From Methanobrevibacter sp. V74 (GTDB lineage: Archaea > Methanobacteriota > Methanobacteria > Methanobacteriales > Methanobacteriaceae): DNA of 64,000 nt. The notes beneath the pieces were generated by a model. The model saw only the letters and a program-made list of their open reading frames with translations, did not search any database and was not told the origin of the DNA. Positions 1-64,000 of this stretch are shown here, piece after piece. Within the stretch, counting starts at the first letter, position 1. The number at the start of each line of letters is the position of its first letter. Location: NCBI RefSeq assembly GCF_963082495.1, contig NZ_CAUJAN010000003.1, forward strand, positions 124,001 through 188,000, read 5' to 3'. The translations under genes and the position numbers were made by a program.

Positions 1-237
1 TTAGAAGTTAAAAAAGAATTTGATGACTTTAATGCCCGTGAAAAATATGATATTGAAGTTAAAGATGTTAATGAAGCTCCAAAGGGCTGTATTTGTGGAC
101 CGATTTTAAGAGGTCTTGCACGACCTGACGATTGTACATTATTTAGAAAAGCATGTAATCCACTTCACCCAATCGGAGCATGTATGGTAAGCAAAGAAGG
201 AACTTGTAACATTGCCCACAGATATTCAAGAGGATAA
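1..237 (+). CDS. hypD: Hydrogenase maturation protein HypD, C-terminal part (5' end outside window)
   Basis: The open frame enters at base 1 and stops at TAA 235-237. The 78 visible residues hold the C-terminal HypD signature: a CIC pair followed by GPILRGL, then RPDDC, KAC, and GACMVSKEGTC near the end. HypD works with HypC to assemble the Fe(CN)2CO group of [NiFe] hydrogenases in the cytoplasm, and the cysteines serve the Fe-S cluster and the cofactor. The next gene starts 2 bp after the stop, so the two are probably co-transcribed. The assignment rests on the cysteine pattern and motif order; only the C-terminus is visible. Confidence 0.85.
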   Translation, partial: LEVKKEFDDFNAREKYDIEVKDVNEAPKGCICGPILRGLARPDDCTLFRKACNPLHPIGACMVSKEGTCNIAHRYSRG

Positions 238-238
238 C

Positions 239-943
239 ATGACAATTGAAGCAATAGCAGTTGATATTGATGGTACAATAACCGATGAGAAACGTCAAAT
301 ATGCATCTCAGCAATCGAAGCTTTAAGAAAAGCTGAAGATGCGGGAATTCCAACAATTATAGTCACCGGAAATGTTGTTAATTTTGCATATGCTGCAGAA
401 GTGTTTATCGGATGCAGCGGAGGATTAATTGCAGAAAACGGAGGAATCGTTTTTAAGGAAGGTCAAAATGACAATGCTGTTGAAACCATGATAGAACGTG
501 ATTTTATAACCTCCGCTGAAAATCACTTAAAAGAAAAGTTAGGTGATAAATTTAACGAACATGCATCTCACGATAATATGTACCGTTTAACAGAAACCGT
601 GTTTTACAAAACTATTTATAAAAAAGAAATAGAAGATGCCCTAAAAGATTTTAAATATAGTGATCAGCTTGAAATCTACGATAGTGGTTTTGCACTTCAC
701 ATTACCGATAAACGTGTTAATAAAGGAACTTCCCTTAAATATTTATGTGAAAGAAATGGAATAAACATGAAAAATGTAATGGCTATTGGGGACAGTCTAA
801 ATGATGAAGAATTTTTAAGAGAAGTTGGATATAAAATAGCTGTTGGAAATGCAGACGACAAATTAAAAGAGGTTAGTACTTATACTTGTGAAAATTTCTT
901 CGGTGATGGAGTAGCCGAAGCCATTGAGAAATTTGCATTATAG
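239..943 (+). CDS. Archaeal phosphoglycolate phosphatase-type HAD hydrolase
   Basis: The 234-residue protein starts at ATG 239, behind AGAGG in the end of hypD; an in-frame upstream start at 212 would overlap hypD and is less likely. It has HAD motif I (VDIDGT, residues 8-13), a central cap region, a late conserved Lys, and motif IV (GDSLNDEEF) near residue 185. This matches the archaeal TA0175-like phosphoglycolate phosphatase family, cytosolic Mg-dependent enzymes that remove 2-phosphoglycolate. The length is normal. A broader sugar-phosphatase specificity within the Cof/IIB group is the alternative. Confidence 0.8.
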   Translation: MTIEAIAVDIDGTITDEKRQICISAIEALRKAEDAGIPTIIVTGNVVNFAYAAEVFIGCSGGLIAENGGIVFKEGQNDNAVETMIERDFITSAENHLKEKLGDKFNEHASHDNMYRLTETVFYKTIYKKEIEDALKDFKYSDQLEIYDSGFALHITDKRVNKGTSLKYLCERNGINMKNVMAIGDSLNDEEFLREVGYKIAVGNADDKLKEVSTYTCENFFGDGVAEAIEKFAL

Positions 944-950
944 TGATAAT

Positions 951-2258
951 ATGATATATGAAATTGCAGAAGATGTGAAAAAAGCTGTTGAAAACAAATG
1001 TGATGCTTACGAAATTTATATTGATGAAAGCAAAACAATCCAATTAGATTCACTTAAAGATGAATTAAACTTTGCAAAAGAAGAAATTGAACGTGGTCTT
1101 GGAGTAAGAGTTATAAAAGACAATAAACAAGGTTTTGCATTTACCTCAAACTTGGACAAAGTAGCTGAAACCGGGTTGCAAGCTATTGATAACACTAAAT
1201 TAACAAAAGTAGATGAGAATTATGCATTTGCGGAAGCTGAAAAAGTAGCTGAAGTAAAAAAAGTTTACGACAATAAATTCAAAGATTTAAGTCTTGATGA
1301 AATGGTGGAATTTTTAAAACATGCCATTGCAATTGCTGGTGAAAGCGGATGTGAAGTAACTGGTTCTGGATTTAGTGCAAGTGAAGGAAAATCATTAATT
1401 ATAAATTCAAATGATGTCTCCATTGAAAATAAAGGAACAGGATTTGGTCTTGGTTTATCTGTAACAATACAAAAAGATGGTGAAATTGCAACTGGCTATA
1501 ACTCACAATCATCAAGATTCTTTGATATAGATGGTGAAAAACTAGCTAATGAAGCATGTGACCTTGCAAAAAGTTCACTTAACACAAAACCTGTTGAAAC
1601 TGGAGATTATGATGTGGTACTTGATTATTATGCTGCAGTTGGACTTCTGCAAACATTTTTAGGTGCTTTTAATGGTGAAAATGTAAGTAGAGGAAGATCA
1701 ATCTTAAAAGATAAATTAGGGGAAAATATTGCAAATTCAACATTATCCATTATTGACAATCCATTACTTGAAAAGGGAATGTATACCTCCAAATGTGATG
1801 GAGAAGGAAGTGTTTCTCAAAAAACAGCACTAATTAAGGATGGTGGATTAAGCTCATTTATTTATGACATCTACACTGCCAATCGTGAAGGCGTAAAAAC
1901 TACTTCCAATGGAATTAGAGGAACATACTTATCAACACCAATGATTTCACCAACAAACCTCGAATTTAAATTCAGTGAAATGAAGGATTTGTCTGAAATC
2001 AGCAATGGAGTTTTAACAACCAGTGTGCTTGGAGCCCATACTGCAAATCCCATTTCTGGAGACTTTTCAGTAGAAGTAAGTAATGCATTTAAAATAGAAA
2101 ATGGAGAAATGGGCGATCCTATCAACAAAGCCATGATTTCTGGAAATGTATTTGAAATTATGAAAGAAATTGAAGGAGTGAAATCCGAAGTCAAACAATA
2201 TGGACATTACATTATTCCAAAATTATTAGTTCATAATTTAAGAGTTGTTGGACAATGA
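951..2258 (+). CDS. pmbA: PmbA/TldE-type protein of the TldD/PmbA metalloprotease family
   Basis: A protein of about 435 residues starting at ATG 951, just after the phosphatase stop. The frame stays open upstream to 924, but that start lies inside the preceding gene. The sequence has the TldD/PmbA architecture, with an N-terminal domain, a GFGLGLSVT core and a late segment with TANREGVKTTSNGIRGTYL. No HExxxH zinc motif is visible, which fits the PmbA/TldE half of the heterodimer; in bacteria TldD supplies the zinc. Members process small peptides such as microcins; the archaeal substrate is unknown. The stop overlaps the next start as ATGA, suggesting translational coupling. Confidence 0.8.
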   Translation: MIYEIAEDVKKAVENKCDAYEIYIDESKTIQLDSLKDELNFAKEEIERGLGVRVIKDNKQGFAFTSNLDKVAETGLQAIDNTKLTKVDENYAFAEAEKVAEVKKVYDNKFKDLSLDEMVEFLKHAIAIAGESGCEVTGSGFSASEGKSLIINSNDVSIENKGTGFGLGLSVTIQKDGEIATGYNSQSSRFFDIDGEKLANEACDLAKSSLNTKPVETGDYDVVLDYYAAVGLLQTFLGAFNGENVSRGRSILKDKLGENIANSTLSIIDNPLLEKGMYTSKCDGEGSVSQKTALIKDGGLSSFIYDIYTANREGVKTTSNGIRGTYLSTPMISPTNLEFKFSEMKDLSEISNGVLTTSVLGAHTANPISGDFSVEVSNAFKIENGEMGDPINKAMISGNVFEIMKEIEGVKSEVKQYGHYIIPKLLVHNLRVVGQ

Positions 2259-2659
2259 ACAAAAAACTCAAAGAATTAATTTCAATACCTGAATGTGAAG
2301 CAAGCTCTAAAGATGATGAATTATTAGTTGAAGAGTTAAAAAAAGCCCAATTGATAATGCCTATTGAAATTATTTCTGCAGATGCTCTTAAAAACAGCAC
2401 CATTGAGAATATTGAAGAACCTTTACGTTTTAAGCCATTGAAAATAGCTGATGATAATGAAAATCAATTTATAGCATTGTTTAGTGATGAAGACGAAGTT
2501 ATTAAAAGTAATGTGGAATTTGATGTAATCAATATTTATACTGAAAACTTAGCTGAAATAATTCAGGATAGTGATGGAGAATATTTTGGAATAGCTATTA
2601 ATCCATTTAGCAAGTTTTCACTAGCCATTCCCTTAAACGAATTCATAGAATTATTTTAA
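2255..2659 (+). CDS. SseB-like N-terminal domain protein
   Basis: A protein of 134 residues translationally coupled to pmbA by an ATGA overlap. The pattern ELLVEELKKAQLIMPIEI followed by QFIALFSDEDEV and, near the end, a conserved AINPFS segment matches the SseB N-terminal domain, named after enhanced serine sensitivity in E. coli. The biochemical role is unknown. No membrane segment or signal peptide is seen. The assignment rests on short motifs. Confidence 0.6.
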   Translation: MNKKLKELISIPECEASSKDDELLVEELKKAQLIMPIEIISADALKNSTIENIEEPLRFKPLKIADDNENQFIALFSDEDEVIKSNVEFDVINIYTENLAEIIQDSDGEYFGIAINPFSKFSLAIPLNEFIELF

Positions 2660-2681
2660 AAAAAAGTTTTTTTGAGAAAAA

Positions 2682-2930
2682 TTAGATTTTTTTCAATTTT
2701 TCCCGATATCTATCAACTGTATCATGACTAAAATCAAGCTCCAGATAATCATGAGTCATCTTCTTATTATCATCAAAGCTTTTAATTTTATCATCTGAAA
2801 GCTTATTAATTTCTTTATCCAATCTATTTAATTGCTTATCAAAAGAATATTCGGATTTTCTCATATTTATGTTGGATTGACGGGCAATTCTTTTAATTTC
2901 CTCATCAATATCCAGTTCTTTTTTAGCCAT
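2682..2930 (-). CDS. Small charged helical hypothetical protein
   Basis: An 82-residue, highly charged protein (Lys, Asp and Glu rich), probably all alpha-helical. No family is recognised. It faces the preceding plus-strand operon and lies just downstream of the GyrI-like gene on the same strand, with about 8 bp between them, so the two are likely one transcript. It is still on the host side of the provirus boundary. Confidence 0.55.
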   Translation of the reverse strand: MAKKELDIDEEIKRIARQSNINMRKSEYSFDKQLNRLDKEINKLSDDKIKSFDDNKKMTHDYLELDFSHDTVDRYREKLKKI

Positions 2931-2938
2931 ATTATCAC

Positions 2939-3400
2939 TTACATTTCAATGATTGGCAATTGAATTTCAGTTATAAATTCATTTTCATCATCACAATTGT
3001 GGAAACTTCTAACTAAAACTTCCTTAGGAGATCCGATAATATCATAATGATTTTCTTGAGCGACTTCAACTAATTCGGCATAGGTATCCAAAATATTATC
3101 TGTCGGACCATAATGTTTACCTGCTAAAACTTTATTTGCAATCATATCAACAACACGAATCTTATCGGTCTCATCAGCATCTTCTTTAATTGTAATACTA
3201 ACATCGTAAACTGCATCGCCTTGATTAACTTCATGTCTTGGTGAGAAATAAACAATAAATGGTTCACCCTCAGTTTCAATCTCTTCAGCATCAACCCACC
3301 CCATCAGCATGGAAAGGAAAACACCTAAATCTGAAATAGGAGTTTTACAATTAATAACTCCCAATTTTTGTTCTGGAATAACTTTAACTTCATACTCCAT
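2939..3400 (-). CDS. GyrI-like / AraC effector-binding (SOUL-like) small-molecule-binding protein
   Basis: A stand-alone 153-residue GyrI-like domain. It opens with MEYEVKVIPEQKLGVINCKT, the typical first strand of the fold, has a central GEPFIVYFSP strand, and ends with EVLVRSFHNC and ITEIQLPI. Such domains bind hydrophobic ligands and occur alone or behind AraC/MerR DNA-binding domains; none is present here. It is the last recognisable host gene before the provirus, whose boundary lies about 57 bp upstream of its start. Confidence 0.7.
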   Translation of the reverse strand: MEYEVKVIPEQKLGVINCKTPISDLGVFLSMLMGWVDAEEIETEGEPFIVYFSPRHEVNQGDAVYDVSITIKEDADETDKIRVVDMIANKVLAGKHYGPTDNILDTYAELVEVAQENHYDIIGSPKEVLVRSFHNCDDENEFITEIQLPIIEM

Positions 3401-3456
3401 AATTACACCTACCTTAAATTTTTACTTCTAATTGAATAAATATATTTTTGTTCTAT

Positions 3457-3471
3457 AGTCGAAGTTAGTTA
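3457..3471. repeat. Provirus left-end 15-bp repeat (att-associated, inverted copy at right end)
   Basis: AGTCGAAGTTAGTTA occurs here, and its exact reverse complement lies at 53481-53495 beside the integrase start. The two copies bracket all the viral genes. In a circularised genome they would converge on a short central sequence, as core-type recombinase sites do. A long direct repeat, the usual attL/attR sign, was not seen. Confidence 0.55.
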
Positions 3472-3567
3472 CTTGATTTTTTCAAACCTAAAACGACTTT
3501 AAAAAAACATGAAAAATAAATGTTCAGCAACATACTAACGAACAAATATTTTAATAAAATGTAATAA

Positions 3568-3768
3568 TTAATCTGACATCCCAGATATATAAAAATTTTC
3601 TTTTATAAGTTTATCTAATTCCACCCTTAAACATGCAAGTTCTTCTTCAATTTCTTGACATTCATCATCTAAACAAGTTAATAATCTAAAATTCAAAGCT
3701 TTAATCTTTGCACGAATAATATTACGTTGATTAATTTCATTAAAAACTTTAAATTCTTCAGGCGTCAT
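3568..3768 (-). CDS. Small provirus hypothetical protein, possible coiled coil
   Basis: A 66-residue charged helical protein with a CLDDECQEIEEEL segment. Its ATG overlaps the stop of the upstream small gene as ATGA, so the two are translationally coupled. It is the last gene of the late viral operon before the left end. No family is recognised. Its position after the lysin could suit a lysis accessory role, but nothing in the sequence shows that. Confidence 0.5.
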   Translation of the reverse strand: MTPEEFKVFNEINQRNIIRAKIKALNFRLLTCLDDECQEIEEELACLRVELDKLIKENFYISGMSD

Positions 3769-3944
3769 TGCACATAACCATCTTCATTAATTTGTTTTTT
3801 GTCCGGTATATCATATTTATTACGTAATTCATTAATTCGTATTTGGTCCTGTAGTATCCTATCTGTTAAACCTGAACGATTGTATGCTTTGTTGAGCAAT
3901 GCTTGTGCTAAATTAATTAATATTGTTATTATTATCTGTTTCAT
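3765..3944 (-). CDS. Small provirus protein with hydrophobic N-terminus
   Basis: A 59-residue protein starting at ATG 3944 with a GAGGG ribosome-binding site upstream. It begins MKQIIITILINLAQALLN, a short hydrophobic amphipathic stretch, then becomes polar with RILQDQIRINELRNKYDI. It ends in an ATGA overlap with the next small gene and follows the endoisopeptidase gene closely. A role as a lysis accessory or membrane-associated peptide is possible but unproven. Confidence 0.5.
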   Translation of the reverse strand: MKQIIITILINLAQALLNKAYNRSGLTDRILQDQIRINELRNKYDIPDKKQINEDGYVQ

Positions 3945-3961
3945 AAAAAAATACCCTCATA

Positions 3962-4915
3962 CTATTTCTTTGTTATAATCATGATTGATTTTTGACTTAT
4001 GAGCTGAATATATGATGTGAATTCATTTGTACTGCGTTTTTCAACATAACCACAATAACAACCTTTACTGCATTTATCTCCTAGACTATTTTGTACTTTA
4101 ACAATGCCATTATTTAAATTATTTATCACTTCATAATGTCCCCATTTTCTACGATATTTATTGTGAATTACACAGTCTTGATTATTACTATCAATTATTT
4201 TTTTAATTCCTTTCCAACCAATATCAGATAAATTTTTCCATTCCACACGTAAATTATAACCATATTTCTTATTAAACCATGCCACGGCAGTTTCTAAACC
4301 TTTATGGTCAGTACCACTAGTTGTAGTTCCTGCAACACGTGCAATTGTAGATTGTTTTACAACTTTACCAGTTAAATTACGAAACACTTCTTGAAGACTA
4401 TGACACCCACAATAATATCCATTATTTTGCCCAACATTATCACAACCACTTTTTATTGCATGCCCATGCTTATTTTTAGATTTTACTGAGGATGATTTGA
4501 ACACTCCACTATTGAATGTGCAAGTGTTTGGTAATCTTTTATTTGCATTATAAAAAGTTACAATTTTTGCAAAACAATAAATACATAATTTCGGATTAAT
4601 CTTTTTATTATTATAAATTACATAATTCGGTAATCTATTACTAGTTGAAATAAATTTATTAATAATCTTAGCAAGATTCACATATTCACTTTTACTCAAT
4701 GTAATATTAACATTATCTCCATTAGGATTAGGTGCATTTTTAATATTTAATTTCACTAATTCTTTACCTGGAGATATAACTGCTTTTGTTAATAAACATC
4801 CATATTCAGCGTAGGTTAATCCTTTCACTTTAGTTGGAATTTTCTTGTTTTTTTCAACATATTCTTTCACAGTTTCTGCTATGCTCACAGTATCATTCCA
4901 TATCATTATTTTCAT
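3962..4915 (-). CDS. Pseudomurein endoisopeptidase (PeiW/PeiP-like, peptidase family C71)
   Basis: A 317-residue viral lysin. Residues about 10-50 and 74-125 look like two pseudomurein-binding repeats (helical, each with a short KxIPxxV or RLPNYV turn). The C-terminal half is a C71 peptidase domain with YYCGCHSLQEVFRNLTG; by motif the candidate catalytic triad is Cys169, His260 (in KWGHYEV) and Asp280 (in NSLGDKC). These enzymes cut the isopeptide bond in pseudomurein peptide bridges and release progeny virus. No signal peptide is visible. Its ATG overlaps the stop of the upstream Cys-rich gene (ATGA), so expression is coupled. It is the strongest host-range indicator in the window. Confidence 0.9.
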   Translation of the reverse strand: MKIMIWNDTVSIAETVKEYVEKNKKIPTKVKGLTYAEYGCLLTKAVISPGKELVKLNIKNAPNPNGDNVNITLSKSEYVNLAKIINKFISTSNRLPNYVIYNNKKINPKLCIYCFAKIVTFYNANKRLPNTCTFNSGVFKSSSVKSKNKHGHAIKSGCDNVGQNNGYYCGCHSLQEVFRNLTGKVVKQSTIARVAGTTTSGTDHKGLETAVAWFNKKYGYNLRVEWKNLSDIGWKGIKKIIDSNNQDCVIHNKYRRKWGHYEVINNLNNGIVKVQNSLGDKCSKGCYCGYVEKRSTNEFTSYIQLISQKSIMIITKK

Positions 4916-5055
4916 ACTCCTGATTTTTGTAGATTAATAAAAGAAGGAGGGCAATTACGTATACTCTCTCTTCTTACAAGGTAACAACAATTTTCTAAGT
5001 TTTGGGCACATGTTCTCCTATAACAACATCCTTTACATTCTTTATTAATTTTCAT
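4912..5055 (-). CDS. 47-residue Cys-rich protein coupled to the endoisopeptidase
   Basis: The frame from ATG 5055 encodes 47 residues with seven cysteines (positions 7, 10, 11, 16, 23, 24 and 35), including CKGCC and NCC. The stop overlaps the lysin start as ATGA. The spacing could bind zinc or an Fe-S cluster, or form disulphides. No family is recognised. The tight coupling makes a structural or regulatory link to the lysin plausible, but this is inference. Confidence 0.55.
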   Translation of the reverse strand: MKINKECKGCCYRRTCAQNLENCCYLVRRESIRNCPPSFINLQKSGV

Positions 5056-5072
5056 AAAGTTACACTTCCCTT

Positions 5073-5897
5073 TTACACCATATATGTACAATTCAAATTA
5101 AGCCAAGCTCCCTGAGGGATGTTCTGACCAATACTAGTGTTATTAGTATACCTTGAAATATACACCATTCCATCCCTGTTAATTATCATCACAAATCTAA
5201 ATGAATCTGTTCCTTGTTGTAGAATAACGAGATCTTGAGGAGGACAACAGTCTGAAGGTAATTTTAATACTGGTATAGTTTGTGCCCCACTCAAAACTAT
5301 TTTTGCAGTGGGTTTTACAGCACCAATAATTTGAACAATACTGTTTTTTCTCCGATACCTTACAGATCTAGCTTTATCATATTCCACAAATACTGATTGT
5401 GCAATTGGATTTAAGATAGGACGTTGCCATCCACTATCATAAACAATATTATCTAATTTATTTTTATCAGAAGAGGACATGAACCCATCATCAGTGTTTG
5501 TTGCAGAGTTATGAGTATGTACACTGTTTGCTTTTCCAGATAATTTTGAAGTTATTTCAGATTCAGTATAATATCTGTCATCATGATCATGTCCTACTTG
5601 ACTAAAACTACTTTTAGGAGTTCCAGATAGTTTTGTTGCATTAATATCAATATTCTGAAGACTATTATTTAATATGTCATCAATTGTTCTGCCTTTTAAA
5701 TGACTATTTTCATTGTATTTAATGTATGTTTCATCGATAACATTCAATTTTGATTTTAAATTATTAACTTCTTGTTCATCAACAACGTTAACTCGTGTAA
5801 TTTCATTATTCACATCATTATATAATATGATAGTTGCACCAATAATAGTCTCATTATCACTGCTTTTGTTATAAATTTTACTTTCAATAGAAACCAT
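5073..5897 (-). CDS. Tail fibre protein with shared C-terminal knob domain
   Basis: A 274-residue protein. The N-terminal part is polar. The middle (about residues 100-140) has the phage tail repeat signature GHDHDDRYYTESEI followed by NSVHTHNSATNTDDGFMSS. The last 120 residues, from DSGWQRPI to the end, resemble the C-terminus of the fibre gene at 13.5-13.9 kb: same start (DxGW), same FVxQGT/LQQGTDSF-type core and nearly the same ending (WLNLNCTYMV against WLNLNCSYHI). This end is probably the receptor-binding or trimerising tip. Confidence 0.7.
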   Translation of the reverse strand: MVSIESKIYNKSSDNETIIGATIILYNDVNNEITRVNVVDEQEVNNLKSKLNVIDETYIKYNENSHLKGRTIDDILNNSLQNIDINATKLSGTPKSSFSQVGHDHDDRYYTESEITSKLSGKANSVHTHNSATNTDDGFMSSSDKNKLDNIVYDSGWQRPILNPIAQSVFVEYDKARSVRYRRKNSIVQIIGAVKPTAKIVLSGAQTIPVLKLPSDCCPPQDLVILQQGTDSFRFVMIINRDGMVYISRYTNNTSIGQNIPQGAWLNLNCTYMV

Positions 5898-5918
5898 TTT
5901 ACAATAACCTCTCCAATT

Positions 5919-8660
5919 TTATACTTTTACTTCAAAATAAACATCTTTAATATGAACTTGCATATCAATATCTTCTCTTGTTGCATAATAACCTAAAGCA
6001 ATCTTATTATCCTCCAAATTAGGAGTATAAACAATCTCTAAAATATCTCCTTGACTAAGAATTATAGTTTCTGAATCATTAACATTCACAGTAAAAACAA
6101 GCTCATTAGATTCAATATCCAATATAAAATCTTTATTCTCAAATAACTCCAATGGCTCATCATCTATCCCATTTTTATACAAATACACTTGACGTATAGG
6201 ATCTACGGGTTTGGCTTTCAAACTAACACGTCTTGTTTCAAGATGAACCTCTTCAACAAGTATTGTTTCTTTAAAATAATCAAGAATCAAACCTTCACTA
6301 TACAAACCAGTACTACTATCAATATGAATTCCCACTTCTTCAGGAGACAATCCACTAATGAAAACTGGATTATAAGTAATATATAAATCACCATCAACAA
6401 TGTCATCAATTGTTTCAGGTTTAAATATTAACTTATTATTTTCATAATCAAAAGTATAATCAATCCACTCACTAAAAACATCAACACCATTATCAAGACC
6501 CTCATGCTCTGGAGCTTGCAAACGAACCTTTTGAATAGGAAAAGCAACTTCATTACTAAAACTTAAACCTCCAAGATCATAATCAGAAAAGGCATCATCA
6601 TCACTTGTTTTATAAACAATCATGTCTTCAGGAGATGGACTGAAACTTAATAGATATAACTTATTCTCAAATTCATAAGGTTTAACATAAACATATCTAC
6701 TTTTTAATTCAGTTAGAATTTCAGGATGGTCGGTTAAATATATTGCACGTTCTTCATCAATGTAATTCGCAACAACAGGATAATCTAATCCAAGTAAAGA
6801 CAATTTTTCATCAACATCATTTAACCTAATAAAATCAAAATGATCTGTAACAGTAGATCCTTGAATAATTTCCACCTCACAATTTACAGTTGCATCTTTT
6901 GAGAATGGAGCGAAAATGCGCCCCCACACACTAGCACCAAGAATGCCTTCAGTATTTGGATCATGAAAAGATGTGCGAGCATACATTTCTTTCGCAGGAA
7001 CAGTTACAAGATTAATATTAATATTCTCAATATGTGGAGTGAGATTGCCATACGTATCATTACCTTCTACAACATTAGTGTCTCTCCATAATTTCGCTCT
7101 AAAAAGAAGCATAGTAGGTTTATTCTCATCAAAAGTAATCACACTGGTGTTAGTGACTTTTGTCCAATAATCCCCATCAGTTGAATACTCATATTCAACA
7201 TGAATATGATTCTCAGAATTTACTGTTTCACTACCATTATCATTATATGACAAAATTACTTGACGAATAGGATTTGAGAAAATCGGATTTAAATACAAAT
7301 ATTCCACATCATCATTATAAACAGCACTAGATGAACCTGAATTTGTTTCCACATGACATTGAAATGCAAAATCCTGTGGAGTGTATTTTCCTTTTTTATA
7401 CTCTAAAAGTTTACCATTCTCTCCAGTATCCACACCATTTTTACCATAACGTTTCCAAGTACGACCATTATCTTCAGACATGAATGCATTACCATCAGGG
7501 TAAATATTGTCTCTTTTACAATTACGACCCCATCCACCCCATCTTGGACAATGTTTCCAATCAGACAAAGGACTAAACACTACAATAGCATAAGTTTCCT
7601 CTTTCTTAATATTCACAGGTTTTTCAAACTGAATATTCGGCCAAGGATTACCTGCTTTATCATAAACAGCTTCTGCTAATGGATGATACACATCAGATAA
7701 ATAAGGATTATTAACTCCTTTCTGATATTTAGGGTTCTTTTTATTATGCCCTAACCATTGAATGTATTCTCTTTCAATAACATATGTTCCATTACTTGCT
7801 TTACGATATGCAGTTTCAGTGAGTATATGGCCATTTTTATCTTTTTTGTACTCACCTTTATGTTTACCACTAGTGTATTTTAATTTCTTTTGATATTTAT
7901 TATATCTTTGATATCCCTTGTATTTTGAAGCATAGGGGACATAATTATATTCCATTTTCTTTTTAGTTTTATTCCATTTAGTTTTTGGGACAAATTTTTT
8001 ATAAGTTTTCCAGATCTGAACATATACTGGACTTGCACAACTTTTACTACTAGATCCATTATAATCTAATTTTAAATCTATACTTGTTAAAGCACCAGAA
8101 TACTTAGCTTTAAAAGTTTGAGCACGACAAACACTTGGAATATCATATCTTTTCCAATCCTTTAACCAATCAGCTTTTAAATTATAATTCTTAGACTTAT
8201 TATACCCCACATACCAGAAACTATTGTTACTCCCACCAGTACTTGTTCCGAATGTTTCCACATTAGGAGGAGTTTTAACTGGGTGTTGTTGTAATCTACA
8301 ATATGTTACACTTTCGCCATCACCAATATCTTCAGTTACAAAATCCACAGTGGATTTTGAATAATCAATTAAACTCATATCGGTGAAATCAACAAGAATT
8401 GATTCAGATACACTATTATTAAATCCTACTTCTCCCCCATTGACTTTACAACCATAACTACTTTTTTCATCAAAAAATGTACGAATATTATAATTTTTAC
8501 GAATAGCTGGAGGAGTTAAATATTTTAATTTTTCGACTTGCTGACGTAACCATTCATCATTTTGACAACATTGCTCTGCCCATTGAACAGTAGCATATTG
8601 TTGTTCACTGAATGATTTTATTAAGTTTAGATTTTTATAAACAGGTTTACATTTTACCAT
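5919..8660 (-). CDS. Large virion tail/baseplate-associated protein, 913 residues
   Basis: A 913-residue protein in the tail-fibre cluster. It begins KCKPVYKNLNLIKSF and contains a Lys/Tyr-rich stretch around residues 215-300. Repeated beta-rich modules of about 90 residues follow (segments such as PIRQVILSYN, PIQKVRLQAPEH and PIRQVYLYKNG recur at the starts), suggesting at least three copies of an immunoglobulin- or carbohydrate-binding-like fold. No enzymatic motif is recognised. Position between the fibre gene and smaller tail genes implies a side-fibre or adhesin role. Confidence 0.6.
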   Translation of the reverse strand: MVKCKPVYKNLNLIKSFSEQQYATVQWAEQCCQNDEWLRQQVEKLKYLTPPAIRKNYNIRTFFDEKSSYGCKVNGGEVGFNNSVSESILVDFTDMSLIDYSKSTVDFVTEDIGDGESVTYCRLQQHPVKTPPNVETFGTSTGGSNNSFWYVGYNKSKNYNLKADWLKDWKRYDIPSVCRAQTFKAKYSGALTSIDLKLDYNGSSSKSCASPVYVQIWKTYKKFVPKTKWNKTKKKMEYNYVPYASKYKGYQRYNKYQKKLKYTSGKHKGEYKKDKNGHILTETAYRKASNGTYVIEREYIQWLGHNKKNPKYQKGVNNPYLSDVYHPLAEAVYDKAGNPWPNIQFEKPVNIKKEETYAIVVFSPLSDWKHCPRWGGWGRNCKRDNIYPDGNAFMSEDNGRTWKRYGKNGVDTGENGKLLEYKKGKYTPQDFAFQCHVETNSGSSSAVYNDDVEYLYLNPIFSNPIRQVILSYNDNGSETVNSENHIHVEYEYSTDGDYWTKVTNTSVITFDENKPTMLLFRAKLWRDTNVVEGNDTYGNLTPHIENININLVTVPAKEMYARTSFHDPNTEGILGASVWGRIFAPFSKDATVNCEVEIIQGSTVTDHFDFIRLNDVDEKLSLLGLDYPVVANYIDEERAIYLTDHPEILTELKSRYVYVKPYEFENKLYLLSFSPSPEDMIVYKTSDDDAFSDYDLGGLSFSNEVAFPIQKVRLQAPEHEGLDNGVDVFSEWIDYTFDYENNKLIFKPETIDDIVDGDLYITYNPVFISGLSPEEVGIHIDSSTGLYSEGLILDYFKETILVEEVHLETRRVSLKAKPVDPIRQVYLYKNGIDDEPLELFENKDFILDIESNELVFTVNVNDSETIILSQGDILEIVYTPNLEDNKIALGYYATREDIDMQVHIKDVYFEVKV

Positions 8661-8680
8661 AATATTTAAACCTCATATTT

Positions 8681-9358
8681 TTATTGTGTTTGAATAAGAA
8701 TTTCCTTATTTTTAGGATTGTTTTTATTAATTGTACGAATATACAATGTTCCAGTAACTACATCATAATAGTATGCACCAGTATTTTCTTTTAATGATTC
8801 TGCACTATTGACATAATGATACCCTGATTTGGTATCCTTCTCAAAAACACCAGTCACATTATTCTCTTCATAAAGATAATAAATATTATATTTCACAGTT
8901 TCTTCATCAAAACTAGTGGCTGGTTTCCAATCCCTCCTATCAGTTAAAGTAGTTAACTGGAAAATATAACTAATATCTACACTCTCCATACTTGAGTCTA
9001 ACATGTCTTCTGGGAGTTCATAAACATCATGACTTATTAGAATATTATTATTTGCAACACCAATCTCACACGTATTTTCAATTTCTCCAATTGAACAATT
9101 ACATTTTAAAATAATTTGTTTAGTATCTAGATTTACTTCTTTTGTGCAGATTTTCCTTACAGTTTCATTACCTAGAGTTAAATCATTCTTATTAGCACTA
9201 ATAGATGAATCACCTAATACAATATACTGTATTGGATTGAATTCATCATCTATCGCACGATGTAGGAAAAATGATTCACCAAGTAAGGTAATAATATTAT
9301 GATTTTCACATAATACTCTTCCGTTGCTTGTTAGTTTATATGTACCTATAATGTTCAT
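8681..9358 (-). CDS. Virion tail-associated protein, 225 residues
   Basis: A beta-rich 225-residue protein with MNIIGTYKLTSNGRVLCENHN at the start and a segment ITLLGESFFLHRAI followed by YIVLGDSS. This resembles small proteins often found next to phage tail-fibre genes. Its ATG overlaps the stop of the upstream gene. It belongs to the tail-tip cluster by location; no precise function can be given. Confidence 0.5.
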   Translation of the reverse strand: MNIIGTYKLTSNGRVLCENHNIITLLGESFFLHRAIDDEFNPIQYIVLGDSSISANKNDLTLGNETVRKICTKEVNLDTKQIILKCNCSIGEIENTCEIGVANNNILISHDVYELPEDMLDSSMESVDISYIFQLTTLTDRRDWKPATSFDEETVKYNIYYLYEENNVTGVFEKDTKSGYHYVNSAESLKENTGAYYYDVVTGTLYIRTINKNNPKNKEILIQTQ

Positions 9359-9627
9359 ATGAGATTCACAGCCCTATTGTTAATTCGTAATTTCGTAGAC
9401 AATACGATATTATTACCTGCAGGTAATTTTTTTGGTTCTCTGATGTAATGAAAATGAATTTTTTTAGAAGCAGGCATTAATTTTTGCAATCTTCTTTGTA
9501 ATTGTGAAGATTTTTCTAATCTGATATTTGCAGGTACATCATTAGGATTTACATAAATATCAAAATTAGATGGATTCATTTCGTTTTCATCACGGAATAT
9601 TTTACAGTTTTCATTAAATAACTTCAT
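9355..9627 (-). CDS. Small virion-cluster hypothetical protein, 90 residues
   Basis: A 90-residue basic protein ending LRINNRAVNLI, coupled by ATGA overlap to the 225-residue tail gene downstream. No known motif is visible. Co-transcription with baseplate and fibre genes suggests a small structural or assembly protein. Confidence 0.5.
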   Translation of the reverse strand: MKLFNENCKIFRDENEMNPSNFDIYVNPNDVPANIRLEKSSQLQRRLQKLMPASKKIHFHYIREPKKLPAGNNIVLSTKLRINNRAVNLI

Positions 9628-9646
9628 ATAATACTCTCTCCATGTT

Positions 9647-11848
9647 TTATATTTTGGTTACAATTAAATTCTTCAAATAAATAGAACCAAATAATTCCTG
9701 TGAAGCAAGGTTTGCCATGTTTGTACTGGCTCCCATAGTGACAATTGGTTTGTCAGATAATTCAAGCCATTCATAAACAACTTTATCTTCTATGTTATTG
9801 TTCTTCCATACTTCCAAGGTAGTACTGCTTGTTTTTTTCATATGCAATGTGTACCAGTCCACAGTAGGATTACTCCAAATACTTCCTGTTAAATCATTAA
9901 GATTAGAATCTGGAGTTTTAGTATAATTTGGAGTTCCATTATTATCTAAACGTGGATTTGAAGTTACACTTCCTTCCCATCCAAATATCCCCCAACCATT
10001 AAACGGATTATCTGGACTAGTTAATAAAATTAAACCAACATATCTTAACCCAGTTAAATATGCAACATCAACGGATAATTCCCATAAACCCGTATTGTCC
10101 CATCCCTCACTAAAACATGCGCCTTTCAACACTCCAACATTATTATATACACTATAAGCATTTGAATTGTCTCCTTGTATTATCATGTTCTCTGAACCAT
10201 CGAATAAAGGGTTAAATAGTATTTTTTGATTGTTTTCTGTTTCAATGTACATTGGATGATTAAAATTATTGTTAGTGTAAGTATTAGATGTAATATGCTG
10301 AGTGTTTTCATTATTGTTTAATACGATATTTTGGAGATTAAATTCAACACCAGAAGAAAGTTTGAAAAATTGATTTGATGGTGAATTTATAATTACTCCA
10401 TGTTCTGTATTTGAACATCCCATTAGAGTAACATTCTTATTTAAATTAATTGTAGAATCGATAGTATGTTCACCAGTTGTTAATACAACAATATTTTTAT
10501 TTGATGTAACCTTTGATAATGCTTTATTTAATGTTAAAAATGGGAAGTTCATGGTTCCATCATTATTATCATCCCCCATGATAGGGTTAACATAATAATA
10601 TCCAGTACCACATCCTTTAACACGAATGGTAATGTGTGTAACTCCTATAATTTCACCATCTATGTTTTTACCAGTTACTTTTAAAACATTATCTTTGGAA
10701 GGATTTAATAATTCATGAATATATGGATAATTTTCTTCAGAACCTTCTGGTGGGTAATTATTCCCCCTAAAATTAGAGATAATATTAGTATCATTTAATT
10801 GTATATCAACAAGATAATCTCCGATTAATTCTTCTGCAAGATTATTCAAAAAACGAAAAGATAATCTTATCTTTTGATTAGGGGATGGTAACTTAGTATT
10901 GATTCTTGTGAAAAAATATGCTCCATGTTCTAATTGATAATCATAAAACTTATCTTTATGCTCCCATTCACGAGGAATCCATTCATTTACGAATAATCTA
11001 TCTCCATCACAAAAGTAATCCTCATTTTCATCAACAGAATCATCATAATAATGTGGGTGTTGGAAAATATCAAACACTTTCAATAAATACCTACTCCTAT
11101 TTTCCATTACAGTAGTTAACCCATATATTTTATATATTTCAGCAACAGGCAAAGGTACAGTATGGGTTAAAATTATATAATTAATTATTCTTTTCATGTA
11201 ATGATAATCATCTTCTGTTAATTTATCATTGAATGGAGGTTCAGTTAAAAAATATTCCTCCTCAGTTACTGGTTGATAATCTTTACGTGGAAGATTGTAT
11301 AATGCTCCTATTTCATCAAGACTAATATCATGATCATACACATTATTTTGAATAGTGTCATTTTCAGGGTATCCTTTCATGATAGTGTATTCATCAAATG
11401 TTTCAATAATTATTTTGAAGTTATCTTGGGGTATAATATCTGGTTCATTAATATTTTCTGGATTTTCCTCATCAGAATCATTACTAGTTTCAATTTCAAT
11501 ATCATTTGATGTGTTGTGAACATATGAATAATTAAAAGAAGAAATATTATTCTCAGAAAGATATGATTCAGTATATATGACTTCATTGTTTTTATATAAA
11601 GTCACATTTTTTAAATGAGGATAATTTGCAATAAAATTAACAGTATATTTGTAAGGTTCATTTTGTACTCGCCAAATCAAACATTTTTTATTTAAATTGA
11701 AACTATGATATATATTATTGAGATCATTATAAATCTTCTTGAATTGATTATTAGAAACATTTTGACTTTTATAAAAATTTGAACTTATATCTTTATCCAA
11801 AAACCATGGAAACATATCTAGTAAACTTTTTAAACTATCCCTAACCAT
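9647..11848 (-). CDS. Large tail protein with parallel beta-helix segment
   Basis: A 733-residue protein directly downstream of the baseplate J gene, the usual place for the protein joining baseplate to fibres. The N-terminus (LLDMFPWFLDKD) resembles tail proteins that sit on baseplates. Around residues 415-430 is GYYYVNPIMGDDNNDGT, the entry motif of DUF1565-type parallel beta-helix domains, which run to about residue 510. The last 200 residues look like a lectin-type beta sandwich with GWGIFGWEGSV and ENWTLH-like strands. An adhesin or receptor-binding role is likely. The same beta-helix entry motif is common in methanogen adhesin-like proteins. Confidence 0.6.
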   Translation of the reverse strand: MVRDSLKSLLDMFPWFLDKDISSNFYKSQNVSNNQFKKIYNDLNNIYHSFNLNKKCLIWRVQNEPYKYTVNFIANYPHLKNVTLYKNNEVIYTESYLSENNISSFNYSYVHNTSNDIEIETSNDSDEENPENINEPDIIPQDNFKIIIETFDEYTIMKGYPENDTIQNNVYDHDISLDEIGALYNLPRKDYQPVTEEEYFLTEPPFNDKLTEDDYHYMKRIINYIILTHTVPLPVAEIYKIYGLTTVMENRSRYLLKVFDIFQHPHYYDDSVDENEDYFCDGDRLFVNEWIPREWEHKDKFYDYQLEHGAYFFTRINTKLPSPNQKIRLSFRFLNNLAEELIGDYLVDIQLNDTNIISNFRGNNYPPEGSEENYPYIHELLNPSKDNVLKVTGKNIDGEIIGVTHITIRVKGCGTGYYYVNPIMGDDNNDGTMNFPFLTLNKALSKVTSNKNIVVLTTGEHTIDSTINLNKNVTLMGCSNTEHGVIINSPSNQFFKLSSGVEFNLQNIVLNNNENTQHITSNTYTNNNFNHPMYIETENNQKILFNPLFDGSENMIIQGDNSNAYSVYNNVGVLKGACFSEGWDNTGLWELSVDVAYLTGLRYVGLILLTSPDNPFNGWGIFGWEGSVTSNPRLDNNGTPNYTKTPDSNLNDLTGSIWSNPTVDWYTLHMKKTSSTTLEVWKNNNIEDKVVYEWLELSDKPIVTMGASTNMANLASQELFGSIYLKNLIVTKI

Positions 11849-11849
11849 A

Positions 11850-12995
11850 TCAAATCATCTCGATAGTAATACTATTAATAATCCCAATTTCATCCTCAAG
11901 AATACTAATATACTCTTCAGGATAAATGAAAGTAATATTCTTCAATTCAAATACTTCATCATCTAAAAAAACAGCAAGTTTATGAGGAATAAAATCCTCC
12001 CCTAAAACAAGCCCAGGATACCATGAACTATCAACCCTATAACCCCCATCAATAAAAACTTTAATACAATTAATAATTTTTGATTTAATATCTTCTTTTT
12101 CCATTAAAGAGTAAGGATTAACTTGATCTATATCAACATTGACTTTAGCATAAATATCAATTGGCTTAGGTGTAGGAGACGACATGAAAATGTCTTCCGT
12201 AGCCTGAGTAATATTTTCTTGTAATTCCTTGTATGCTTTATTTAATTGATAATCCGTTCCAGGATCCAAAACACATTTTATTGTTCCGGCACCATCCCAA
12301 TTAGGAATTATTTTATAAGAATCAATACCATTAAAAGAAGCAAAATAATTCTCATAAGCTTCAATAGAACCTTTCAAGTGAATTCTTGTCCAGTTAATTA
12401 ACAAATATCTGTATTCATCATCATTGTATTCTTCTTCTCCACCATTACTTGAAACTGGATTATCTACAATTAACGAATACTCTAAATCATCAACAATCTT
12501 TGTAATTTGATGTTCAACTATTTTACTTGATACTCCAGGAACAATTGCTCGTGTAGCAACACTAGTCTGTATCTCTTCGGCACTGATGAATATTTCTTCA
12601 AGAGTAATATACTCCACTCCAGAATCTGTACTAACTGTTACTCCTTCTGGAATACTAATATTATTTTCAGCAGGTTCATTTAAAGTGAAAACACATATTA
12701 CTTCAGCACTTGTTGCTCGAGGTCTTGAAATACCTAAAATTTCACCTAAACTATCAAGGTCTGATCCTTCAGCATATTCTACTTTTGCAGACTCATAAAC
12801 TTTGGTGAGATCTTTGTAAACTTTACTAAACATTAATGCAATAACACTTTTATCCATGACATAATAATTACTGATGTCTTCATTGTTTTTAATAAGTGCT
12901 GGAAATTCTTCTGCATGACTTATTAATCCTTTTTTCAGTGAGTCATCAAGCATTGCTTCAAAAATTTCTTCATATTGTTTTTCAGCATAATTCAT
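11850..12995 (-). CDS. Baseplate J-like protein (Mu gp47 / P2 gpJ family)
   Basis: A 381-residue protein with the baseplate J pattern: a helical N-terminus, then SDLDSLGEILGISRPRATSA, ISIPEGVTVSTDSGVEY, and VPGVSSKIVEHQITKI. A central YLLINWTRIHLKGSIEAYENY segment precedes a C-terminal region. These proteins form the wedge ring of contractile-tail baseplates. The gene follows gp25 with a 4-bp overlap, the order usual in myoviruses. This is one of the best indicators that the virion has a contractile tail. Confidence 0.85.
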   Translation of the reverse strand: MNYAEKQYEEIFEAMLDDSLKKGLISHAEEFPALIKNNEDISNYYVMDKSVIALMFSKVYKDLTKVYESAKVEYAEGSDLDSLGEILGISRPRATSAEVICVFTLNEPAENNISIPEGVTVSTDSGVEYITLEEIFISAEEIQTSVATRAIVPGVSSKIVEHQITKIVDDLEYSLIVDNPVSSNGGEEEYNDDEYRYLLINWTRIHLKGSIEAYENYFASFNGIDSYKIIPNWDGAGTIKCVLDPGTDYQLNKAYKELQENITQATEDIFMSSPTPKPIDIYAKVNVDIDQVNPYSLMEKEDIKSKIINCIKVFIDGGYRVDSSWYPGLVLGEDFIPHKLAVFLDDEVFELKNITFIYPEEYISILEDEIGIINSITIEMI

Positions 12996-13432
12996 AAAGT
13001 CACTCCATCGTTGATAAGTTCATCATCAATACTTGTAACACTATATTTCACAAAATATGAATGAGACTCATCATTAATTTCAATATTATTTATTTCTTTG
13101 ATTCTACGCATGTTTTCTAGGACATCTGTAATGAACAATTCCATTTTATACCTTGTCATGCCTGTTTGCCTTACTTTTATGAGTTCATGTACACGGCAAC
13201 CAAAATTATCATATATTGGAATATCATTTAATTCATTGTATCGAGTCATTATTGCAATTATTATTGCATTTTTTAATGATTCTTGTCCAGTAACATTAAC
13301 ATAATCTCCATTACTCATTTGGATATCATATTTACTATGTTTATTTGATTTTAATTTAACATCTTCATTTAATGTTTTGTAGAATAAGAAATCATCAGAT
13401 TTGTTTATTGGTAATGACATTCGTGTTTTCAC
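12992..13432 (-). CDS. Baseplate wedge protein, gp25/gpW-like
   Basis: A 146-residue protein with the gp25 fold pattern: SLKNAIIIAIMTRYNELNDI, then NFGCRVHELI, and a final beta region VKYSVTSIDDELI. gp25-like proteins form the wedge core and nucleate sheath assembly in contractile tails and type VI secretion. It immediately precedes the baseplate J gene, as in many myoviruses. Confidence 0.8.
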   Translation of the reverse strand: MKTRMSLPINKSDDFLFYKTLNEDVKLKSNKHSKYDIQMSNGDYVNVTGQESLKNAIIIAIMTRYNELNDIPIYDNFGCRVHELIKVRQTGMTRYKMELFITDVLENMRRIKEINNIEINDESHSYFVKYSVTSIDDELINDGVTL

Positions 13433-13467
13433 CTCAATTATAATCCGTATATTTTTTTATAAAAGGT

Positions 13468-13917
13468 TTAAATGTGGTAAGAACAGTTTAAATTCAACCA
13501 ATGTTCATTAGGTATGGTTTGTGCTGTAGTGTCATTATCAGAGTATCTTTCAACTATGATTTCACCATTTGTTTTGATGTTGAGGTTGAATCGGTTCACA
13601 CCTGTGCCCTGTTGCACAAAATTATGTGTATATGTTGGTCGATACTCCTCGGGTAATGTTGCCACTTTGTAACTGGTTTGATTAGAGATACTGGTCTGTT
13701 TTTTAACTGCACCTGAAATCCACACCACACCATCTTTTAATCGTATCCTAGGCTTAGCATCAACAGAATATTGTTGTACATCACTGCTATTTAATGTGAG
13801 TAAAAGCCAACCAGTATCTGTAACTACAATGTTTCCCTCTACTATTGAATCAATTTCTTCTTTTGTGTAAAACCATTGTCGTAACCAAGTAACCAAATCT
13901 TTAATTATTTGAGTCAT
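13468..13917 (-). CDS. Short tail fibre protein
   Basis: A 149-residue protein starting at ATG 13917, with GAGGGAG at proper spacing; a GTG at 13926 is in frame but touches the ribosome-binding site. The N-terminus (TQIIKDLVTWLRQWFYTKEEID) nearly duplicates that of the neighbouring fibre gene. The C-terminal 110 residues share the knob of the fibre at 5.1-5.9 kb, including WLNLNC at the end. It looks like a minimal fibre made of an anchor plus a tip. Confidence 0.65.
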   Translation of the reverse strand: MTQIIKDLVTWLRQWFYTKEEIDSIVEGNIVVTDTGWLLLTLNSSDVQQYSVDAKPRIRLKDGVVWISGAVKKQTSISNQTSYKVATLPEEYRPTYTHNFVQQGTGVNRFNLNIKTNGEIIVERYSDNDTTAQTIPNEHWLNLNCSYHI

Positions 13918-13930
13918 ATCATACACTCCC

Positions 13931-14777
13931 TCAGTTGATTGTATTGAATATTATACAACCTTCATTAGTTTTGCCTTTATCAACTAAAGTGATATTAACC
14001 CCTAATGTTTGATTTTTATAAGATTTTAAATTACTGTTCTGCATTAAATATGTTAAAGCATTAGCTATATTTGTTGCAACTTGAGTTGCTTCTCCCCAAT
14101 CATTCGGATTTGGGGAATATTGAATACTATTCGCATTCAATTGTTGAAGATTAGATAATTCTTCATCAACTTCAGTGATTAAATCTTTCAAAACTTTTCC
14201 CTGATAAGCTGATAAAGCTAATCCACTTTGATGTGCTGCTTGAGTTAATCCATTAATTATTCTAACATGACCATACTTATCAGTAGTACCTATACCATAT
14301 GTAGCTCCAGAACTAACATGATCTCTTGGAGCATATATATTATTAAAATGTGAATAATCCATAATGTCACTTAATTTAATATATATGTTCATCATTGCTT
14401 GAATTATCTTTTGAGTTAATGATAAAATCAATATATTTATCACCAATACTTAACCCATCTACAGGTACATTTGGTAAAGTTGCTGATTTAACTGTTGCTG
14501 ATTTAACTAGGAAATCTTTAGGAATATTTATTTTACTTCCTACTTGCATTCCTCCTTGTTTCACAACATATGTTTTTAAAAATCCATTTTCAGCAATACT
14601 TTGTTCTTCAACAGTAACTGTTTTGCTCTCAACATTATTAGTTATATTATTAACAACACTTGCATCTGCTTTATTATTTATTTGACTTTGTAAACCATTA
14701 ATAAACACGTCTACTTCTGATTCTGTGTAGAACCATTGTTTTAACCATGTTACAATATCTTTTATTATTTGAACCAT
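13931..14777 (-). pseudogene. Tail fibre gene interrupted by a frameshift at an AT dinucleotide repeat
   Basis: The 5' part (ATG 14777, behind AGGAGAG) reads 133 residues with the anchor IIKDIVTWLKQWFYTESEVD and ends SSNDEHIY at TAA 14376-14378. A second frame, overlapping it by about 20 codons, continues the same protein with IYIKLSDIMDYSHFNNIYA and on to 13931, ending with a fibre-like tail. On the coding strand the junction is CATATATATTAAATTA. Two more bases (one AT unit) would give an unbroken HIYIKL. A slippage frameshift, phase variation or programmed shift is possible; as written the fibre is split. The downstream part could also start internally at ATG 14395. Confidence 0.65.
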
Positions 14778-14780
14778 TTT

Positions 14781-15512
14781 CTACTCTCCTATATTTAAAT
14801 CTAATTTTAAATAACCATTATTCATTAAATCAATATTTAATCCTACATCACTTTTTTTAACATAATCCAATAATTCAATATTCCCTAAATCAATATTATT
14901 TACTTTAGTTTCAAGTTCATTTATTTTAGCATCAAAATCAGATTTTCTAGTATATTCTATAAGATTCATATCAGAATCCAATTCACCAACATTAATTGTT
15001 GAATCTGAGGGTAATCTGAAATCTAAACCATCCCCTCCAAATTTAATCCAATATTGATTTGTTCCTTCAATGTCCATTAATTTTAAATTACCTTTTTTTG
15101 CTGGATTTAAACCAATTAATTCTTCAGAATTTATGAAACCAACTAATATTTGCTCTTTAGTATTATTATTAATATCTAAAATAAGACATTCTAATTCACT
15201 ACGAGGAATAATGCAAGGCTCTTTAAGTTTATCACAGAAATCATCTTCTCCATCAGGAGTGAAAAAATCAATAAGGTTACCTGTGTAACGGTGTAGAATT
15301 TTACATAAAATTAATTTATTATTTTTTAATCGAATTTCGGCTTTATCAAGATACGGGTAAAATTTAGTCATTACTCCTATCTGCATTTTCAAGTCTTGTG
15401 TCACTTTTGAAATTTTAGTATTAATCTCTGGTGAGATGCTATAATTAAATTCATTTTTTAATGCGTTTCTTAAACGAGCATCTGTAACTGTAATATTTTC
15501 TGAAGTTTTCAT
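14781..15512 (-). CDS. Baseplate protein, possible spike/gpV-like
   Basis: A 243-residue protein between the hub genes and the fibre genes. The middle (residues 50-160) is beta-rich, with KLILCKILHRYTGNLIDFFTP, IIPRSELECLILDINN and QYWIKFGGDGLDFRL. This resembles an OB-fold-type spike or the small baseplate proteins that follow XkdQ-type hubs. The C-terminal part is heptad-like and could trimerise. The assignment rests on position and secondary structure only. Confidence 0.45.
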   Translation of the reverse strand: MKTSENITVTDARLRNALKNEFNYSISPEINTKISKVTQDLKMQIGVMTKFYPYLDKAEIRLKNNKLILCKILHRYTGNLIDFFTPDGEDDFCDKLKEPCIIPRSELECLILDINNNTKEQILVGFINSEELIGLNPAKKGNLKLMDIEGTNQYWIKFGGDGLDFRLPSDSTINVGELDSDMNLIEYTRKSDFDAKINELETKVNNIDLGNIELLDYVKKSDVGLNIDLMNNGYLKLDLNIGE

Positions 15513-15519
15513 GCTTCAA

Positions 15520-16629
15520 TCATTCTCCATTATTTGTTTCATCATTTTCTTTATTTATTGGTTCACCAAACCCTGGTGGATAATCAACTAATGTTAATTT
15601 ACAGTTCCAATCCCCATCTTGATCATCTTGTGAAATCTTTGAAATGTACATGTAATCTTGAATGTTAAAAGAAGGTAAATAAACATAACACCATCCAGGT
15701 TGCCATTTACTGCTCCCCTGAACTTTACATTCAAGTGAATGTCCATTATCTCTTTTGATTTTAGCCCATTCACGCAGTAAAAAATCTTTTGCATCATCTA
15801 TCTTTTTAATTGAATCATCTATTGCTATACTTGAAGAGATTTTCCCAAATCTTTTAATTAAATAATCATCCTTAATGGTTAAACTTGTATTTTTAAAATC
15901 ACTTGTTAAATGATTAACAGTAGATGGATTAATATCATTAACATTCACACTATCTGCATGAATGTTATCCCCTTCAATAATGCTTAATTTTGCTGTTGAA
16001 GGGGATTTGATTTTTCTTATGTGAACTGTATCTCCTTTTATGAAACATTCTGCATCTCCATCCCATCCATAAAGCACGTCTTTTAATGCTTCTTTAATGG
16101 TTGAAGATGAATTTTTTGAAGATGAATTTGAAGTATTATTTCCTCCAATGATTTTAACTAGGTTATTTCCTAATTCTTCACGAGTAGCTCCACATGCGTA
16201 TGCTATTTGTGCTTTGTATTTTTCACATACTTCTGATGTAGTCATACCCCAAAGGTTTTTTGTGTAACTATCTGAACTTGCATCATCATGAGCTTTTTTA
16301 AGTTTTGCAGTTTTAGCACCATTACAACTACATGTTTTGCTATTAATATAACCTTGTAATCCAAAATAAGCATATTTCACATGATAATATCCTTGTTTAA
16401 TTCCTTGAGCAAAGTCTTTATAAGTTTGTAAATCAGCACCATTTACCATGTAGATTGCAATTTTACCTTTATTTTTCTTTTTACCCATTGCTGTTTGAGT
16501 GTGGTTTGGTCCAACATTTAACACTTCAACTTTATGCCCTGCTTTTTCAAGAATATTTTTAACAACTTTTTGAGATTGTTGATCATAACTTTTACTGTGA
16601 TAATCACAACCTAATAAAATATCTGCCAA
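15520..16629 (-). CDS. Baseplate hub, second half (XkdQ/gpD-like C-terminal region) with unknown N-terminal domain
   Basis: A 369-residue protein. Residues about 1-160 form a domain I do not recognise (DILLGCDYHSKSYDQQSQKV, then KGKIAIYMVNGADLQTY and GYYHVKYAYFG), with a CSC motif. After a Ser/Asn linker, residues 180-350 look like the C-terminal half of late-control/XkdQ hub proteins: ALKDVLYGWDGDAECFIKGD, then DFLLREWAKI, GSSKWQPGWCYVYLP and a final LVDYPPGFGEP. The missing hub N-terminal half is in the gene just upstream, so the hub appears divided between two proteins. Confidence 0.6.
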   Translation of the reverse strand: MADILLGCDYHSKSYDQQSQKVVKNILEKAGHKVEVLNVGPNHTQTAMGKKKNKGKIAIYMVNGADLQTYKDFAQGIKQGYYHVKYAYFGLQGYINSKTCSCNGAKTAKLKKAHDDASSDSYTKNLWGMTTSEVCEKYKAQIAYACGATREELGNNLVKIIGGNNTSNSSSKNSSSTIKEALKDVLYGWDGDAECFIKGDTVHIRKIKSPSTAKLSIIEGDNIHADSVNVNDINPSTVNHLTSDFKNTSLTIKDDYLIKRFGKISSSIAIDDSIKKIDDAKDFLLREWAKIKRDNGHSLECKVQGSSKWQPGWCYVYLPSFNIQDYMYISKISQDDQDGDWNCKLTLVDYPPGFGEPINKENDETNNGE

Positions 16630-16644
16630 AAAAACCTCACCTCT

Positions 16645-17595
16645 TTAACAGTCTGGTTTATCTCCATTTTTCTTATGATATGGTCCTCCACCGGATACTT
16701 TTTCAGAATTTCTTGTTTTGCAATTCCAAACATATCCAATACCTCGACTATTAGTTGCATCACATGCATATTCTTTTCCATTTATTGTAACAACAGTCCA
16801 GAAATGATTACAACCATGCACAACAGTTGCATTAAGGTTAGCTGCTTTCATGCATGCGCATTCTAATAAAGAAGTATCTGCACAATTAACCTTTTTTTTC
16901 GATAATACTTCCTCAGGAGTGCTGCACTTCGAGCAAGGATAATTACTATAAGTTAAGACATTATTTACTTCTTTATTGATTAATTCCATTTTTTTATAAT
17001 CATCAGTTTCATTTCCAACAGCTCTTTGAACAAGGGAGTTAACTTGTTCACTACCACTAAAACTTGTTCCAGATGACGAGACATTTCTATAATTAATTTT
17101 TTCATCTTTCAAACCTTTAGTATTAATATTTGCTTTTAATCCTGCAGATTCTATAATATTTTTTAGAATTTTGCTTCTTTTTGTTTTAGTGAAACTAAAT
17201 TCTTTTTTCTGGTCTAATAATTTACTCATTCCTGATATTTTAATTTCCACTCCATCTTCTGAATATTTTTGTTCTGTGATAAAACCCAATAAACAATTTT
17301 TTAAATCCTCCCATTTCTGAGGATTCCACTCTTTTTTAAGTAGTATTTTCTTACCTTTATAAAAAATTGTATCATCAACACTAGGTAATTTAACAGATCC
17401 ATTACTACTAATGTCTTCGTAGTCATAGTCAAAACTGTTACTAAACATTTCATTGAAATAATCTATTTCAATTATTGTGCCATTTTGTAAAACTAATCCT
17501 TCTTTATCTTCCTCATCAGATACTTTTTCAACATTTGAATCTTTTGTTTTGTATATCTCCAATCCTGACCTTGCTAAACTATCTTGAGCAATCAT
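16645..17595 (-). CDS. Baseplate hub, first half, fused to a transglutaminase-like cysteine peptidase domain
   Basis: A 316-residue protein. Residues 30-165 match the N-terminal part of XkdQ/gpD-type hubs (FSNSFDYDYEDISSNGSVKL, KKILLKKEW, CLLGFITEQKYSEDGVEIKI). Residues 200-300 form a transglutaminase-like domain: CSKCSTPEEVLSKKKVNCAD gives Cys238 as candidate nucleophile, then His264 in CNHFWT and Asp279 in YACDAT. Transglutaminase-fold peptidases include wall-cleaving enzymes, so a tail-borne pseudomurein peptidase is a reasonable inference. The gene abuts the second hub half. Confidence 0.65.
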   Translation of the reverse strand: MIAQDSLARSGLEIYKTKDSNVEKVSDEEDKEGLVLQNGTIIEIDYFNEMFSNSFDYDYEDISSNGSVKLPSVDDTIFYKGKKILLKKEWNPQKWEDLKNCLLGFITEQKYSEDGVEIKISGMSKLLDQKKEFSFTKTKRSKILKNIIESAGLKANINTKGLKDEKINYRNVSSSGTSFSGSEQVNSLVQRAVGNETDDYKKMELINKEVNNVLTYSNYPCSKCSTPEEVLSKKKVNCADTSLLECACMKAANLNATVVHGCNHFWTVVTINGKEYACDATNSRGIGYVWNCKTRNSEKVSGGGPYHKKNGDKPDC

Positions 17596-17601
17596 TTATT
17601 T

Positions 17602-18147
17602 TTAACTCCTTTTTTTCTTCTTTGCAACTTGATTTCTTTTTGATTTTGATTTAGAAGATTTTTTAGAATTAGTAGTTTTTTTAGTTGTAGTGACTTTAGA
17701 ATTAGTAGATACTTTTTTAGTTTTAGGTATGATGAATGATTCTCCAGGAATGCGTGATTTTTTATCAGGTATTTCTGTTACTGTAATCTCTAATTCCATG
17801 TGATTAATAGAGTATTCTGGAAATTCAGGAGATAATGATATTAAAGCATTGAATTTTCCACCCATATATCTTGAGATAACTTCAACGGGTTTACTAAGCA
17901 TTTCTCTAAATTGGTTATCATATGCATCTGGTTTGTCTGTTGGGAAAAAAATTGTTGTATTAAAAGTCCATTCTCTATGAATATATTTTCCTTGAGTGAC
18001 TATTTCTGTACCTCCAAGAATTGGTGTGAATTCTCTTTCACGTCTATTATAAGGTTCTTTTGGGCGAATGTTTTCTGCATAAAAAGGAATGCCCATTATT
18101 GTAATGCTTTCAGATACTCCTTTTACCATATCATCATACATTCCCAT
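17602..18147 (-). CDS. Baseplate/tail protein with Lys-Ser-rich tail (XkdP-position)
   Basis: A 181-residue protein between tape measure and hub, where XkdP/LysM-type proteins sit in PBSX-like phages. ATG 18147 follows a GAGGG site and is preferred to a longer upstream start. The first 125 residues are beta-rich (ITIMGIPFYAENIRPKEPYN, FTPILGGTEIV, REWTFNTTIFF). The last 45 are almost purely Lys, Ser and Thr, and no LysM motif is visible, so the basic tail may replace it. The start overlaps the tape-measure stop by 14 bp. Confidence 0.55.
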   Translation of the reverse strand: MGMYDDMVKGVSESITIMGIPFYAENIRPKEPYNRREREFTPILGGTEIVTQGKYIHREWTFNTTIFFPTDKPDAYDNQFREMLSKPVEVISRYMGGKFNALISLSPEFPEYSINHMELEITVTEIPDKKSRIPGESFIIPKTKKVSTNSKVTTTKKTTNSKKSSKSKSKRNQVAKKKKRS

Positions 18148-21100
18148 AATATCCCTCACCCTCAACATCGACATTGGTAATATTCTCTAATGATTCTAAA
18201 GCAATAGTTAATATTCCACGAGCTTCACGTTCTGTTTTATTTCTTGCATCAACAGCAACTGCACCTTCTTGAACAATAATTGTTACAGATTTATTACTAG
18301 TATTATCTGGTGATTTGCTACTTGTTGTTTTTAAAGCATTAATATATTCAGCAGTTAATTGCCCATTATTTCCAACATCAAGTGATGGATTCCCAAATGA
18401 ATCAACAATTAAAGAACCCGCATTATAAGCAGATTCTTTTAAAGAGGAATATGCATTTAAAATTGCTTCTCGAGTATAATTCATTTCGCCTTTCATTGTA
18501 CGGGCAATGAGTCCTGGAGAATGTGCATCAATTCCATTTTTAAATGCTTCAACAACTTCAGCCGCACCATTTTGAGCAGCAATTTTAGCAGCACCAATAC
18601 CATTATCCACAGCGGTTTTCACATAAGTCATTTCAGTTCTCATTACCTCTGATAATTTTAAAGTAGATTTAAATCCTTGAGTAGAATTATATCCTAAACC
18701 TTTACCATAAGTATTTGCGGTGGGTTTTGCAGAATTGATAGCATTAGCAACTTTGCCTTGTACTCCAGGACTTAATGGTGCTAGACCAGTTTGAACACCC
18801 GATACTATTTGAGAACCAATGCTTAACGATACTTCTGAAAAACCACTTGCACTACTAAGAGTAGTTTTTAAATTGTTTAATGCAGTTTGAACATTATTTA
18901 AAACACTATTAACACTGTCACTACTAAAAGTAGTTTCATTTAATTTAGTTAATTCATTAGCTGCAGTTTGAACATTATTTACTGCAGTACTTATTTGGGT
19001 TGGATCAAAACTTTCCATTGGAGGGAGATTAGTTAAAGTGGAACATACTTCTGAGACTTTTGTTAATGCAGTTCCTACATTTGCAATTTTAGTTGTTGTG
19101 TCATCAGTTATTTCACTCATTGCAGATAATTCTGCGAGTTTCTGGGAAGCGGTCATTAAATCTTTTTTAATTTGATCTAATGAAGTTGCAATATCAACAC
19201 CACCAAACAAACCGTTCATCCATTCATCCCAAGAACTATTATCTCTCATTCCTCGTAGAGTGTTGAAAGCATCATTAACACTTGTAAGAGTATCTGAAAC
19301 TTTTTTAATTTTATCTGCAACACCATCTGGAATATCACTTATTCCTGAAAACTGTGCTAATGATTGACTAGCTCTTACTATATCATCTTTAACATTTAAT
19401 AAAGCAGTTTGAATATCTACACCTTCACCGAAGATTCCTCCAATGAATCCTCCAATTAAATCATCCCAGTTTTGACCATCTCTGATACTACGTAATGCAC
19501 TTATTGCATCACCAACACTTGCCAAAGAGTCACAAACATTTTGAATATTTTGTGCAACACCTTTATCTAATGGAGTCATGCCTGAAAATTCATTTAATTT
19601 AGTAGATGCATTTATAATATCAGTTTTTGCCTGTTCCAAACCTTCACTAACACTACCAAAATCAAGAGCTCCTGCAATAAAATTACTAAATCCTGTAGTA
19701 ATATTAGTCCAAGTTAAAGCTCCCATTGCAGAAGATACACTCATTAAACTTTCACTAATATTTTTCAAATTATCCGGAATATTTGGATCTATACCCACAG
19801 TACCAAATTGTTTTAATAACTCTGCTGCTTTAGTTAATGTATCAACTGCAATTTTTAATGGTCCAGTGATTCCAAGAAAACCTCCAGTGATAACTGCTAA
19901 ACCAGTCATGATTCCTGTGAAAGTCATTGCACCCATTGCAACACCAATCCATGCAATACCTTCAGATAATTGTTTAATCCCATCAATATTATCTTTTAAA
20001 TCAACATCACCAAAATTCATTGCAGCGAAAACTTGCTGAATAATGTTTAAGAAAAACAAAGCCTCAATAACTAATCCTGTTGCAATTGGAATCATAATAG
20101 CAATAACTGCACTTATTGCAAGCAAAGGAACAATCATAGATGTAAAAGCACCAGATAAAGTAGTAGTTGCAACTGCTGTTTCTTCAATAGCCACACTTGC
20201 AGCAGCCGCTTCAGGACCCGCAGCACCTACTGCAGCTCCAGCACCCGCAAGACCAGTAGTTACATCAGCAATTTCATCAGCACCAGAAATAGTTTTACCT
20301 AAATCCCCAACATCATCAACTACGTCATTAAATTCATTAGCCTTATTTAATACAGTTTTTTGTGACTCAATCCCATCGTTTAATAATTTTAAGGCATCTT
20401 TTTCAGTAGTTTTTGCAGTTCCAGCATATTTTTCTATTTCTTCAAGTGTACTTCCAGCATTATATCCAAAACCACTACTTGCAAAAGCAGCTGCTTCAGC
20501 AATTTCAGGACTTACTTCAACAAATTTTTTACCTTTGGAAACTTCTGATCCCATTGCACCAATATCGGAAACATTGCTTATAGTGTTTAATGCATCACTT
20601 GCACCTTCAGCTGCTTTTTCAACTCCTTTAATGTTGTTGATGACAAATTTGAATGCATTTCCTAAGTCTTTAACACCATTTATTGTTGTTGAGATATTCC
20701 AAAAAGCATTATTTGCAGTTTCCACTCCTGCAGAAACCATTAGAATAGAAGCTGCAAGCCCTCCACCAACAGAATCATCTAGATCTATAAAACCTTTTTT
20801 TATATCTTTAAGGACAGGTAAAAATTCATTTCCTATTTTTTTACCTGCTCTACTAAAAGATTTTCCAATAAGTGCATCTAATCCTTGATTTGTTTCCATT
20901 AACTCTTTTGTGGAACCTGTGACTTTACTAACTGCTTTCATGAAACCTTCAACATCTTTTTCATCACCATTCCAATAACCAGTTCTTCGAAGAGACTCTT
21001 CTGTAATACCATATTGGTCTAACGCTGCAAAAGCACCTTTAATACCTTTACTGAGATCCATCATGGATTGTTGTGCTAAGTCTGTTGAACCAGTTTGAGC

Positions 21101-21541
21101 CAATACTGCAGCACCAAAGTTTGCCATGTCATCAGTAATATTATTCATCTCTTTATCTGATGCACCAGTAGCTGATTTAAATGCTTTCATTGCAGGTATT
21201 AATTCCTGCATACTAGTTAAAGATGAATCTGTTACTTTATCAACAGTATTATATAAATCTTCAGCACCTTTCTTAGTTTCAGTCATATTATTCAGGAGAA
21301 CTTTATTAGTTTCTGCTTTACTACTAGTTCCAAGAATATTATCTAATGCAGATTTCCCAGTTAGTCCCTGCATTATGTTATCAGTAACTGCACCAAGATT
21401 CATCATTCCACTATTAACACTAGCGAATGCAGATGAAATACTGGATGCCATATTTTTAGCATCTCTATCCACCTGACCAAAAACACCAGAAGCTTCATTT
21501 CTTGCACCTAATGTTAATAAAATTTGTTCAGTAGTATTCAT
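18134..21541 (-). CDS. Tail tape measure protein
   Basis: A 1135-residue protein, among the longest in the provirus, in the expected place after sheath, tube and chaperones. The N-terminus has tape-measure features (GVFGQVDRDAKNMASSI) with long Ala/Ser/Thr-rich helices. Hydrophobic segments near residues 465-500 and 525-560 could cross membranes during genome entry. Four imperfect repeats of about 65 residues (LKNISESLMSVSSAMGALTW, VCDSLASVGDAISALRSI and similar) fill residues 590-830. The C-terminus carries TMKGEMNYTREAI typical of the family. Tail length scales with this protein. Confidence 0.85.
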   Translation of the reverse strand: MNTTEQILLTLGARNEASGVFGQVDRDAKNMASSISSAFASVNSGMMNLGAVTDNIMQGLTGKSALDNILGTSSKAETNKVLLNNMTETKKGAEDLYNTVDKVTDSSLTSMQELIPAMKAFKSATGASDKEMNNITDDMANFGAAVLAQTGSTDLAQQSMMDLSKGIKGAFAALDQYGITEESLRRTGYWNGDEKDVEGFMKAVSKVTGSTKELMETNQGLDALIGKSFSRAGKKIGNEFLPVLKDIKKGFIDLDDSVGGGLAASILMVSAGVETANNAFWNISTTINGVKDLGNAFKFVINNIKGVEKAAEGASDALNTISNVSDIGAMGSEVSKGKKFVEVSPEIAEAAAFASSGFGYNAGSTLEEIEKYAGTAKTTEKDALKLLNDGIESQKTVLNKANEFNDVVDDVGDLGKTISGADEIADVTTGLAGAGAAVGAAGPEAAAASVAIEETAVATTTLSGAFTSMIVPLLAISAVIAIMIPIATGLVIEALFFLNIIQQVFAAMNFGDVDLKDNIDGIKQLSEGIAWIGVAMGAMTFTGIMTGLAVITGGFLGITGPLKIAVDTLTKAAELLKQFGTVGIDPNIPDNLKNISESLMSVSSAMGALTWTNITTGFSNFIAGALDFGSVSEGLEQAKTDIINASTKLNEFSGMTPLDKGVAQNIQNVCDSLASVGDAISALRSIRDGQNWDDLIGGFIGGIFGEGVDIQTALLNVKDDIVRASQSLAQFSGISDIPDGVADKIKKVSDTLTSVNDAFNTLRGMRDNSSWDEWMNGLFGGVDIATSLDQIKKDLMTASQKLAELSAMSEITDDTTTKIANVGTALTKVSEVCSTLTNLPPMESFDPTQISTAVNNVQTAANELTKLNETTFSSDSVNSVLNNVQTALNNLKTTLSSASGFSEVSLSIGSQIVSGVQTGLAPLSPGVQGKVANAINSAKPTANTYGKGLGYNSTQGFKSTLKLSEVMRTEMTYVKTAVDNGIGAAKIAAQNGAAEVVEAFKNGIDAHSPGLIARTMKGEMNYTREAILNAYSSLKESAYNAGSLIVDSFGNPSLDVGNNGQLTAEYINALKTTSSKSPDNTSNKSVTIIVQEGAVAVDARNKTEREARGILTIALESLENITNVDVEGEGYYGNV

Positions 21542-21547
21542 ACTCTC

Positions 21548-21781
21548 CTATCCCCTCATTCTACGCCTACGTTTCTGTTTTGAAGGTTTATCTTGTTTGA
21601 TTTTTTTAGCATTTTTTGCTTCAGCTTTTATTTCTTCACCATATCTTCTCATAAGTAATATGACATCCCAATCATGAGCATAAAAACCTCGTACAACTTC
21701 TGAAATAGGGATACTTAAATGTTTACTAACACGAAAATAAACTTCACCAATGAAACTATCCAATAACTGGAAATAAATCAA
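21548..21781 (-). CDS. Small tail assembly protein (gpGT/E'-position), TTG start
   Basis: A 77-residue protein ending in the basic cluster KQKRRRRMRG, lying between the 248-residue chaperone candidate and the tape measure. It overlaps the upstream gene by 26 bp in another frame. The apparent start is TTG 21781. This is where many tailed phages make the second chaperone by frameshifting, so it could be expressed as a fusion; no canonical slippery heptamer is evident. An independent TTG start behind GAGGA is the alternative. Confidence 0.5.
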   Translation of the reverse strand: MIYFQLLDSFIGEVYFRVSKHLSIPISEVVRGFYAHDWDVILLMRRYGEEIKAEAKNAKKIKQDKPSKQKRRRRMRG

Positions 21782-22502
21782 CTTCTAAATCCTCATCAAC
21801 TTTTAAAATTTCTTTACATTTATTGAAAATTAATGTACGAGTTCCAATATCGAAACTAGTCCATAAAGATTCTTGTTCTATTCTTGTTAATGATTCATCA
21901 TCAACAAGTTCAACATGATCTATTAAAAAATTAGTAATCATATCATTATTATTATCTACATCTCCTATTTTTTCAATAATTTTATCTTCAATGTTTTTGA
22001 GCATTTTTTCTTCTTTAGAAGATAATTGCATTTGATTAGATGCTTTACTGTACACAAGTTTTTCATTATTATTTAAATCACGGAAGATTCTAGTTTGAAC
22101 ATTTAACAAATCAATATATTCATTATCTGACAAAGGTTTTATCCTGAACTGGAATCTTACCAATTCTCCGTTAATTTTATAATGCATGTCAAATCTATAA
22201 CGATCGGGGTTATTTAATAAGCTTAATAATTCTCTTGAAGATTTGATTATTCTTACATTTTCTTCAAGATTTTGTTCTACTTGAACACTATCATATTTCT
22301 TCATATATGGCCTGTAATCTGCCAATAATTGTTTTAATTCATGTAGTTCTTTTTCAGTTAATTTTTCGTTGTTTATGCATTTTTCTGCGATTATTTTTTC
22401 ATTAGGTTCAAGATATTCAAAGGGTAGTCTTTTGCATTCTTCGGGAAATCTTGTTTTTAATAAAAAATCATCTCTTGCTTTTGTATCAATATCATAATCC
22501 AT
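21756..22502 (-). CDS. Tail assembly chaperone candidate
   Basis: A 248-residue, mostly helical acidic protein located immediately downstream of the tail tube and upstream of the tape measure, the conserved position of tail assembly chaperones (gpG/E). Residues 100-130 have MHYKINGELVRFQFRIKPLS, a beta pattern seen in XkdN-like chaperones. Its 3' end overlaps the following small gene by 26 bp. Confidence 0.5.
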   Translation of the reverse strand: MDYDIDTKARDDFLLKTRFPEECKRLPFEYLEPNEKIIAEKCINNEKLTEKELHELKQLLADYRPYMKKYDSVQVEQNLEENVRIIKSSRELLSLLNNPDRYRFDMHYKINGELVRFQFRIKPLSDNEYIDLLNVQTRIFRDLNNNEKLVYSKASNQMQLSSKEEKMLKNIEDKIIEKIGDVDNNNDMITNFLIDHVELVDDESLTRIEQESLWTSFDIGTRTLIFNKCKEILKVDEDLEVDLFPVIG

Positions 22503-22611
22503 TGGTAAAACCTCTTCAAAAAAAAATAAAATAATTATAAAAAAAATAATATAAAAAAAAGAGTTAAAAAAATATTAATAGTTAATTAAAAAGAATTTTT
22601 CTCTCTTTTTT
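22503..22611. other. AT-rich spacer between tail tube and chaperone genes
   Basis: About 110 bp of almost pure A/T, mainly runs of A on the plus strand. It is the only sizeable gap inside the tail operon and could lower or terminate transcription after the abundant tube and sheath genes. No clear hairpin was found. Confidence 0.3.
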
Positions 22612-23016
22612 TTATGATCTGATGAAATTTAATGCTTTGCCACTAGCATCAAAACCAGTTCCATCATCATCGGAGTTCAATGTTACCTCATCAACACTAG
22701 CATGAGTTAAAGTACCTTTATGAGAAAATTCTCCATCAGGACCAAAGTTGAAAACTTTAATTGGAATTAATTCTCCAGATTCATAGTAATCCATGAATAA
22801 ATCATAATATTCGGGTAAGATGTCTGATGCACTCCAAGTTCTTTTTTTAAGAGATCTACCATATCTTACTGGAACATCACTGTTAGTTACAGTTTTTTCA
22901 TCTCCACCATCTTTAGTATTACCTACTTCAAGGCTGTTTGAGTGTACAACTTGGTCTTTGAATCTGAATTCAGCCATATCATACTCTCTATTTTCAGGGT
23001 CAATATCAATTGGCAT
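22612..23016 (-). CDS. Tail tube protein
   Basis: A 134-residue protein immediately downstream of the sheath gene, as tube genes are in contractile-tailed viruses. It is beta-rich with AEFRFKDQVVHSNSLEVGN, SLKKRTWSASDILPEYYDLF and GTLTHASVDEVTLNSDDDG, consistent with an FII/XkdM-like tube. The size is normal. The assignment combines gene order and predicted fold. Confidence 0.65.
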   Translation of the reverse strand: MPIDIDPENREYDMAEFRFKDQVVHSNSLEVGNTKDGGDEKTVTNSDVPVRYGRSLKKRTWSASDILPEYYDLFMDYYESGELIPIKVFNFGPDGEFSHKGTLTHASVDEVTLNSDDDGTGFDASGKALNFIRS

Positions 23017-23033
23017 ATCTAATCATCCTCCAT

Positions 23034-24167
23034 TTAATGTATGTAAGTTGTCATTTCAATTAATCCAGTGATATTTACAGGATATGCATGTGTGATTAAA
23101 GTTAATTTTTCTGGAGCATTTTCATCCTCAACAACAGAAATACTAGTGTCTTTTTTCATGTATCCTGCATCCACTTTCTCATGGACTAATAAATCTAAAT
23201 CTGCTTGAGTATCTGAGAGGTATCCTGCAGTTTCTCTTCTTTTCAATTGAGCATAAACAATATCAACTGCTTCACGTACTAATTGATCAACATTTCTTCT
23301 AACATGAAGTAAACTGTCTAATGGCCTATTATCTCCTTTTGCATAACTTGTTGCAACACATAAGTTAATTTTTGGATAAATTGCAGAATTGGTTTTTTCA
23401 TCATGATCAAATACAATTCCTGCTTCTCTTAAACTTTCTTCTGCAGCATCAGTTCTTTCAGTGAAAGTTCCTGGTTTTACGCTACGATAAGCATAGTAAC
23501 CTGGTTCATCATAGTAAGGAGCAGTACAAATCCTTGCCAATCTTTTACCAAAGCTTTCTGGTGCCATTAAGTACACTCTACTTTCTTGAATTTTACTAGT
23601 ATTTGCTGTTTTAGTTAATTCTTTTAATTCTTCTTCAGTGAATCCGAGAATAGTGAAGTATGCAATGCGAAGTTTTCCTTTTCCAGCTTCTGTTTTAAGT
23701 GATTCTGCAACACTAGTCATAATCCCAATAATACTATTAGTTAATGCAGTTACTGCTTCAGCATTAGCACCAGATGGTTTTTGGAAAATGTATGCTTCAA
23801 CTTGAACATCATCTTTAATTTTAACTTCTTCAATTGCATTAATCCATGGAGTTGCAGTTCCAGGAACAGATGTTCCTAAATCTTTTACATGAACATTTGG
23901 AACCCCAATATCATCATTATTAACTTTTAATGATTCCTCAAAAAAGTCTTTAAGTATTGGTAATAAAATATTTGATTCATCAGTTCCAATTCCTCCTGCA
24001 GATGTTAATTTAGCTGCATCAGTATAATTAGTATAAGTAATTATATCTGGAACTGGAGAGTTATTCATAGTTGGACTAATAAATATTGGTATTTGTCCAC
24101 CAACACCTCTATTAAGAGCACTTGAATCAGCTTCATACAGTTTGATTTTTGGATTTTCAGTAATCAT
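23034..24167 (-). CDS. Contractile tail sheath protein
   Basis: A 377-residue protein with a sheath-like plan. It starts with PKIKLYEADSSALNRGVGGQ and IPIFISPTM. A variable middle follows with YFTILGFTEEELKEL and RVYLMAPESF. The conserved C-terminal region reads LHVRRNVDQLVREAVDIVYA, then SDTQADLDLLVHEKVDAGYM and a final beta strand VNITGLIEMTTYI, the strand that sheath subunits exchange with neighbours. The best fit is the smaller DUF2586/FI-like sheath group. The tube gene follows directly. Confidence 0.75.
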   Translation of the reverse strand: MITENPKIKLYEADSSALNRGVGGQIPIFISPTMNNSPVPDIITYTNYTDAAKLTSAGGIGTDESNILLPILKDFFEESLKVNNDDIGVPNVHVKDLGTSVPGTATPWINAIEEVKIKDDVQVEAYIFQKPSGANAEAVTALTNSIIGIMTSVAESLKTEAGKGKLRIAYFTILGFTEEELKELTKTANTSKIQESRVYLMAPESFGKRLARICTAPYYDEPGYYAYRSVKPGTFTERTDAAEESLREAGIVFDHDEKTNSAIYPKINLCVATSYAKGDNRPLDSLLHVRRNVDQLVREAVDIVYAQLKRRETAGYLSDTQADLDLLVHEKVDAGYMKKDTSISVVEDENAPEKLTLITHAYPVNITGLIEMTTYIH

Positions 24168-24188
24168 AAATTGTAATTCTCCTTTTTT

Positions 24189-24437
24189 TTATAAAAAGTC
24201 ATTTAAGATTTTAGTTAACTCATCAACAGTTATTGATGGTTTAATTTCTTCTTTTTCATGAACAATGAGTTCATGAGTGTATTGGTCTAATAATCCTGCT
24301 TTTGCTAAAGCACCTAATATGATATTTTTTTCAACAGGATATGCTTCAACGAGTTCACAAAGAATTAGTTTTTCTCCAGGTGCTTTCTTTGCAGAATCGT
24401 CTTTTTTCTTTTCAGTTTTATTTTTTTTAGCAGTCAT
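24189..24437 (-). CDS. Small protein upstream of sheath, 82 residues
   Basis: An 82-residue protein with a Lys-rich start (KKNKTEKKKDDSAKKAP), then a helical body with ELVEAYPVEKNIILGALAKA. No family is recognised. Its place between a neck or tail terminator candidate and the sheath gene suggests a tail-completion or connector accessory. Confidence 0.5.
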   Translation of the reverse strand: MTAKKNKTEKKKDDSAKKAPGEKLILCELVEAYPVEKNIILGALAKAGLLDQYTHELIVHEKEEIKPSITVDELTKILNDFL

Positions 24438-24442
24438 AATTT

Positions 24443-25048
24443 TTATTCCTCTACTGTGAAATCAGTGAATACTCTTCCACCAATCTTATAATAAGTATAA
24501 TAATTCATATTGAGTTTAAGAATAGAGCGTAATAATGTTTCAGATAATTCTAATTCATCTAAATCAGTGATACTATTAATATGAAATGTTCTTTTGGGTA
24601 TGTGACAATAGTTGAAAAAAGATTGGTATTTCGTTAAATCTGGACATTGATTTTTATTTGCCCTTGTATTTTGTGATGTTAACGCTTCACATGTTTCATT
24701 TGTTTTACTACAAAGCGTTTGGTTACGAATGAAATTGTGACATGTAGTGTAATGATTAGCTAATGCTTGGTTAATTCTTAAAGTAATTTCTGAAATTAAT
24801 TGTTGTCTTTCTTCTTCAGTATTGCACCAAATATTAATCCATAATTCAGCATTGTAATATTGTTGAATGTATTGTTGGTTATTGATTTCAACATATTTTC
24901 TTCTGATGAATGTTTCATCTGCTAAAAGTAGATTTACACAGGGAGTTATGTCTTCTACTCGAAGTCTGTTTCCTGCGTAAATTTTATCATTACTGATATA
25001 TAGATGGTTTCGTAGTAAATCAATGAATTCTTTTTCTAAAAAATGCAT
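24443..25048 (-). CDS. Tail terminator/completion candidate
   Basis: A 201-residue protein in the neck module. It opens with MHFLEKEFIDLLRNHLYISN and has the strand ELWINIWCNTEEERQQLISE, similar in pattern to tail terminator proteins. Residues 95-140 insert a Cys-rich, Thr/Asn-rich stretch with five cysteines that is unusual for the family. Function is assigned mainly by position between the HK97-gp10-like gene and the sheath. Confidence 0.45.
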   Translation of the reverse strand: MHFLEKEFIDLLRNHLYISNDKIYAGNRLRVEDITPCVNLLLADETFIRRKYVEINNQQYIQQYYNAELWINIWCNTEEERQQLISEITLRINQALANHYTTCHNFIRNQTLCSKTNETCEALTSQNTRANKNQCPDLTKYQSFFNYCHIPKRTFHINSITDLDELELSETLLRSILKLNMNYYTYYKIGGRVFTDFTVEE

Positions 25049-25056
25049 TATTTTTT

Positions 25057-25479
25057 TTATTCTATGATATTTGCTCTTTTTAATTCTTCAAGCACATATT
25101 TTTGAAGGTTAGGTGAAACTTTTCTTGCAGTTCTAGTTACAAAAGGATTAGCGGGCATTTTACTTGTACCATATTGTACAAATGGCCAGTATAATACTCC
25201 ATTACTTCTTGCATTACTCCTTAAATCCCCTCTGCCGTTTGAAATTTTATTTTTATGAAAGCTTCTTTGAAGGTTACCAGTAGGTTTATAAGGGGGAATT
25301 GATTTTGACATTGAGTGTCCAGGTCTTGGAGCTTCTCTTTTAATAATATTTTCCGCATCATGTAGAGTATGATCTACTGCCGGGTCTATTACTTTGTAAA
25401 AATATTTTTTATTTTTAAATCCTAATTTTTTATGGTAATCGTCACTGAATGCAACTTTCACACTTAGAGTAGCAACCAT
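25057..25479 (-). CDS. HK97 gp10-like neck/tail-completion protein
   Basis: A 140-residue protein with the gp10 pattern: an early helix ending AENIIKREAPRPG, then YKPTGNLQRSFH, GVLYWPFVQYGTSKMPANPF and a final amphipathic helix. The YVQYGT-type motif followed by PANPFVTRT is diagnostic of this family, which acts at the head-tail joint. Position after the head-closure candidate agrees. Confidence 0.7.
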   Translation of the reverse strand: MVATLSVKVAFSDDYHKKLGFKNKKYFYKVIDPAVDHTLHDAENIIKREAPRPGHSMSKSIPPYKPTGNLQRSFHKNKISNGRGDLRSNARSNGVLYWPFVQYGTSKMPANPFVTRTARKVSPNLQKYVLEELKRANIIE

Positions 25480-25481
25480 TT

Positions 25482-25823
25482 TTATAATGCCTTTTTTCTT
25501 TGTTTTTTAATTAGCATTTCTTTGTGAGGTAGAACATGGTTCCATGTGCTGATTGACCCAATTATTTCATAATTGGTATCATTTATTCTTAGTTGGTCTG
25601 TGTCTTTGATTTCTACTTCGATATTGAATATGACTTTGTATGTGTCTTGAAGTATTTTACCAAATTCACGAAGAGATGAAGTTGGAGATAGTGGTTGAAT
25701 GTCCACAGGTATTGTTTCCTTTAGAACATATTCATTTTTACTACCATAGTAATCGTAATCATCACTATTGTCTTTTAAAGTGTATATGTTCATAGTTTCA
25801 TTTGGGAAAAATGGAGGATTCAT
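25482..25823 (-). CDS. Head-tail adaptor / head-closure candidate
   Basis: Starting at ATG 25823, placed behind GGAG at good spacing (an in-frame upstream start at 25847 overlaps the preceding gene), it gives 113 residues. The protein is beta-rich with a KETIPVDIQPLSP strand and a final INDTNYEIIGSISTWNHVLP, a pattern seen in SPP1 gp16-like head-closure proteins. It sits between connector and gp10-like genes. Confidence 0.5.
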   Translation of the reverse strand: MNPPFFPNETMNIYTLKDNSDDYDYYGSKNEYVLKETIPVDIQPLSPTSSLREFGKILQDTYKVIFNIEVEIKDTDQLRINDTNYEIIGSISTWNHVLPHKEMLIKKQRKKAL

Positions 25824-25825
25824 AT

Positions 25826-26341
25826 TTAAATCATCTCCACATAACAACTATACTTATTACGTAAATCTTGAATCATATTTTGAATACGAGCACCTTTACC
25901 CACACTAGTATCATAAGAAACAGTTACATTGTTCTCTTTAACACTAGAAGCATTTTTATTCCAACTAGTATCATTCTCATACTCAATCATCAAATCAAGT
26001 AAAGTTTTATACTCAGATTCCTGTAAACCATAAACATACTCTAAGTATAATAAACCGTTATGATTTTCTTTTAAGTAAATACAACCTTCTGATTCATCTA
26101 AAATATAATCTTCCTCATTGAGAATCACATCATCTATTTTTAAAATTTTAATAGATTGAATTGGAAAATTATTAATAAGAATAATATTATCATCAAAAAA
26201 TTGTTCCACTTGTTTTCCAGGTTGTGGAGTTAAAGGTAACCCTAACTCTAATTCTAAACGTTTTTTTAAAATTTCTTCTAAGTTATTTCCTGAAGTATCT
26301 CCAGGAGTTGTTTCTTGATTAGGCATTTTTGAGTTACACAC
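25826..26341 (-). CDS. Head-tail connector (gp6/gp15-like) candidate
   Basis: A protein of 166-171 residues directly after the capsid gene. The central region has FPIQSIKILKIDDVILNEED and a helical C-terminus with LDLMIEYENDTSWN, which suits a head-tail connector. The start is uncertain: GTG 26341 touches a GGGGAGT site, whereas ATG 26326 lies 15 bp from it. Confidence 0.45.
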   Translation of the reverse strand: MCNSKMPNQETTPGDTSGNNLEEILKKRLELELGLPLTPQPGKQVEQFFDDNIILINNFPIQSIKILKIDDVILNEEDYILDESEGCIYLKENHNGLLYLEYVYGLQESEYKTLLDLMIEYENDTSWNKNASSVKENNVTVSYDTSVGKGARIQNMIQDLRNKYSCYVEMI

Positions 26342-26367
26342 TCCCCTAAAAAAAAATTTAAAATATT

Positions 26368-27408
26368 TTATCCGCCAGCTGAAGTAGTGACATTAACATT
26401 AAACAGAGATTTAACTTCTAAAGAAGTATCAATACCTTTAATAATACCATTGCAGAACTCAGCAGTAACATTAGCAGTTGCAAAAGATACAACAGCATTT
26501 TTAGTACCTAATTTATTAGTAGGTAAATTAGTCATTAATGTTGGAGGCAATAAACGTTTTACTTCAATAGTTGAAGAATCAGCAAACAACATTAAATCTT
26601 TACCAGACACTTGATCCAAATTAGAATCAATAAGGATTGGAATTTCCGCACCATTCGGAGCTTCATAAGCAACAACTCTATGACCAAGACCAATGTCTAT
26701 TTTATCATTATATCTTCTGTATGGTGCAACAAGTTTTTTCAATTGCTTTGCAACGCCATTAGTAGTTACAATACAATCAACAGTTCCTCCATTGCCATCT
26801 ATAATCTTAGTTAACATATTATCAATGACATCTTCACTAATTGCTTCATTTGCATTCATGGTTTCAACATTACTAGTTACTTGTTTAGTGAAACCTTCAA
26901 AGTTTTTAGCAGCAGAAGTACCAGTACCTTGCAAGAGAGTTCTATCTAATTCATTAGTTACTTTAATAAATCCTTTATCAATTTCTTTTGCAAGAATATC
27001 AATAGCATTATTCCCCATTTGAGCCATTAATGATACATCAATTGGGTGGATTAAAGTTTTCATTTTACTCATTGCTTCTTTATACTCAGAAGCATTTGCA
27101 GCAGGAATGTCCTCATTTTCATCTAACCATGAAGCAAGACTTCCATCAACTTCTTTATAAAATCCTGCATAAACAGAACTGAAACTATCATCTACTCTTC
27201 CTTTAGATTCCAAGAATCTGAAGAAAGGTGCTTTTTCAAACACTTTAGATTTTAAATCTGGACTATATTGAATTTGAGTAGATACTGGTGCGTCACCAGT
27301 TACCATCATTCTTGCATCTTTTTTCAAATCATCATACGCTTTTTGCAAAGTTGCAATATTTTCATTTGTGGAAGCAATTTTTGCTTCTAAATCTTTTATT
27401 GTTGACAT
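26368..27408 (-). CDS. Major capsid protein, HK97 fold
   Basis: 346 residues from ATG 27408, which has AGGTGA at proper spacing; the frame is open upstream but without a better start. A short coiled-coil N-terminus (residues 1-45) precedes the HK97-type body. This has an E-loop-like stretch (DDSFSSVYAGFYKEVDG), a spine-helix region (NNAIDILAKEIDKGFIKVTN ELDR) and a P-domain with IVTTNGVAKQLKKL and a GHRVVAYEAPNGAEIPI hairpin. The gene follows protease and scaffold genes, the usual head-assembly order. Confidence 0.8.
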   Translation of the reverse strand: MSTIKDLEAKIASTNENIATLQKAYDDLKKDARMMVTGDAPVSTQIQYSPDLKSKVFEKAPFFRFLESKGRVDDSFSSVYAGFYKEVDGSLASWLDENEDIPAANASEYKEAMSKMKTLIHPIDVSLMAQMGNNAIDILAKEIDKGFIKVTNELDRTLLQGTGTSAAKNFEGFTKQVTSNVETMNANEAISEDVIDNMLTKIIDGNGGTVDCIVTTNGVAKQLKKLVAPYRRYNDKIDIGLGHRVVAYEAPNGAEIPILIDSNLDQVSGKDLMLFADSSTIEVKRLLPPTLMTNLPTNKLGTKNAVVSFATANVTAEFCNGIIKGIDTSLEVKSLFNVNVTTSAGG

Positions 27409-27453
27409 AAAATAAATCACCTAAAAAAAAATTATATTTAAAATTAGTTTTTT

Positions 27454-27882
27454 TTATCCTAATAAAGATCTAATCATATTATCTTGAGATTGGTTTTGAA
27501 ACATTTTCTCAGCAATCTCTTGACTAGTCATGCCTTTAGCATCAACATCATCATCATCATTATTGGATTCATTATCTAAATCTTTTTCTTTAACAGTATC
27601 CACTTTGAATTTAGGTTCACGATGTTTTTCTAAATCTTTGAAGAGATTACTTATATTCTCTTCAACAGCAGATTTCACAGTTTTATTAATTAACTCTGTT
27701 AAGGTTTTTTCTTTATCCTCAGTTTCTTCCTCGCTCTCATCATCTTCTTCTTCAGTAGGTTTTGAGGAAGTGTCTTTTAATTTTTCAAATTCTGATTTAA
27801 CTAAACTTGGAATTTCTTTACTGACTTGTTTTACAGTTTCACTAGCAATTTCACGAACAATTTCATCTTGTTTACTTGCCAT
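27454..27882 (-). CDS. Capsid scaffolding protein candidate
   Basis: A 142-residue acidic, helical and low-complexity protein (EEEDDESEEETEDKEK) typical of scaffolds, between protease and capsid. The frame is open for about 35 codons upstream of its ATG and reads sensibly there (ETDGFTKDDAVDLFNEL). It would join the protease frame by a -1 shift on an A7 run (27953-27959 on the plus strand). It may thus be made both alone and as a protease-scaffold fusion. Confidence 0.6.
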   Translation of the reverse strand: MASKQDEIVREIASETVKQVSKEIPSLVKSEFEKLKDTSSKPTEEEDDESEEETEDKEKTLTELINKTVKSAVEENISNLFKDLEKHREPKFKVDTVKEKDLDNESNNDDDDVDAKGMTSQEIAEKMFQNQSQDNMIRSLLG

Positions 27883-28559
27883 TAATTCATTGAATAAATC
27901 AACTGCATCATCTTTAGTGAAACCGTCAGTTTCTTCTTTTTGAAAGTTCTTATTTTTTTCTTTTGGGTCATTGTATCACCACTATTTTTACGTATAACAT
28001 GACAAGCACCAGCAAGACACTTAGCTTTAACAATATTTTTATCAACAGATTCTTGTATTGTACCGTAAGTATCCCAGTTTGCAGGCATGCCTGTTAATGA
28101 TATTTCCATAAGGAGTAAATCCTTAATCTCCCACCCTTGATCTTCAAGGATGGTGTACTCAGTTATTTTCCCTCCAATAGATAATCCTAGATTAACTCCA
28201 ACATCAAGCATTTCTTTGATTTGTGGGGATTTTGATTTTAAAATATCTGCTTTAATCTTTAAAGAAGTATCATCTGATTCTAACACTTCTTTAATTGCAC
28301 CATATATTCCCTCCAAACCATACCAATGATCTCCATGTAAGTTTTTAGTAGTTGTTAGCAACTGCTTTTTCATGGAACGTATAGCTGATGGAAGTATAAT
28401 ATCTCCTTGAAGGTCTTTATTCGATGTTGAAGCAACTCCGTCTATTGTTAATGTTCCATTACTATTCTCAGTATACTGAGTTGAATCTTCTTGAGATTTA
28501 GTAGTGAATGGAACGTATAGTTGGAATTGTTTCAATTCATTTATTGTTTCGGTTGTCAT
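27882..28559 (-). CDS. Prohead maturation protease (HK97 U35-like)
   Basis: 225 residues from ATG 28559, behind GAGGA. The core reads TIDGVASTSNKDLQGDIILP, then KNLHGDHWYG and LGLSIGGKITEY, ending with LMEISLTGMPAN. The His in LHGDH and the Ser in LGLSIGG fit the His-Ser pair of herpes/HK97-type proteases. The last 25 residues (KKKIRTFKKKKLTVSL) look like out-of-frame sequence, because the alternative frame continues into the scaffold. Role: cleavage of scaffold and capsid during head maturation. Confidence 0.75.
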   Translation of the reverse strand: MTTETINELKQFQLYVPFTTKSQEDSTQYTENSNGTLTIDGVASTSNKDLQGDIILPSAIRSMKKQLLTTTKNLHGDHWYGLEGIYGAIKEVLESDDTSLKIKADILKSKSPQIKEMLDVGVNLGLSIGGKITEYTILEDQGWEIKDLLLMEISLTGMPANWDTYGTIQESVDKNIVKAKCLAGACHVIRKNSGDTMTQKKKIRTFKKKKLTVSLKMMQLIYSMN

Positions 28560-28606
28560 AAATTTCCTCAACTACAAAAAAAAATATTTTTTTATTAAAA
28601 AATAGA

Positions 28607-28665
28607 GTGGGATGATGGAATCAAACCATCTCAAACATAAAATAACTAATAATAATTAATCCCAC
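28607..28665 (-). other. tRNA-like stem structure lacking normal D/anticodon arms
   Basis: On the minus strand a 7-nt GTGGGAT (28665-28659) pairs perfectly with ATCCCAC (28613-28607). Directly next to the second arm lies a 5-bp stem GATGG/CCATC closing the 7-nt loop TTTGATT, exactly the acceptor-plus-T-arm layout of a tRNA. The 28 nt where D and anticodon arms should be are AT-rich and too short. It may be a decayed tRNA, a tRNA mimic, or a structured leader of the protease transcript. Confidence 0.4.
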
Positions 28666-28807
28666 ATTACAGGAAAAAAATTAAAAAAAATAATGGAAAC
28701 AGTTTAAAATCCACAATAATGCGCCAAGGTGGAATTTAAAATAGCGAAATGACTATAAATAAAATAAAAACATATTGAAAAAGAATAAAAATAGGAGGTG
28801 ATAAATC

Positions 28808-28882
28808 GTGATTCTGAAAGTTCACATCTACGATGATGATGACGAAGATGCAGACGTGTACATTGAAAAAGGCCACATTTAA
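28808..28882 (+). CDS. Plus-strand 24-residue acidic mini-protein
   Basis: AGGAGGTGAT at 28793-28802 is a perfect Shine-Dalgarno site, 5 nt before GTG 28808. The frame reads 24 residues including IYDDDDEDADVYIEKG and stops at TAA. It is antisense to the late operon. Such an ideal site before a tiny frame is unlikely by chance, but no family or homologue can be named. Confidence 0.45.
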   Translation: MILKVHIYDDDDEDADVYIEKGHI

Positions 28883-28931
28883 GCTCAGTGACCCCATTGA
28901 GCATCATCCCAAATGAAAATAAAAATAATTG

Positions 28932-29210
28932 TTATTCGGTTATAAGATCTAAAGTACTTACAGCAGTTCCTAAGATTCCCTCATCAGTAAAAGCAAGATT
29001 AGGATACTCTGGATAATCATTAACATACCTATCATAATCATAACATTCATTTACATATTCATGTTTCATATCTTCAAGCCCCATTTTACTATTGATGTAA
29101 TCTAATTTAATATCCATTGGCCAGGTACTGTGCTCCAGGTATAATTCTTTAACTCGTTTAATAAACTCCTCTTCAGTCATAGGATATTTGGACTCATCAA
29201 TCTTTTTCAT
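28932..29210 (-). CDS. Small acidic protein after the MuF-like gene
   Basis: 92 residues from ATG 29210, behind GGGGGT; a longer upstream frame would overlap the previous gene. It has MTEEEFIKRVKELYLEH and an acidic, Tyr-rich C-terminus (ECYDYDRYVNDYPEYP). No family is known. It directly follows a head protein with an enzyme-like C-terminal domain, so a cognate partner or inhibitor is conceivable but not shown. Confidence 0.5.
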   Translation of the reverse strand: MKKIDESKYPMTEEEFIKRVKELYLEHSTWPMDIKLDYINSKMGLEDMKHEYVNECYDYDRYVNDYPEYPNLAFTDEGILGTAVSTLDLITE

Positions 29211-29229
29211 AAAATAACCCCCAAAATAT

Positions 29230-30732
29230 TCATAAACTATCATCCCTTACTTTCTCTGCAACATCATAAGCAGACAAATCACTCTCTCCTTCACTAACCT
29301 CAACAACATCATAAAAATCATGTTTAGTTTCATATTCACTTTGATTACCAGTATACTTGAAAAATATAATGTGCTCAGGCTTATTTACTCCTTTTACCCA
29401 TTCATCAGGAGCGAATTCTTCATCGAATTCACAGTAACTTACAGGTTCAAAACCACACTTACGATAAAATTTATAATTTCCATCATAACTATCTAATTTG
29501 GTTCCACCTTTAGCAACTGCATATCTTAATAATGCTTCACCACTATCCTTAGGATGTTGGCTAGCACACACTGAGATTATGTCCCCATTAGGCTTAATTG
29601 CAATAGTGCTGCCGTGGTCTGTTATGAATAATTCGCAATCATCATAATCTGTTGCATCATGAACATCTACACGCCATTTATCACGATTACTATTAGTGGA
29701 TTTAGATTTTAATAATGATTCTCTAAATTCCTGAGAGTCTCCTGTGATTCTTTTAATATAGACTCCATGTGGCCTGCCTTTAGGTGTATATTTATGGAAC
29801 CCATTATTTAAAAGTTCCTCAATATATTTACTATGATCAATAGTTAAATTTACAACATCAAGTTTCTCACCACTGCTATTTTTACTTTCCCATACTGACA
29901 AATAAGTACATCTGCATAACGGATGGAAAGGTGGAAAATTTCCACCATCAAGTAATTTCTTAATATTATGAACTTTTTCACCATTACGATTAGCATAAGT
30001 TAACTCCGCACCCCTATCAAAATGATAAGCATAGTATAAACAGGTAGCACAAACATTATCATCTTCAGCAGTTAATATTTTCACTTCAGTATAACCTTCA
30101 TTCACATAAGATTGAAGAATACCTGTGTTTTGTGTGCGACTTATTTCTGTACGAGCAATCATTGTTGCTCTGTGTCGAGGTGTGAAAATAGAGTCTGCTA
30201 ATTGTTCTTCCGCTATACTTAATATTTGAGGGGCTAAACTATAGGGGTGTTCACCCGCAATCGCTCCTTTAACTAATTTATATTTGATTTGGGTTCTAAC
30301 ATCATTATCAATTCGCTGTATTAAACCCACATTATATTCTGTAATAAAACGTAAAGCTTGTTTATCTGCTTCAGTGTACTTGATATGTTCTTGCATATCA
30401 GAATATCCCTGTGCTTTACCTCTACGGTAAACCTCTGAAAGCAATGCTTCAACACTAGGATATTTGCTTTCAAGAATTTCATCCCATTCATTTTCTAATG
30501 ATTGAAATACCTCTCGTTGATATTCCGCTTCAGCGAAAAAATAATCTCTAGCATCATCACTGTCTAACCAACGTATTCCAGCGTCTAATTGGTTATCAAT
30601 AAGATTCATTAATAAAACATAATATCTTAATGATCTACTATCCTCTAAACTTTTATACTGGAATTCAGGCCACAAATCAAGATAATTTAAGATTAATTCA
30701 TTAGTATAATTCCTTTCAGATTGAATACTCAT
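29230..30732 (-). CDS. MuF/SPP1 gp7-like minor head protein with C-terminal GNAT-like domain
   Basis: A 500-residue protein immediately after the portal gene. Residues 1-290 are a phage Mu F-type head morphogenesis domain with RATMIARTEISRTQN, a CATC motif and GGNFPPFHPLCRCTYL, typical of the zinc-site ending. The C-terminal 180 residues add another domain: ELFITDHGSTIAIKPNGDII, GEALLRYAVAKGGTKLDSYD, FYRKCGFEPVSYC and EHIIFFKY. The FYxKxGF pattern is that of GNAT acetyltransferases. MuF fusions often carry effector domains co-packaged with DNA. Confidence 0.7.
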   Translation of the reverse strand: MSIQSERNYTNELILNYLDLWPEFQYKSLEDSRSLRYYVLLMNLIDNQLDAGIRWLDSDDARDYFFAEAEYQREVFQSLENEWDEILESKYPSVEALLSEVYRRGKAQGYSDMQEHIKYTEADKQALRFITEYNVGLIQRIDNDVRTQIKYKLVKGAIAGEHPYSLAPQILSIAEEQLADSIFTPRHRATMIARTEISRTQNTGILQSYVNEGYTEVKILTAEDDNVCATCLYYAYHFDRGAELTYANRNGEKVHNIKKLLDGGNFPPFHPLCRCTYLSVWESKNSSGEKLDVVNLTIDHSKYIEELLNNGFHKYTPKGRPHGVYIKRITGDSQEFRESLLKSKSTNSNRDKWRVDVHDATDYDDCELFITDHGSTIAIKPNGDIISVCASQHPKDSGEALLRYAVAKGGTKLDSYDGNYKFYRKCGFEPVSYCEFDEEFAPDEWVKGVNKPEHIIFFKYTGNQSEYETKHDFYDVVEVSEGESDLSAYDVAEKVRDDSL

Positions 30733-30733
30733 T

Positions 30734-32053
30734 TTAATAACCTTTATCTATTCTGTCCATAACCACTGATTTTAACATGGCAAATTCTTCAAGGTTTTTT
30801 GTTTCGTTTTCTTGTGGGTTTATTAAAACAGAATTATCTATGTTTTCTGGACTGGTGGCTAAAGCAAATTGACTGTAATTCATTGGTACGTTACCCCAAT
30901 CTACTGGAGATAAACCATAACCTGACCTTACCTCATTGATAAAAGTAGTTCCATTACGTAATTGTTTATCCTCTATTTCTGCACGGTTCAATTTGTTCTC
31001 ATGATCTTCACGAATAAACTCAAATAATTCTTGAAAACCGGATCTCCCCAAGTTTTTATTGAATGCATCTTCAATAACTTTACAATTACTGTTTATTACT
31101 TTACCGAAGTTTTTATCTTGTGATTCACCACTACCCGTTCCAAGATTCGCGGTTTCAATAATACTTACTTTAGCAGGAGGCACACCAAACATTGTTATTA
31201 CACAATCACGAGAATATCTTATTAACTCTAAAAATTCCATGTCTTTATTACTATTGTTAGTGTGTTGATAATTACCTCCTTGCATGGCAATTATACCTTT
31301 CTGATTCTTCTGTTTTTTCAAACGTTGAATATTCTCTTTAACAATTTGTGGTTTTAAATCTTTATCAAAACTTAAAACTCCTCTGGGATCTAAACCATGA
31401 TTTTCGAAAACATTCTTATTATGATTCAAACCAAGTGCTTCGAGACTAATATTCATAGCAATAGTATCAATAAGACTAGTACCCCATTTACTACCACGTA
31501 TCTGGATTTTCGGTTCATAAATATGAATAATATTCTCCGGTTCAAAGACATGTTCAGTATTCCTGATACACCAAGCATCACGATTATAATCATAACCCAT
31601 TAACTCAGTAGGTATGAATTTAAACCCATTCGGTATATTATCGAATATTTTATCATGATTAACTTCAATGAATGTATCACCAGTCACTTTCCAAGATGGT
31701 ACGATTTGCTTAATTAATGAGGAAAATGTATCTTCAGCATATTTACCTGCCGGAGCATTGAATAAATCAGTTAAATAATTAACTTTTTCATGGTTAACAG
31801 TAGTTGTATTGGGATTATTAATTTGAAACCCTTCTGATAATATTTCATCACAAGTAACCATGCAACAACGCCTAACCCAAACATTCTTTTTAAATGCTTG
31901 ATAATAAGTATTTAAATCACCTATATTTTTATCAGGAGTAGTGAATGACCATCCATACTCATCCATGAACAGATCATATAAACTATATCTTTCAGGTCTG
32001 CGTAACCCTGGAAGATGATTTGCCACTCCTTTTATCGAATCTATAATCTTCAT
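30734..32053 (-). CDS. Portal protein
   Basis: A 439-residue protein directly after the large terminase, as portals are. It has the portal pattern of a wing domain around WKVTGDTFIEVNHDKIF, a loop ELMGYDYNRDAWCIRN, the helix-rich stem after SLEALGLNHNKNVFEN, and the conserved FGVPPAKVSIIETANLGTG segment. The dodecameric portal is the DNA channel and docking site of terminase. Confidence 0.8.
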   Translation of the reverse strand: MKIIDSIKGVANHLPGLRRPERYSLYDLFMDEYGWSFTTPDKNIGDLNTYYQAFKKNVWVRRCCMVTCDEILSEGFQINNPNTTTVNHEKVNYLTDLFNAPAGKYAEDTFSSLIKQIVPSWKVTGDTFIEVNHDKIFDNIPNGFKFIPTELMGYDYNRDAWCIRNTEHVFEPENIIHIYEPKIQIRGSKWGTSLIDTIAMNISLEALGLNHNKNVFENHGLDPRGVLSFDKDLKPQIVKENIQRLKKQKNQKGIIAMQGGNYQHTNNSNKDMEFLELIRYSRDCVITMFGVPPAKVSIIETANLGTGSGESQDKNFGKVINSNCKVIEDAFNKNLGRSGFQELFEFIREDHENKLNRAEIEDKQLRNGTTFINEVRSGYGLSPVDWGNVPMNYSQFALATSPENIDNSVLINPQENETKNLEEFAMLKSVVMDRIDKGY

Positions 32054-32059
32054 AAAATA

Positions 32060-33472
32060 TCACAATTCAATTAATTCTAATTCAACAGTATTCACAAAAT
32101 TAGTTAGTATACTATTCCATGCATATCCTAATGCATCTAATTCATCTGGAGATTTATGTTTTTTCATTTCTTCAGGATTTGGACTAACATACATGAATTG
32201 GTCGAATAAACCATCTTTTCTTTCTAATTGCTCTTTTAAATGACTACTAAATTTTAACTCACCTTTAATTATTGCTTTTGCAATAGGTCTAGCACGAGTA
32301 TATTTAGATTTAATTGCTGAAACACCATTTACATCAATACTATATTTTTCTATTAAATCAGATAATACATCATCAACCCAGTATCTTAATGCATACACAC
32401 TATCTCCACCAGGTTCTTCTTCAAAATCAACATTATATAAATTATTCTCAAGTATTTGCTTCTCAATAATATTATAAACACTATCCTCAGGATAAGCTGA
32501 CCCATCAATACTTAAATCGTTCAAGACAGTTAAACCATTATCTAATCTAATAAGATTCATTGCAACAGTATTATCCCTTCCAGTACCTGCTGTATCAATA
32601 CCCATAGTACAAAACAATACTTCCCTTTCAACATAATCCTCTACATCAATATAAGCATTAACTAATTGATCACGATTAATCAAATCCCCAGCAGTAGGTC
32701 TGTAATGCCAATTACCATATTTTTGGTACTGTTGATCAATATAATCCAATTCATTTAAAGAACCTTCATAAGCTGCTTTATCAATATGAGGATTATCACG
32801 CCAATCTAAAGCAATATAAGGTTTCAGACCATCAACAAATTCTTTAACCAAATATTCAGTACTATCCCCACCAGGATTAGATAAGTTAATTATGCTTCTA
32901 GGAATTTGAGTTGTATTTCTCATTGACCTATATTGAAATCTTAATACGGCTTCAGGTAATTCTGAAGCTTCATCATTAACAATACGATCATAACTAGCGG
33001 ACTTGAATTTTTGCTTTTTTTCATCATGATCAAATGCTTTGAAATAAATAGTATTGCCATTAGGAGCAGTTATCTGTGGAATTGGACTTTGTTTAAAATC
33101 ACAACAGATATCTTCAGGTAAATGTGTTCCACAACACCAGTCAACAAGATTATCCCAAATACTGTTAGTGTCAACTAGTTCTGCATGATTACGTCGAGTA
33201 ACTAAACAAGTATAATCTTCATCTTTATGTAAGTATTGTACTGATAACATACTTCCAAGATATGTTTTACCTCCATATCCTCCGGCTCCAGCTAATACTG
33301 CGTTAGGTTTTTTAGTTCCATCTTCAGCATATTTTTCTTCACGATTAGCTAAAATAATTGGTATTAACTGTTTAGGGTACGGTTTATATAAACAATAAGG
33401 ATTTTCTATGATAGTTTTTTGAAGTAACAACTGTTCTTTATTAGTTATTGATATTTTATTTTCTATCAACAT
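32060..33472 (-). CDS. terL: Terminase large subunit
   Basis: A 470-residue packaging motor. Walker A is AGAGGYGGKT (residues 61-70) and Walker B is DRIVNDEASE, with an adjacent motif III-like INLSNPGG. The C-terminal nuclease has acidic residues in MGIDTAGTGRDNTVAM and VDFEEEPGGDS. It overlaps the small terminase gene by 17 bp. The viral lineage could be placed from this protein. Confidence 0.85.
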   Translation of the reverse strand: MLIENKISITNKEQLLLQKTIIENPYCLYKPYPKQLIPIILANREEKYAEDGTKKPNAVLAGAGGYGGKTYLGSMLSVQYLHKDEDYTCLVTRRNHAELVDTNSIWDNLVDWCCGTHLPEDICCDFKQSPIPQITAPNGNTIYFKAFDHDEKKQKFKSASYDRIVNDEASELPEAVLRFQYRSMRNTTQIPRSIINLSNPGGDSTEYLVKEFVDGLKPYIALDWRDNPHIDKAAYEGSLNELDYIDQQYQKYGNWHYRPTAGDLINRDQLVNAYIDVEDYVEREVLFCTMGIDTAGTGRDNTVAMNLIRLDNGLTVLNDLSIDGSAYPEDSVYNIIEKQILENNLYNVDFEEEPGGDSVYALRYWVDDVLSDLIEKYSIDVNGVSAIKSKYTRARPIAKAIIKGELKFSSHLKEQLERKDGLFDQFMYVSPNPEEMKKHKSPDELDALGYAWNSILTNFVNTVELELIEL

Positions 33473-34115
33473 TTTCAGTCACTTCAGTTAACACATCATC
33501 TAAATTATAATCACTTAATTCATTAACAAATAAATAATTTTCTTTTTTAGTATTTATTTCAGCATCAACTTTAACTGTGGAATCATTTTTGGAGATATCT
33601 TTAGGCATACCAGATTCTGTTAGTAATGTATCTACTTTTTTTTTATGAGCTTTTGCCAAATCAGATTTGCCTCTGGCTTTTGTATGAGGATTGATTTTTC
33701 TAGACTTATCAATTTTCACATCTAATTTCCAGTCATTATTTAAAGATTTAATTAATTCTTTACTATCTTCTTTAAAAAATTCTCCAATGTCTTTTTTCAA
33801 ATTATTTTGAATGTCTTTGATGAAATCTGCCCAATAAGCTTTTTTTCTAACATACCATCGTTTTAGTTTACTCCAATTTTTCATTGTTGCTCTTGCAGGT
33901 AGTTTTGCAAATGGGTTTTTTCCCCCGCTAGGAGCTTGCTTAGGTGTAGGTAATGTGTTGCCGTCTTTATCTTCAGGATACCAATAATCTAAAAATGACT
34001 CAATAGTTCCGTCAAAATGGAAATATTCATTTGCGAACCAATATTGTTTTGGAGTTTCTTTTTCTTGGATTTCATAAATAGGTTCAATTAATTCTATTTT
34101 TTTACTTCTAACCAA
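33456..34115 (-). CDS. Terminase small subunit candidate
   Basis: A 219-residue basic protein just upstream of the large subunit. It has a helix-turn-helix-like region around FAKLPARATMKNWSKLKRWY followed by a Lys-rich helical middle (HTKARGKSDLAKAHKKKVDT). Small terminases recognise packaging sites. Position supports the call more than sequence. Confidence 0.6.
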   Translation of the reverse strand: MVRSKKIELIEPIYEIQEKETPKQYWFANEYFHFDGTIESFLDYWYPEDKDGNTLPTPKQAPSGGKNPFAKLPARATMKNWSKLKRWYVRKKAYWADFIKDIQNNLKKDIGEFFKEDSKELIKSLNNDWKLDVKIDKSRKINPHTKARGKSDLAKAHKKKVDTLLTESGMPKDISKNDSTVKVDAEINTKKENYLFVNELSDYNLDDVLTEVTENVDRK

Positions 34116-34234
34116 AACATATCATCTCCTATTTAGTGTGAGAAATACTTTCATTAATAAGTCGTCAATTTCATCTCTATGCTCACTTCTTTCAACTGCA
34201 CTTTTTGGAGGCATAGTATCTAATTTATTAAATT

Positions 34235-34290
34235 TTGTAAAGGTTTACAAGTGTAAAGTGTAAATGGTCTGTAAAGGTTTACACTGTAAA
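34235..34290. repeat. TGTAAA iteron/operator cluster
   Basis: Seven TGTAAA hexamers occur in 55 bp: five forward (starting 34236, 34252, 34259, 34270, 34285) and two inverted (34244, 34278). Two form near-palindromes TGTAAAGGTTTACA. The cluster lies just upstream of the small terminase gene. It may be a late-operon operator, a packaging recognition site or a replication origin. Confidence 0.6.
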
Positions 34291-34313
34291 GGATTGTATA
34301 AGTATAAAAAAAA

Positions 34314-34845
34314 CTAGTGTTTTTGTATTCTTTTTTCTGCTATATTGTAATAGTTTTCATCGAGTTCTATTCCTATGAAATTTCTATTTGTTTGTGTGCA
34401 TGCTACTCCTGTACTTCCAGAGCCCATGAAGCAGTCAAGTATTGTATCGTGGGGTTTTGAAGATTTTTCAATTAAAAATTTTAATAAATCTACTGGTTTT
34501 TGGTTTTGATGTTGTTGTAGTTTTCCTGTTACACGATTATATTTTAAAATTTTGAAATATTTGTTTATTTCTTGTTTAAAAAAATCAATATTGTCTGCAT
34601 TACAAAAACAATAGAAAGCACAATTATCATTTAATAACTCATATAGTAATTTAAAACTTTTTTTTAATACTTCTGGGTTATTATCATTTAGTATGGGTTT
34701 GCAGAAAATGTTTTTTATTTTTACGATGACCTGTTTTGTAATTTATAAGATATGGTGGGTCTATTAAAATTAAATCTACTTTTTGCCCATTATTGATTAA
34801 GGTAGGTAGTATGTCTAAACAATCTCTTTTATATAATTCAATCAA
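34314..34845 (-). pseudogene. DNA N6-adenine methyltransferase, decayed
   Basis: A TTG at 34845 behind GGAGGGGAG starts a Dam/phage-type adenine methyltransferase: IELYKRDCLDILP, then VDLILIDPPY (the catalytic DPPY). After about 45 codons the frame shifts near HRKNKKH; the second frame continues IFCKPILNDNNPE to the end, with HQNQKPVDLLKFLIE and DCFMGSGSTGVAC (the AdoMet-binding motif). The middle region that normally links these (about 50 residues with WVK-type motifs) is missing. A frameshift and an internal deletion together argue for a dead gene. Confidence 0.7.
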
Positions 34846-34870
34846 AAAACTCCCCTCCCATCCTGTTTTT

Positions 34871-35149
34871 TCAGATTATTTTGATTAGTTCTGTGATTAG
34901 GAATGCGAATATTGTTCCGAAGAGGGCTATTGAAATACCTATTAGGTATTTTATTGTATGGAATGCACTGTTTAATTGTGCTATTTCTATTGCTAGTTTG
35001 TCTTGAGTTGCATCTAGTTTGTTTAGTGTTTTTTCTAGTCTGGTTGTTTCGGTTGTGATTGTGTTGACTTTTTCTTCGTTGCTTGTGAGTCTTTTTTCTA
35101 TGTTTATGAATGTTTCTTCACGCACACAATCATGAATATCCTGAGACAT
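34871..35149 (-). CDS. Haemolysin XhlA-like small membrane protein
   Basis: A 92-residue protein with a long N-terminal coiled coil (residues 10-62, heptads of Leu/Ile/Thr) and one C-terminal transmembrane helix (IKYLIGISIALFGTIFAFLI). This matches the XhlA layout, which in Bacillus phages cooperates with a holin in lysis. The adjacent holin-like gene supports this. The pair lies far from the endoisopeptidase. Confidence 0.6.
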   Translation of the reverse strand: MSQDIHDCVREETFINIEKRLTSNEEKVNTITTETTRLEKTLNKLDATQDKLAIEIAQLNSAFHTIKYLIGISIALFGTIFAFLITELIKII

Positions 35150-35162
35150 TTTTTTGATCTCC

Positions 35163-35423
35163 TTAATATTCCTCGGTTAAATCATCTTCAGGTTCAGTGC
35201 GTTCATATTCTTCTTGGGTTAATTGTTCTGCAATTTCTACTCTTTTGTTTTCAGTTGATTGTGTTACAATATATCCCGCTGCAAATATGAGTAATGGGAT
35301 TATACTTGCGTATTCTACTGGTAGTAATTGTGTTAATCCATCTTTACCAAGGTATACTATTAATGCTGCTATGAATGATATAGCAGTTGCTATTTTTGAT
35401 TTGTTTTTGTAACTTTCAGCCAT
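35163..35423 (-). CDS. Holin-like membrane protein
   Basis: An 86-residue protein with two hydrophobic segments (ATAISFIAALIVYLG, residues 12-26, and YASIIPLLIFAAGYIVTQ, residues 38-55) and an acidic C-terminal tail. Size, two membrane spans and the XhlA-like neighbour fit a holin. AGGTGA precedes the ATG. A general small membrane protein is the alternative. Confidence 0.55.
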   Translation of the reverse strand: MAESYKNKSKIATAISFIAALIVYLGKDGLTQLLPVEYASIIPLLIFAAGYIVTQSTENKRVEIAEQLTQEEYERTEPEDDLTEEY

Positions 35424-35920
35424 TTAATTTTCACCTTTATTATTTTTTTGTTATTTTGAACAGTTTTTTAAATATTTTATTAAACATGATTTTCGAAAAT
35501 ACAGGATTTTTTAAAATTAACTTGAACATTTTAATAATATTTTGTTAATTTTTTTAAACAAATTGTATTTCCATATTATTTTTAAAGGGGCCCTGGAAGG
35601 AATCAAACCAATCTGAGAAAACAAAGCAAAAATTTAAAGATAACAAAAAACTCATCAAAAAAAAGAGGTAATAAAATATATTCACACCATTTAAAAATAG
35701 AATTTTTTCTTGTTTTTTTCAGGACCATTAAGATAAATATTAAATTAAAAATGAGGACGTATAAGAGGAAGATATTGAAACCATGTATTATTCTATTTTA
35801 TTAGTTAAACTAAACTATCATTTTTTTTTTGGAGATTGAAAATTTATAATGTAAGTGTTAATAAAACATGATTCATTGAAGAAAAAATAAGAATAATGAT
35901 GATATAAAAATAAATTTTTA
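35424..35920. other. Non-coding gap upstream of the holin/packaging operon
   Basis: About 500 AT-rich bp without a convincing gene. It includes a likely TATA region for the holin gene around 35465-35485, a 12-bp palindrome ATTTTCGAAAAT (35489-35500), and near 35588 a string GGAATCAAACCAATCT that resembles the T-arm part of the tRNA-like element at 28.6 kb (GGAATCAAACCATCT). No matching acceptor arm was found here. Confidence 0.4.
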
Positions 35921-36238
35921 CTATTTCAACCCATATGGCAGATATATTTTAAACCCCCCAACATAATCATAAGTTGATCTTGTTACCAACCCACAAGAAT
36001 TACAATATTCCTCTCCCCATTCACCTTGGATGATTTCATCTCCGCAATCTGGACACTTAGATGTCAGGGTTTTATCTTTCAATTCTTGAATGTAATGTAT
36101 TCTACTGATTTGAAAATATAAGTATGGATCACTCCATCGGAGTTCACCCATAATTTCTTGATCGTGGAAATGTTTTAAATAATAATTGATTGGGTCTTCA
36201 TGTTTTAATCTAGCATCATCACTAATTTCATCACACAA
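35921..36238 (-). CDS. Zinc-ribbon protein with TFIIB-like ribbon
   Basis: A 105-residue protein. Residues about 60-85 hold CPDC...GEEYCNSCGLV, a four-Cys zinc ribbon like the N-terminus of archaeal TFB. The N-terminal half is helical with IRxHYIQEL-type segments and no cyclin fold. It may modulate host transcription initiation. The apparent start is TTG 36238 behind GGGGGG. A frameshifted paralogue lies upstream. Confidence 0.65.
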   Translation of the reverse strand: MCDEISDDARLKHEDPINYYLKHFHDQEIMGELRWSDPYLYFQISRIHYIQELKDKTLTSKCPDCGDEIIQGEWGEEYCNSCGLVTRSTYDYVGGFKIYLPYGLK

Positions 36239-36720
36239 TTCAATATAACCCCCCTCTTACTATACTATAGAGGACATAGCAAAAGCATTGGTTGAAAAAA
36301 AAAGTCTTTTTAAAATTCTTTAGATTTAAATTAATTAGTTTAAAATGCTTAAAAAATAAGGTTGGACATAGCAATAGAATAACTTTCTCCTAATCATGAA
36401 AATCAACAAAAATTAATAATTTATTTTAATAGTTTATTGAATAATTTTTGTTTAAATTTTAATACCATAAGGTAGGATGATTCATTGACCTCCTACATAT
36501 GTGTATGGGGATCTCACTATTAGGCCACATTGACTACAGTATTCTTCCCCCATTCGTTTTCAATGATTGTTTTTGTTTCAGGGCAGAAATCTAATTGTTC
36601 AACAATATTTTCATCTACATTACACATTATTATCTTTAAGTTCTCCCTTCAATATAAACTGTAACGATTTAGAAAAAAATAATAACTCCCAATTAATAAA
36701 ATTATAATTAGGTCATAATT
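36239..36720. other. Intergenic region with duplicated motif and pseudogene
   Basis: The gap between the zinc-ribbon gene and the divergent plus-strand cassette. The string GGACATAGCAAnAG occurs at about 36273 and 36364. The 3' half holds the decayed zinc-ribbon copy (36482-36627). The promoter for the plus-strand genes probably lies between 36640 and 36715, ahead of AGGTCA and ATG 36721. Confidence 0.45.
36482..36627 (-). pseudogene. Frameshifted zinc-ribbon paralogue
   Basis: ATG 36627 starts MCNVDENIVEQLDFCPET and continues ENEWG. In the GGGGG run the frame is lost; shifting one base restores EEYCSQCGLIVRSPYTYVGG and a TGA at 36482, closely similar to GEEYCNSCGLVTRSTYDYVGG of the neighbouring gene. 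The first Cys pair is also reduced to one Cys. A tandem duplicate that decayed is the simplest reading. Confidence 0.65.
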
Positions 36721-37767
36721 ATGGAAACACAAACAAAAATAATAAAAACAGAAGAATATTCAGATATCTCTAATAAATTCACAATGACTTACAGATTAGT
36801 GAATAAACAAGAACAAAAAACTAAAAATGATTTTAAAAAGAAACAAATTAACTCTTTATTAAATGTTTTAGACTCTTTAAATAAATCTAAACCATTTAAA
36901 TTAGAAAGTTCAAATATGAAATCAAACCCTAAAGAATGGATTAAAGAGTTATTAACCTCAAATGAATATAATAAAAAAGTTAGTAAGTATCTCCTTAACT
37001 CATTTTCAGAAGAAATGAATACTAATATGAGAAAACAAGATAAATATGTTATTTTGATTTTATTAGAAAATAGATTAATTTTAGCACATAGTACTATGGG
37101 AGAAAAATCCATAAATCCCGATTTTAAAGTTTTTGAAAGATTATTAGATAAAGATAACATCATGAGATTTGTTTCATTCGAATATAAAAATAATGAAATA
37201 AAAATGGAACATTACGAGAAAAATAAATCAAAATTCTTTAGAGAATGGCTAGGCATACCTGAAAAAAATTTATTTTACACATTTGGAGGTGAAAATAAAT
37301 TTTACTCCGAGATAAATGGATATCCAATAGTTATAGAACTTAAAGATGAAGATATTGAAAAAATATCTCAAGAAAACACTATCAAAATAGAAAATAAATC
37401 CATTACATTTAATAATCCTTTAAAAGGATTAGAAATAAAACATATTACTCGACAAAATAAAAAATACCATAATTATAATTCATTCCATAGAGAGTATATA
37501 TCTAGAAGATATCAATTACAATATTATAGTGATAAGTATAAAAAATTAAACCAGACTATGGATCTCTATATGGAAAAAATTTACGATTATCCTGAACGTG
37601 TAGGAACTGAAAATCAAACAATAAATATTGTAAAATATAACGAAAATATTTTTATATTTTTTTGTTGGGATAAAATTAAACTGACTGAAGAATTTCTAAA
37701 TAAACTTATGATTAAACTTTTAAATAATGAAAAAACATGTATTTTTCATGCAGGAACCCCCAATTAA
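36721..37767 (+). CDS. Unknown 348-residue protein, first gene of a plus-strand cassette
   Basis: A Lys/Asn-rich protein, strikingly AT-rich and on the opposite strand to nearly all viral genes. Features: a helical N-terminal 90 residues; a beta region DKYVILILLENRLILAHSTMG; then KSKFFREWLGIPEKNLFYTFGG, IVIELKDEDIEKI and a basic stretch with YHNYNSFHREYISRRYQLQ; and a final hydrophobic strand IFIFFCWDKIKL. No family is recognised. The next gene overlaps it by 41 bp, so they form an operon, with AGGTCA before the ATG. Plus-strand cargo amid lytic genes is typical of lysogeny-expressed traits such as defence, but that is inference only. Confidence 0.55.
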   Translation: METQTKIIKTEEYSDISNKFTMTYRLVNKQEQKTKNDFKKKQINSLLNVLDSLNKSKPFKLESSNMKSNPKEWIKELLTSNEYNKKVSKYLLNSFSEEMNTNMRKQDKYVILILLENRLILAHSTMGEKSINPDFKVFERLLDKDNIMRFVSFEYKNNEIKMEHYEKNKSKFFREWLGIPEKNLFYTFGGENKFYSEINGYPIVIELKDEDIEKISQENTIKIENKSITFNNPLKGLEIKHITRQNKKYHNYNSFHREYISRRYQLQYYSDKYKKLNQTMDLYMEKIYDYPERVGTENQTINIVKYNENIFIFFCWDKIKLTEEFLNKLMIKLLNNEKTCIFHAGTPN

Positions 37768-38272
37768 CGAAGAACCATTAATTATTGGAAATTTAAAAAT
37801 ATTAAATAAATTAAATATTGATATGTTTAGCCCTTTAATTGATTATTTTAATGAAAATGAATTTCCCCCATCTATAAGTAAACTTTTAATATATGGAATA
37901 TTTTGTTGTTTAATAAAATATAATGATAATTTCCCCATTAAGATTTTATTTAAAGAAATTATTAAAAAATTAAATGAAGAAATTAGAATTAATGGTGAAA
38001 TAAAAGAAGATAAAATAATTGAATTAAAATCCTCAAGTTATATATCCGGTAACAATAAACAAATTACTAAAAATCTAACAGAAGATATTCCTAAAAAAAT
38101 CAAAGAAAATAGTTTTAAGTTTTATATTTTAGGATACGATGAAAAAGGAAAACAGATTGACCCTGTTACATCCAATAAATTTAACGATGAACGAATAAAC
38201 AAAATTGCTGAAAGCTTAAAAGAGGAACTAAAAATAGAAAATATTGTTCTAAATAAAGTTTCCAATCAATGA
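37727..38272 (+). CDS. Unknown 181-residue protein, second gene of the plus-strand cassette
   Basis: A protein starting inside the preceding gene (ATG 37727, or the in-frame ATG 37748). The N-terminal half is helical and hydrophobic (SISKLLIYGIFCCLIKYNDN FPI), which might associate with membranes. The C-terminal half is charged, with SFKFYILGYDEKGKQIDPVT and a terminal helix. No known domain. Overlap and shared composition imply a partner of the 348-residue protein. Confidence 0.5.
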   Translation: MKKHVFFMQEPPINEEPLIIGNLKILNKLNIDMFSPLIDYFNENEFPPSISKLLIYGIFCCLIKYNDNFPIKILFKEIIKKLNEEIRINGEIKEDKIIELKSSSYISGNNKQITKNLTEDIPKKIKENSFKFYILGYDEKGKQIDPVTSNKFNDERINKIAESLKEELKIENIVLNKVSNQ

Positions 38273-38309
38273 GAAAAATTGTATTTTAATTTTACTTGTT
38301 AAAAATTAA

Positions 38310-38489
38310 TTATAATTCATTTAATACCCATTTTAATGCATCTAAGCGTCCATTATAATAACTCCAATCATATTTCCATGATTGATATTCTTTAGACCCT
38401 ATAGGTAATGTTTGCATTTTTTTAAAACAATTATCAACCGTGGTTTCATATACTTTAATTTTTTCATATATATATTCTTCTTTTTGCAT
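38310..38489 (-). CDS. Small early protein, 59 residues
   Basis: ATG 38489 preceded by GGAGGAT opens a 59-residue frame with EKIKVYETTVDNCFKKMQTL and a Trp/Tyr-rich end (SWKYDWSYYNGRLDALKWVL). The good ribosome-binding site and sensible composition support a real gene. No family is recognised. It is co-directional with the early viral genes. Confidence 0.5.
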   Translation of the reverse strand: MQKEEYIYEKIKVYETTVDNCFKKMQTLPIGSKEYQSWKYDWSYYNGRLDALKWVLNEL

Positions 38490-38515
38490 AAATATCCTCC
38501 GTTCATTTCTTTATT

Positions 38516-38569
38516 GACTCTTTCAAAAACTTGTGTGATAACTAATTTTTTCGATTAATCTATTCATTT
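38516..38569. mobile_element. Solitary end of the IS630-type element (54-bp relic)
   Basis: These 54 bp are identical, in reverse complement, to 57520-57573, the outer right end of the IS630-type element, starting at its terminal nucleotide (GACTCTTTCAAAAACTTGTG). No second end was found nearby. Inside the provirus the relic supplies the last codons and stop of the gene 38523-38795. Confidence 0.6.
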
Positions 38570-38795
38570 CTGGAACTAACTGTCCTTTTGATCCATAAAG
38601 ATTTTTTATGTTGGAAAAATTTTCATTTAATCTTTTTACTTCATCCTTATATTCTTTATATTTAGACATTAATTTCCAATCAAGACCAACACAAAAACTT
38701 GTACAATTACTTTCATCAATTTTTTTATGTGTAGCACTTGTTTTGAAAGGAGTTTTTTTGATGTCTTCATCTCTGCGTACAAAATAATTAATCAC
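38523..38795 (-). CDS. Small early protein whose 3' end is IS-derived
   Basis: A 90-residue basic protein (GTG start 38795 near AGGAAA) with a central CTSFCVG and helical segments. Its last 15 codons (ending EKISYHTSF) fall inside the 54-bp IS-end relic, so the native C-terminus was probably replaced. No family is recognised. Confidence 0.45.
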   Translation of the reverse strand: MINYFVRRDEDIKKTPFKTSATHKKIDESNCTSFCVGLDWKLMSKYKEYKDEVKRLNENFSNIKNLYGSKGQLVPEMNRLIEKISYHTSF

Positions 38796-38846
38796 TTTCC
38801 TAAATGTAGGTTTAAATTTAAAAGTTAATGAGTTTATGACATATTA

Positions 38847-39296
38847 CTAAATTTTACCTGCATTTTTTAGTAAAATTTCATGATTATGAGTTCTTGATTC
38901 AGTAACTGGTAGAGGAGTATTTCTCATATAATACTCTAATAATCTACAAATAATCATCTCAAAAACATCATTAGTCAAATTATACTTGGAGGCAATTTTA
39001 TACTCTGATAACCTAATAGACGAAACAGTATTCTTCTTTATAAAAAATATGAATGATAAAATTATTGCTTCCTTTTTTGAAGTTCTATGTAATCTTTTAA
39101 AATCACTTCCAAATTTGTCTACAAGAAAATTAACACGTTCTTTTTGATAATTAGTTAATTTTAATTTTTTATAATTATCACATTCAAAGAATAATTCCTC
39201 ACATATTTCATATAATTCTTTTTTTCGATTTTCCCTTTTACGGATTTTATCATATTCTTTTCCTCGGATTCTCATAAGGCATTCTTTTTTTATCAT
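38847..39296 (-). CDS. Basic helical early protein, 149 residues
   Basis: A Lys/Arg-rich helical protein. Residues 75-140 (SKKEAIILSFIFFIKKNTVS to RLLEYYMRNTPLPV) form a helical repeat pattern vaguely like the cyclin-type repeats of transcription factor B. With a TFB-like zinc ribbon gene nearby, a split TFB-like activity could be imagined, but similarity is weak. A start at ATG 39275 is also possible. Confidence 0.45.
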   Translation of the reverse strand: MIKKECLMRIRGKEYDKIRKRENRKKELYEICEELFFECDNYKKLKLTNYQKERVNFLVDKFGSDFKRLHRTSKKEAIILSFIFFIKKNTVSSIRLSEYKIASKYNLTNDVFEMIICRLLEYYMRNTPLPVTESRTHNHEILLKNAGKI

Positions 39297-39343
39297 AATT
39301 ATTAATTAGAAAACTAGTACGACTCATAGCATCATCCACATAA

Positions 39344-39691
39344 TTATTTTGAGATTAATTCAAATTTATAATAATATACTTTATCCCATATATTGAGATT
39401 TGGGTAAAATCCTATTAAATCATTTAATAATTCTTCTTTTGTTTTTGAACCTTCTAAATATGCATCTTTTTCATTAATACTTTTAACTTGCTTATACCCA
39501 ATTTTTGTAATTTTAATTTTCAAAGTTTTATCCCAACCAGGAAAAACTGCAGTGACAATATCATTTTCATGAACATCTAATCTTTTACGTGCTAAACGCA
39601 TAGTTTGAGTTTTATCTTTATTTAATATTTTTAAATAATATTTTTTATGAAATTTAATAATATTAACTGGTTTGTTTACTTTATAACTCAT
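39344..39691 (-). CDS. ASCH-domain protein
   Basis: A 115-residue protein with the ASCH fold pattern: KILNKDKTQTMRLARKRLDV, then DIVTAVFPGWDKTLKIKITK, and a C-terminal FYPNLNIWDKVYYYKFEL. ASCH domains bind RNA or modified nucleosides; some are amidohydrolases acting on acetylated cytidine. The viral role is unknown. Confidence 0.6.
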   Translation of the reverse strand: MSYKVNKPVNIIKFHKKYYLKILNKDKTQTMRLARKRLDVHENDIVTAVFPGWDKTLKIKITKIGYKQVKSINEKDAYLEGSKTKEELLNDLIGFYPNLNIWDKVYYYKFELISK

Positions 39692-39721
39692 TTAAACCCC
39701 CATCTAAAGTTGTTTTAAAAT

Positions 39722-40072
39722 TCATTTATGATTATCATATTGTAATACATGTTCCCATTTCAAATAATAAACACATTCCACACCTTTTCCTCTAGAATCT
39801 CTGTAAGTTTGGAATTCAATATCCTTTTGAGTGATATTCAACAAAGTTAATATTTTTTGATTTAATCCTCCAGGATAATTAATTGTAATATAAGTATTAT
39901 CTGAATTCACTTCCACCCTTTCAGGTAAGTTATAATCCAAATAATTTTTTAGTAATTCTTCAATTTCACTATTATTTTTACATAAAATTTGCAATGCTTG
40001 AAAAATATTCACAGACACAAGTCTAATAAAATCTGCAATACTATAATTTTTCACATGAAATTCAAGTTTCAT
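39722..40072 (-). CDS. Early hypothetical protein, 116 residues
   Basis: The ATG overlaps the stop of the HNH gene (ATGA coupling). It has an N-terminal FHVKNYSIADFIRLVSVNIF segment and a beta region with VNSDNTYITINYPGGLN. No family is recognised. Coupling to the nuclease hints at a joint DNA-related function. Confidence 0.45.
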   Translation of the reverse strand: MKLEFHVKNYSIADFIRLVSVNIFQALQILCKNNSEIEELLKNYLDYNLPERVEVNSDNTYITINYPGGLNQKILTLLNITQKDIEFQTYRDSRGKGVECVYYLKWEHVLQYDNHK

Positions 40073-40500
40073 TCTATTTTCACTCCCAGGTTAGCTGCTA
40101 AATTTCTTAATACATTATTACCTAATTCTGTTCTTTCCTTTTTCACTGCAGAATCCAATGTAATAATTACATTTTCTTTATAACTTTTCAATTGATTATT
40201 CTCTTTTGTGAGTTTATTAATTTCATGCAAATGTTCCTTTTTAACATAAATATCAAAAGTAGCCCTATTAACTCCTTTTCCAGAACCATAAATTTTATGA
40301 TACTTATTATGATGATGACTGCACAATAACACAACATTTGATGCTGAAGCATATTGTTTATTTGATTCTTTAACTCGCCTAATATGATGAGGTTTAACAT
40401 TCTTTGCAGATCCACAAATAAAACAAGTATTATCTTCACTTCTTAACTTTTCCACTAATCTATGAAACTGATAATAATACCTTCCATGATTAATTTTCAT
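40069..40500 (-). CDS. HNH endonuclease
   Basis: A 143-residue protein. Residues 27-75 contain an HNH nuclease with zinc-binding CxxC (CFICG), the PHHIRRVKE His motif, and NVVLLCSHHHNKYH. The C-terminal half is helical. Such proteins in viruses cut DNA in packaging, homing or recombination. It is coupled by ATGA to both neighbours. Confidence 0.75.
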   Translation of the reverse strand: MKINHGRYYYQFHRLVEKLRSEDNTCFICGSAKNVKPHHIRRVKESNKQYASASNVVLLCSHHHNKYHKIYGSGKGVNRATFDIYVKKEHLHEINKLTKENNQLKSYKENVIITLDSAVKKERTELGNNVLRNLAANLGVKIE

Positions 40501-40742
40501 AACTTATTTCCCCTTATTTTATATCCTTGACTTAATACATATTGATGAATGCGTTTGTACCATCCAGCTTTAGTACTAGGATTTTTACCAACTTTTTTCA
40601 ATGCTTTAGTGAAACTATCTCCCTCATTTAAATAAGGTTTCATTTTCAGGAACAATTCAATTGTTTCATTATGAATATCTTCCTGTGACGATTCAATAAT
40701 CATATATTCACCATTTATCATTTTCAGAATTTCTTTCATCAC
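40497..40742 (-). CDS. Early hypothetical protein, 81 residues
   Basis: A helical protein with IHNETIELFLKMKPYLNEGD, SFTKALKKVGKNPSTKAGWY and a basic end. This resembles a small helix-turn-helix, but no family is assigned. It is coupled to the HNH gene by ATGA. The start is either GTG 40742 or the next codon ATG 40739. Confidence 0.45.
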   Translation of the reverse strand: MMKEILKMINGEYMIIESSQEDIHNETIELFLKMKPYLNEGDSFTKALKKVGKNPSTKAGWYKRIHQYVLSQGYKIRGNKL

Positions 40743-40780
40743 TTAAAATTATACATTCAACAACTGTACCATTAACATCT

Positions 40781-40951
40781 TTAATTACCAAGTAACTCAA
40801 AATTTCTACATGAATCATCTGGTTTAATATTAATTTTATGTACACTGCATTTTGGATCATGATGTGGATATGTCCAAAATGGAGTGTATAAATTAGCATA
40901 TCTGCAATTTTCACATGTTGGATTTACTTTAAAATCATTACTGCAAAACAT
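40781..40951 (-). CDS. Small Cys-rich zinc-binding protein, 56 residues
   Basis: ATG 40951 starts a frame with CENCRYANLYTPFWTYPHHD, then PKCSVHK and DDSCRNFELL. The four-Cys pattern with CRNFE at the end is a common small phage zinc-binding family. A different-frame open stretch over the same DNA lacks any pattern and is a shadow. Confidence 0.55.
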   Translation of the reverse strand: MFCSNDFKVNPTCENCRYANLYTPFWTYPHHDPKCSVHKINIKPDDSCRNFELLGN

Positions 40952-40960
40952 CTGCAAAAC

Positions 40961-41050
40961 CTACTCCACCTTTATTGCTCCACTATCACAACTATCCATA
41001 CAATATTCACATATTGTGCAGTTGTTGGAGGAGTATAAGAATACTCCTTC
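40961..41050 (-). pseudogene. Second mini-ferredoxin-like peptide, no in-frame start
   Basis: This frame reads NNCTICEYCMDSCDSGAIKV and then stops. CxxCxxCxxxC is the [4Fe-4S] motif also present in the 27-residue peptide just upstream. The only nearby ATG (overlapping the upstream stop as TAATG) is in a different frame and leads to nonsense, so a one-base shift separates start and motif. Confidence 0.4.
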
Positions 41051-41051
41051 A

Positions 41052-41135
41052 TTAACTTAAAGCACCACTAGAACAAGACTCAATACACTCTAAACATTGA
41101 CTGCATAAAGCCATATCATGACTAACAACTGGCAT
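41052..41135 (-). CDS. 27-residue peptide with a [4Fe-4S] ferredoxin motif
   Basis: ATG 41135, behind GGGG in the end of the upstream gene, begins MPVVSHDMALCSQCLECIES and ends CSSGALS. CxxCxxCxxxC could hold one [4Fe-4S] cluster, but the peptide is half a ferredoxin. Together with the following peptide it looks like a ferredoxin broken into two halves, or a duplicated mini-protein. Confidence 0.4.
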   Translation of the reverse strand: MPVVSHDMALCSQCLECIESCSSGALS

Positions 41136-41138
41136 AAT

Positions 41139-41498
41139 CTATAACCCCTGCATTAATAATTTGAGACGATACTTTTCCAATGTAATTTTATCATTAAGTA
41201 AATCTACATCACGCTTCAAAGATTTCACATTTTCTTCAGCAATACGAACATCCTGAACTAAATCCTTTAACACATTATCAATATATGCTTGTTGTTGTTT
41301 CTCAGTAGCAACTTTACTCAAACCCAATACCTCTTTAAAATCAGTATTTAAACGTAACTCATTACTACGCATTATATACTCATTTTTTAAATTGACAAAT
41401 TCATCAACAGCAATATTAACAGTGTTTAAAACTTCACTTTTCTCCAAAATCAAATCATTCAAATTTTTAACCAAATCATAATTCTCTATAGCAGTCAT
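41139..41498 (-). CDS. Coiled-coil early protein, 119 residues
   Basis: An almost entirely helical protein with long heptads (LVKNLNDLILEKSEVLNTVN, RIAEENVKSLKRDVDLLNDK). No domain is recognised. It lies 2 bp after the 229-residue gene, so the two are probably translated together. Confidence 0.5.
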   Translation of the reverse strand: MTAIENYDLVKNLNDLILEKSEVLNTVNIAVDEFVNLKNEYIMRSNELRLNTDFKEVLGLSKVATEKQQQAYIDNVLKDLVQDVRIAEENVKSLKRDVDLLNDKITLEKYRLKLLMQGL

Positions 41499-41500
41499 AT

Positions 41501-42175
41501 TTAATCATCCCCTCTTCTACGAACATCAAATAAATAATAACTAGTTAAACGATTACGAATCACACCAACACCATAATCATGAAACCCACCAAGATCATTA
41601 CTCTTACCACAAATAAAACGAATAACCTTATTCAACTTACCACTACAATACAAAGCTTTGAACTTCTCCAAATATTCAATAGTCATCATACCATGATAAA
41701 AATCATAAACCTCAAAAATATCTTCAACACTACGACCTTTATTCAAATCAGCAATAACATCCAACAATTCACCAGAAGTTAAAGGAACAACCAATTTATC
41801 ACCATGATTAACATCAACAATACAATTAACACCCTTAGCATTACGATACTCCAACTTCACAGGAACAGCATACTTAGAACGTAACTTTTCAGCCTTACTA
41901 CCTTTAATCAAATCTTTCAAATTACACAAAGCAGCATAATTATCCCTCGCATTAAAAGTTTCAGGATTATTCAACGCATCAAGTATAGCACACTTAACCC
42001 ACTCAATTTCTTCCAAATGTTTATATGAACAGAAAGGCCAACCATCAAAACCCAACTGTCTGGATTTAACCCAAATCTTACATTTCTTATCAACATACTC
42101 TTTAGTATACACTTTACGAGTAATTATTAAACCATTACCCTTTAATGTACTACTGTTTAATTCAGCTTGAACCAT
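41501..42175 (-). CDS. Unknown early protein, about 225 residues
   Basis: ATG 42175 (VQAELNSSTLKGNGLIITRK) has GAGGAT upstream; an in-frame ATG 42190 overlaps that site. Features include KIWVKSRQLGFDGWPFCSYK, EYRNAKGVNCIVDVNHGDKL and a C-terminal LGGFHDYGVGVIRNRLTSYY. No family is recognised; it might be a replication or nucleic-acid protein given its place. Confidence 0.5.
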   Translation of the reverse strand: MVQAELNSSTLKGNGLIITRKVYTKEYVDKKCKIWVKSRQLGFDGWPFCSYKHLEEIEWVKCAILDALNNPETFNARDNYAALCNLKDLIKGSKAEKLRSKYAVPVKLEYRNAKGVNCIVDVNHGDKLVVPLTSGELLDVIADLNKGRSVEDIFEVYDFYHGMMTIEYLEKFKALYCSGKLNKVIRFICGKSNDLGGFHDYGVGVIRNRLTSYYLFDVRRRGDD

Positions 42176-42418
42176 TTTTTTAATCCTCATATAATAATTT
42201 TTTTCAACTTTGGCTTTTACAGCCCAACTTTTCCATTTCTTTTTCTTGCGAATAACTCATAACTTTCTTCTTTCATCAAAGAAAGAATATTTTGGATTCT
42301 TTTTTTGTTTCAATTTATCATCCCTCCCTTTCTCAAATTTTTTTTTATTCCCAAATTTTTTAATAAATTCAAACAACATAATTTTAAATCACACAATAAA
42401 AAGGAGGTGAAAAAAAAT

Positions 42419-42559
42419 ATGGCATATCATTGTGGTGAAAAATCTGGAAAAGGAAGATATGTTTGCACAAAATGTGGTGAAGATCTATTTTTAGATGACA
42501 ATACTGATACTTTACCTCCATGTGCAAAATGTCATAACTGTGAATTTAGGAAAGGGTAA
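42419..42559 (+). CDS. Plus-strand zinc-ribbon mini-protein, 46 residues
   Basis: A perfect AAGGAGGTGA site precedes ATG 42419. The protein has CGEKSGKGRYVCTKCGEDLF and PPCAKCHNCEF, a rubredoxin/zinc-ribbon-like arrangement. It is on the strand opposite the early operon and is followed by a strong terminator hairpin, so it is a separate transcription unit, possibly expressed in the lysogen. Confidence 0.65.
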   Translation: MAYHCGEKSGKGRYVCTKCGEDLFLDDNTDTLPPCAKCHNCEFRKG

Positions 42560-42585
42560 ATATTAACCCTTTCCATCTTTTTTTT
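42549..42585 (+). terminator. Hairpin terminator after the zinc-ribbon mini-gene
   Basis: A 9-bp stem GGAAAGGGT/ACCCTTTCC closes an 8-nt loop, overlapping the stop codon, followed by a run of T. The T-run also serves the plus strand only, supporting the direction. Confidence 0.65.
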
Positions 42586-42727
42586 ATATTTTTGAATGTT
42601 TAATACAAAACGGTTTTCCTAACCACATTCTCCACTTACAAGTAAATTTTTCACCATTTGAATTTTTATAAGTAGTAACATATTTAAACGGCAATATTTG
42701 CTTTAATAGCCATATTATTTTTTTCAT
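42584..42727 (-). CDS. Small basic hydrophobic early protein, 47 residues
   Basis: ATG 42727 with GGAG upstream gives KKIIWLLKQILPFKYVTTYK and later KFTCKWRMWLGKPFCIKH. It is Trp/Lys-rich with two cysteines. No family is known. Composition and ribosome-binding site support a real gene. Confidence 0.45.
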   Translation of the reverse strand: MKKIIWLLKQILPFKYVTTYKNSNGEKFTCKWRMWLGKPFCIKHSKI

Positions 42728-42751
42728 AATTTTCACTCCATTCATTGATTT

Positions 42752-42976
42752 TCAATTAGTATGTTCCTCTATTCTTTTAATTAATTTAGTATAATCTAAT
42801 TCAAAAGAATCATTAGAATTATTATCATATGCTTTTAAACCAGTAATACAAACTAATTCATGCCTAACCTCTTCCAATAACTCATCAAAGTTATTTAATA
42901 ATTCAAGCACTTCTTCATGTTGAAGAATCTTATCACCATCATAGAACCTACCTAACCTCAAAGTAAACCTTGTCAT
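42752..42976 (-). CDS. Small early protein, 74 residues
   Basis: Starts MTRFTLRLGRFYDGDKILQH and continues with acidic helices (VLELLNNFDELLEEVRHELV). No family is recognised. It lies immediately downstream of the palindrome cluster at 43.08-43.21 kb, so its expression may be set by whatever binds there. Confidence 0.45.
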   Translation of the reverse strand: MTRFTLRLGRFYDGDKILQHEEVLELLNNFDELLEEVRHELVCITGLKAYDNNSNDSFELDYTKLIKRIEEHTN

Positions 42977-43042
42977 AATCCACCATTTTTCAATCTCTTC
43001 TTTTTTTATAACAATGTTATATTATTTCATTTATTTAGAAAT

Positions 43043-43210
43043 TAATATTAATAATAATAATATTAATAATAATTTTCCGTGTAAACAAAAATGTATACGT
43101 TTAAACGGGTTAAGTATGGAAAATTTATCCATACTAGTATGGATATCCATACTTATCCATACCAATTTTCGCATATATACCCGTTCAGATGTAAACAAAT
43201 TTGTAAACAT
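43043..43210. promoter_or_regulatory. Dense palindrome/iteron cluster
   Basis: Five copies of the 7-mer GTATGGA or its inverse TCCATAC lie at 43114, 43128, 43137, 43146 and 43156. They are enclosed by ACGGGT/ACCCGT arms and then by TGTAAAC motifs (43080, 43190, 43202). Also present are CGTTTAAACG (43098-43107) and an (ATT)n palindrome near 43043-43066. This is either an operator or a replication origin. Confidence 0.6.
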
Positions 43211-43636
43211 TTACTGTCTCACCTCAGCAAAATTCACAACATTCAAACCCTCATTAACTACATGATCCAACAAAGCATCATAAGGCACTTCATTTCGACT
43301 AGCAAACCTTTTAATCTGATTCTTACCAATATGCCCTAAATTTCCATGAATCCTATTAATACTAACCATTGGAGCCTCAAAAATATTCATTTCATCAACT
43401 TTAGACAAACGAGCCTCACGTAATTTACACAACTTCCCTTCCAAAACACTTAATTCAGCATTTTTCTCTTCAATAAGTTTAAGCACCTCACGCTCTTCAG
43501 ATAAATCATTACTTAGATACATCTCAAGTTGACTCTCAATAAAATTACTACAATTACCAAGTTTAATTTTAGCATCTTCCCAAATATCTGGATCAATACT
43601 AATACTAACTTTCTTCTTATTTTTGGATTCCATCAA
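43211..43636 (-). CDS. Ribbon-helix-helix-like DNA-binding protein with coiled coil
   Basis: A 141-residue protein. Residues 8-45 (KKVSISIDPDIWEDAKIKLG, then NFIESQLEMYLSND) have the beta-helix-helix pattern of Arc/MetJ-type regulators. A coiled coil (residues 48-80) and a C-terminal helical domain follow. The palindrome cluster lies at its 3' side, so it could act there. The gene overlaps the upstream 86-residue gene by 20 bp. Confidence 0.6.
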   Translation of the reverse strand: MMESKNKKKVSISIDPDIWEDAKIKLGNCSNFIESQLEMYLSNDLSEEREVLKLIEEKNAELSVLEGKLCKLREARLSKVDEMNIFEAPMVSINRIHGNLGHIGKNQIKRFASRNEVPYDALLDHVVNEGLNVVNFAEVRQ

Positions 43637-43877
43637 GAGCCTCCCCCTCTAACTCTTCTAATTGCATTTCTTTTGCAATTAAATCCATCTTCAAAGTATT
43701 AATCTCAGCACGCAAAATACTTTTCTCCAATTCTTTACGCTTTTTTTGATCAACGATATAAATCAAATACCATTCCACAGCATCACGTACACTAAAACCA
43801 TATTCACTCATTAACTGTTTTGCTCTAGCAGTAACTCTACCACTAACAACACATGGAAAATCATCACCAGACCTCAT
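43617..43877 (-). CDS. Possible RHH-type regulator, 86 residues
   Basis: The N-terminal part (DFPCVVSGRVTARAKQLMSE YGFSVRDAVEWYL) reads like a short strand plus two helices, and the rest is a coiled coil ending in EELEGEALDG. It resembles the neighbouring RHH-like protein in layout. It is coupled to the SWIM gene by ATGA overlap. Confidence 0.45.
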   Translation of the reverse strand: MRSGDDFPCVVSGRVTARAKQLMSEYGFSVRDAVEWYLIYIVDQKKRKELEKSILRAEINTLKMDLIAKEMQLEELEGEALDGIQK

Positions 43878-44098
43878 ACATTCACCCCGGCATATACAGC
43901 AACATCACTTATTCCTATCAATTCAGCACATTGTTTCATATGTTTACAATACCTTTTCCGATAATAGTAATCCGGACAAGTGCATAACCAATGATGATCC
44001 CTATCATACCAGACATCATACCATTGTGTACCATCACTTGATAATACTTCCATGAATAATGTTTCATCATTACTCTCAAGGAGTTTTAAAGACATCAT
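43874..44098 (-). CDS. SWIM zinc-finger protein
   Basis: A 74-residue protein with CTCPDYYYRKRYCKHM, the SWIM pattern CxCx(n)CxH, within a small beta-beta-alpha module. SWIM domains bind DNA or proteins, often in recombination factors; next to a Sak4-like ATPase this is suggestive, since SWIM proteins pair with RecA paralogues elsewhere. It is coupled by ATGA to the next gene. Confidence 0.7.
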   Translation of the reverse strand: MMSLKLLESNDETLFMEVLSSDGTQWYDVWYDRDHHWLCTCPDYYYRKRYCKHMKQCAELIGISDVAVYAGVNV

Positions 44099-44614
44099 TC
44101 AGGCCCCCATTTGTTCCAAATACTTGTTGCATTCTAATCTAGCAGATGTACTCATCTGACCTAATGGAAGATGATTTTTAATAGAATCTACAGTTATTGG
44201 CACTCCTTTAGCATTTAAAGTTTCAATCGCTTTACTGATGTGTTTTGGAGTTGGTTTATCCCCACTAATGATTATTGTTTCATTTGCTGAGCTAGCAATA
44301 TGTGAAATGTGATATTTTTCATTAGTTAAGAGGAAAGTATTACATAACACTTGGATTTTTAATTCATCAAGATTATCATTATTGGAATGGTACTGTCTAA
44401 TGTTTAATTCATAGTTTTCATTAATTACATCACGTAAGTTTAAAACACAATAATTTTCAATGAAACTAAACCAAAAAGTCATATTTTCCTTTAAACATTC
44501 CTTGAAAATTAAAGGGAGCAAAGTGTTAAGATTATAACTCTCAACCTTGTACTCCATTAAACTTTTTTGAACATTACATAACTTACCTGCCATGATTGTT
44601 TTAGAAACACTCAT
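44099..44614 (-). CDS. Early protein of unknown function, 171 residues
   Basis: ATG 44614, behind AGGAGG, is preferred to an upstream in-frame start. A mixed alpha/beta N-terminus (LCNVQKSLMEYKVESYNLNT, MTFWFSFIENYCVLNLRDVI) is followed by a C-terminal segment ETLNAKGVPITVDSIKNHLP that looks like a winged helix. It could be an ssDNA-binding or recombination accessory by position. No family is recognised. Confidence 0.5.
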   Translation of the reverse strand: MSVSKTIMAGKLCNVQKSLMEYKVESYNLNTLLPLIFKECLKENMTFWFSFIENYCVLNLRDVINENYELNIRQYHSNNDNLDELKIQVLCNTFLLTNEKYHISHIASSANETIIISGDKPTPKHISKAIETLNAKGVPITVDSIKNHLPLGQMSTSARLECNKYLEQMGA

Positions 44615-44742
44615 ACAACAGCCTCCTTTAATTTCACATGAACATAGTTTCCTGGGCAACTACTAACATACTTATACTTAATATTACCCTCATCTGGTTG
44701 ATTCATTAAAAAACTAAATCCATTTAAAATATATGTAGTCAC
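44611..44742 (-). CDS. Small early protein, 43 residues, GTG start
   Basis: AGGAGGAG precedes GTG 44742. The frame reads TTYILNGFSFLMNQPDEGNI and SSCPGNYVHVKLKEAVV, ending in an ATGA overlap with the following gene. Its own ribosome-binding site lies at the end of the Sak4-like gene. No family is recognised. Confidence 0.5.
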   Translation of the reverse strand: MTTYILNGFSFLMNQPDEGNIKYKYVSSCPGNYVHVKLKEAVV

Positions 44743-44745
44743 TAA

Positions 44746-45522
44746 TTACTCCTCCTTCAAATCTGAGCAATGTTTATTAATGTAATTAATTACATCAGGC
44801 CTTAATTTTTCCTCAATTTCTCCTTCTTTAATCCTTCTAACAGCATAACTTCTCATACTGGATTTTGTGACAAGTTTACCATCTGCTTCTAAGATTTTTT
44901 TAATCTCAAAACAAATGTTACGTATTGGATCATCAACAACACTTTCGGGGGTTTCACCATCAACAATAGAATTAGTGGTTCTGAATTTCACCACTTCATG
45001 GGTGAAATTCCCTTTCTCATCACATTTACACAAGTATTTCTCATTCACAATACTGTTCACTTTAATAACCATCTTACTTGACTGAACATCCTCATTATAA
45101 ACAAGCTTCATATCAATTTGCCCTATGAATATGAGATGCTTACCAGAAGATAACAAAGATTGTAATATCTTCTGAAACCTCATAGCACGGTCACTATACT
45201 TTGCAAGACCTTTAGAATTAGACACTAACATTTCCAATAATGAAGTAACACCATCCAATATGATAGTGTCAAAATCACTACTTTTACTAATCTCACTTAT
45301 CGCATCTTTAATACTTCTAAAAGTAGATACATCATTAGTTAAACTCAATTCAAGAATAGGTAAACTTGTGTAATTAGTATCATCAATATCGATGACAACA
45401 GGGTTTAATCCGTTTTCTTTACAATAGTTTTCTGCGAAAGTGGATTTCCCACTCCCATCCATTCCATATATCATGACTTTTTTAAGGTCATGTGTGCCTC
45501 TTTGTTTAAACTTAAGAACCAA
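44746..45522 (-). CDS. Sak4-like RecA-fold ATPase (single-strand annealing/recombination)
   Basis: A 258-residue protein. Walker A is GMDGSGKST (residues 20-28) and Walker B is DTIILDGVTSLLE, with a downstream LIFIGQIDMKLVY sensor-like strand. This is the phage nucleotide-binding family (AAA_24, Sak4-like), which promotes strand annealing with an SSB partner. The C-terminal 60 residues are helical and basic. No viral polymerase or primase is seen nearby, so replication probably relies on the host. Confidence 0.75.
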   Translation of the reverse strand: MVLKFKQRGTHDLKKVMIYGMDGSGKSTFAENYCKENGLNPVVIDIDDTNYTSLPILELSLTNDVSTFRSIKDAISEISKSSDFDTIILDGVTSLLEMLVSNSKGLAKYSDRAMRFQKILQSLLSSGKHLIFIGQIDMKLVYNEDVQSSKMVIKVNSIVNEKYLCKCDEKGNFTHEVVKFRTTNSIVDGETPESVVDDPIRNICFEIKKILEADGKLVTKSSMRSYAVRRIKEGEIEEKLRPDVINYINKHCSDLKEE

Positions 45523-45524
45523 TT

Positions 45525-45764
45525 TTAAACACCTCTTGCAATAAAATTCCTCATAGCTCCTGACTCAGTTGCAGAAAACCCACACATTAAACAAAAAAGA
45601 AGGAAAGAACTTACAACAATCACCAAAATTAAAAAAACAATACTGTAAAAATTCCTTTCCACCCAATTATTTAATTCAACAGTGAAGGATTTAGATTCCT
45701 TTTTCCTCAAATCATAAACCGGAGCATTAGACTTAAAATTAAAAAAGAATTGGAGGATATTCAT
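45525..45764 (-). CDS. Small single-span membrane protein
   Basis: A 79-residue protein with one strong transmembrane helix (SIVFLILVIVVSSFLLFCLM, about residues 40-59) after a polar N-terminal half. No family is recognised. Early membrane proteins of proviruses can act in superinfection exclusion, but nothing specific supports this. It is coupled to the upstream gene by a 1-bp overlap. Confidence 0.5.
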   Translation of the reverse strand: MNILQFFFNFKSNAPVYDLRKKESKSFTVELNNWVERNFYSIVFLILVIVVSSFLLFCLMCGFSATESGAMRNFIARGV

Positions 45765-46159
45765 TATATACCCTCCATCGCACGAAAAATATCCAGGAGA
45801 TCTTTTGGATCCACAACACCAAACTCATCACAAATAAGTACAGTTGCCCAAAATTCATTATGACCAGGTCCAATAATTACATTGTAACCATATTCCTCCA
45901 TATGTTTTCTAAATTTTTTAGCCTCACTCAAGTACATAGTTAAACATGGATCATCCTGAACATAATTCCGATTCCCACTTCTAAACCCTTTTTCACTGAA
46001 AATAGTATTGATTTCATATTGAAGATTATTCAGATAAGATAACAAATCATCCTCTTCTTTATGACAATCAAAACTACAATCATCACAAAACTGACTTTCA
46101 CAATCAAAAAGTTCATCAGCATCAGCAGGATACACATCAAGAGAAGAGTAAACACTCAT
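45764..46159 (-). CDS. Early acidic protein with Cys cluster, 131 residues
   Basis: The N-terminus carries CESQFCDDCSFDCHK (four Cys and a His), a possible zinc or Fe-S site. The rest is mixed alpha/beta with HMEEYGYNVIIGPGHNEFWA. No family is recognised. It is coupled by overlap to both neighbours. Confidence 0.5.
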   Translation of the reverse strand: MSVYSSLDVYPADADELFDCESQFCDDCSFDCHKEEDDLLSYLNNLQYEINTIFSEKGFRSGNRNYVQDDPCLTMYLSEAKKFRKHMEEYGYNVIIGPGHNEFWATVLICDEFGVVDPKDLLDIFRAMEGI

Positions 46160-46317
46160 ACAATCCCCTCTTCTTTAATACTATTAAACTTTTCTTTCAA
46201 AGCACCGTACTTCAAACCTTGCTTAACCAATACAGTCAATTCATCCTCAGGAATACACCTACCAGACAAAAAAACCATATTATCCCTAATCTCAATTTCA
46301 AATTTTATTTCAGACAT
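46156..46317 (-). CDS. Small early protein, 53 residues
   Basis: ATG 46317, behind GAGTGAT, gives SEIKFEIEIRDNMVFLSGRC and a basic helix ending KEEGIV. The longer upstream frame overlaps the previous gene and lacks a site. Stop and next start overlap. No family is recognised. Confidence 0.45.
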   Translation of the reverse strand: MSEIKFEIEIRDNMVFLSGRCIPEDELTVLVKQGLKYGALKEKFNSIKEEGIV

Positions 46318-46322
46318 TTCTA

Positions 46323-46520
46323 TCACTCGCGTGAATTTTTTGCTTTTTGAGGATTGAGTGATTCCCCATAGCTGTATCCTGCAATGTCTACCACGTGCCA
46401 TTTTTGGTCATGTGGGTTTTGCCATAAAAATAGTTTAATCTCTGTTTCTCTGTTCTTTAAATTCATTTTATATCCGTCCAAGGATTTTAGTAAAGAAAAA
46501 TTTTCAGAATTGCCGTTCAT
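46323..46520 (-). CDS. First gene of the early operon, small protein
   Basis: Two starts are possible: ATG 46520 (65 residues) or ATG 46466 (47 residues, MNLKNRETEIKLFLWQNPHD). The region between them matches part of the structured element at 46.9-47.1 kb (GAACGGCAATTC, TTACTAAAA, CTTGGACGGATATAA), so it may be a structured 5' leader, not coding. The C-terminal KWHVVDIAGYSYGE looks globular. Confidence 0.45.
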   Translation of the reverse strand: MNGNSENFSLLKSLDGYKMNLKNRETEIKLFLWQNPHDQKWHVVDIAGYSYGESLNPQKAKNSRE

Positions 46521-46652
46521 GAAAATTTTCTTCCTATACTATACTTTGATTTCATACTATATAAAAGTATCTATTTAGGTATATATTTAAAAAGCAACCT
46601 ATTTATATAAAAAGGTGTAGATATTTATATAACTAACCACAAAGGAAGTATT
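46521..46652. promoter_or_regulatory. Divergent promoter/operator between early operon and AbrB-like regulator
   Basis: A 132-bp AT-rich region with several TATA-like boxes. It has a palindrome ATACT/AGTAT around ATATAAA (46554-46570) and repeated CTATTTA-type strings (46571, 46599). This is where a lysogeny switch would be expected, with the early genes leftward and the regulator rightward. Confidence 0.55.
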
Positions 46653-46832
46653 ATGATAATGTTCAATTATACTAGTAAAATTAATTATGCTAATCCCGAA
46701 ACAAAATCATTAAAAGTAGGATTGCCTAAAGAAATTGTTAAAGTTTTAAATGTGAAACCAGGCGATACTATGAATTGGCAAGTAGATATTGAAGATGGAG
46801 AAATAAAAGTCATTGCTAAAAAACAAGAATAA
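46653..46832 (+). CDS. AbrB/MazE-like transcriptional regulator
   Basis: A 59-residue protein. The core KSLKVGLPKEIVKVLNVKPG, then DTMNWQVDIEDGEIKV, is the swapped-hairpin AbrB/SpoVT fold. GGAAG precedes ATG 46653. It is the only plausible repressor in the early region and is divergent from the early operon across a palindromic promoter, so it is the candidate lysogeny regulator. It could instead be a lone antitoxin-type protein. Confidence 0.7.
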   Translation: MIMFNYTSKINYANPETKSLKVGLPKEIVKVLNVKPGDTMNWQVDIEDGEIKVIAKKQE

Positions 46833-46894
46833 AATAACCAAATTAAAATCAAGATATGCAATATGTTTTTTTTAAAATATTTATAAAAAAAGTT

Positions 46895-47117
46895 TAAAAG
46901 CATAGCTAAGTAATTTAAACTCCGCTTTCCGTTAGCGACTATTTTAAAATTTATCATATCTTGTTTAAAAGATAAACAAAAACTTAAATAGTATTTTGAC
47001 CATAAATTATTATTGGTTACAGAATTCATTATATCCGTCCAAGGTATTCTGTTTTTAGTAACCGATGTAGGGGTGAGGAATTGCCGTTCCTAAGACCCCC
47101 TACGTTATTGTTACAAT
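46895..47117 (-). ncRNA. Structured repeated element, copy 1 (probable ncRNA)
   Basis: Read on the minus strand: a hairpin GTAGGGG/CCCCTAC enclosing AGGAA/TTCCT, a second GGTTAC/GTAACC hairpin enclosing CAGAAT/ATTCTG, a stem of ACTATTT-type arms with a 41-nt loop, and a CGCT/AGCG hairpin. Copy 2 at 48790-48995 shares two exact 24-bp blocks and keeps the first hairpin with different paired bases. Both copies have a similar TATA region before ATTGTAAC. Open frames over it are not convincing. Confidence 0.5.
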
Positions 47118-47184
47118 CATTAACTTTGTTTTTCAAATTATTTATATTCTTTTATTCAAAAAAAATAAGAATGAAAGATTATTG

Positions 47185-48297
47185 TTAATTTTCATCTTTA
47201 ATCTTAATGTATTTCTTTATAATGTTTAAAATTCTTTCTTTATAATTATAAACATCTGATATCTTAATTATATCTATCTTATCTCCTTTTTTAGTTCCAT
47301 AATCATAAGTTTCAATTTTATCAAATAATTCAATTCTTAAATTATTAAGATTATTGAAATGGAATCTAGCAATTGGGTAATATTGATTATCATCAAATAA
47401 GATATTACAATAAGACTGTCTATCCCTAATTGCTATCCTATCACAATCAGTTATTTCAGTTGCAATTGATCTAATAATGTAAAAACCTTCTAATTCTTTA
47501 TCAGTTGTGATAATTTTAGGTTTATCTTCAACAGTTTCCTCAATTTCTTCTAAAGTAGATTGAGTGGATTCTTCAAGTTTATCATTATTTGTTACTGCAT
47601 CAACTAATCTTTTTTCAACTTTTTCATTAAGTATTTCAGTATTAACAGATATAATTAATGAAGTGAATTTCTCTTTAATAGCAGGGGTTAAAATTCCCTC
47701 ATAAACTTGCTTACCAATAACTTTAACAAAATCCTCTGAAGGATTTTCTAATTCTTGTATTAAAGTTTTTTTAATTAAATTACGATATTTCAAATCATCT
47801 GCTCGATTAACAACATCATCAATATTAAATTCACTTTTAATAAATTTTTCCAGTTCTTTAATATCATTTTTTGTTAAATTTAACAAATCAATATCTAAAA
47901 ATGGTTTATCGGCCATTCTGTTATTATCATCTCCAGTAGTGAAAAATTTATATTCTAATCCATTAGTTAATATTCCGATTTGAATATCTGTTATACTGAA
48001 GTATCGATATAATTGCGAAATATAATCTGCAGTTAGCGGATTGTTGACTTGTTTACATTCAATAAATATTACTGGATTGTTATCTTCTATTATTGCAATG
48101 TCTACTTTTTCTCCTTGTTTTGTTCCAACATCTGCGGTGTATTCTGCTCTTACTTCAGCAGGATTAGCAGTATCATAACCCATTAATTTTAAAAATGGTA
48201 TTATTAATGCTAGTTTTGTGGTTTCTTCACTATCTATATGTTCTAATTTTGTGTTTATTTCTTTTGAGAATTCTTTTATTTTATTTTCGAATGACAT
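47185..48297 (-). CDS. HsdR-N-like PD-(D/E)XK nuclease-domain protein
   Basis: About 370 residues from ATG 48297, behind GGGATT. Residues 30-150 match the N-terminal nuclease domain of type I restriction HsdR: LIIPFLKLMGYDTANPAEVR, then KVDIAIIEDNNPVIFIECKQ (the D...ExK catalytic motif), and QLYRYFSITDIQIGILTNGL. No helicase follows. The C-terminal 110 residues form a second domain (IATEITDCDRIAIRDRQSYC, ILFDDNQYYPIARFHFNN), like that of similar stand-alone proteins in mobile elements. It is flanked by two copies of the structured element. A defence or exclusion role is plausible. Confidence 0.65.
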   Translation of the reverse strand: MSFENKIKEFSKEINTKLEHIDSEETTKLALIIPFLKLMGYDTANPAEVRAEYTADVGTKQGEKVDIAIIEDNNPVIFIECKQVNNPLTADYISQLYRYFSITDIQIGILTNGLEYKFFTTGDDNNRMADKPFLDIDLLNLTKNDIKELEKFIKSEFNIDDVVNRADDLKYRNLIKKTLIQELENPSEDFVKVIGKQVYEGILTPAIKEKFTSLIISVNTEILNEKVEKRLVDAVTNNDKLEESTQSTLEEIEETVEDKPKIITTDKELEGFYIIRSIATEITDCDRIAIRDRQSYCNILFDDNQYYPIARFHFNNLNNLRIELFDKIETYDYGTKKGDKIDIIKISDVYNYKERILNIIKKYIKIKDEN

Positions 48298-48371
48298 TTT
48301 AAATCCCATTTATTTTGAGTTAATAATAGATTATTTAATTTTGAATATATAAACTTTATTATTTGATTAAA

Positions 48372-48386
48372 TTAAACAATGTTTAA
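48372..48386. promoter_or_regulatory. Operator-like palindrome upstream of the HsdR-N-like gene
   Basis: TTAAACAATGTTTAA is a perfect odd palindrome next to the gene's TATA region. The same 13-bp core in inverted form, TAAACATTGTTTA, lies at 49145-49157 upstream of structured-element copy 2, suggesting one regulator controls both. Confidence 0.5.
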
Positions 48387-48427
48387 CCAGTTCAATACAA
48401 ATATATTAATTTGTACAGTCAAAAAAA

Positions 48428-48445
48428 TAAAACACCGGTGTTTTA
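48428..48445. promoter_or_regulatory. 18-bp perfect palindrome
   Basis: TAAAACACCGGTGTTTTA, with a GC core in otherwise very AT-rich DNA, lies 130 bp upstream of the HsdR-N-like gene. It may be a protein-binding site. No second copy was noticed. Confidence 0.45.
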
Positions 48446-48508
48446 AAATCTAGTGTTTAACAAAAAATAGTAAAAGATAGCAAACTGTACAACGTAATAA
48501 AATAAAAA

Positions 48509-48533
48509 GAATAGTTAAAAAACTTAACTATTC
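48509..48533 (-). terminator. Hairpin terminator
   Basis: A perfect 10-bp inverted repeat GAATAGTTAA/TTAACTATTC with a 5-nt loop overlaps the stop codon of the truncated T5orf172-like frame. It ends that transcript, although a strong U-tract is absent. Confidence 0.5.
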
Positions 48534-48720
48534 CTTTTCTCGATTTTCAAAGTATCAAAGTATTCTTCAGCATCAGGATGCTCAATAAAACTATGAACTT
48601 GACCTTTATTCTCTTCAACAATCTGTTTAACATCATCAATACTAATACGGAAGAATTCTTTTCTCATGTTAATTTTATTAACCCTTTTATCATTAAATCT
48701 TTCATGTAATTCTGATTCTA
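48524..48720 (-). pseudogene. C-terminal remnant of a T5orf172/GIY-YIG-type protein
   Basis: A frame without a start reads YELESELHERFNDKRVNKIN, then MRKEFFRISIDDVKQIVEEN, and ends KIEKRNS. LExELHxRFxxKRVNxxNxRKEFFR is the signature end of T5orf172-type (GIY-YIG-related) proteins. The N-terminal part is missing, its place being taken by structured-element copy 2. An internal ATG (MRKEFF) could in principle yield a short peptide. Confidence 0.6.
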
Positions 48721-48789
48721 ATTCATAAAAGTATGTAAAAAAGAATAGTTCTTTTTTATATTTTTTTGTAAAAAGTAGTGATATTTGTT

Positions 48790-48995
48790 TATAGCCCCAG
48801 CTATGGATTGTAAACTTCGCTTTCCGTTAGCGACTATTTTAATTAAGTTTAAATAGTATTTTGACCATAAATAATAAATGGTTACGAAAATCATTTCATC
48901 CTCGTAGGTGTTCTGTTTTTTTAGTAACCTGTGTTTGTAAGTGTGCGAGGAGCGGTCACTCCAACGACCACACTTCACAACACGAATGTTACAAT
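48790..48995 (-). ncRNA. Structured repeated element, copy 2 (probable ncRNA)
   Basis: It shares with copy 1 the exact 24-bp blocks at 48818-48841 and 48849-48872, GGTTAC/GTAACC arms, and a minus-strand start ATTGTAAC behind TATAAATAT. Its first hairpin is GTGTG/CACAC with inner GGAG/CTCC, different bases but the same pairing as copy 1. The stem ACTATTTTAA/TTAAATAGT has a far shorter loop than copy 1. It ends in an ATAGC/GCTAT hairpin. Confidence 0.5.
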
Positions 48996-49144
48996 ATACT
49001 TTTTTGTTTTTTCAGATATTTATAATATTTTATATATTACTCCCTATCCTATTTTTTTCATATATGGATCATTAATCCAAAATATGTAGGTGTTGTTTTA
49101 TTATTAGTCTAATTAAATATTTAAAGGTTTTTATTTATTTATTT

Positions 49145-49157
49145 TAAACATTGTTTA
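49145..49157. promoter_or_regulatory. Second TAAACA-TGTTTA palindrome
   Basis: TAAACATTGTTTA is the reverse complement of the site core at 48373-48385. It lies about 110 bp upstream of the putative promoter of element copy 2. Confidence 0.45.
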
Positions 49158-49266
49158 GTTTTTTTAATTAAAAATTTGAAAGTAAACCATGTATTTTTCA
49201 AAATTTCTATAAACAATCACACAACAAAAACTGTATAAAATTAGAAAAGTGTACAAAAAATATGGA

Positions 49267-49758
49267 TTATAACCGAATATTATTTTCTACAAAAAATTCT
49301 TTTAAAGTAACATGTTTTACCCCTAATTCATCACAAACATGAGGAATATTATGATCTTTATCTACAGATTCATTTGTAATTACAATTGCATCATGTTTCC
49401 ACCCATATGCAATTAACCATGGATCTGCAACAGTACTTGCATAATTCCCCCATTCATTTTCAAGGGTTCTACCATTGCCAAATTCTTCTTTATAAATTGA
49501 TAGTTTTTCAATTAATTGAATACATTCATGTTCTCCATTAATTAATTCTTTGAAAAATATTCCATTAGCTCTTGAATCAATATCCAACCAATGTTCCCTA
49601 ATTCTTTTAGCCTTTAATTCTTCTTTAACTTCATTAATTGAAACAAGAACTCCCTCTTCAATTAACTCATCAATTTTATCCCAAAAACTATCAAAAACTT
49701 CTGGAAAATAATGGTCATGAGCAATAATTAAATAGTTAGTATCAATAACATACACCAT
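49267..49758 (-). CDS. PIN-like ribonuclease (DUF4411-type), probable toxin
   Basis: A 163-residue protein starting MVYVIDTNYLIIAHDHYFPE, with the first PIN Asp in IDTN. It has EVKEEL as the next acidic motif, and later ADPWLIAYGWKHDAIVITNE with the last Asp cluster. DUF4411 PIN-domain RNases form toxin-antitoxin pairs with Xre/ImmA-type partners, as here. It is co-transcribed with the upstream gene, 6 bp away. Confidence 0.75.
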   Translation of the reverse strand: MVYVIDTNYLIIAHDHYFPEVFDSFWDKIDELIEEGVLVSINEVKEELKAKRIREHWLDIDSRANGIFFKELINGEHECIQLIEKLSIYKEEFGNGRTLENEWGNYASTVADPWLIAYGWKHDAIVITNESVDKDHNIPHVCDELGVKHVTLKEFFVENNIRL

Positions 49759-49764
49759 TGAAAA

Positions 49765-50919
49765 TCACCCATGAATATCCAAATCAAGTTTATTAATATT
49801 ATCTAATGAAGTATCCAAATACCTCATTGCTTGAGTTGCAGTAATAACATTATTTTCATATGCATTTAAAATTAATTTAGTGAACGGAGTGCCATCTTGT
49901 TTTCTTTTTAGTATAGGTATCGGAATATGAGGTTTGTTTTTCTTTTTTTTCTCTAAATCATTTTTTCTTTTTTGTTGATTATCTATTTCAAGTTGATTAA
50001 TCCAATCATTTTTTAATTCATTATTAATTAGTTCACTATCATATAACTTATAAACAATGCTTTGTTTACTAACACCATAAAAATTAGAAAGATTAGCAAC
50101 TTTTAAAACGTGCTTGTTTTTAGTAAATAATTCTAAACTTTTTAATGTTTCTTTAGGAATTAGTATTTCCGCAGCTACTTTATTGCAAAATATTTCCTTC
50201 ATATTATACTTATCAACATCACAAATAGCACTTTCCCCTCTGATTAGATGAGCCAATTCATGCATTAATGTAAAAATCCTCCGATTATGATAATTTTTAC
50301 CATTTAATAAAATTATTGGACAAGTATGATAATATAAAGAGCAACCACTAATTTCTGATTCAGGAATATCTTTAGTTTCAAAGACTAAAATTCCCATATT
50401 AAAAAATATTTCTTTCCAATGGTTCAAAAAACTATTATGAGTACTATCTCTATTCCCATTACTATTAAAAATCCATTTTTTTTGAGTTTCAAAACTTACA
50501 TTTAATAAATTTCTAATATACTGACCTAATTTAATGTAATTTTGTTCATTAGAAACATATTGGCTGAAATTTGGAATCTCCATATTCATATCCTCATGGA
50601 TTTTAATATATGCATCACGCCTAGATTTTGCTTTTCTTATCTCTAATCTTAATGCAGGACTATATTCTTCAATTTTTGCATCTGATCTAAATTCAATTAA
50701 ATCTTCATCTTCTTTCGGAGGTTGTGAAAGAAAATAAAAGAAAGAAGGTCTTTTGTATTTCCTCGCCATATTTCTTAAATCTGCCCATGTAGGTTTATCC
50801 TGACCAGATTCCCACTTTTCAGCATCTTTTAAATAATCTGGCAATTCATCTAATGTAAATCCTGCATTCTCTCTTGCCCACTTAATCATTATAGGATTTG
50901 CATCAACTTTAGCAGCCAT
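49765..50919 (-). CDS. Xre-family HTH plus ImmA/IrrE-type metallopeptidase, probable antitoxin
   Basis: About 384 residues. An N-terminal Xre-like HTH (MIKWARENAGFTLDELPDYL, then WESGQDKPTWADLRNMARKY) is followed by the linker FFYFLSQPP and a COG2856/ImmA domain with zinc motif HELAH (FTLMHELAHLIRG) and a downstream Glu in EIFCNKVAAEILIP. It forms a toxin-antitoxin-like pair with the PIN protein. It could instead be an ImmA-type inducer of excision. The start at 50919 is chosen over 50931 but both are possible. Confidence 0.75.
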   Translation of the reverse strand: MAAKVDANPIMIKWARENAGFTLDELPDYLKDAEKWESGQDKPTWADLRNMARKYKRPSFFYFLSQPPKEDEDLIEFRSDAKIEEYSPALRLEIRKAKSRRDAYIKIHEDMNMEIPNFSQYVSNEQNYIKLGQYIRNLLNVSFETQKKWIFNSNGNRDSTHNSFLNHWKEIFFNMGILVFETKDIPESEISGCSLYYHTCPIILLNGKNYHNRRIFTLMHELAHLIRGESAICDVDKYNMKEIFCNKVAAEILIPKETLKSLELFTKNKHVLKVANLSNFYGVSKQSIVYKLYDSELINNELKNDWINQLEIDNQQKRKNDLEKKKKNKPHIPIPILKRKQDGTPFTKLILNAYENNVITATQAMRYLDTSLDNINKLDLDIHG

Positions 50920-50931
50920 TTTGATCATCAC

Positions 50932-51395
50932 ATATTTTTCATATTAATCTGGATTATAGTTTATAATTATTAAATTAGAAATCATCATATTAGTTTATAT
51001 GTTTATTTAGTTAGTTTTTATGTTTTCAGACATATATAAAATTATAGTACTTTTCAAATGACCTATTAATATATGGTGTCCGCCAAAAATCTAAAATTAA
51101 TTTTTGAAACTGATTAAAAATACTTCAATTCAAAAACAAAGAAAAATTTGCATCAAAAAAAAATTACTTTTGGTGGACACTCATAAACAAAAAAAAATAG
51201 AATCAATCAACTTTAAATAAATAATAAATTTTCTAAACTGTTAATAATCATATCAATACAATTAAATATTAACTTATTAGATAATTTAAATGAACACACA
51301 GTTTTTGGACATGATCATGAGGGAGAATATAATACATTAGTATTCTTGACCATTTTCTCAATAAAGTTCATTACTTCAGTTATAAAAATAAATTT
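50932..51395. other. Intergenic region with MITE-like element
   Basis: It contains the promoter of the Xre/ImmA gene (TATA-like ATATATAAAATTATAG near 51031), a copy of the TACTTTTCAAATG motif (51048-51060) and the 105-bp MITE-like element. A short open frame reading HTVFGHDHEGEYNTL just before the plus-strand gene might be a remnant of a longer coding region. Confidence 0.45.
51076..51180. mobile_element. MITE-like element, 105 bp
   Basis: Terminal inverted repeats GTGTCCGCCAAAA (51076-51088) and TTTTGGTGGACAC (51168-51180) match at 12 of 13 positions. An internal pair TTTTTGAA/TTCAAAAA adds a second stem. There is no coding capacity. No clear target duplication was seen. Confidence 0.55.
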
Positions 51396-52031
51396 TTGAA
51401 TATTGATTTCAATATGCTCCCTGAAAATAAGGTTTATTACGGGCAATTAAATTATGGTCCTTTTGGAACAGAACATAATGTGGTGGATGCAACAACGAAT
51501 GAATTAACTGAAAAGAAAATTACTTTAAATGATAGTGTATTAACGCCATATTACTTCTATTTTCAATTATTTGAAAATAGGAAAGATGCATTACTAATCT
51601 TGGAAACAAAAAGTGCTTCTGGAATCAAGGTCATTTTTGAAAAATGGTTAAATCACTTTTTAACTGAAATTGGATGTATTCATTTTAAATTTAAAATTGA
51701 ATCATTTATTCCTAAAGAAATGCTAGATAAATTTAGCGAAGAAGGTCATGTTAGAAAGATACGTTATTTATCTTATCAGTTACCTAAAGATTCTCTTAAA
51801 ATTTTTGATGATTATGAACCTGATGAAGGATATGCGGAATATATTGTAAGTATTAAAAAAGGAAAATCCAAAAAGCATCAAGAATTCCTTAAAAAAATAT
51901 TTTCAAATGATGAAAATTCATCAAAAGAATTGATGAAAAATATTGATTTCCCTGCAGATGATATTAAACTAGAATTAGAACTTGAAGAAGACAAACGAAC
52001 ATTCACTATAGGGAATATTTCAAAGACATAA
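51396..52031 (+). CDS. Unknown plus-strand protein, 211 residues (TTG start), possibly truncated
   Basis: The frame begins at TTG 51396 with no strong ribosome-binding site and reads NIDFNMLPENKVYYGQLNYG, PFGTEHNVVDATTNELTEKK, then a beta-strand YYFYFQLFENRKDALLILET and RKIRYLSYQLPKDSLKI. It looks like a soluble alpha/beta protein, and the weak start suggests the N-terminus may be lost. No family is recognised with confidence. It lies next to the integrase on the opposite strand, a common place for accessory cargo. Confidence 0.5.
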   Translation: MNIDFNMLPENKVYYGQLNYGPFGTEHNVVDATTNELTEKKITLNDSVLTPYYFYFQLFENRKDALLILETKSASGIKVIFEKWLNHFLTEIGCIHFKFKIESFIPKEMLDKFSEEGHVRKIRYLSYQLPKDSLKIFDDYEPDEGYAEYIVSIKKGKSKKHQEFLKKIFSNDENSSKELMKNIDFPADDIKLELELEEDKRTFTIGNISKT

Positions 52032-52058
52032 TTTTAGTTATTTTTTTGATTAAAATTT

Positions 52059-53432
52059 TCATTTTTTTCTTGCAAATAAATTAAAGATATCATCATCACT
52101 TAATTTGTCAACATCATTAAATAAACTTTCAATTTTTGATAGTCTTTCTTCCATGTTCTCTGCTTGAGCTTCTTTTTCTTTAACTTCTTTTTCTAAAGTA
52201 GTGATCTTTTCCTCCATTTCTTTACGGATTTCACTTGTGTAAACTTTGACTTCAGTATTTTCAAGACTTAAATCTTCAATTGCGGATAAATATGCTTCTT
52301 TTATTTCCGCAACATCAAGCTTTATATAACTATCATCAGTTTTTAAAGGTGAAGTATGACCTTCCATCAAAGTACATATCCGCAAATTTCCACAGTTTCT
52401 AGCAATTGTTGTTTGGAAAAATTTCCGTAAAGCATGAGCATGGAATTTTGGGATTTTTTCTATTTCTTTTTCTCTATCTTCAGAGGAGATTTCACCATTC
52501 TTAATAACTTCATCAATTTTAGCAATACGCCATTTTCTCAATTTCCTATTCTTCCTAGTAAATACATCAGCTACAGATTGGACTTGCATAGGGCCTTTGA
52601 AATATTTCCTTTTATTCCCAAATAATGAATCAGATTTAGACATTTTTAAATCCAATCCTTTTTTCTTATTGATATATGGCAGGTATTCATTTTTTATTTT
52701 ACGTAAGTTTTGAATGATTAAATTACATGTTTCAGGTCCAATACCGGTTATACAGGATACATTAAATCTTTTTGTTTTATGTGGAGTTAGTTCCAGGATG
52801 CATATCATATCTTCAGGTGCATTGTCAATAAATTCATCCACATCAACAAAGTTATGATAATCTATTGTTCCTTGCATAAACATACCTATATCAAGTTGTA
52901 ATGCGTCTGTTAATCTTAATCCGCTATCTTTTAATGTGCTGATTAATGTTTTATGTACAATGAATGAATCCTCCATTACAAATTTAATATCTTCCTTTTC
53001 TAGCAAATTCCATTTTGAAGGAGTTCTTTTCATATTTGTTTTTGGATATTGTACTGAGTAATATTTTAGAAAAGTTTTGATATGATCCAAATCTGCAACA
53101 ATAGTGTTAGTAGTGTTTCCTCTATTTCTGCAGAAATCAATGTAGCCATCGAAGTATTTTTTTATTAAGGAATTTGGACTGTTTATGTCGAATTTGGTTA
53201 TTCTTTTTTCTATTATTTGATTCCCTTCTTCATCGGTTCCGTGACTGATGATTTTTTCAGTTACTATTGATTGTTGATTTTTACAGTTGTTCACTATATC
53301 TTCTAATGTGGTGTTTAATGCCTGTGTAAATTTCCGTAATGTTTTGTAATAGTTTGCTTTACTTGACTTGCTGAAGTCTTTAGAATTTATGAAGTTAGTG
53401 TAGTAAATATCTTCGGTTATTTTATATGTCAT
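52059..53432 (-). CDS. int: Tyrosine recombinase/integrase of the provirus
   Basis: A 457-residue protein. A SAM-like core-binding region (about residues 10-130) precedes the catalytic domain with Arg in TLKDSGLRLTDALQL, the HxxR box HAHALRKFFQT, and GHTSPLKTDDSYI with the Tyr nucleophile. A C-terminal coiled coil (KEMEEKITTLEKEVKEKEAQ) follows. It lies at the right provirus end, reading inward from the attachment region next to moeA. Confidence 0.85.
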   Translation of the reverse strand: MTYKITEDIYYTNFINSKDFSKSSKANYYKTLRKFTQALNTTLEDIVNNCKNQQSIVTEKIISHGTDEEGNQIIEKRITKFDINSPNSLIKKYFDGYIDFCRNRGNTTNTIVADLDHIKTFLKYYSVQYPKTNMKRTPSKWNLLEKEDIKFVMEDSFIVHKTLISTLKDSGLRLTDALQLDIGMFMQGTIDYHNFVDVDEFIDNAPEDMICILELTPHKTKRFNVSCITGIGPETCNLIIQNLRKIKNEYLPYINKKKGLDLKMSKSDSLFGNKRKYFKGPMQVQSVADVFTRKNRKLRKWRIAKIDEVIKNGEISSEDREKEIEKIPKFHAHALRKFFQTTIARNCGNLRICTLMEGHTSPLKTDDSYIKLDVAEIKEAYLSAIEDLSLENTEVKVYTSEIRKEMEEKITTLEKEVKEKEAQAENMEERLSKIESLFNDVDKLSDDDIFNLFARKK

Positions 53433-53480
53433 GATGGTTTCACCTATATTATATTTTAGGTGGTTAAGATATTTAAATTT

Positions 53481-53495
53481 TAACTAACTTCGACT
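53481..53495. repeat. Provirus right-end 15-bp repeat
   Basis: TAACTAACTTCGACT is the exact reverse complement of 3457-3471. It lies 49 bp upstream of the integrase start and 9 bp from the moeA stop, so integration took place just past the 3' end of moeA without disrupting it. Confidence 0.55.
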
Positions 53496-53503
53496 TTGTA
53501 GTG

Positions 53504-54727
53504 TTATTTAAATAAATAAACTTCTACTTCTTCTCCTTCATCAACAAGTTCAACCAGTTTTGGAATTTTCACATACCCATCAGCTGTGGACAATGAAAAT
53601 ATTGCACCCGAATCTTTAAATATTGGTTGTATATTATCTCCATCGACTTTAACTAATTGGTATTGCATCCTTCCAACTTGTGAGTGGATTCTTTTAGTGA
53701 TTTTACCTTTAACAACATTTAATTCAAAGTCCTTATCAATTCCAGCCAATTTTGTTAAAGGTTCAGCTACAAATGCATTAAAGATCATCAATGCTGAAAC
53801 TGGATTGCCCGGTAGCCCCATAACAATTTTGCCGTCAATAACCCCTACAATAGTTGGTTTTCCCGGTTGAACAGATATTCCATGAATGTAAACTTCACCT
53901 AATTCATCAAGCACATGTTTTAAAACATCACCTAAACCAGCAGAAGTTCCTCCAGAACAGAACAAAATATCAACTTCTTTTAGAGACTCCACTATCTTTT
54001 CTTTTACTTCATCATAGTTGTCCCTCATAACTCCTAAAAAATGTGCATCGGAACCGCAGGAAATTGCATCGTTTTTAATCATTCCGCCATTTACATCATA
54101 AATTTTACCATATTCCAGTCTCTCTCCTTGAAGAGTAATTTCGTTTCCAGATGAAAGTATGCCCACACTAGGTTTTTTATAAACTTCAATTGTTTCAAAT
54201 CCTTGTGAAAGTAAAACTCCGATTTTGCCCGGATTTAAGAAATCCCCTTTCTCAAGGATTAATTTAGATTCCCCAATATCAGATCCTTTTTTAGCAACCT
54301 CTTGGCTAGGAGTCGCAGTGGTCAATAAATTAACTTTACCATCCATTTTTTCCGCATATTCTACCATAACAACTGCATCGGCACCTTCAGGCATTGCAGC
54401 ACCAGTGCTGATTTCAATACATTTGCCTTTTTCGACTTTCTTATCAGTTGTCGCCCCAGCTTCTAAAAAGTCAATAACTTCCAAAGTATTTGGTGATTCT
54501 TCAGATGCGCCAAAACTGTCACTGGAAATGATTGCAAAACCATCCTTCAAAGCTTTGTCAAATGGAGGGAAATCCATTTTAGAATAAACGTCTTCAAATA
54601 ATATCCTGCCATAAGTTTCATCAACAGAGACTTCCTCACTTTCTGCTTTTAAATTCTCATCAAATAATTTTTGAATAATGTCAATAGCTTCATCACATTC
54701 TTTAATTTTTAAAAATTCCGTTCCCAT
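53504..54727 (-). CDS. moeA: Molybdopterin molybdenumtransferase MoeA
   Basis: 407 residues from ATG 54727 (MGTEFLKIKECDEA), preferred to an upstream start. It has the MoeA plan with GRILFEDVYSKMDFPPFDKA near residue 40, the MoCF/MogA-like domain with LFCSGGTSAGLGD, IVMGLPGNPVSALMIFNAFV, and a C-terminal beta domain. MoeA inserts Mo or W into molybdopterin, needed for formylmethanofuran dehydrogenase and formate dehydrogenase in methanogens. Confidence 0.85.
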   Translation of the reverse strand: MGTEFLKIKECDEAIDIIQKLFDENLKAESEEVSVDETYGRILFEDVYSKMDFPPFDKALKDGFAIISSDSFGASEESPNTLEVIDFLEAGATTDKKVEKGKCIEISTGAAMPEGADAVVMVEYAEKMDGKVNLLTTATPSQEVAKKGSDIGESKLILEKGDFLNPGKIGVLLSQGFETIEVYKKPSVGILSSGNEITLQGERLEYGKIYDVNGGMIKNDAISCGSDAHFLGVMRDNYDEVKEKIVESLKEVDILFCSGGTSAGLGDVLKHVLDELGEVYIHGISVQPGKPTIVGVIDGKIVMGLPGNPVSALMIFNAFVAEPLTKLAGIDKDFELNVVKGKITKRIHSQVGRMQYQLVKVDGDNIQPIFKDSGAIFSLSTADGYVKIPKLVELVDEGEEVEVYLFK

Positions 54728-54841
54728 AATAACCACTAAAATAGTAAAATCCAATAAATTAATATATAGTATATTAATATAAATATAAATAACTTAATCT
54801 TATCGATAGAAGTACATTATTATAATATTGGAGGAGAGTAT

Positions 54842-55147
54842 TTGTCAAAACCGAATAATAACCAACAACAAGAATATAGAAGAGTAAGAACTCCTAAAAA
54901 AGGTGAAATACCTGGAATAGTTGAGCAAATCATGGGACACGGAAAATTAAAAGTCCGTTGTTCTGATGGAAATATTAGAATGACCAGAATTCCTGGAAAA
55001 ATGAAGAAACGTATTTGGATTCGTGAAGGAGATGTTATTCTAGTTAAACCGTGGGATTTCCAATCTGATGAAAAAGCAGATGTTATCTGGAGATACACAA
55101 AAACCGAGTCCAACTGGCTTGAAAGAAAAGGCTACTTAAAAATGTAG
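54842..55147 (+). CDS. eif1A: Translation initiation factor aIF1A
   Basis: A 101-residue protein with TTG start 54842 behind GGAGGAG. The OB-fold core reads GEIPGIVEQIMGHGKLKVRC, SDGNIRMTRIPGKMKKRIWI and REGDVILVKPWDFQSDEKAD, the S1/IF1-type family. It binds the small ribosomal subunit A site during initiation. It is divergent from moeA across a short promoter region. Confidence 0.9.
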   Translation: MSKPNNNQQQEYRRVRTPKKGEIPGIVEQIMGHGKLKVRCSDGNIRMTRIPGKMKKRIWIREGDVILVKPWDFQSDEKADVIWRYTKTESNWLERKGYLKM

Positions 55148-55173
55148 TCTTTTCACCTATTTTTTTGATTTTA

Positions 55174-55944
55174 ATGGATTCAAAAATAGCTAAAGCAGAT
55201 GCAAAACATGAAAAAATTCATTCCGAAAAAAGAAGAAAGGATAATTCTGAGAGAAAAACCGGAAATGAAATTTTTGATAAAATTACATTAGAAACACTAT
55301 ACAAATTAGCTAATCAAGGCCATATTGATATTTTAAATGGTGCTATAAGTACGGGTAAAGAAGCTAATGTGCTTACGGGCATAACTGATGATGAAAAATT
55401 TGTTGCAGTTAAAATTTATAGAATTGCAACCTCTGATTTTAAAAAAATGGATTATTATCTTAAATGCGATCCGAGATTTAATGTCAAAACTAAAAATAAA
55501 AGAAAAATCATCTATTCTTGGGTTACAAAAGAGTTTAAAAACTTAACAAGATTATATAATGCAGGAGTTAATGTTCCAAAACCAATAACCTGTGCAAATA
55601 ATGTTTTATTAATTGAATTTATTGGAGATAAAAAAGGCAATCCCGCCCAACCTGTTAAAAACCAACCCCCACAAAATCCAGACGAATTTTGGAATATTTT
55701 ACTTGTTGAATTAAAACGATTTGTAAATGATGCAAAACTAGTACATGGTGATTTATCAAATTATAATATCTTAAATTTAGATGAAAAACCTGTAATCATT
55801 GATGTTTCACAATCAGTAGTGTTAGATAACCCAATTTCAAAAGAATTACTTGAAAGAGACATTAAAACACTTGTAAGAGAATATAAGAAGATTGGTGTTG
55901 AAACTAGTTTTGAGGAAGTTTGGGAATATGTTAACCCTTACTGA
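55174..55944 (+). CDS. rio1: RIO1-type serine/threonine kinase
   Basis: About 256 residues. The ATP-binding loop is STGKEANVL, the catalytic loop LVHGDLSNYNIL, and the metal-binding loop IIDVSQSV; the first two are typical of RIO1. It acts in late 18S/16S rRNA and 40S/30S maturation. It follows aIF1A by a few bases, a typical archaeal translation cluster. ATG 55174 is used; an in-frame TTG 55165 also exists and neither has a clear ribosome-binding site. Confidence 0.85.
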   Translation: MDSKIAKADAKHEKIHSEKRRKDNSERKTGNEIFDKITLETLYKLANQGHIDILNGAISTGKEANVLTGITDDEKFVAVKIYRIATSDFKKMDYYLKCDPRFNVKTKNKRKIIYSWVTKEFKNLTRLYNAGVNVPKPITCANNVLLIEFIGDKKGNPAQPVKNQPPQNPDEFWNILLVELKRFVNDAKLVHGDLSNYNILNLDEKPVIIDVSQSVVLDNPISKELLERDIKTLVREYKKIGVETSFEEVWEYVNPY

Positions 55945-55969
55945 AAGATGTTTTACTTAGAATGAAAAA

Positions 55970-55989
55970 TACTTTTCAACTGCTCTCTC
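55970..55989. repeat. Repeated motif TACTTTTCAA(C/A)TGCTCTCTC, copy
   Basis: This 20-mer recurs at 58805-58824 with one mismatch, and its first 13 bases at 51048-51060. Here it is followed by GGGAGTGTCCGATTTGG, which resembles the GTGTCCG end of the MITE-like element. It may be an IS terminus or a promoter element. Confidence 0.4.
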
Positions 55990-56098
55990 GGGAGTGTCCG
56001 ATTTGGTACTGATTTTTAATTTTTTCTTATTTTTCTTTTTTTAGAGTTAAATTTCATTTTGAGGGAATTTAATGATTTATAATTTGATTTTATTCTTG

Positions 56099-57573
56099 GG
56101 CACTTTCAAAAACTTGTTTGATTTAAATATTTGCAAGTTTTTTATTAAAAACTTTTTCTTAATATTTGGAGTTATTTTTATAATTTAAAGATAATTATAG
56201 TTAATTACCAAATTTTTGGTATAAATGTTTCGAGCCATTTGTCATGAACTTTTGTTTCAGAAATCGATTCATTATACGTTTCTATTGTTAAATCTCGCAG
56301 AAATTCTTTTGATTCAAGATAATAATGTTTTATTTTTCTTTTTATTTGTCTCCATATTTTTTTGATGAATGCAGACTTGTGGACGCTATAATTATCTAGA
56401 ATTAAACATATTCTTTGTTCGGTTTGCATTTTTGTTATTATGTCTTCTTTTTGTAACAGATTTAAAGTTATTTTTCGTCTTATTTCTCTTCTTTTTTTCA
56501 CATTGTTGAGTGATTCTCTATTGCAGTGTTTTTCAATGATTCTAGCGATTGTTGAGGTGGTATTGTCCTTATATTTTTCTAATGTTTTTAAAATTTTTTC
56601 TGCGAAAACTTCATTATCTTTGTTGTTTTTCATTAATATTTTATCTATATCTTCATCAGTTAGATTAACATCGAATATTATTTTATTTAATATTTTTACT
56701 GTATTTTTGTTGTTTGTATTTGCTATTCTTAATTCTAGAAGTGCTATTGTAATTTCTGGTGCTGTTGATGAATTTGTGATTGTGATGGTCGAATTTCCAT
56801 TTATTGTTAGTGATCCAATGGCGTTGATTTTGAATTTGTATGGATTTACAGTTTGTGTGTGTTTGGTTCCTTTTTTATATAGTGATTTTTGAGTGTAGGG
56901 TTCATTTTGGAATGATGCTTCATCAAATAAGACTATAATATCGTTTGTTGTTACGTTATGTTCTTCTAAGTTTTTTTTAACTGTTCTTCAGCATCTTCAG
57001 GGGATTTTGAAAATTTAGGATATGCTTTGCTGTAATTGTATCCTAATTTCTTTACAATTTTTCCTATTTGTTTTAAACTGTAATCTACATTAAATTTTTC
57101 ATTAACAAGAAGATGTACATCTTTCATTGACATATTTGGTGTTTTTTCAATGATTTTGTCTAATTCAATTAGTTGATCATAAGTTAATTTTGATGGCCTT
57201 CCACCACCAAAAGAAGGTTTTAAACCTTCCAATCCTTCAGATTCACATGTTTTAATCCATCTGTGAACTGTTTGATAGGATTTTCCTAGAATATTCGCAG
57301 CATCAGTTATTGTATTGCCTTCACTAACAATTTTAACAGCAATCAATCTTTGATAATACCTATGATAAGCCACATAATTGCTGATTTCCTCATCTAATGC
57401 GGTTTTAGTCATTTTATTAAAAACATCAATTTTAGATTTTCCAGACATATTTTATAATTTGTCAGTCATCTATAATAAAAGTTTGGTTAGTAACTATAAT
57501 CAGTTATTTTGAAAAATTTAAATGAATAGATTAATCGAAAAAATTAGTTATCACACAAGTTTTTGAAAGAGTC
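56099..57573 (-). mobile_element. IS630-type insertion sequence, probably inactive
   Basis: The inverted terminal regions are GGCACTTTCAAAAACTTGT at the left (from 56099) and the complement of GACTCTTTCAAAAACTTGT at the right (to 57573). The 8-bp string TATTCTTG lies directly outside each end (56091-56098 and 57574-57581). Inside is the two-frame transposase. IS630 elements normally duplicate only TA, so the 8-bp repeat is odd. Confidence 0.65.
56205..57448 (-). pseudogene. IS630-family transposase, two frames, missing catalytic segment
   Basis: The first frame (57448-56966) gives 160 residues with an HTH region (GNTITDAANILGKSYQTVHR WIK). It ends at an A8 run (TTA AAA AAA ACT) where a -1 shift continues into the DDE domain: NDIIVLFDEASFQNEPYT (first Asp) and CLILDNYSVHKSAFIKKI (second Asp). 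The family then has a LPxYSPxLNPIE block with the catalytic Glu, but here HKSAFIKKI joins straight to WRQIKRKIKHYYLES. That block is deleted, so transposition should be impossible without help. Confidence 0.7.
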
Positions 57574-57930
57574 TATTCTTGATTTAAAATAATTTTTAAA
57601 TTACTTTCAAAAGCATTTAATATAATATTGCAAATATTTTACTACGAAATATTAAGCTCCAAATGTCTTTCAATTATACTATTGAATTTTTCCATAAATA
57701 TATGTCCACTATCCAGTTAGTATTGACTTTAAGTGAGAAGCTGTAATTTCTATTACTCCAAATAATGATGCATCATGAAAAAGCATAAAATCAATAACAG
57801 TTCTTGCATTAATTAACTATAAAAATAGAAAAAAGCATAATAGATATGGTGAGAACACTATTTTAACAAAAGATTTAAACATTTAAAATGCAATAAATAT
57901 TACTAATTCTAATTAAAAAAGGTGAAAAAT
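57574..57930. other. Intergenic region right of the IS
   Basis: About 350 bp of AT-rich DNA. A minus-strand frame of about 33 codons (ARTVIDFMLFHDASLFGVIE, then ITASHLKSILTG) reads like the end of a protein and may be a gene fragment; it has no start or family. The promoter of the KH gene lies near 57860-57905. Confidence 0.35.
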
Positions 57931-58548
57931 ATGCCAGAAACTGATTATTTAAAAATACCACAAAACAGAATAGGGGCATTAATAGGAAGCAATGGCAATA
58001 TTAAAAAATCCATTGAAAAAGCAACTGGAACCATCCTAGATATTGATAGTGATGAAGGCACAGTTCATATTACGCCAAAAGAGGATATAGAAGATCCATT
58101 AGGAGTTTGGAATGCAAACCATATCGTTAAAGCAGTAGGACGTGGATTTAATCCAGAAGTGGCGCTTAAACTTGTTAGCGATGAGGTATATTTAGAAGTA
58201 CTTAGTCTGCCATTGTATATTGGCAAATCTAAAAAAGCCCTTGCAAGACATAAAGGTAGAATTATTGGAAAAGATGGAAAAACACGTGAAATAATCATGG
58301 AAATGACCGAGGTCGATATGGCAATTCAGGGTAAAACCGTTTCACTTATTGGAGAAATGGACAATATCATGGTTGCAAAAGAAGCTGTTGAAATGATTTT
58401 GAATGGTTCTAGACATAAAACCGTTTATGGATTTTTAGAGCACAAAAAAGAAACATTAAAAATGAAAGAGTTCAAAGATCTTGTTGGAATTGAAGATGAC
58501 AAAATTGAATTTAAAGACAACATTGACTTTGATGAAAAAGATTTTTAG
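57931..58548 (+). CDS. KH-domain RNA-binding protein (archaeal Pno1/Krr1-like)
   Basis: 205 residues from ATG 57931, behind GGTGA. Two KH domains are visible: [20 protein letters not shown] (GxxG loop GSNG) and [18 protein letters not shown]. This is the archaeal homologue of Dim2/Pno1, involved in small-subunit rRNA processing, often next to rio1 as here (separated only by the IS). The acidic tail is common. Confidence 0.85.
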
Positions 58549-58565
58549 GAGTTTTATTCTCCTAA
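58545..58565 (+). terminator. Hairpin terminator after the KH gene
   Basis: A 7-bp stem TTAGGAG/CTCCTAA with the loop TTTTATT overlaps the stop codon of the KH gene. Confidence 0.5.
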
Positions 58566-58885
58566 CTCATTTTTATAATTTAACAAAAATTAGAAGCTAA
58601 TTGTTTCTTATCAAATAAATATTACAACATCACATCAATTTTAATAACATATCTATATAAAAATTATTTCAATACTTAAAAGATTTTATATACTTTAACC
58701 GACATATATAGATAACATAGTACAAATACTATATTTTCCACATGTTTTTAAATTATTATTTTACCAGAAATTTAAGCAATCTAGATAGGGCAATGAATAA
58801 ATATTACTTTTCAAATGCTCTCTCACTTTATTTAAATATAGTAAGCTAATAACTTTAAACATGTAATTTATAAGGAGGAAAAATT
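58566..58885. promoter_or_regulatory. top6B promoter region
   Basis: This gap holds TATA-like sequences (TTTATTTAAATATAG near 58827) about 50 bp before the TTG start. The 20-bp repeated motif TACTTTTCAAATGCTCTCTC at 58805-58824 directly precedes that TATA box. No other gene is seen. Confidence 0.5.
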
Positions 58886-60592
58886 TTGGCTCAACAACAA
58901 TTAGGATTAGATTGGGAAGAAGACTTTCAAAGATTGACTCCATCTGAATTCTTTAGAAAAAACAAACAGATGCTGGGATTTACTGGTAAAATCCGTTCAT
59001 TAACCATTGTATTCCACGAATTGATTACAAACAGTTTTGATGCATGTGAAGAATCTGAAATATTGCCCGATATTGACATCGAATTAAAACGCATTGATAA
59101 GGAACATTATGTTTTGAGACATAAAGATAATGGACCCGGAATTCCTGAAGACTATGTAATGCAAGTGTATTGTATGATGTTTGCAGGATCCAAATTCAGA
59201 AACATACAATCTAGAGGACAGCAAGGTTTAGGTTGTAGTGGTTGTGTACTCTTATCCCAAATGACAACAGGTAAACCTGCTCATGTAATTTCATGTTACA
59301 AAGATGGAGATGAAATTAAAGGAGTGAAAATGAAATTCCAAATGGATGTTAAAAACAACCGTGGAATTTTAATGGAAAGAGAAGATTTCCCTGCAGAATC
59401 AACTGGAGTATGTATCGAATTACAATTTAAAGATGTTTCATACTCACTTGCAGAACAAGGTGCTTTTGAATATATCCGAAGAACCATGATTGGTAACCCT
59501 CATGCGAAAATCACATTCAGAGATCCTTCTGGACACAAATACATCTTTAAAAGAGCAGCGGATGTTGTGCCGGTGCAACCAAAAGAAGTATTACCTCACC
59601 CTAAAGGCGTAAGTGCTGATGATTTAGTGGAAATGGCTCAAAATACAGACAGTAGAAGATATAAAAGCATGCTAACTTCTTCAATGTCAAGAATGTCCAA
59701 TAAAAGAGTAGATGAAATTGCTGAGATAACTAGAATTGACATGAACAAACGTCCGAAAGCAATGACATTCCAAGAGGCAGAAGCCATTGTTCACTGCTTT
59801 AAGAAAATGAAATTCATGGCTCCTCCAACAGACGGACTTATACCAATCGGATCTGAACAGATTGAAAAAGGTATGAAGCAAATTCTTAAACCTGAATTTG
59901 TAACAACCATAACCCGAAAACCAGTCACATATGCAGGCGGTGTTTCATTTATTATTGAAGCGGGTTTGGCTTATGGTGGAGATGCTGGAAGAGTGGTTAA
60001 TGAAAAAAGAAAATCTGAAATTATGAGATTCGCTAACAGAGTTCCATTAACCTTTGATGCAGGAAGCTGTGCCATTACAGAAGCTCTTAAAAGTATTGAT
60101 TGGAAACGTTACGGTTTAAAAGATATGGATAACACTCCATTAACCTTATTTGTCAATATTATTTCAACTCAAGTACCTTACCTTTCAACAGGTAAACAAA
60201 GCGTATCACCTGAACCTGAAATCGTTCACGAAATCCGACAGGCAACTATGAAATTAGCTCGTAAATTACAAAAACACTTAAGAGCTAAAAGAGCCGCTAA
60301 AGAAAAAGAAAAACGTTCAAAAGTATTTGAAGAATACGTGCCAGTTATTATTGAAGAAGCCGCAAAACTTGGTGAAACTGGAGTGCCTGAATACCACGAA
60401 GTACTTGCAAAAGTAACCAAAAGAGCTCTTGCAGAGTTGTTTGGTGAAAAAGTTGAAGAAGAAGATGAAGAAGAAGAACTTGATGCAATCATCATGGAAG
60501 AGCTTGATGAAAGAGGCCATGTAGTTAGTGAAGGAGAATCCACATTAGATGGCTTCCAAGAAGATGATGTTGAAGATGGTTTTGAAGATTAG
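58886..60592 (+). CDS. top6B: DNA topoisomerase VI subunit B
   Basis: A 568-residue protein with TTG start 58886 behind AAGGAGG. It has the GHKL ATPase with [12 protein letters not shown] (N box, Mg-binding Asn) and DNGPGIP (G1), then a GLGCSG (G2-like) loop, an H2TH-like middle, and the transducer domain. The C-terminus is very acidic (EEEDEEEE). It relaxes and decatenates DNA with subunit A, coded just downstream. Confidence 0.93.
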
Positions 60593-60601
60593 GTGATTTA
60601 A

Positions 60602-61699
60602 ATGACTGAAGTTGAAGAAAAAGGAAAATCCCATAGGGAAAAAAGAAAAGAATACACCTATAACAAATTAAAAGGGTTAGGTCAGGAAATTATTGAAGAA
60701 ATTGAGAAGAATAAAGTCCCTAATCTCAGAGTTCCATCCAGAGGTACTGGAAATATTGTTTATGATGATGCTAAAAGATATTACGTATTAGGTGACAGAT
60801 ACGGTAGAAGATCACTTGGTAATGTAAAACAAATCAGAAAATTAGGACAAATGGTTTATGTAGCTAATTTCTGTAAAGATTTAGTAGCAAGAGAAAAAAC
60901 CGCAACAATCAGGGAGATGTATTATGTTTCCGAAGGTTGGGGAATAAGTTTTAAAACACAACAGGAATCCAACATTGTAGGAGAAGACTTAGAAGTAACT
61001 CTCGGTACTACCCGTGAAGATTTAGGTTTAATGCCAGAAGAAGACGGTGCATCTGTTTATGGAGACATAACTCTCTTTGATGAAGTAGAGCTTAATGCCG
61101 CAAATGTTGGAAAATCCGGCTATACAATATCACCGACAATTGACCAAGTAGAATTCTTAGATTGTAATGTAGATAAAGTATTGGCCGTGGAAACCATGGG
61201 AATGTTTCACAGATTAGTGCAAGAAAATGCTCATAAAAGATTTAATACATTGATTGTAGGGCTTAAAGGACAAGCTGCCCGTGCTACAAGAAGATTTATT
61301 AAAAGAGTAAATACTGAGTTAGGTTTACCTGTATATATCTGTAACGACGGAGACCCTTGGGGATTCCACATTGCACAGGTTATTATTTCTGGAAGTGCAA
61401 AATTAGCTCACGTTAATCATGACCTCGCAACTCCTGATGCTAAATTCATTGGAGTAACTGCATCTGATATTATCAATTATGACTTACCAACCGATAAACT
61501 CAAAGATGTTGATGTTATGAGACTCAAAGAGCTTGCTAAAGACCCAAGGTATAAAGGTGACTTCTGGCAAACAGAAATCAAAAAGATGCTTAAAATTGGT
61601 AAAAAAGCAGAACAGCAATCTTTCTCAAAATATGGTCTTGAATATGTAGTAGATACATATTTCCCGGCTAAATTTGAGGAAATGGAAAATCAGGCTTAA
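60602..61699 (+). CDS. top6A: DNA topoisomerase VI subunit A (Spo11-like)
   Basis: A 365-residue protein with the catalytic Tyr in [10 protein letters not shown] and a Toprim domain with [20 protein letters not shown] and the acidic [10 protein letters not shown]. It is the DNA-cleaving subunit, starting 9 bp after top6B ends and so co-transcribed. The length is normal. Confidence 0.93.
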
Positions 61700-61711
61700 G
61701 CTGAAATTTTC
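61683..61711 (+). terminator. Hairpin at the end of top6A
   Basis: GGAAAAT (61683) and ATTTTCC (61705) pair across the stop codon, followed by CTCCTTTTT, suggesting termination of the top6BA operon. Confidence 0.4.
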
Positions 61712-61890
61712 CTCCTTTTTAATTTTTTTAAATAATTTTTTCCAAAGACGAATATCCTCTAAATTTAATTTTATACTATTTCTATTAATCATTTCATCCA
61801 TAAATCAAATTAAGAACATTAAAATTAAAGAAAATGGAAAAATCATAATGCAAACTTTAGGCGAACAAAATATTTATATACTAAAAAAAT

Positions 61891-61915
61891 CTTATACCCC
61901 AATAAGTATAGGATG
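61891..61915. promoter_or_regulatory. Putative operator of the csoR gene
   Basis: TATACCCC followed by AATAAGTATAGG lies just 3' of the TATA box TATTTATATA (61871-61880). It contains the same TATACCC half-site as the 62214-62231 operator, which suggests autoregulation. Confidence 0.45.
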
Positions 61916-61922
61916 TGATATT

Positions 61923-62195
61923 TTGAAACAATGTATGGATATTGACAATTTACATAGAAGAATTAAAAAAATCATTGGCCAGTTAAATGCTATTGATCGT
62001 ATGATTGAAGAAGATATTCCATGTGAACAAATTTTAATGCAAATAAATGCATCAAAATCAGCATTACATAAAGTAGGATACATCATTGTTGAAGGACACC
62101 TTGAAAATTGTGTTAAACAAGCTATTGAAGATAAAGATTCAGATGAAGCCATTGGAGATATTTCTTCAATTTTAGAATACTACTCCCGAATTTAA
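61923..62195 (+). CDS. csoR: CsoR-type copper-sensing repressor
   Basis: 90 residues from TTG 61923 (MKQCMDIDNLHRRIKKIIGQ), preceded by AGGATG. An in-frame open stretch further upstream has no coding character. The metal site is Cys34 (IPCEQ), His59 and Cys63 (EGHLENC). The spacing C-25-H-4-C equals that of M. tuberculosis CsoR, indicating copper sensing within the DUF156 family. It lies upstream of the P-type ATPase with a matching operator. Confidence 0.8.
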   Translation: MKQCMDIDNLHRRIKKIIGQLNAIDRMIEEDIPCEQILMQINASKSALHKVGYIIVEGHLENCVKQAIEDKDSDEAIGDISSILEYYSRI

Positions 62196-62213
62196 TTTTT
62201 TTTAAAATAAATA

Positions 62214-62231
62214 TATACCCTACGGGGTATA
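62214..62231. promoter_or_regulatory. CsoR operator before the P-type ATPase gene
   Basis: Perfect 7-bp arms TATACCC and GGGTATA around TACG match the G/C-rich inverted repeat recognised by CsoR-type repressors. It sits between csoR and the transporter start, so repression would be lifted by Cu(I). Confidence 0.7.
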
Positions 62232-62255
62232 CCTATACTAATGGAGCTGTTTAAT

Positions 62256-64000
62256 ATGAACCTTACAGAAGATAAAAAAAAGAGATATTAATCATAATAA
62301 TATCCACAATTAGTGTAATTGCAAGTTTCATACTATCTCTCGATTATATTTCATGGATTGCAGTTATATTATGTGGAATACCCCTATTTAAAGACTGCAT
62401 TGAAGGATTAATCGCTGAATTTGACATAAAAGCAGATTTGCTTGTGAATATAGCCATTATTGCATCAATAATAATTGGTGAAATATTTGCAGCAGGAGAA
62501 ATTGCGACAATTATGACTATTGGAGAATTTTTAGAAGAGTATACAGTATCAAAAGCACAAGGAAGAATTAAAAAACTTGTAAAAATGACTCCTCAAGTTG
62601 CAACAAGAATTAGAAATGGAATTGAAGAAAAAATTGATGTAAAAGAAGTAGAAATTGGAGATATTCTTAAAGTGCTTCCAGGAGAAAGTATCCCAACTGA
62701 TGGAATCATCATAAGTGGTGAAACATCAATCGATCAATCAACATTAACAGGAGAATCATTGCCTGTTGATAAAAAAGCAAATGATGAAGTTTACAGTGGA
62801 TGTATCAACCTTTATGGATCATTTACAATGAAAACCACTAAAGTAAGTGAAGATAGTTCACTTCAAAAATTAATTAAATTAGTTGAATCATCCTCTCCCG
62901 AGAATTCAAAAATCGTAAGACAAGCAGACAAATGGGCAACGATGATTGTTGTAATAGCTTTTTCAGCAGCGATCTTGACTTATTTATCCACATTTGAAAT
63001 AATCAGATCAGTGACAATATTAGTAGTATTCTGTCCATGTGCATTAGTTCTTGCAACACCGACTGCCATTATGGCTTCTATTGGAAATTTAACAAAATAC
63101 GGCATTTTAGTAAAAGATGGTCAATCAATAGAAGAATTATCCTGTGTAGATGAGTTAATATTTGACAAAACCGGAACTTTAACACATGGCACTCCTGAAG
63201 TTATAGATATCATATCCGATAATCCCAATGAAATGATGTATCTTTTGACTTCCCTTGAATCAAAATCAGAACATCCACTAGCAAGAGCTATTGTTAAACA
63301 GTACAATAGTTCTGGATCAGCAGAAGTTAATGACTTTAAAATGCATATTGGAATGGGAGTCACCGGAACAATCAACAACTCAAAAATAACTGCAGGAAAT
63401 AGAAAACTTCTCAGTAGCGAAAATATTCCATTAAAATATGACAAAGAGCCAGAAAACAGCGAAATAGAAATATTTGTAGCCAAAGATAGAGAAATTATTG
63501 GAAAAGTACTTCTTGCAGATACACTTCGCGAAACTTCAAAACAAACAATTAAAAAGCTTAAAAGATTGAAAGTCAGAACAACATTACTTACAGGAGATAA
63601 TGAAACAACTGCAAAAGAGATTGCAAATCAAGTTAAACTCAGAAATGTAAAAGTGAACTGTTTACCTGAAGACAAAACAGAATATATTAAACAGGAACAA
63701 TTAAAAGGAAATAAAGTTGCTATGATTGGAGATGGAGTTAATGATGCGCCATCACTTAAAAAAGCAAATGTTGGAATAGCCATGGGGAAAATCGGAAGTG
63801 ATGTTAGTATTGAAACTGCAAATATTGCACTGATTAATGACAATATTGATGATATCCCCCATTTAATTGGAATTGCTCGCAAAACAATAAAAACCATTAA
63901 TCTAAGTATCGGTTTTGCTCTAACATTGAACATTATTGCAATGGCACTGGCTATTTTAGGATGGTTAAATCCGATTGAAGGAGCATTAATTCACAACATT
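62256..64000 (+). CDS. Heavy-metal P1B-type ATPase (probably copper), 3' end outside window, apparent N-terminal frameshift
   Basis: ATG 62256, behind GGAG, starts MNLTEDKKKR and stops after 11 codons. Shifting frame in the A8 run (62273-62280) restores EILIIIISTISVIASFILSL and the rest of a transporter. The domains read: no metal-binding HMA domain, membrane helices, actuator TGES, the CPC motif (VFCPCALVLATPTA) in the transport helix, FDKTGTLTHG, SEHPLARAIV and GDGVNDAPSL. CPC plus a CsoR-type neighbour favours Cu(I) export, though the late GWLNPIEGALIHN segment is also seen in Zn/Cd types. The frame runs off the window. Confidence 0.75.

Follow-up and report, generated by a model that had tools for sequence, protein, structure and literature searches.

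Two related elements in a provirus of the methanogen Methanobrevibacter sp. V74 are probably genes for antisense RNAs of ∼120 nt, which would belong to the immunity region of this archaeal provirus and silence the early genes of matching viruses. The elements lie in the window, the 64,000-nucleotide stretch of DNA that was analysed, and are members of a family characterized by conserved stems, by a TATA-like box at a near-constant position and by a six-base hairpin loop and a short tag that recur in the leader of the early operon.

Searches with a covariance model of the family, R1, confirm two minus-strand elements, at 47117-46888 (162 bits) and 48995-48783 (203 bits). Alignment of the two copies bears out much of the original prediction: two identical stretches, of 24 and 25 bases, a common ATTGTAAC start, stems whose bases differ while pairing is kept, and the insertion said to alter the length of the middle loop. 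The original prediction had also remarked that a portion of copy 1 matches the leader of the first early gene. The portion is indeed found again at 46460-46520, and this match, which consists of a shared loop and tag, has become the key to the reading of the system. The features discussed below are as follows.

47014..47133, plus strand: proposed antisense RNA 1 (copy 1), based on sequence with strand and promoter evidence, its ends predicted; start near 47014, hairpin 2' at 47015-47063, loop TTGCCG of hairpin 1' at 47081-47086, U-rich end at 47125-47133
46983..46990, plus strand: TATA-like box of antisense RNA 1, CTTAAATA, 32 nt before GGTTAC; same place in 44 of 46 elements
47029..47044, plus strand: putative antisense tag, complementary to 16 nt surrounding the Shine-Dalgarno site in the early leader; exact shared tag CCTTGGACGGATATAA
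46923..46937, no strand assigned: candidate operator, a conserved inverted repeat situated upstream of the TATA-like box, with compensatory changes in relatives
48879..49013, plus strand: proposed antisense RNA 2 (copy 2), of other specificity, based on sequence, matching leader not found; hairpin 2' at 48880-48929, loop CGGTCA at 48953-48958, U-rich end at 49000-49012
48848..48855, plus strand: TATA-like box of antisense RNA 2, TTTAAATA, from the same scan of 46 elements
46653..46832, plus strand: small MazE/AbrB-like gene between antisense RNA and early operon, putative repressor; Pfam MazE_antitoxin 1.5e-07, above cut-off
46468..46530, minus strand: early-operon leader, proposed target; hairpin loop CGGCAA at 46510-46515, tag at 46468-46483
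46323..46466, minus strand: first early gene, 47 aa, without a family match; the ATG following the tag is the likely start
47185..48309, minus strand: HsdR_N-type nuclease gene between the two copies, taken as cargo; Pfam HSDR_N 2.8e-12

The R1 model was built from 14 relatives obtained by DNA searches of the genus and family. Matches occur in 21 of 67 genomes of the genus and in 29 of 150 genomes of the order, representing 9 of 19 genera; strong matches are present in 7 of 17 IMG/VR loci, which were themselves obtained via an early-operon protein. A weak match in L072 and a weak second match in L070 were dropped, and L085 and G019b were omitted as repeats of L058 and G019a, respectively. No Rfam family matches the window at gathering score, and none of note matches nearby. 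An exact-core scan of viral_contigs yielded no matches; the same scan of genome_contigs gave 15, all bacterial by title and taken as chance. RNAalifold on the 14 relatives predicts 21 pairs, 10 of which have both sides changed in at least one sequence, and on this ground the structure is considered to go beyond chance. Against 2000 shuffles, which ignore relatedness, covariation stands out at each of four pairs of the apical stem (0 shuffles each). Of the three variable pairs in hairpin 2, two covary as well (0 and 1 shuffles), the third giving 391. Homologues without the stems, which had been named in advance as evidence against the elements, did not occur among the relatives.

Within proviruses the element is located between the integrase-side cargo region and the early operon, upstream of the latter, and adjoins a small gene on the strand opposite to that operon. 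Judged by eye, the product of this small gene is MazE/AbrB-like in 20 of 27 cases and ribbon-helix-helix (RHH)-like in the remaining 7; Pfam searches with ten of the genes gave six MazE matches (two below cut-off), two weak ribbon-helix-helix-type matches and two genes without a match. We infer that these proteins act as repressors. An unannotated element (159.6 bits, L251 2550-2744) is also present in the public virus vir080 (BK063677.1; host Methanobacteriales, human gut), where vir080_00004 is MazE/AbrB-like by eye. The inverted repeat that may serve as operator has the form CGC..GCG and is found upstream of the TATA-like box of copy 2 as well (48818-48832), and its two sides change together in relatives. 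Elsewhere in this neighbourhood, aIF-1A and RIO kinase genes adjoin the integrase; like the Methanobacteriales host of vir080, they suggest a host among the methanogens of this order. For the early AAA protein, a search of the phage collection returned no relative at 1e-5. A small early protein (L058 13255-13569 and its early-operon relatives) is STIV_B116-like, above cut-off in one locus; the STIV_B116-like family includes type III anti-CRISPR ring nucleases.

The early leader lies ∼300–445 nt downstream of the proximal element (∼870 in G006b). It contains a hairpin bearing the six-base loop of the element on a different stem, followed by 7–17 nt exactly shared with the element around the Shine-Dalgarno site. 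When leader anchors were picked with knowledge of the loop, the loops were equal in 27 of 27 cases, against a mean of 4.4 and a maximum of 14 in 100,000 permutations. A blind test, in which the leader was found by the tag alone within 650 nt and the hairpin by minimum energy, gave agreement in 25 of 35 cases; 20,000 permutations averaged 3.4 and never exceeded 11. Agreement was complete at tag scores of at least 22 (25/25) and nil at scores below 20 (0/10). The ten misses are distal (w2, G006a, G012a1, G000x1), stand-alone (G045, G054, G010, G041b), degenerate or out-of-range copies (G006c and G006b); the leader of G006b falls outside the 650-nt limit and agrees when read. Nine loci were added later, eight of them read with the hypothesis in hand: a leader is recognisable in four and the loop agrees in all four. 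Leaders with agreeing loops are present in G124, G068 and G102, the last two with new loops (CAGCAA and UUACAG), and none was seen within 700 nt in G128a, G128b, G079, G071 and G074. In vir080 the leader before vir080_00005 carries the same loop as the element, CUGCAA, and the shared tag CCUGAGAUGAUG.

The three stem bases next to the shared loop are equal in only 4 of 27 pairs, so that the identity of the loops is not explained by recent copying. The loop begins and ends with C and A, or with U and G, in 40 of 41 elements (G045 alone departs from this, through a shifted anchor; G010, with its longer loop, was omitted), and ∼17 different loops are found among 42 elements, one entry again being a shifted anchor. 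Tags are nearly as numerous as viruses, and loops and tags combine freely; w1 and L086, for instance, share a tag and have different loops. The exact shared tag has a median length of 12 nt in the virus's own leader and of 7 nt in the leaders of other viruses (30 versus 870 comparisons), and it is longer than in all other viruses in only 21 of 30. A search of the window for another source of the tag found exact occurrences at the two places only. By whole-length duplex energy, computed without structure, the own leader comes out on top in only 16 of 27 cases, and tag mismatches are not clearly of the G-U-tolerant kind (10 versus 7). Pairing of the loop with the element's own tag was also considered and no common pattern was apparent by eye.

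Element and leader share these sequences in the same sense and are thus unable to pair, so that any RNA mechanism requires transcription of the complementary, plus strand of the element. Three features point in this direction. Firstly, 44 of 46 elements, divergent genera included, have a TATA-like box 29–32 nt before GGTTAC, a box being counted when it agrees with TTTAAATA or TTTATATA in at least 7 of 8 bases; the sequences from which R1 was built contain this motif, and ties were settled towards the expected place. Secondly, hairpin 2, read on the minus strand, shows 12 A-C and 0 G-U cells across 39 elements, perhaps five events by descent. Thirdly, the plus-strand fold is the lower one in 35 of 39 elements, and in 31 of 42 it lies below the value expected from composition (mean z −4.07 versus −3.15). 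Box, hairpin 2 and fold therefore favour a plus-strand antisense RNA; hairpin 1 does not discriminate, as its wobble cells show no strand bias (G-U 8, A-C 6), and the U-rich end is little above shuffles (longest T-run 5.67 versus 4.95). The original prediction misread the strand of the elements. The minus-strand region that it took for a TATA box and start is shared by the two copies as claimed and is more likely the 3', U-rich side of the plus-strand RNA; for the third and fourth of its minus-strand stems, promoter and inverted-repeat DNA is a more probable reading than RNA.

These same data bear on an unlikely alternative, namely that a virus-specific RNA-binding protein recognises loop and tag on both minus-strand RNAs, the element being a decoy or an autoregulated leader. 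Equal loops and tags in the same sense, with compensated stems, are what shared protein sites would be expected to look like, and the absence of a strand signal in hairpin 1 fits as well. Recognition of so many loops, and of nearly one tag per virus, in free combination (as in w1 and L086) would however be hard for one small protein, and both hairpin 2 and the TATA-like box point to the plus strand.

The antisense reading suggests the following course of events. An RNA of ∼120 nt would be transcribed from its own TATA-like box on the plus strand up to the U-rich end, and its gene, together with that for the MazE/AbrB- or RHH-like protein, would constitute an immunity region divergent from the early operon. 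The loop of one hairpin, complementary to the six-base loop of the early-leader hairpin, may establish a loop-loop (kissing) contact, after which a second stretch of the RNA would pair over the Shine-Dalgarno region of the leader and cover the ribosome site. Pairing in trans of this type would be predicted to block translation of the early operon, both in the provirus itself and in any superinfecting virus with the same loop and tag, and would thereby confer immunity. Additional copies with other loops, such as copy 2, could extend the immunity to other viruses.

A second alternative, which we consider very improbable, is that the minus-strand element is a structured leader with a gene for a small protein (MIFVT..WLKCYLNF..IVADGKRS..). 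An open frame with similar residues does run across several elements (cluster 0), and longer inserts preserve the frame in several of them. The start codon is nevertheless absent in G014, G012a1, G041 and G013, early stops interrupt the frame in G041 and G045, and divergent relatives lose the sequence; a conserved minus-strand protein was rejected, as neither start codon nor frame is preserved throughout.

The proposal of an RNA-regulated or RNA-guided system around the HsdR_N nuclease is supported as regards RNA-based control and not supported as regards the nuclease, in which the partner of the elements was misidentified; that the RNA guides or controls this enzyme as a defence system is the least probable reading of all, for although the gene sits between the two window copies and its homologues adjoin elements in L070, L063 and L117 (in the last as a 105-residue C-terminal piece), as in the window, tblastn recovers such homologues in only 3 of 54 loci (44 of the 54 carry an R1 match) and PADLOC gives here only a weak type I methyltransferase match. 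As most element loci are devoid of it, the nuclease is taken as recurrent cargo and not as a regular partner. In L117 (6686-7334, G000:C2) the order element, nuclease piece, element is the same as in the window. Other genes of this region include a DUF4411 gene with an IrrE/ImmA-type (M78) partner at 49267-50931, matched by PADLOC to RmrA-type models; homologous DUF4411/M78 pairs are found close to elements in L058 and L060.

Two-copy loci number four: the window, G006, G012 and a second locus in the source genome (G000:C2). Copy 2 of the window looks intact, with TATA-like box, hairpins and U-rich end, and combines the minus-strand loop TGACCG with the tag CACCTACGAGGATGAA. In viral_contigs, 96 stretches were returned as possible targets of copy 2. 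For 80 of these the surroundings were inspected, with 81 matches in all; a stem of 3 or more was present in just 3, each in a contig of at least 49% G+C. In 138 family genomes only copy 2 itself was recovered. Searches with the distal copy G000x1 gave, in 137 genomes, the copy itself and one gene-end match in its own genome, and in viral_contigs one match in coding-like sequence; for G006a the search covered viral_contigs alone, and its single match was again coding-like. The distal copy G012a1 has a loop and tag equal to those in the early leader of the G057 provirus. A match of this kind would be seen if extra copies gave protection against other viruses, and common descent would look the same; the G012a1 loop is the commonest one (9 of 42). 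Stand-alone elements are found in five loci (L066 9751-9968, L067 252-460, L126 1277-1491, L123 4485-4695 and L132 6340-6541), with alike flanks in five species and no MazE-like gene or early leader seen beside them. They are perhaps copies kept by the host. We tentatively suggest that proviruses collect tandem antisense RNA genes of differing specificity and that some hosts keep stand-alone copies, which would amount to a pairing-based repertoire against related viruses, with fast selection acting on the six-base loop and the ribosome-site tag.

If the antisense reading is true, loop and tag represent a readable code that predicts, for gut and rumen methanogens (the presumed host group), against which viruses a given provirus protects, and archaea possess c4-like antisense immunity based on a separate RNA family. 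No description of such an RNA in methanogen viruses was found in the open-access papers searched, most subscription papers lying outside that scope.

RNA-based immunity acting on an early leader, as proposed here, is familiar from the CI RNA of satellite phage P4. The P4 RNA is made from that very leader and works through termination of transcription. Closest in action, by analogy, appear to be two other RNAs. The Tant RNA of Halobacterium virus phiH is described as an antisense RNA that confers immunity by exposing the ribosome sites of the early transcript to cleavage, a DNA-binding repressor acting beside it (PMC4284463). Tant is transcribed opposite its own target, whereas in the elements gene and proposed target are ∼300–870 nt apart and only loop and tag are shared. 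The c4 RNA of phages P1 and P7 is structured, complementary to its target mRNA around the ribosome site and responsible for heteroimmunity of P1 versus P7, with specificity sequences likely in loops (PMC12197685); a further source lists it (RF01695) for Proteobacteria and phages (PMC2864571). The RF01695 covariance model has no gathering-score match in the window, and none up to E 5 on either strand of 46300-49300. As in c4, loop and tag of the putative RNA are complementary to an early leader at its ribosome site. Unlike c4, the elements are archaeal, possess their own TATA-like box, rely on one loop and one tag, and adjoin a MazE/AbrB- or RHH-like gene.
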